DNA from: Perkinsus olseni
Taxonomy: Eukaryota; Perkinsozoa; Perkinsida; Perkinsidae
Length of the DNA: 19,395 nt
Assembly: GCA_013115135.1 (NCBI GenBank)
Contig: JABANP010000750.1
Location: 1-19,395 of the forward strand
Direction of reading: 5' to 3'
The notes beneath the pieces were generated by a model that ran no database searches, was not told where the DNA came from, and saw only the letters and a list, made by a program, of their open reading frames with translations. The position numbers were made by a program, and so were the translations under genes. Of this stretch, positions 1-19,395 are shown one piece after another; position 1 is the stretch's first letter; every line of letters begins with the position of its first letter.

Positions 1-60
1 TAATCGGAAAACTGCCGCTGGTGTTCCCCCTGGAGTCGTCAGCGTGTCAGTACTAGCATC

Positions 61-1266
61 ATGCCCGTGTCAGTTCAACTTCGAGGAGCCTTCTTTTCCT
101 CGTCCCTCGGTCTGTTAACAATGCGCAGTCTTCTCTTGGCGGCCCTCACCGCCCTCGTCAAACCTGAGCCGATCACCCTTCCGTTCACGAGAGGGCGCGT
201 AGCCCTCACCCTGGACGGCCAGATACTCCACTTCTGGGTGGATTCCGGAAGTGCAAGGAGCTTCGCTTTCTACGGCCCCGTGTATGAAGAAGTATTCGGT
301 AAAGACAGCTGTGGCAGGAGCCCTTACGGATGCTATTTCTGTCCCCCGGAGAACCCTTGTGATGATATACTCTCGAGAAAGGTATGGACGGTAGCCTTGG
401 GGTCTGATGACCTGTACAAGTATGTTAAACACCCTGTGACGCTCGGCATCGGCAACTACACACTTGAGAACTTCAGTTTCGGATTAGTCGTGAAACATCC
501 CAGCGGTCACAGGACTTCCGCTGCCCTTCTGGGTCTCTCGCTCGGTCGCTCCACCATCCCAGAGACGTTCTTGAAGCAGCTCAAGAGACGAAGGGTTATC
601 GACACCCTCTCATACTCCATTCATGCTAGCGAACAAGGGCCCGCGATCACAGGCAAGCTAACCCTTGACGATTCAGAGACGGCCAAAGCGCCGTACATAC
701 CCTTCAGCAGGGACCTGGTTCTTGGTCACGCGAAAGTGGCTCTTCCTGCAGGCCCACTGGTGCTCTTGGACTCTCTTGGAAGGCAACTGAATGCGCGACG
801 TAGAGGCGATGAAATGCAGCCAGCTCTTGTCGACTCGGGGGCTTCGTCCGTATACGTCTCTGAGAGGGACTTTGACAAGATTATTGATGTTACGTGGAGT
901 GCGATGTGCAGAGAAAACGCACGGGCGAGCATCAAAAAGAAAAAGCAGCTGCAAGAAGAGGACGGCTTGCTCCGTATGGTAAGGATGCAGGCTCTTCCCT
1001 ATTTACCAACACTCGGCTACAAAATCGGAGATCCGCCTAATACTATCGACATCAGAATAGAGCCGAGGCATTATGTCCACTCCTGTGACGCTGTGTGGTG
1101 CCGAATGAATATCCGTCCGAGGAACCTCAGAACTACTTCCTTCGGGCACCCATTTTTCCGGGCATACAACGTAAAGTTCGACCTCGATAACAAGCGGCTG
1201 TCCTTCATCAGTAACAGCGAGGGAAACTCGACGCCTGCTGCTGTCGTAGAGTCTACACACCTTTGA
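61..1266 (+). CDS. Pepsin-family (A1-like) aspartic protease, probably secreted
   Basis: Intronless 401-aa ORF. Both catalytic loops of a bilobal aspartic protease are visible: FWVDSGSA at residues 58-65 and ALVDSGASSVYV at 255-266, each DSG in place of the commoner DTG. A LGLSLG stretch (157-162) and a C-terminal FGHPFFRAYNVKFDLD (361-376) match the conserved end of the pepsin fold. Seven or so cysteines (84, 91, 94, 100, 283, 342, 347) could form disulphides, and NYT/NFS near 132-139 are possible N-glycosylation sites. Met21 (position 121) starts MRSLLLAALTALV, a good signal peptide, so 121 is an alternative and perhaps better start than 61. A lysine-rich insert (IKKKKQ, 291-296) lies in the C lobe. 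Expected role is peptide hydrolysis in the secretory path or outside the cell; substrate unknown. The family call is firm, the subtype is not. Confidence 0.87.
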   Translation: MPVSVQLRGAFFSSSLGLLTMRSLLLAALTALVKPEPITLPFTRGRVALTLDGQILHFWVDSGSARSFAFYGPVYEEVFGKDSCGRSPYGCYFCPPENPCDDILSRKVWTVALGSDDLYKYVKHPVTLGIGNYTLENFSFGLVVKHPSGHRTSAALLGLSLGRSTIPETFLKQLKRRRVIDTLSYSIHASEQGPAITGKLTLDDSETAKAPYIPFSRDLVLGHAKVALPAGPLVLLDSLGRQLNARRRGDEMQPALVDSGASSVYVSERDFDKIIDVTWSAMCRENARASIKKKKQLQEEDGLLRMVRMQALPYLPTLGYKIGDPPNTIDIRIEPRHYVHSCDAVWCRMNIRPRNLRTTSFGHPFFRAYNVKFDLDNKRLSFISNSEGNSTPAAVVESTHL

Positions 1267-2369
1267 ACCACTACCAAAGCAAGGAAACTGACTTTAAGAG
1301 ATCGTCTGCTTTCGAGTAGTTGATGCATGCCAGGATGCAAGTGGCGGAGGGTAGAACGATGTGAATGATGTGCAGCTTTAGTGAACTCTTGGTGCTTCGT
1401 TTGAGTCGAGATCACAAGGAAAGGGGAGAATAGAAGAAAAGGAAACGACAGTCTCTCACGTAGTCACATGAGTACTTACCCTCTTGTGAGCAACAATCCA
1501 TTCAGCTCAGTCTGAGTAGTGCAAAGAACGCATCATGAGGCTATTGCCCTTGGCTAACGCTTGTCCGACATACGACTTGTATGTCCGAGGTCTCGCAGGG
1601 GATAAGCATCAGCGATAGCGAGGCTGTTCAGTCGACCGACCCTGGTGCTTAACGTTGATCTCCACATCGCTTTTGACACGGAATCATAAATTCTAGGACC
1701 GATGCTAGTTTCTGGTCCAACATCCTCAACTGAACTGCCCTTTCAGACATGGAGCAGCACACCCGTGAATTTAGAAGCGCCCTTCTTCGCCTAAGAGCAA
1801 AAGGATCTTCAGCCTTCTTCTGCCGCCAGTGTTCGCCCGGGTCCTTTAACAACCTCAGTGACACCCTGACGCACGAACAGCGCCACCAAAGTGGGTTGAA
1901 TGGTAGCAGACAGGCGGCAGGGACGTTCAAAAAACGAGCATCATTTTCAATAGGGTTCCGCCCTCTTGCCGAGGCATGGCTACGAAGTTCGAGGGAGAAT
2001 GCACCGCTATAAAGCAGTCTTTGCATGCAGCAACTTTCAACTGTCCACCTTAGACAACTGACTTGCGTGCGAGACGCTAGCTTCGACGTAAGATGCGTCA
2101 CCCGCGCTCACAGTAGTTGCCTCTTTCCAGGATAGGTTCGAATGCTATTGGGGTCGCAGAAGGTTGCCAAGGAAGTTCGATGCTCACTCGGGAATTCCCG
2201 GGAATGCCAAGGAGTTCCCGAAGCTGGGGTAAATAAACTGATTCTGTAACTCAGAGTTGATTCTAGAACCGCATCTCAGGAGTTAAAAGATCCCAGCATC
2301 GATTCTGAGTTTCAGAATCAGTTCACCGGTCTAGATTCGAAATCTCAGAGGCGTGAGTCATGAACCAAA
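1267..2369. other. Intergenic region, no gene recognised
   Basis: About 1.1 kb between the protease and the triple-module secreted protein. Only short ORFs with no recognisable motif occur on either strand. The right end (2240-2345) carries several GATTCT/AGAATC words, including a perfect 8-bp inverted repeat, listed separately. It probably contains the 3' UTR of the first gene and the promoter of the second; no clear core promoter element was seen. Confidence 0.5.
2301..2319. repeat. Short perfect inverted repeat upstream of the secreted-protein gene
   Basis: GATTCTGA (2301-2308), a 3-nt spacer, and TCAGAATC (2312-2319). Related GATTCT words occur at 2240 and 2259. It lies about 50 bases before the first ATG of the next gene, so it may be a dimeric protein-binding site or chance; nothing in the sequence decides. 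Confidence 0.4.
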
Positions 2370-3743
2370 ATGCACTCCGCTGTCAGGGATCAAGCTAACC
2401 GCAGCTGGGTCCAGTCTGTGAAGCTCAGAACGGGTCATTCAGTTGTCTCTCCCACCCACTTCACCATGTTCTTACCCTACATCGTCATCATGCAGCTCTG
2501 CAGGACTGCCGCAGAGAGCGTGAAGGCACCTCTGGGTTTGTATACTCCGAGGAACTGGACAACCGCCCAAGTCCGAGCAGAGCTGAACTTCCTTAATGAT
2601 TCCACCGTAAAGTACAAGATCTACACCCCTCAGCACGACACCTGGACCTTAGCCTCCTTCCCGACGCTGATGCGTGGGTCTTCAATAGTCGCTGTGCGCG
2701 TTCCCACCATACAAATGGACTTCTGGATGCGAAATCATCCGGGTGCCTTCAACGAGTGGGGGCTCAAGGTCTTCTTCTACGACCCGGTTCAGAACCGCAT
2801 CACCGTTAACGCCGCTGGGGCTTCCTTCCAGCTTCTGCACGACTCAGACCCAGCTGAAGATGCTGGCCCTGTTACAACCACACCCCCGGATGGCATCTAT
2901 CAAAGCGTGGATGAGATCGACGACACTCACGGTTTCTTCCCATCTTCGAGGCTCGAAGTCACCACGAGGTTCTGGAAGGAGCGCGGCCGTGCTCTCTACC
3001 GCATCGCGCAGAACGATGCTGAGTACTCTTTCCCATTCGAGGTCGACTTTTTCATGAAGAGTTCTAGCCTCATCAGAGTTCGTATTCCGCAAAATCAGCT
3101 GCACGGGCTTCATGGAAGGTTCCCTGGTCTGTCGAATGACTACGGCTACATGAACTTGGGATATGACCCAAAAAGGGATGTGATAACGTTCCTGCTCGAT
3201 GAGTTCCGCGTGGTTATTCTCCAACGAGTTCAGGCTGTCACTCCTGCCAGCACCTCCGCGCTTCCGATTCTCACAGCAAAGCCAAAGGCCAACTGTGGTC
3301 ACCGCTGCCGCCCTTTCGGAGACTTCTGTGTGGACTCTTGCACGGCGAGGATGTCGCTCAGCTTCAAGGACCAGCATACCACAAGTTTAGCAGCTCTTTA
3401 CGAAGGCACCCACTTATTGGCCCGGGGTGCGAGGTACGACGTCATCGAAGAGTGCGACCGAGTGGTGATCTCCGTCGATGTTATCAACTCCGCGCTCAAT
3501 GACGAATTACGTAAAATCAACTGGCTGGGCTTCACTCGTCTCAACTTCACCTTCGACCCAGACCGCAACGTGGTGATGCTGGAAAGGCACGGTCTGATCG
3601 CCCACATGTACAGCAGCCTCGGCTGTGCTGCCGCCGTCGAAGCTCCTCCGAAGGAGGCAGCTGGTAACCAGGGAGGGTCACGCCGCGAAATACCCCAGGC
3701 CGCCGGCGATTTGGTTCGTGATCTCGTCAAGCTTCTTAGTTAA
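2370..3743 (+). CDS. Predicted secreted protein of three tandem divergent modules; function unknown
   Basis: A 457-aa intronless ORF. Met33 (position 2466) begins MFLPYIVIMQLCRTAAES, a plausible signal peptide, so 2466 may be the true start. I do not recognise the family, but the protein is internally triplicated: modules at about 56-157, 175-287 and 318-417. Each contains a beta-like VAVRVP / IRVRIP / VISVDV segment and, 25-30 residues later, the anchor FFYDPVQNRITV (135-146), LGYDPKRDVITF (263-274) or FTFDPDRNVVML (393-404). The anchor consensus is [YF]DPxxxxxx followed by hydrophobics. Modules 2 and 3 are joined by a cysteine cluster, C309-x3-C313-x6-C320-x3-C324. The C-terminus (420-457) is a low-complexity and then amphipathic tail. 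A second partial copy of module 1 sits at the right edge of the window (19361-19394), so the gene belongs to a multicopy family. A surface or secreted binding protein is a guess. Confidence 0.75.
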   Translation: MHSAVRDQANRSWVQSVKLRTGHSVVSPTHFTMFLPYIVIMQLCRTAAESVKAPLGLYTPRNWTTAQVRAELNFLNDSTVKYKIYTPQHDTWTLASFPTLMRGSSIVAVRVPTIQMDFWMRNHPGAFNEWGLKVFFYDPVQNRITVNAAGASFQLLHDSDPAEDAGPVTTTPPDGIYQSVDEIDDTHGFFPSSRLEVTTRFWKERGRALYRIAQNDAEYSFPFEVDFFMKSSSLIRVRIPQNQLHGLHGRFPGLSNDYGYMNLGYDPKRDVITFLLDEFRVVILQRVQAVTPASTSALPILTAKPKANCGHRCRPFGDFCVDSCTARMSLSFKDQHTTSLAALYEGTHLLARGARYDVIEECDRVVISVDVINSALNDELRKINWLGFTRLNFTFDPDRNVVMLERHGLIAHMYSSLGCAAAVEAPPKEAAGNQGGSRREIPQAAGDLVRDLVKLLS

Positions 3744-4497
3744 CACCCAGAATAAACAACTTCCTATGATCTCGGCTGTAGCTGTATCCGTTCTCACTCA
3801 CTGCAGCGGCACTTGCGACCGCCCACTCAAGTTCTGCTCCTTTTTGTGAGCAACCGACGACAGCTACTTCCAGGTATATGAGTGGTTTATTTCTGACTAT
3901 CTCCGGTCAACACAACAACTTCTTGCCTTCTTATCATGTTTCCCATATTTCTTCTCTCTTAACCTATCGGAAAGAGTTAGCTGTCCGAATCGCCCTCGAG
4001 GAAGTTCTGGCACAGCTCCAATTCATCCGTATTAGCGCATCGTACCATCGGAATACAGGTCGCTTGAAATGGAGCTTCAACACGCCTTGACTCCAACAAC
4101 TTTTCTTCTGCGTTGCTGTCTTGCAGGAGGTGATGCCTCATGGCAGTACTTCTGAACCGCAGACAAATGAGAGGGGAAATTGTTGTGTTGACTCAGTATC
4201 ATAGAGGACTCCTCGACGAGGAGGCACATCACACCCGTACCGTGAACCTCGTCCTATGGAGACAGCACCATGCACGCTTCGCAGACCTCTTCGGCTTCTG
4301 AAAATCTCAGACATAACGCGTCTAAAAACTGGTCTATACATCACTCGTCAAGGCGGGTGTATCCCAACTGAGGCAGTGCCAATTCGGACAGTGGTCAACT
4401 CGTACAAGGTATCAACCCGTACACCACAGATTCGGACACTGCCAACTGAGTCAGTGGCAGGTCGGACAAAAACGGCTGGGCGACCTGGACCAATTCA
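3744..4497. other. Intergenic region with short repeated words
   Basis: No convincing gene. The right part (4363-4480) contains the word CAACTGAGNCAGTG at 4365 and 4443, mixed with related TTCGGACAGTG, TTCGGACACTG and CAACTCGTACA words. The same words reappear after the candidate DNA element (CAACTGAGACAGTGGC at 5236-5251). Either the element sits inside an older repeat or these words are its outer arms. Confidence 0.45.
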
Positions 4498-5179
4498 GGG
4501 GCCTATTTCACAAGAAAGGCTCCTCACGGAGCACCTTACGGATAGGTGCAAGGAGCAAGGAGCCTTACGACGTAAGGAGACTTCTTTCACAAGAAATCGC
4601 TCCTTGCACCTAATGCACCTATCCGTAAGGTGCACCTTATGAAGGGCACCTTACGGTGTCTATCAAGCAAAATACAGCAGTGAAGACAAGCAGCTTTGAA
4701 AAAAGATTCAGTATAACTAGGAGATGTCTTGCTATCTTTGCATATCTCAAGGAAAACGGCGATTGAAAGTCGAAGAATGAGGTAAGTCCGAAATGTCCGA
4801 TAAAGTTCGTGGAGCGAGAATTGAACTTTCTCAGGGAATACCGATGCGGGTCAAGCCATGAGCGGAGCGAAATTCGCTGAAATCCGGTAAGGTGACGACG
4901 GATATCCCCATAAGCAACCCCCGGAGGTACCCTATGGCACCTTGCGTAAGGTCCGTAAGGAGGCATGCCAAGAGGCCTTTTGTGAAATAGCCTTACGTTA
5001 GGAGCGCTTCCTTATCCTTCCTTATGTAAGGAGCCTTACGGTAAGGTGCCTTATGGTGAGGAGCCTCATGGCACCTTACCACCTTACCTCGAATCGTAAG
5101 GATGTGAAAGTGACTTACGAGAAAACCGTAAGGTACCTTACAATTTTTGCCCCTTATGAGCCCTTGTGAAATAGGCCCC
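4498..5179. mobile_element. Candidate non-autonomous DNA transposon (MITE-like) with terminal inverted repeats
   Basis: The left end GGGGCCTATTTCACAAG (4498-4514) is perfectly inverted at 5163-5179, giving 17-bp terminal inverted repeats; a few bases further in, GGCTC and its complement GAGCC extend the match with a small gap. The 682-bp interior has no coding potential. It is full of CCTTACG/CGTAAGG and GGTGC/GCACC words in both orientations, including a 20-bp foldback listed separately and an internal inverted copy of the end sequence near 4976-4992. No clean target-site duplication is visible; the flanks share only GGACCA (4487-4492 and 5185-5190). The superfamily cannot be assigned. It could instead be a foldback element or a structured repeat cluster. 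Confidence 0.5.
4531..4633. repeat. Foldback (hairpin) inside the candidate DNA element
   Basis: A 20-bp arm at 4531-4550 (GCACCTTACGGATAGGTGCA) is perfectly complementary to 4614-4633. A second arm, GGTGCAAGGAGC (4545-4556), matches 4599-4610 inverted. Together they can form a long branched hairpin, with TTTCACAAGAAA, a piece of the terminal repeat, in the loop region (4585-4596). Confidence 0.7.
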
Positions 5180-5639
5180 AGACAGGACCACTTGAGACAG
5201 TGACACTTCGCTCGCCACTACAACTCGTACAGTGCCAACTGAGACAGTGGCTTCGCACTCAGAAACTCAATGCATATTCTGTGAGGAGGGAGAAACTTTA
5301 CCGAACCAGTCCCTGATGACAGTTATTCTAGCAGTTCGGATTTCGGGTGACCGAGCGCCCAAATTCGGCCTGCTTGCTGATTTACCCGGTGGGGCACGTG
5401 CGGAACCTCTTCTAGGGGCTGAAGGCTTCACCGCAGGCTCTGAATAATCGAGAATCGAGTTGTGTGAAATACTAGCCAGTTCTTGGCTTTCCCTCATGTG
5501 CTTGATTTCAGCACTAAGTAGCTCGAACAAGGGGCCCTCTGGACCAGAGGCTCTGGTGACCATCACGAGGTCCAGTTCTCTTAGCACGGGCGCTGGGGCC
5601 CATGATGAACGTCTTCTATCATAGTTGATTGTTTGCGAA
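5180..5639. other. Intergenic region upstream of the CCCH gene
   Basis: About 460 bases. The left 70 bases hold the CAGTG-type words that also flank the left side of the candidate DNA element. The rest has only overlapping short ORFs on both strands with no recognisable domain. It should include the promoter and 5' UTR of the zinc-finger gene, but no specific element could be identified. Confidence 0.4.
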
Positions 5640-6488
5640 ATGCCGCCTCCCTGTCGCTACCACGAAGCCGGTGAGCGTTGTCCCCAGGGCCTTCGTTGCA
5701 ACTACTATCACAATCCCCGTCGAGGGGCGGCCTTGATCCGTTGCCAGTTCTACGACCATGGCCACTGCAGGTTCGGTCTTTCATGCCAATTTCTGCACTC
5801 CGATAAGAAGCCGGTTTGCCACTTCTTTTCCCGCGGTCAGTGTCGCAATGGTGCTGCATGTCCGTTCTCTCACGATGGTCCTTCTGGCACTGAGGCGTCG
5901 GTCTGTCACTTTTTCCTCAAGGGCGAGTGCAGGAATGGTGAGAGCTGCCGGTTCTTGCATCAGCAGTCCGACGACCAGCAGACTCGCAGTCGATATAATG
6001 AGACGATAGACTCTCCGAAGAAGCTTGCTATGTTCCTGGAGCGCCTTAGTCTCCACAAAGGGGACAAATTCTGCTTGGATGCTCTTCTTGAGCAGAAGGG
6101 GTCTCTCAGGAACTTCATCCGCGACTTGGGCGTTTGTGAGCTCGCGAAGCTTTTCGCGCTTCTGGGTCGTTGCGATGAGGTCGAGGAGAAGCAGAAGTAT
6201 GAAGAGCTCATCGGCGCGTTGAGTACAAGCTTGATATTCAGTGCCCGGCGTTATATATACAACATCAGCCGAGAGGCTCAGTTGCTTGTCTGCACGAAGG
6301 TCCTGGTCGATGCTGCCAGACTGAACCGCATTTTTGCCAGACAAGTGCCTGTGATTCGACTGGTGAAGAAGTCGAGGGATCTAGAGGTCAAGAACGAGAC
6401 GCTCGAGGGGTTGTTGATGAGGTTGAAGATCCACAAGAATAGTTGTCGTCTAAGCCGGGTCCTCGGAACTCCACAAAAGGGCGGCTGA
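5640..6488 (+). CDS. Four-finger CCCH zinc-finger protein, probable RNA-binding
   Basis: The frame is open from 5625, but the first ATG is at 5640 (GAAATGCC context), giving 282 aa. Four CCCH fingers follow in series, numbered from that Met: C5-x8-C14-x5-C20-x3-H24; C35-x7-C43-x5-C49-x3-H53; C60-x7-C68-x5-C74-x3-H78; C89-x7-C97-x5-C103-x3-H107. Spacings match the C-x7/8-C-x5-C-x3-H class that binds single-stranded RNA. Finger linkers are short (10-15 residues). Residues of about 125-270 are charged and probably mostly helical (LAMFLERLSLHKGDKFCLDALL..., ELAKLFALLGRCDEVEEKQKYEELI), a domain I do not recognise. No RING or RRM is seen, which argues against a makorin or a U2AF35-like protein. A role in mRNA processing, export or decay fits the fingers, but the target is unknown. 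Confidence 0.85.
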   Translation: MPPPCRYHEAGERCPQGLRCNYYHNPRRGAALIRCQFYDHGHCRFGLSCQFLHSDKKPVCHFFSRGQCRNGAACPFSHDGPSGTEASVCHFFLKGECRNGESCRFLHQQSDDQQTRSRYNETIDSPKKLAMFLERLSLHKGDKFCLDALLEQKGSLRNFIRDLGVCELAKLFALLGRCDEVEEKQKYEELIGALSTSLIFSARRYIYNISREAQLLVCTKVLVDAARLNRIFARQVPVIRLVKKSRDLEVKNETLEGLLMRLKIHKNSCRLSRVLGTPQKGG

Positions 6489-7228
6489 GATCATGGCTGC
6501 ACTTTCGTTTGCCTTTGCCTCTCGAGTAGGGACTTGACTTTTCTCATGATTACTGTATTGATGTGTGCTGCTGCTGCTGATGGTTAGAATTCTGTGCTCC
6601 TGCCTTCATGGGGTCGGTGAGGCCCGCTCGTCAGTCGATGGCAGTCTTTACTTTTTCGTAAGGGATTGCGTGGAGTCCAGCTCAGTGAGGGCTTGGCTTC
6701 GGTTCGCCTCCTGAATGGCCCTCGAGTGACCGCAAACATCCGAGAAGGATTTTGTCAAGGGTTTGTGAGTCCATAGTCCAACACCGGTACCGGCTTGGAT
6801 TTCCATCTCGGGGGGGGCCTCCTGCACAGACGTGAAGGGATTGTCGGATGGTTCGTCGAAAGGCGTGTGTGCTGATTGATGAAACGGCTGGTCGGAGGTT
6901 CGAACCTGAGCTGCTGCATTTTCACGCGTTTACTGATCTTAAATCGCGGACCGTTGAGTCCCTATTTCCTATAGGGTTCGGGAGACAATCATCATTGGAT
7001 GAGATTCTAGACGATGAACATCTGCTCCTGTTCTCGAACGCATCCATGAGATCTGCACGCACGCACATGGTGCCCCTGCTGATAGTCTTGTGGAACTGGC
7101 TACAGTAGCATTAGCAGTTTATTACTAGTCCAGTTGCAAACGTTTTTCGTAGCTTCTGCTCGTCTCTGTGGGATTCCTTTCGAACTCCGGTACCCTTCAA
7201 TAACAGGTGATATTGATAGTGTCCAGTA
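6489..7228. other. Intergenic region, at most one weak ORF
   Basis: Between the CCCH gene and the kinase start. An 86-codon plus-strand ORF at 6848-7108 begins MVRRKACVLIDE and has no recognisable motif; I do not call it a gene. A run of eight G occurs near 6812. The kinase promoter should lie in the last few hundred bases; no clear element was identified. Confidence 0.4.
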
Positions 7229-7501
7229 ATGGCATCAGGATTCAAGCACATCCTTGGTGATCGTGAGAATGATCAACACGCGGAGAATCGCCACGGCATC
7301 TCCCCGGTGGACAAGGCCCTGGTTATGGAGAAGGCGCCGATATTCTCGGTAGGTTTGACTCTTAATAGGGAGCAGCCTAGTTGTGATGAGTGATGTGAAT
7401 CTTGAATCCGCTAATGCTGTCGCCGGGAATTGAACCGGCGACCTCGAGTGATTGAGTATGGCGGTGATTTCTGCGGTCAGCGGAACGACATCGATATCGG
7501 A

Positions 7502-7832
7502 ATAAAACGCACCCCTAACGTTTCGCGTCGAACCATAGAGAACAATGGGAAGCGCGGAGCGAAGCGAAACGCCGACTCCTTGCGGCCTACAGCCCCAGCC
7601 CGAGGCCGGGACTGTTAGACCTCGAGAGTCGCGAGGTGCAACCTGCAAAACTCCAAACCCGCGGCCCGGACGAGCATGCACGGAAGCCGGAAGGCCTACC
7701 CGAAACCCAAACGCTGGGCGTAGGCCTTGTGACTAACCGCGACATTGTCGCCGAGCCCGCGAGCCGGACAGTGGTTGCCGACGGGTTCCTTCGAACCCTC
7801 GTCGCCCGCGAACAACGATGCGGGCCTAGGAA
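7502..7832 (-). repeat. B2 repeat: 3' terminus of the retroelement
   Basis: 331 bp, identical by eye to 8059-8389. Its outer edge (7502) begins ATAAAACGC and touches kinase exon 2 sequence. No function beyond element end and recombination site can be read. Confidence 0.9.
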
Positions 7833-7899
7833 TGAATCCAGCGGCTAGGCAGATCAGCTAGCTCACACCCCGGGCAGGGAGGGATCGGGAAAAAAAAGA

Positions 7900-8060
7900 G
7901 AAACATCGACCAACCAACCTGAGGTGGCCCCAGCTAGCGCACCGCGCAGCTGATCGATTTCGGGCGAGCGCTGTGAAGGGCGCAGCTTGGAGTCCGCCGC
8001 ATACTTGGAGTGCATTTTACCGTGGTGGACTCCCTCCTGCGGAGGAAGTTCACCTTACAT
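7900..8060 (-). repeat. A2 repeat: internal copy of the 5' terminus
   Basis: 161 bp, identical by eye to 13454-13614. It shares the AT at 8059-8060 with the B1 repeat; this is the internal B1/A2 junction that mimics a joined circle. A poly-A run (7890-7897, followed by GAG) borders it, while the A1 copy has a 13-A run at 13441-13453, so the tract differs between copies. Confidence 0.9.
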
Positions 8061-8389
8061 AAAACGCACCCCTAACGTTTCGCGTCGAACCATAGAGAAC
8101 AATGGGAAGCGCGGAGCGAAGCGAAACGCCGACTCCTTGCGGCCTACAGCCCCAGCCCGAGGCCGGGACTGTTAGACCTCGAGAGTCGCGAGGTGCAACC
8201 TGCAAAACTCCAAACCCGCGGCCCGGACGAGCATGCACGGAAGCCGGAAGGCCTACCCGAAACCCAAACGCTGGGCGTAGGCCTTGTGACTAACCGCGAC
8301 ATTGTCGCCGAGCCCGCGAGCCGGACAGTGGTTGCCGACGGGTTCCTTCGAACCCTCGTCGCCCGCGAACAACGATGCGGGCCTAGGAA
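8059..8389 (-). repeat. B1 repeat: internal copy of the 3' terminus
   Basis: 331 bp, identical by eye to 7502-7832. The end at 8389 is exactly where the YR frame leaves recognisable recombinase sequence, so the last 45 residues of that ORF are read from repeat DNA. Confidence 0.9.
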
Positions 8390-9407
8390 GGCCTATGTTC
8401 GTGGCTCTCAGTTTCAAGAGCTCGGAAGGGACCCTCAGGAGGAAGGCGTAGGCCAGAATGCAGCCCAGGGCCAGGAGCGCTTTGCCCTCTGACAGACTCG
8501 TCGAAACCACATCATGGAGGAGCGCCGGGCCGATCCGAGGCCGAAAAGGCGGCGGGTTATTCAAGAAGCGTTTTAGACCGTTGAGGCTCTCGCGGATGAT
8601 AGGCGAATCCCACTTTGTATCCAGATTCAGCCAGGTGTGCCACTTCCTCAAATGTGAAACATAGTTCTTCGCTGTATCAACATTCCGAAACCCTGATACC
8701 CAGAGCAGCACGTCACTCTCTCTGGCCGGCAAGATCCTCGGAGAGCTCTTCTCGGGAAGAATCACTGTTAGGGCGGCCGCGAAGCGGGCGTAGGAACGGA
8801 AGCCCGTGACGTACTGTCTGAAAGATGTTGCCGATAGCGACCAGAAGCGAATGCCCCTCGAGAACTCGCGTAAAGCCGCCGCTTCCACATAGGGTCTGCC
8901 CGAGACATCCGGACCCAACACGCTGAGCACGCGGCTCGGCATGACCCGGCCTCCTATAGAATCGAAAGGGTCGAGCGATTTGTTATAGACAGATCCTACG
9001 ACAGATTTAATGGTTTCATAGATGAACCCTTCGAAACGGAAGCGTCCGCACCGTAGCTCATTCAAAATGTCGCTTATCGCCTCCCTGTACTTCCGTGAGC
9101 GGACCAGGCCGAGGGCCGCCACTCCCTGATCCACCGGGACCAGGCGCCACTCGCATATACCCGCTCTCAGGAGCCTCACGCAGACATTCACGAACTCCAT
9201 AGCCCCAAGGCCGTACAAGGATGAGCAGTGCTCATTCTTGCTCATTGAGCACCCGGGACTCCCTGACCTCTCCTTGCCGGCGGTGGAAGTCTTCGGCATG
9301 AACGAGAAAAGAGATAAGAGAACCTGACCAGGAGTCCTGATCCTGGACTCGCCGTAGTCGGCCAGCACCTCCGACCTCGTTCGAAAAAGCGACGAGCCGG
9401 AGTCCCA
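8253..9407 (-). CDS. Tyrosine recombinase (YR) of the retroelement, C-terminally truncated
   Basis: Open frame of 384 codons from 9407. No ATG precedes the conserved part closely; the frame has a stop in GTTTAG and opens right after it, so I read GCATTGGGTGTTTAG as a splice acceptor (exon TGG GAC TCC...), in phase with the gag donor at 11833/11832. Numbered from the GTG at 9368: an N-terminal extension, then a SAM-like core-binding region at about 175-265 (SATSFRQYVTGFRSYARFAAAL, AKNYVSHLRKWHTWL), then box A AYAFLLRVPSELLKLR with catalytic Arg312. After residue 326 the frame enters repeat B1 and reads non-homologous residues to a stop. The catalytic Lys, HxxR and nucleophilic Tyr, normally within the next 120-150 residues, are missing. 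YR would join circular element DNA to the target; this copy should be inactive. Confidence 0.78.
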   Translation of the reverse strand, partial: WDSGSSLFRTRSEVLADYGESRIRTPGQVLLSLFSFMPKTSTAGKERSGSPGCSMSKNEHCSSLYGLGAMEFVNVCVRLLRAGICEWRLVPVDQGVAALGLVRSRKYREAISDILNELRCGRFRFEGFIYETIKSVVGSVYNKSLDPFDSIGGRVMPSRVLSVLGPDVSGRPYVEAAALREFSRGIRFWSLSATSFRQYVTGFRSYARFAAALTVILPEKSSPRILPARESDVLLWVSGFRNVDTAKNYVSHLRKWHTWLNLDTKWDSPIIRESLNGLKRFLNNPPPFRPRIGPALLHDVVSTSLSEGKALLALGCILAYAFLLRVPSELLKLRATNIGLPRPASLFAGDEGSKEPVGNHCPARGLGDNVAVSHKAYAQRLGFG

Positions 9408-9476
9408 CTAAACACCCAATGCCCCAGTGGGAAGACGGAAACGAGCTTGCGAGAACATGTCTGAGACCCCAGCCGA

Positions 9477-11684
9477 TCAGCTGAAAAACGAGAGGAATTT
9501 TGGCTTCTTCCTGCTAAAGGAGAGAGTGACGGAGTCGAAGACGTGACGGCTTGGCCCGTCTGCCGGATTGGACTTAGATGGAACCCTTGCTATCCAGACT
9601 TTCAGCTGTAGTTGGTTCACCTTGTTCCAGAACCACTGGATCATTTGGTTGGCCAAAGGGCACGAAGAGGACCCTCTCACCAATGCGAATTCAACTGCCG
9701 TGTTATCCACGAAGACTGTCAACCATCTCCCCCTTATATAGTGGCCGAAGGTCTCCAGGCCCACGAGGACTGCGTACATTTCTAGCACGTTGATATCGTT
9801 ACGACCACCTAAGACGCCCTGTATTTGCTCCTCGTCGACAGTCGAAGAAAAGTAGACCGGCTTATGGAAATCCTGAGCATCAAGGACTGCGCCGATGCCC
9901 CCGCCTGAGCAGGCGTCAGTGTACATCACCGCATTCGGCCCTACGCTGTCGGACGATAAGACTAGGGGGACTTTCCTTGCATTATCGATGCTTGAGATCA
10001 ACTTGGAGAGATTAGAGAGCGCGTTCTTGGCCTCTCGCCATAACCTGTCGTGGGCTCGCCACGACCAATGCCCTACGAAGTTATGAAGTGCCCTGAGGAA
10101 GGGCCTCGATGCCGTAGAGTCCAAGGCACCGCTGGCGAAAGTCAGCTTTCCAATGAGCTTATGGGCCTGCGATGTTGGGAGAGAATCCTTGTCAAGAACT
10201 TCCTTGATGGAAGAGATGATTCGCTCGCTCTTGTCCTTAGGGACCGATAGTTCCAGATAGTCGCCGATCACGGCGATGTCCAGGCCTAGGACGGGAATCT
10301 TCCGAGTGGGAGCCAAACCCTTACCGTCGTTGAGGCGCCATCCCAACACCTTGTGCAACCAAATCCATGCCCTGTAGGCTGAGTCCGCAGTGTCAGAGCG
10401 TTCCACGCCGAAATAATCGTCAAGGTAATTTATAACGGGAATGGCTAGAACAACCCTTCCGATATGCGCCAAGGCTTGGCTCACTCTGCAATAATTGATT
10501 ACCGAACTGGAGGCCCCGAAGGGCTGGGCCAGATGATAAAATCCGAAGACCGAACCGGTGTCTGGATCCTTGAGGAGGATGACCGTGTATTTCCTTGAAT
10601 CGACAGAGCAGGGCACCTGGCGGTACGCGGCGGCGTGATCCGACTTCCACCATTTAATATCCTTCGTGGACAAAGTAGAGCAATATAGACGAGCGGTAGC
10701 CAAGGCTGCCTCCGGGGAGGGGAGGGATACTTTATTGTGAAAAGCCATTGTACGGTTCACATTTGACCTGCGAAAATCATCACAGGGTCTTATTTTGGAG
10801 CCTTGATCTACCCCAAACCTGCGAGAGGCCACAAAAGAACCACCAAAGATAGACTGCAGCTGCTCGAGCGAGTGAGGTCCCGCCATCGTGCCATCGCGGA
10901 CCTCCTCCAGAGCCTTCTTCCATAGTACACCATCGAATGGACAGGGTTCCCGGCTCACTCTCTCCGCCAGCGCGTGAGCGTTGGAGACTCCATCGGAGAG
11001 AAGCTCCGACGCCGACATGACTGCGACCCGCTTCGCCGTATCTGGGTTCTCTCGAAAAACGCCGTCGGCCACCTTAAACGAGCCGACCAAGTCCAGCCCC
11101 CTCGCCAGGTCAGCTGGGAGAGACACATCAGGGTAGCCCGACGCTTCAAGCATACGTTGAAAAAGAGGCAGGTTTAAGCGCGACGTCAATTGCTCTATCT
11201 CACCGTCAGCCGGAGTAAAGTCATCCCGCATTTGAGTGTGGCAGTTCTGCCAGTATTCCATAACCTTTTCCCTTTGGGTAATAACATTTTCCGGGCCGGC
11301 CTCGGCCAGACGCCGTTGACAGTGAATACTCGCCACTATTGAAATTGGGAGCCCCGGCGCGTCGCTCAGGGGATGACGGGATGCGAGAGCCTGTTTTCTG
11401 TGATCTGACGGGGCAAGATGATCCAGAGAAGCTTGCAACTCCACGTCCCGGAAGGCCTTAGGCTGAACGCCAGCGCCCACCTTGGACGCCTTGGGAATAA
11501 AATAAAGGTTCCGAGAACTCTCCTTGTCCTTTGATGACTCCTCCAACTCCGGGAGAGCCAGACACGCCTGCCTATCAGAGGGACAGGCAAGCTGCGCCAG
11601 GTTACCGGCTGCGCGCGGGAGTGCTCCGACGACCGTGAGATCGCCACGTGTAGCGAGCGAGTTCGTGAGGGCAGGGGACTCCCA
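9477..11684 (-). CDS. Reverse transcriptase-RNase H of the retroelement (Pol exon)
   Basis: 735 codons from the predicted acceptor TTCTTGTGTTCTCAG / TGGGAG. The frame can be read six codons further up to a TAA, but only a TTG start is available there, so the exon reading is preferred. Numbered from the TTG at 11702: about 250 residues of uncharacterised N-terminal region; RT fingers/palm with RPCDDFRRSN (305-314); motif A KSDHAAAYRQVP with Asp355; QPFGASSSV (393-401); YLDDYFG with the catalytic YxDD at 426-429; GLDIAV (473-478). RNase H follows, with Asp596 (MYTDACSGGG), Glu641 (NVLEMYAV), Asp666 (VFVDNTAVEF) and Asp715 (SNPADGPSR). The SNPADxxSR ending and the short FGAS-type RT are typical of DIRS-order elements. 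All catalytic residues are present, so this part looks intact. It should copy element RNA, probably as a Gag-RT fusion of about 1,092 aa. Confidence 0.9.
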   Translation of the reverse strand, partial: WESPALTNSLATRGDLTVVGALPRAAGNLAQLACPSDRQACLALPELEESSKDKESSRNLYFIPKASKVGAGVQPKAFRDVELQASLDHLAPSDHRKQALASRHPLSDAPGLPISIVASIHCQRRLAEAGPENVITQREKVMEYWQNCHTQMRDDFTPADGEIEQLTSRLNLPLFQRMLEASGYPDVSLPADLARGLDLVGSFKVADGVFRENPDTAKRVAVMSASELLSDGVSNAHALAERVSREPCPFDGVLWKKALEEVRDGTMAGPHSLEQLQSIFGGSFVASRRFGVDQGSKIRPCDDFRRSNVNRTMAFHNKVSLPSPEAALATARLYCSTLSTKDIKWWKSDHAAAYRQVPCSVDSRKYTVILLKDPDTGSVFGFYHLAQPFGASSSVINYCRVSQALAHIGRVVLAIPVINYLDDYFGVERSDTADSAYRAWIWLHKVLGWRLNDGKGLAPTRKIPVLGLDIAVIGDYLELSVPKDKSERIISSIKEVLDKDSLPTSQAHKLIGKLTFASGALDSTASRPFLRALHNFVGHWSWRAHDRLWREAKNALSNLSKLISSIDNARKVPLVLSSDSVGPNAVMYTDACSGGGIGAVLDAQDFHKPVYFSSTVDEEQIQGVLGGRNDINVLEMYAVLVGLETFGHYIRGRWLTVFVDNTAVEFALVRGSSSCPLANQMIQWFWNKVNQLQLKVWIARVPSKSNPADGPSRHVFDSVTLSFSRKKPKFLSFFS

Positions 11685-11832
11685 CTGAGAACACAAGAAC
11701 AATCCCTTACGACAGAGACGTACAAGAACAGAGAGGGAAAGTTAACCGAGACGGCTCGAACGACACTGACTGATGTCGGCCGACGGAAGGAATGGCAGAG
11801 CCTTGTATGGAGAATCAAGCACTACTGTTTAC
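11685..11832 (-). other. Proposed alternative intron joining Gag to RT
   Basis: Donor GAT/GTAAAC (exon ends at 11833) and acceptor TTGTTCTTGTGTTCTCAG/TGG (exon starts at 11684), 148 nt, phase 0 on both sides. If retained, Gag ends at its own stop at 11815; if removed, Gag residue 357 runs straight into the RT frame. This would replace ribosomal frameshifting as the way to set the Gag to Pol ratio. It is a prediction from splice-site quality and frame. Confidence 0.6.
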
Positions 11833-12967
11833 ATCAGCGGACTTCCCATCGGAGGCCTTTTCCTTCTTGGAATCTTGACCGGCCTTGGCCTTCTTGGACT
11901 TGTGCTTGTCCTCGTAGGAGCCAGAAGCCTTCCCGCCGGACACCTTGATCCATTTACCATTGATCTTTTTCCACACCTCCTCGGCATCGTCGGAGTAGGA
12001 TCTCTTTTTGCCACGGAAGTTCTGATGGTTGCCCTGACCGTAGTTGTTCTTCTGGTGAGAGTCGGCGGAAGCCTTGCCGATCAGGAGAATCAGCCTATTG
12101 GCATCAAAACGAGCCAGGCCAGAGCATGCCTTCCTCACACTGACGTAGTTCTTATCATCCATCGACCATGACATCGACATCGAGCAGCCAGCCTCCTTGC
12201 GCATCTGGGCATCGTACTGGGCTGCGACCAACGTACCAGCCATCCGGCCTGTCAAGGGAGACTTGTAACCGGCGGCAGAGATACAGTGGTAGACGTGAGA
12301 GTACACGTCGCCGAACGCTGCGCCTTCCAAAAGGGCTACCCACAGCCAGGAGAGAAGAGCGCGTATGAAGCCACCAAAGGACTGATCCTTCTGATCATCA
12401 CTGAAGTACCAGATCTCCTTCTCGAAGAGACTGAGGGAGTTCCTATCAACTTCATCAAGGGCGGTCTGACGAATCAGGGATTTGTCCATAGAGGACATGT
12501 CGATCTTCTCGAGCCTTTTGCTTAGAGATGGCCACTGCGAAGATTTATAGGCCTTGTCGTCACCCTTCGACTTGGCCAGCAACTTGGCCAGACCATCACC
12601 AATCGCCTTCATTATAGCCAACTCGGAGGGAGAAGCCGTGGCTGCCGACGACCTTGGGCTGTCGGCACGAGCCGGGTCATCCTCCTTGCCGGAGGCCTCA
12701 TCGTCACATAAGGACTCGAACTCCTTCTCGAGACGGCTCTTGCCCTTACTGCCTGAGGAAGGGAGAGTGGCAAACACGAATCGTGTTACACGATGAGAGG
12801 GAAGGGAAAATATTACCTTCCTCCTCCAAGGACTCTTGTTCCCTGTCATCATCTTCCTCTTCATCACCCTCATGATCGGTGATGCGGGACTCCTTGTCAT
12901 CATCGACCCTCTCATTGTCGTCTCCGACGACGGCGGGGGTCTGCTCGGCCTTCTTCGGAGGAGCCAT
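11815..12967 (-). CDS. Gag-like protein of the retroelement, one intron
   Basis: Two exons: 12967-12817 and 12752-11815, with a 64-nt GTAATA...TTCCTCAG intron (12753-12816); the spliced product is 362 aa. Exon 1 encodes MAPPKKAEQTP then a very acidic segment (EGDEEEDDDREQESLEEE). Exon 2 continues GSKGKSRLEKEFESL, a central mostly helical region (QWPSLSKRLEKIDMSS ... FGGFIRALLSWLWVALLEGAAFGDVY), and a basic C-terminus (KKRSYSDDAEEVWKKING, KHKSKKAKAGQDSKKEK). No CCHC knuckle is present, as in many DIRS-order Gag proteins. An unspliced frame extends to 13035, but its arginine/proline-rich N-terminus looks like an out-of-frame reading of the acidic exon. Four codons before the stop lies GAT/GTAAAC, the proposed donor for fusion to RT or YR. 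The role as a nucleocapsid protein is inferred from position and charge. Confidence 0.75.
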
Positions 12968-13035
12968 AGGAAGACAACTGCAAGGGCAGAACGATCAATC
13001 GCGGAGACGGGCAGATCCCGACGAGCAGAACGCAA

Positions 13036-13453
13036 CAGCTTGTCATAAACAAGCTAGATCCCCGAGGGAGCAGAGCTCACGAAGAGCCAGATAAAAGGGT
13101 GGCCGCGAAACCGCAGTCTGACGTCCGTGCGCGACGCACGGACAGCTTGCCAGGCCGAGCCTGGTGTAAAACGTCTAGAAGTTCTAGACTAGAAATAAAA
13201 GATGGCCTGGTCGACGAGCCCTCGATGACAACTCCAGGAGGGGGGGGGTGCGACATGCAGGAAAACGGGCCTTGAAAAATATGCCAACTCGCGGTGCTGC
13301 TAGAGGATCCTGACACATGGAACCACAGAGAGAGCCTCAGGGAAGACGGCACGAGTTGACTAGACGGACACGACCCGTAGCCCGTACGGGAGAGCTAGCA
13401 GCACGTAAAACCACCGAAGCGAACGCGGTTAAGTCGCACCAAAAAAAAAAAAA
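13036..13453 (-). other. Leader (5' untranslated) region of the retroelement with two hairpins
   Basis: Between repeat A1 and gag. It contains a perfect 9-bp inverted repeat with a 3-nt loop, GTCCGTGCG (13123-13131) and CGCACGGAC (13135-13143). A second one, TCTAGAA/TTCTAGA (13174-13188), has a 1-nt centre. A run of nine G lies near 13240 and a 13-A run at 13441-13453 (T on the element's coding strand). It is a likely place for promoter, packaging or translation signals; none could be named. Confidence 0.5.
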
Positions 13454-13614
13454 GAAACATCGACCAACCAACCTGAGGTGGCCCCAGCTAGCGCACCGCG
13501 CAGCTGATCGATTTCGGGCGAGCGCTGTGAAGGGCGCAGCTTGGAGTCCGCCGCATACTTGGAGTGCATTTTACCGTGGTGGACTCCCTCCTGCGGAGGA
13601 AGTTCACCTTACAT
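13454..13614 (-). repeat. A1 repeat: 5' terminus of the retroelement
   Basis: 161 bp, identical by eye to 7900-8060. Its outer edge ends CTTACAT and is directly followed by GAAGCTCGGG of the kinase glycine loop, so the element boundary is known to the base apart from the shared AT. Confidence 0.9.
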
Positions 13615-14174
13615 GAAGCTCGGGAGCGGGAAGTTCGGCAATGTCTACGTCGCGAGGTGAGTTTCGTGGCGCGCGACATCTCCCCATCCGAACCGGTATT
13701 CAGGGAAAGAAGAAGTCACTTCGTATTCGCCCTCAAAGTGCTTCACAAGAAGCAGCTTATTAAGGTAGGGTAATACCCTAAGGGTATACTAGCGGAGTAT
13801 CTTAGGTTGATGCTTGTCTTTTAAGCATGGGGTTGAACACCAACTTCGACGAGAGATCGAGATTCAGTCCCACTTGCGTCATGTAAATATCTTACGGTGC
13901 GTTATGAGAATCTTTCGACCTCGTGGCTAAAGATTCCCCTCAGTTTGTTCAACTACTTCTGGGATGAGAAATGCGTCTACCTCATGCTCGAGATGGCTCC
14001 TGGTGGAGAGCTGTATAAGATGCTCACCGAGAAGGTCAGGAGTATCTTGCGCACAGCGAAGAATTTTGATATCTTTTCAGACCCGCTTTTCGGAAGCTAG
14101 AAGCGCGTGGTATATGCGGCAAATGGTGCTAGCGATTCAGTATTGTCACAAGAAGCATGTCATCCACCGGGATA

Positions 14175-15983
14175 TCAAACCAGAGAATATCCTGATCGGC
14201 GGGATTGCCTCAGTGGGGTCATAGGTGCGGTGTTCTCTTCCAAAACGGGTAAGGTCTTCCACACAAGAGGTAGCACTTTTTGTTCTCCTATCTCGGACAC
14301 TAGGTGCACTTCTTTCTTCTGCTGGTGCTCCGGCTTCACCTTGAACACTCTCGTTCTACCCGGTTCCAGAGTGATATCAAAAGTGCGTGTCTCGCCGGAG
14401 TAAGAAAAGAAAATCGTTTTCGACTTCGAAGAATTGTTAGTTAAACGCAGCCCGCGTATACCACCCTTTTCGACAAGCCGCGCAGACACTGCTCCCAGAA
14501 GGACTTCAGCGCCCTGAAATACAGGATTTCCAAGCTGTGGAAACCGAAGTTCGGCTACCGAACTGTCGGCTAAGGAATCCAGGACTACCTCGAATTCTGG
14601 AGTTGAGCCGTCCGTGCCAGAAGAGTTGTCGTCCCTCGGTTTATGGCTGGAAGTATTAGCCGTCCTCGGTTTCTTGCCAGGGATCGCAGTAGTATCACGA
14701 AACTCATCATTGTGCCAGGCTATTTTGCCAGAGGTACTACTTCTCTTGTTATTGTTAGAAGGAACGTCGCCGGTTTTGAGATGGTTCGATTCCTTGAAAC
14801 CAGTTTTAGGGTTTTTATCAGGAGTTTTTTTGCTCGTCCGTTTGGGCCCGGACGTATCCGCATACGATGACTTGTCGGCACAACGGTCATCGTTCCTTTT
14901 TCCTGATATCGAGGAGATGGTCGGTGATGTCGCGGCCGGCTGGTCGCACTCTGCTGACCGATGTGTCATCACCTGACAGGCTGACAATGACTTAGTCCTC
15001 TAGGCTGGCGAGAATTCACCCGTTCTCTGCACTCCGCAATGCTCGCACCCGCATTTTCCTTCTCTTTGAGGAGTTGTCGCAAGAAGGCGTTATGCCTCTC
15101 TTGTTTCCCCAAGCTTTGCTCCAAGTCCTTGGCGTATTCATCGTCTCTGGGTGAAAATAATTCTATGAAGTCTATGAGCAATTTTTGCATCAAACTTCAG
15201 AGACCGGTATTACACTTCTCTCCGAGCGCGGTACTTCTGTTCGGACTGCTCCAACTCCCGCTCGAGTTGCTGGAACTCATCGACGACTGTCGCCATTTCC
15301 GCAGATCTCCTAGTACGTACCCCTCAATGCCAAAAGTATCAAAAGTTTTCGACTTACTGTCGCAATTCCTCGTTGCACTGCGTCAAATCTGTTCTAGCCT
15401 TATCTAAATCCGTCTGTAGCCTAATGCAATAAGTCACCCGAACTATTGAAACCCATTTATTCCTTTACTTGCTTATAACTGCGTCCTTACTGGATGCCTC
15501 CGATGTCATCGATGCAAGCTGGGCCTTCAAATGAGCTACCTGGAAAGAATCGAAATGACCATCCATTATGACCTCGTTTCAGCCGGGAACGTTTACCTCG
15601 CTGCTCACGGCCGGGTCAGTCTGAGTCATGACATGGCGACCTGACCATCTCACAGGTTCCCCACTTGTTGTGGCTTCCTAAGATATTACACAACAGAAAT
15701 ATTCGATAACAGGCCCTGGAGATAGAACTCGGGGCGGTTACATTTTACCTTCCGTTCAATGATTACCTCCTTAGCCAACTTCGAGGTGAGCGCTTTCACC
15801 TGTCCAGTCAACTGGTCAATTTGATCGCGTAGAGTGTTTTCAACTTCGGCATGGTGAAGAACCTACGAGAGAGAATGAAAACAGTCACAACCCACAAATC
15901 CCCACAGGCTGTCGGCGACCGTAGATTACCCATTTATCTCGGGTCTGCTTTACCCGTTGACGACGGTTGGGTACGTTCTTCAT
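14175..15983 (-). CDS. Coiled-coil protein with basic linker and beta-rich tail (lamin-like layout); function unproven
   Basis: Eight predicted exons on the minus strand: 15983-15930, 15862-15749, 15677-15597, 15539-15469, 15420-15358, 15309-15235, 15194-15020 and 14972-14175. All introns are GT-AG (40-71 nt), total 1,431 nt, 476 aa, with phases consistent at each junction. The start [15 protein letters not shown] is a short basic head. Exons 2-7 encode a heptad-rich rod ([77 protein letters not shown]), with one non-coiled break in exon 3. The last exon begins with a Ser/Lys-rich linker holding possible nuclear localisation signals ([19 protein letters not shown]). A domain rich in predicted strands follows ([33 protein letters not shown]). 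This order resembles nuclear lamins, with a much shorter rod and no visible CaaX end. The final 12 residues are antisense to the kinase fragment, so the natural C-terminus may be lost. Other nuclear or cytoskeletal coiled-coil proteins remain possible. Confidence 0.7.
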
Positions 15984-16380
15984 GACAAGGGAGAAGCTAT
16001 TAATAATAGCCTATTATAGTTAGGTCAAAACTCAGTGAAGACCACATGACAGCGCACGCCGCGTGCGGCACGCGCGACCAGGCAGTGCCAGTGAAGCTTT
16101 ACGGACGGTACGGACTGCACTGCACACTCGAACACAACGAACGAAGATGCTTTTTGTCATGGAAGCTTTCCATTGAAGCGAACGAAACCCGGTAGCGGCC
16201 ACCGATGAGTAAAATTCCACAACCAAACTCACAACATCCGCCACAGAGCAAACGCTGCTATCTAAGGACTTGAAAATTCAGTTACAAATTTCAATTTTTA
16301 AATGACTTTAATTTCAGGCGATTAATCATCGTCTGACCAACGATTTAAACGACTTTTTAATTTTTATTTCAGGATTTGAA
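15984..16380. other. Intergenic region upstream of the coiled-coil gene
   Basis: No gene seen. It should contain the promoter of the minus-strand coiled-coil gene near 15990-16060. A GC-rich stretch (CGCACGCCGCGTGCGGCACGCGCG, 16052-16075) is partly self-complementary. From about 16270 the sequence becomes AT-rich and leads into the tandem array. Confidence 0.45.
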
Positions 16381-17525
16381 GTCAAGGCCAGTCACAGACG
16401 AGAAGCTCGTGAAAACCTATTGTTATAAACTTGAGGTCAGTCACAGAGGAAAGGCTCTTGAAAATCTATCAGAAAAATCAGCTATAAACTTGAGGCCAGT
16501 CACAAAGGAAAGGCTCTCAGATATTTATTAGTAAGATAAACTATCAAGTCAAGGCCAGTCACAGAGGAAAGGCTCTCGGGGATTTATTACAAAAAAATTC
16601 ACTGTAAAGTAAAGGCCAGTCACAGAGGAAAGGCTCTTGAAAATCTATAAAAAAATTCAATTATAAACTTGAGACCAGTCACAGAGGAAAGGCTCTCAGA
16701 AATTTATAATAAAATAAACTATAAAGTCAAGGCCAGTCACAGAGGAAAGGCTCTTGAAAATCTATCAGAAAAATCAGCTATAAACTTGAGGCCAGTCACA
16801 AAGGAAAGGCTCTCAGATATTTATCAGTAAGATAAACTATCAAGTCAAGGCCAGTCACAGAGGAAAGGCTCTCGGGGATTTATTACAAAATTTAACTGTA
16901 ACGTCAAGGCCAGTCACAGAGGAAAGGCTCTTGAAAATCTATAAAAAAATTCAATTATAAACTTGAGACCAGTCACAGAGGAAAGGCTCTCAGAAATTTA
17001 TTAATAAAATAAACTATAAAGTCAAGGCCAGTCACAGAGGAAAGGCTCTTGAGAATTCATCAAAAATAGTATAATAAACTTGAGGCCAGTCACAGAGGAA
17101 AGGCTCTCGGGGATTTATTACAAAATTTAACTATAAAGTCAAGGCCAGTCACAGAGGAAAGGCTCTTGAAAATTCATCAAAAATAGTATAATAAACTTGA
17201 GACCAGTCACAGAGGAAAGGCTCTCAGAAATTTATAATAAAATAAACTATAAAGTCAAGGCCAGTCACAGAGGAAAGGCTCTTGAAAATTTATTAAAAAA
17301 TTCAATTATAAACTTGAGACCAGTCACAGAGGAGAGGCTCTCAGAAAGTTATTAATAAAATAAACTATAAAGTCAAGGCCAGTCACAGAGGAGAGGCTCT
17401 CAGAAAGTTATTAATAAAATAAACTATAAAGTCAAGGCCAGTCACAGAGGAAAGGCTCTTAAGAATTTATTTAAAAAACTAATCATGAACTTGAGGCCAG
17501 TGACAGAGGAAAGGCTCTTAGGTAA
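16381..17525. repeat. Minisatellite: about 20 units of about 59 bp with a conserved hairpin core
   Basis: The core GGCCAGTCACAGAGGAAAGGCTCT recurs every 55-63 bp, separated by 30-37 bp of AT-rich sequence. Two unit types largely alternate, giving a period of about 118 bp: type 1 is GTCAAGGCC...GGCTCTTGA, type 2 is CTTGAGGCC...GGCTCTCAG. In both the flanking arms are complementary: TCAAG with CTTGA, or TGAG with CTCA, extended by GCC with GGC around one bulged T. The first unit (near 16388) and the last (near 17497) are the most diverged, as usual at array edges. Spacers are similar to each other, so this is a tandem repeat and not a CRISPR array. Confidence 0.93.
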
Positions 17526-18068
17526 TCAGAGCAACACACACGACACCCAGGCTGGGTGACCCAGCCATCCGCACTACAATTCAATCCAAGGCCATCCCCC
17601 ATCCATTTCCAATCCACTTCTATCGGTTAGAGGACATACCTGACATCCGGACGCCGCTTCCATGATCGAGGAGAGAAACTAGTCAGCAACTACGCGCCGA
17701 CTCTTGACGAAGGATACGTTTAAAGAGGTGGAGAGTTTCTACTGTGGCAAGAGTAGCGACGGTAGCAGCAGCAGTGGCAGTTGCAGTGGCAATCTCTCTA
17801 TAGCTCTATCACCAATGGCCCAATTACCCTGGACCCTAGCCGAGGCTCTGATGCTCAAAGTTGACCCCTGCCAAGACGTGTGTCAGTAATCAAACAACTG
17901 AAGAGAAATTGGAGCTCACGCCCAGAGCTCGAAGTGTGCCACATTACCTATCATCGATACCGGTTTTTCTCCGCCACTCCACATGCTCCTAGTGCGAATG
18001 TGGCCTATTGCTTGCTTCACGGGAGTCCCTTGACAGAAAGTTCTTTCTAAGAGCAGCCGTGTAAACGC

Positions 18069-18112
18069 AACTTATATCGACCCAGCTTAGCTGGGTCAGC
18101 TACATATAAGTT
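18069..18112. repeat. Two-tier palindrome (hairpin or cruciform)
   Basis: Inner arms GACCCAGCT (18079-18087) and AGCTGGGTC (18089-18097) around a single T. Outer arms AACTTATAT (18069-18077) and ATATAAGTT (18104-18112). In total 18 perfect base pairs with a small asymmetric internal loop. There is no T-run after it on the plus strand, so a terminator reading is not favoured. Confidence 0.8.
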
Positions 18113-18469
18113 AACATATAACTCGAACCGAGCTACTTGATATTTCGATTAGGTTTTCCGAATAGCCGAGTGCGGTGTCTTCCAGGGAGGATAAAGCGGG
18201 ATGAATCGTGCTAAGGACGAAGAGGGGGGAGAGGCGGACCTCAGAACCTTCAGACGTTTCGGAGCGGCGCCAACGTGAACTTGGAGGCCAAGATTGATCT
18301 TACAAATCTTGCTCTATCATAGGGCGCGCGCTTTTGTGAGTGCGCACTTTATTTATGACAAGCGCTTCGACTTGAGGGCGGGATTCCACCGCAGACTGGT
18401 CATTGAGCTGAGTCGCTCTACGAGACACGCCTGTTGGGCACCTAAGTGTGACTGCGGGGCCGAGAACGA

Positions 18470-18493
18470 AAGTTGTCGCCGACAACTTGTCGG
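18470..18493. repeat. Two overlapping palindromes
   Basis: AAGTTGTCG-C-CGACAACTT (18470-18488) overlaps CCGACAA-C-TTGTCGG (18479-18493). The central half-site is shared, so the two stems exclude each other. Function unknown. Confidence 0.7.
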
Positions 18494-18614
18494 CACTACC
18501 TCCAATCTTACCAACTACTAAACCCAGCTCGAAAGATGCTGGCTGGCGAATGCCCACCACGGGGTCCAGCTCAACTGAGTGGCGAGGCTTTGGATGGTTT
18601 CTGCGTCCTTGAGT

Positions 18615-18687
18615 GAGGAAAAGAAAGAAAAGGACAGAACGGAAGAAAGGAAGAGAAAATGAGAAAACAGGAGGGAAAAGGAAAAAA
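18615..18687. repeat. Polypurine tract
   Basis: 73 bases almost entirely A and G on the plus strand (repeats of GAAAG/GGAAGA), with only a few C or T. Such tracts can form triplex DNA and also generate spurious Phe/Ser/Leu-rich ORFs on the other strand, which I discounted. Confidence 0.8.
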
Positions 18688-19360
18688 TATCCACGAGGTA
18701 TCGAAAGCTCCTAAGGACGTGAGCAGCGTTGTGCACGTTGGCAGGCAAGCTGGCATCCTTCAAAGGCATGTCTAAAATAACCATGTACTTCTCGATGCAT
18801 AAGGGAAAGTTTCAATCGGCCTAGTAGGCACTGCTACTGAGCTTCGCTGGATGACCCGTCCCGGAGAAGGTTCCAAGTCATACGCATTGGTGTCGCAGCG
18901 TAGATGAACGAGTATCACTTCATCGAAAAAAGTAAATGTCAGGGTGTATGACTCAGATCGCTTCTGCGTTTATGCGAGTGCTGCTCATCGCACCGTGCTG
19001 CTCAGATGTATTGGCTGGTTTAGGGTTGAACCCAAAAGAATTCCCTCGTATTAGCGGTTACTGTTCGAAAGCGCGGTAGGTGTTATGAGCCATAACTTAT
19101 GACCGTTGACAGACGATAGCAGCAATCTGCGCAGTAGGGAGAGACACCGGCTTCGACTTATTTAACCTCTGATTAGCGTACTCCACCTCAGACTAGCGAA
19201 ACAACCTCCCGCCATCACACCGTACGTAGTTTTAATGCACAGGCTCAGAAATAAGGATAAACTTGTGTGCCCACGGGAGTACCACAGATTTACAGAGAAA
19301 CCTCAGGAAAGGAGACATGCCTCAGGATGGGGCTCGGACCACAGGATAAACTAATTTTCC

Positions 19361-19395
19361 CTGATGCGTGGGTCTTCGATCGTCGCTGTGCGCAT
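19361..19395 (+). pseudogene. Edge fragment of a second copy of the triple-module secreted protein
   Basis: 34 bases (19361-19394) match 2667-2700 with 3 differences. In the corresponding frame they encode LMRGSSIVAVR, identical to residues 100-110 of the 457-aa protein; two of the differences are silent and the third is a length or base difference at the edge. An in-frame TAA lies at 19352-19354, just before the match, and no splice acceptor AG is at the border. So this is either the broken start of a pseudogene or a gene with an unusual exon border. The window ends before it can be decided. Confidence 0.6.

What the first reader, a model, noticed from the sequence alone, without database searches (positions are those of the whole stretch)
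7502..13614. Complete split-direct-repeat YR retrotransposon whose empty target can be reconstructed
A1-ORFs-B1-A2-B2 is present with both repeat pairs apparently 100% identical (161 and 331 bp). AT is found at both ends and at the B1/A2 junction. Deleting one AT-to-AT segment restores a continuous kinase exon reading DIDIG-MKLGSGKFG. Such direct proof of the insertion mechanism (circle plus AT-core recombination) is rarely visible in one locus. The lack of target duplication and the repeat layout match Ngaro/PAT-like elements; a member in this kind of protist may be undescribed.
Basis: partly seen in the sequence, partly recalled or inferred. Interest (0 to 1): 0.88.

Follow-up and report, generated by a model that had tools for sequence, protein, structure and literature searches.

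The report
Split-repeat recombinase retrotransposon with empty sites
A retrotransposon that likely inserts as a DNA circle with the help of a tyrosine recombinase sits inside a copy of an Aurora-like kinase gene of the mollusc parasite Perkinsus olseni; the same genome still holds the uninterrupted site, and four sister insertions with their own empty sites show no fixed shared target letters, while this copy has lost the catalytic end of its own recombinase.

Summary
On the minus strand 7502-13614 reads A1-ORFs-B1-A2-B2; A is exact over 162 bp, B over 331 bp, with AT at both ends and at the B1/A2 junction. The empty site exists uninterrupted on contig C501 of the same genome, joined exactly at the AT. 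The interrupted gene is an Aurora-like kinase copy; the host is Perkinsus olseni.

Two parts of the interpretation change. The copy is not complete: its recombinase ORF matches a protein of another P. olseni strain at 336 of 337 residues, then lacks the Lys, His-x-x-Arg and Tyr region and runs into B1. And AT is not shown to be a required core: five of seven insertions tested have a full empty site here; all five are exact, without duplication or loss, and share 2, 4, 0, 0 and 0 bp with the target, as chance would give (P 0.15).

New: 8 of 9 elements carry a C-run motif just before B2. The structure is Ngaro/VIPER-like; no tree was made.

The parts
7502..7832 (-). B2, terminal split direct repeat (331 bp); [quoted passage not shown]
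   Evidence: exact match to 8059-8389
7833..7871 (-). 39 bases between the C-run motif and B2; inferred to be the original 5' part of B, kept here and lost from B1
   Evidence: in relatives B2 starts at or within a few bases of the C-runs; inference
7872..7889 (-). C-run motif of the A2-B2 boundary (reads GGGCAGGGAGGGATCGGG on +), next to a T tract
   Evidence: 8 of 9 elements have it within 80 nt of B2; 0 of 2000 shuffles reach 8
7899..8060 (-). A2, internal split direct repeat (162 bp)
   Evidence: exact match to 13453-13614
8059..8060 (.). B1/A2 junction, AT shared with both ends
8059..8389 (-). B1, internal split direct repeat (331 bp), 5' end lost in the deletion (inferred)
   Evidence: boundary compared with relatives
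8253..9407 (-). tyrosine recombinase ORF, truncated: recombinase sequence to about 8394, then a tail read through B1; keeps the first conserved Arg only
   Evidence: 336 of 337 identical to P0010 residues 29-365, which continues to 515; alignments
9477..11741 (-). reverse transcriptase / RNase H ORF, 754 aa, open
   Evidence: Pfam RT_RNaseH 1.9e-5; invariant columns including D441 D442 in alignment A1
11815..13053 (-). ORF1, gag-like by position, 412 aa stop to stop
   Evidence: no Pfam family above cut-off; joined to the RT frame in the gene model P0001 of another strain
13453..13614 (-). A1, terminal split direct repeat; its outer end is the 5' end of the element
7480..7503 (+). part of the Aurora-like kinase exon left of the element
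   Evidence: joined flanks and C501; Aurora similarity
13613..14199 (+). Aurora-like kinase, part right of the element; second break at 14197-14199
   Evidence: 97% to C501 over 587 bp with 3 mismatches and a gap; breakpoint

Best explanation
The stretch 7502-13614 is a split-direct-repeat tyrosine-recombinase retrotransposon (A1-ORFs-B1-A2-B2 on the minus strand) that lies in a copy of an Aurora-like kinase gene without target duplication and likely arrived as a DNA circle joined to the target by a tyrosine recombinase, and its own recombinase gene lacks the catalytic C-terminal part. Shown: the repeats, the ORFs, the exact empty site, the truncation, and sister insertions with exact empty sites. 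Inferred: RNA copying; use of B1/A2 as the template from which both ends are remade; a circle with a B-A joint; recombination there. Because the target and the B-A joint share 2, 4, 0, 0 and 0 bp in five insertions, the exchange most likely tolerates a non-identical crossover region, as in Tn916-like systems (comparison recalled), instead of needing an AT core. The recombinase deletion most likely arose in this copy after insertion, by end joining (about 60%, inferred). A protein with the full recombinase, nearly identical where both exist, is recorded from another strain.
For: Repeats exact. Empty site on C501. Four more insertions with exact empty sites: C188 on C682 and C945; C381 on C127; C16 at C16:3366; C401 in a unit of its own tandem array. 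RT/RNase H. In an alignment of P0010 and seven recombinases of this genome, Arg, Lys, His-x-x-Arg and Tyr are invariant, and a profile of the eight finds Cre at E 3.9e-5. Full-length match in another strain. Of 12 RT- or recombinase-bearing loci examined (chosen among the best of 66 RT matches), 7 have both repeat pairs (C724, C16, C643, C188, C381, C401, C556), 2 only the B pair (C268, C693) and 3 none (C287, C140, C389) within the stretch read.
Against: No circle, RNA or movement was observed. C501 and C724 are not simple alleles: binned identity is 0.88-0.99 over the coding stretch at 5400-6600, 0.65-0.76 at 6600-7200, 0.94-0.95 at 7200-7500 and 0.98-1.00 right of the element, and the blocks lie in another order, so the empty site is a paralogue or rearranged haplotype. 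C556 gave no empty site and C643 only its right side. A second related site for C16, on C17, aligns less cleanly (86%, not exact at the joint) and is not counted. The C268 right end lacks bases that its internal junction has, so ends are not always alike. B-like pieces on C374 and C165 begin at the T of the AT, without the A. In C381 the recombinase frame also runs 92 bp into B1, though after its His-x-x-Arg, so overlap of frame and B1 alone is not a sign of damage.
Confidence: 0.85

Rival explanations
1. The recombinase deletion came first, and this copy was inserted in trans by the recombinase of another element, as a non-autonomous member.
For: The A and B copies are identical, so the insertion looks young. 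The ends, which are what a recombinase would need, are intact. Another strain has a nearly identical recombinase with the catalytic part.
Against: Only one copy of this family was found in the assembly; among the other recombinase matches (22 listed, B2 itself aside) none is above 44% identical. No second copy with the same deletion was seen. About seven extra bases at the deletion joint resemble a nearby TAGGCC (read by eye), which fits end joining at any time.
Confidence: 0.35
2. Integration needs an identical AT core between circle and target.
For: AT at both ends, at the B1/A2 junction and in the empty site. DIRS1-like elements are described as recombining at a 3-bp junction identical to the target (PMC3266345, passage). 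The C188 insertion shares GTAT at all junctions, and C556 shows TGGC at its three joints, with an extra base at one.
Against: Three of five resolved insertions share no base with the target. Two or more shared bases occur by chance with P 0.16; a total of six or more over five has P 0.15. These are different families, so this one could still have its own rule.
Confidence: 0.2
3. The locus is an assembly artefact or a product of ordinary recombination.
For: C724 is a short contig and its kinase copy is broken a second time at 14197-14199; the region is rearranged relative to C501.
Against: The joints match the element's own internal junction to the base, the empty site is exact, and four other loci show the same anatomy. 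Another strain's proteins agree with the coding parts.
Confidence: 0.04

Closest known systems
Ngaro retrotransposons (for example in Cafeteria burkhardae, PMC8547959; passages read)
   Same: A1-ORFs-B1A2B2 layout; gag-like ORF1, RT/RNase H, tyrosine recombinase; GC-rich relative to the surroundings, about 6 kb; deletion variants occur
   Different: Different host phylum; no tree placement done here; the C-run motif at the A2-B2 boundary was not in the passages read; the deletion variants described there lack ORF1, not the recombinase end
SymbioDIRS elements of dinoflagellates (PMC5890265; passages read)
   Same: A-coding-B-A-B repeats, RT/RNase H and a separate tyrosine recombinase, in the alveolates
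   Different: Part of them carry a cytosine methyltransferase in the RT ORF; no methyltransferase was found in the proteins scanned here
VIPER of kinetoplastids (PMC6681497; passages read)
   Same: Split direct repeats A1 ... B1 A2 B2, sometimes identical; RNase H said to resemble that of hepadnaviruses (a weak, sub-threshold hit of that kind here: PF00336 E 0.022)
   Different: Kinetoplastid hosts; relationship not tested in a tree
PAT elements (PMC4157794; passages read)
   Same: Split direct repeats
   Different: Defined with a methyltransferase domain, not found here

Membership tests
Ngaro | split direct repeats A1-ORFs-B1-A2-B2 with the internal repeats downstream of the recombinase | tested here: met
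   for this copy (B1 begins inside the truncated recombinase ORF); in 7 of 8 relatives with a located B1 it follows the recombinase frame by 33-279 bp, in C381 it overlaps by 92 bp
Ngaro | RT/RNase H and tyrosine recombinase present | tested here: met
   recombinase present but without catalytic C-terminal part in this copy, with it in another strain and in relatives
Ngaro | no methyltransferase domain | tested here: met
   no methyltransferase family in Pfam scans of this copy's three ORFs, RT and recombinase ORFs of two relatives (C16, C643) and one P. chesapeaki protein
Ngaro | no target site duplication | tested here: met
   five exact empty sites
Ngaro | RT or recombinase falls in the Ngaro clade | not testable with these tools
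   RT searches (7998 candidates scored each) returned Perkinsus proteins, three with no organism given and, in one, a plant hit at E 1e-4; no labelled reference elements held
PAT | methyltransferase domain together with split direct repeats | tested here: not met
DIRS1-like | inverted terminal repeats with internal complementary region | tested here: not met
   no inverted repeat pair of 30 nt or more in the window; shorter ones not searched
VIPER | RT/RNase H in the VIPER clade | not testable with these tools
   no labelled references; layout alone does not separate it from Ngaro

The most novel reading that the evidence does not exclude
In Perkinsus, split-direct-repeat retrotransposons integrate by a tyrosine recombinase at sites with no identity to the circle joint, leaving a perfectly clean insertion; and a conserved C-run block at the A2-B2 boundary, able to form a G-quadruplex on the other strand, marks where the RNA or cDNA ends and sets the limits of the A and B repeats.
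Probability: 0.4. Interest if true: 0.72.

Novelty: new member of a known kind. Interest (0 to 1): 0.52.

Why it matters
How DIRS-order retrotransposons choose and enter their target rests mostly on models. Here one protist genome offers five insertions together with their own empty sites, so the expected marks of a tyrosine recombinase (no duplication, no loss, no fixed core) can be read directly. The conserved C-run block gives a concrete sequence to test in the still unproven copying model. The deletion copy, against a full-length relative in another strain, is a natural case of a retrotransposon losing its own integration enzyme.

Tried and rejected
Rejected: that a missing recombinase C-terminus hides elsewhere in the element (tblastn of relatives' C-terminal parts against the window; in the output shown, which was cut, the only convincing hits end at the truncation and hits in B were weak). 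Rejected: a methyltransferase. Rejected: that C374 and C165 are further copies of this element: only about 160 bp of the outer end of B match, at 84% and 75%, and their own flanks look alike by eye. Tried without result: empty site for C556; empty site of C643 beyond its right side; a hairpin in the spacer (z-score 0.33); placement of the RT by protein search; similarity of the target to the A end (P 0.21), with a weak one to the B end (P 0.017; four insertions, C16 carrying most of it; C401 was not in this test); papers on a G-quadruplex in such elements (one review listed, not read). Not examined: the hit on C155 for the C188 flank, the second element copy near C381:32344 as an insertion of its own, 12 of the 15 places listed for the C16 flank (looked at: its own place, C16:3366 and one on C17), and most of the 66 RT matches.
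Full report
What was checked. Exact extension gives two B copies of 331 bp (7502-7832, 8059-8389) and two A copies of 162 bp (7899-8060, 13453-13614), all identical, with AT shared by 7502-7503, 8059-8060 and 13613-13614. In the sense of the ORFs, which lie on the minus strand, the order is A1-ORF1-RT/RNase H-recombinase-B1-A2-B2. There is no inverted repeat pair of 30 nt or more in the window. With no difference in 493 compared positions, divergence between the copies is below about 0.6% (rule of three, my arithmetic).

Host. The window is the whole contig C724 of a 61.5 Mb assembly in 968 contigs. Two proteins named Perkinsus olseni with prefix FOZ60 sit on contigs of 43,383 and 40,300 bases, the lengths of C389 and C427 of this assembly. 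The host is therefore taken as P. olseni, a perkinsozoan alveolate; that it is a parasite of molluscs is recalled.

The empty site. The left flank matches C501 up to the AT, and the right flank matches C501 from the AT on; the two meet on C501 with only the AT in common, and the reading frame there is continuous. C501 continues to the DFG motif (motif name recalled). C724 does not: at 14197-14199 it passes to a sequence shared with C585. Identity to C501 is uneven and the blocks are in another order, so C501 is a paralogue or rearranged haplotype, not a plain allele. Removing the insert in thought therefore restores the exon and not the gene.

The copy is broken. The 384-residue recombinase ORF aligns with relatives up to the first conserved Arg region and then departs. 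P0010, from the strain with prefix FOZ62, is identical at 336 of 337 residues and continues for 150 more. In an alignment of P0010 with seven recombinases of this genome, Arg352, Lys380, His451, Arg454 and Tyr488 of P0010 are invariant (their catalytic roles are recalled, His-X-X-Arg and Tyr also in PMC8547959); the window's ORF stops matching at residue 365 and so keeps only the first. A profile of the eight finds Cre (E 3.9e-5, over a short stretch); the Pfam phage integrase family is hit below its cut-off in two relatives and in P0010, and not at all in the window's ORF. The frame enters B1. In 7 of 8 relatives with a located B1 that repeat starts 33-279 bp after the recombinase frame; in C381 the frame runs 92 bp into it, beyond its His-x-x-Arg. 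Here B2 is preceded by 39 bases that B1 lacks, lying after the C-runs where relatives begin B; so the deletion seems to have taken the start of B1 as well (inference). The remaining genes look open: RT/RNase H of 754 residues with the invariant residues of alignment A1, and ORF1 of 412 residues. Among the other recombinase matches in the assembly, B2 itself aside, none is above 44% identical.

Sister elements. I fetched 13 further contig regions. Of 12 loci with RT or recombinase, the window included, 7 show both repeat pairs, 2 only B, 3 none in the stretch read. They were chosen among the best of 66 RT matches. C643 begins within A1 at its contig end. C374 and C165 hold only a B-like end.

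Empty sites of sister elements. I searched flanks of seven insertions (C724; C188: 49; C381: 50; C16: 51; C556: 54; C401: 77; C643: 78). Five gave full empty sites. C188: two sites, on C682 and C945, sharing GTAT. C381: C127, no shared base. C16: C16:3366, no shared base; a related site on C17 was less clean and is not counted. C401: a unit of an array with about 812-bp steps, no shared base. C643 gave its right side only (C279); there the target has ATTTTT next to the joint where the element's end has ATTTTTG. C556 gave none. In all five the insertion is exact: no base of the target is doubled or lost. Shared bases are 2, 4, 0, 0, 0. For random blunt joints, two or more shared bases arise with P 0.16 in one insertion and six or more in five with P 0.15. 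A required identical core is therefore not supported across these families; for this family alone, one insertion cannot decide. The C556 element, without an empty site, shows TGGC at its three joints with an extra base at one.

How it most likely works. From the layout and the published model for such elements (PMC3266345 passages, for DIRS1; split-repeat layout in PMC8547959 and PMC6681497, passages), the RNA is copied, the ends are remade from B1/A2, a circle with a B-A joint forms, and a recombinase joins it to the target. All these steps are inferred. What the sequence shows is their expected footprint. A crossover region that need not be identical would explain the joints with no shared base; tyrosine recombinases typically have a 6-8 bp segment between their two binding arms (PMC3212892 passage). 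The comparison with Tn916 is recalled.

A conserved block at the A2-B2 boundary. In 8 of 9 elements with a located B2 start, three or four runs of C stand within 80 nt before B2; C188 is the exception. In 6 of the 9 a T run of four or more lies just upstream. No shuffle of 2000 reached 8 (1813 had none), about 1% of windows elsewhere in the elements have the motif, and the same pattern of G occurs in none of the nine elements on the ORF strand. I chose the motif after seeing it in several elements, and C643 and C268 are close relatives, so the count overstates independence. On the other strand the block could form a G-quadruplex (inferred, not tested). Since it lies where the A and B repeats end, it may mark transcript or cDNA ends.

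Family. Split direct repeats without a methyltransferase fit Ngaro or VIPER by the published criteria (PMC4157794 passages). The tree test could not be run. RT searches found relatives in P. chesapeaki (45% over 89%), P. marinus (61% over 21%) and three proteins with no organism given at 26-28%.

What is in print. Searches for Perkinsus with DIRS, Ngaro or retrotransposon terms and for dinoflagellate DIRS listed no title or abstract start describing these P. olseni elements; the library holds open-licence papers only, and of the papers listed there I saw passages of PMC3266345 and PMC5890265 and only listings of the rest. Perkinsus marinus is tabled as a DIRS1-like host in PMC3266345.

Verdict. 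A real, young-looking, incomplete member of a known kind of retrotransposon, with unusually direct evidence of clean integration in several families of one protist.

Noticed in passing
window 4354-5306: A second, nested insertion with its own empty site: several genomic copies and C501 have the sequence of 4354-4498 followed directly by that of 5179-5306 with about 3 bp in common, while 4495-5182 alone is a dispersed repeat of about 680 bp; it looks like a small non-autonomous transposon with a short target duplication.
   Followed up: no
window 14197-14199: The kinase copy is joined here to a sequence shared with C585, with three bases (CGG) covered by both matches; C501 carries the kinase on.
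   Followed up: partly
window 16379-17520: Tandem repeat array with a step of about 59 bp, also present on C585.
   Followed up: no
window 11685-11832 and 12753-12816, minus strand: Probable introns with GT...AG ends. The first fits the gene model of another strain, which joins ORF1 to the RT frame (P0001), so a Gag-Pol fusion might be made by splicing; the second, near the start of ORF1, was picked by eye.
   Followed up: partly
L048 (C268:53500-60500): The right end of this element lacks bases that its internal B1/A2 junction has, although it is a close relative of C643, whose right end keeps them.
   Followed up: partly
L047, L056, L072 (C401:112052-138683): A split-repeat element inserted in one unit of a host tandem array with about 812-bp steps.
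   Followed up: yes
P0011 (strain with prefix FOZ63): A gene model that ends in a peptide read from the B repeat, identical over 11% of the window's recombinase ORF; sequence of this family is thus present in a third strain.
   Followed up: no
window 4-1263 and 5625-6485: Aspartyl protease ORF (Pfam Asp 3.4e-7) and CCCH zinc-finger ORF (Pfam 5.8e-20) left of the element.
   Followed up: no
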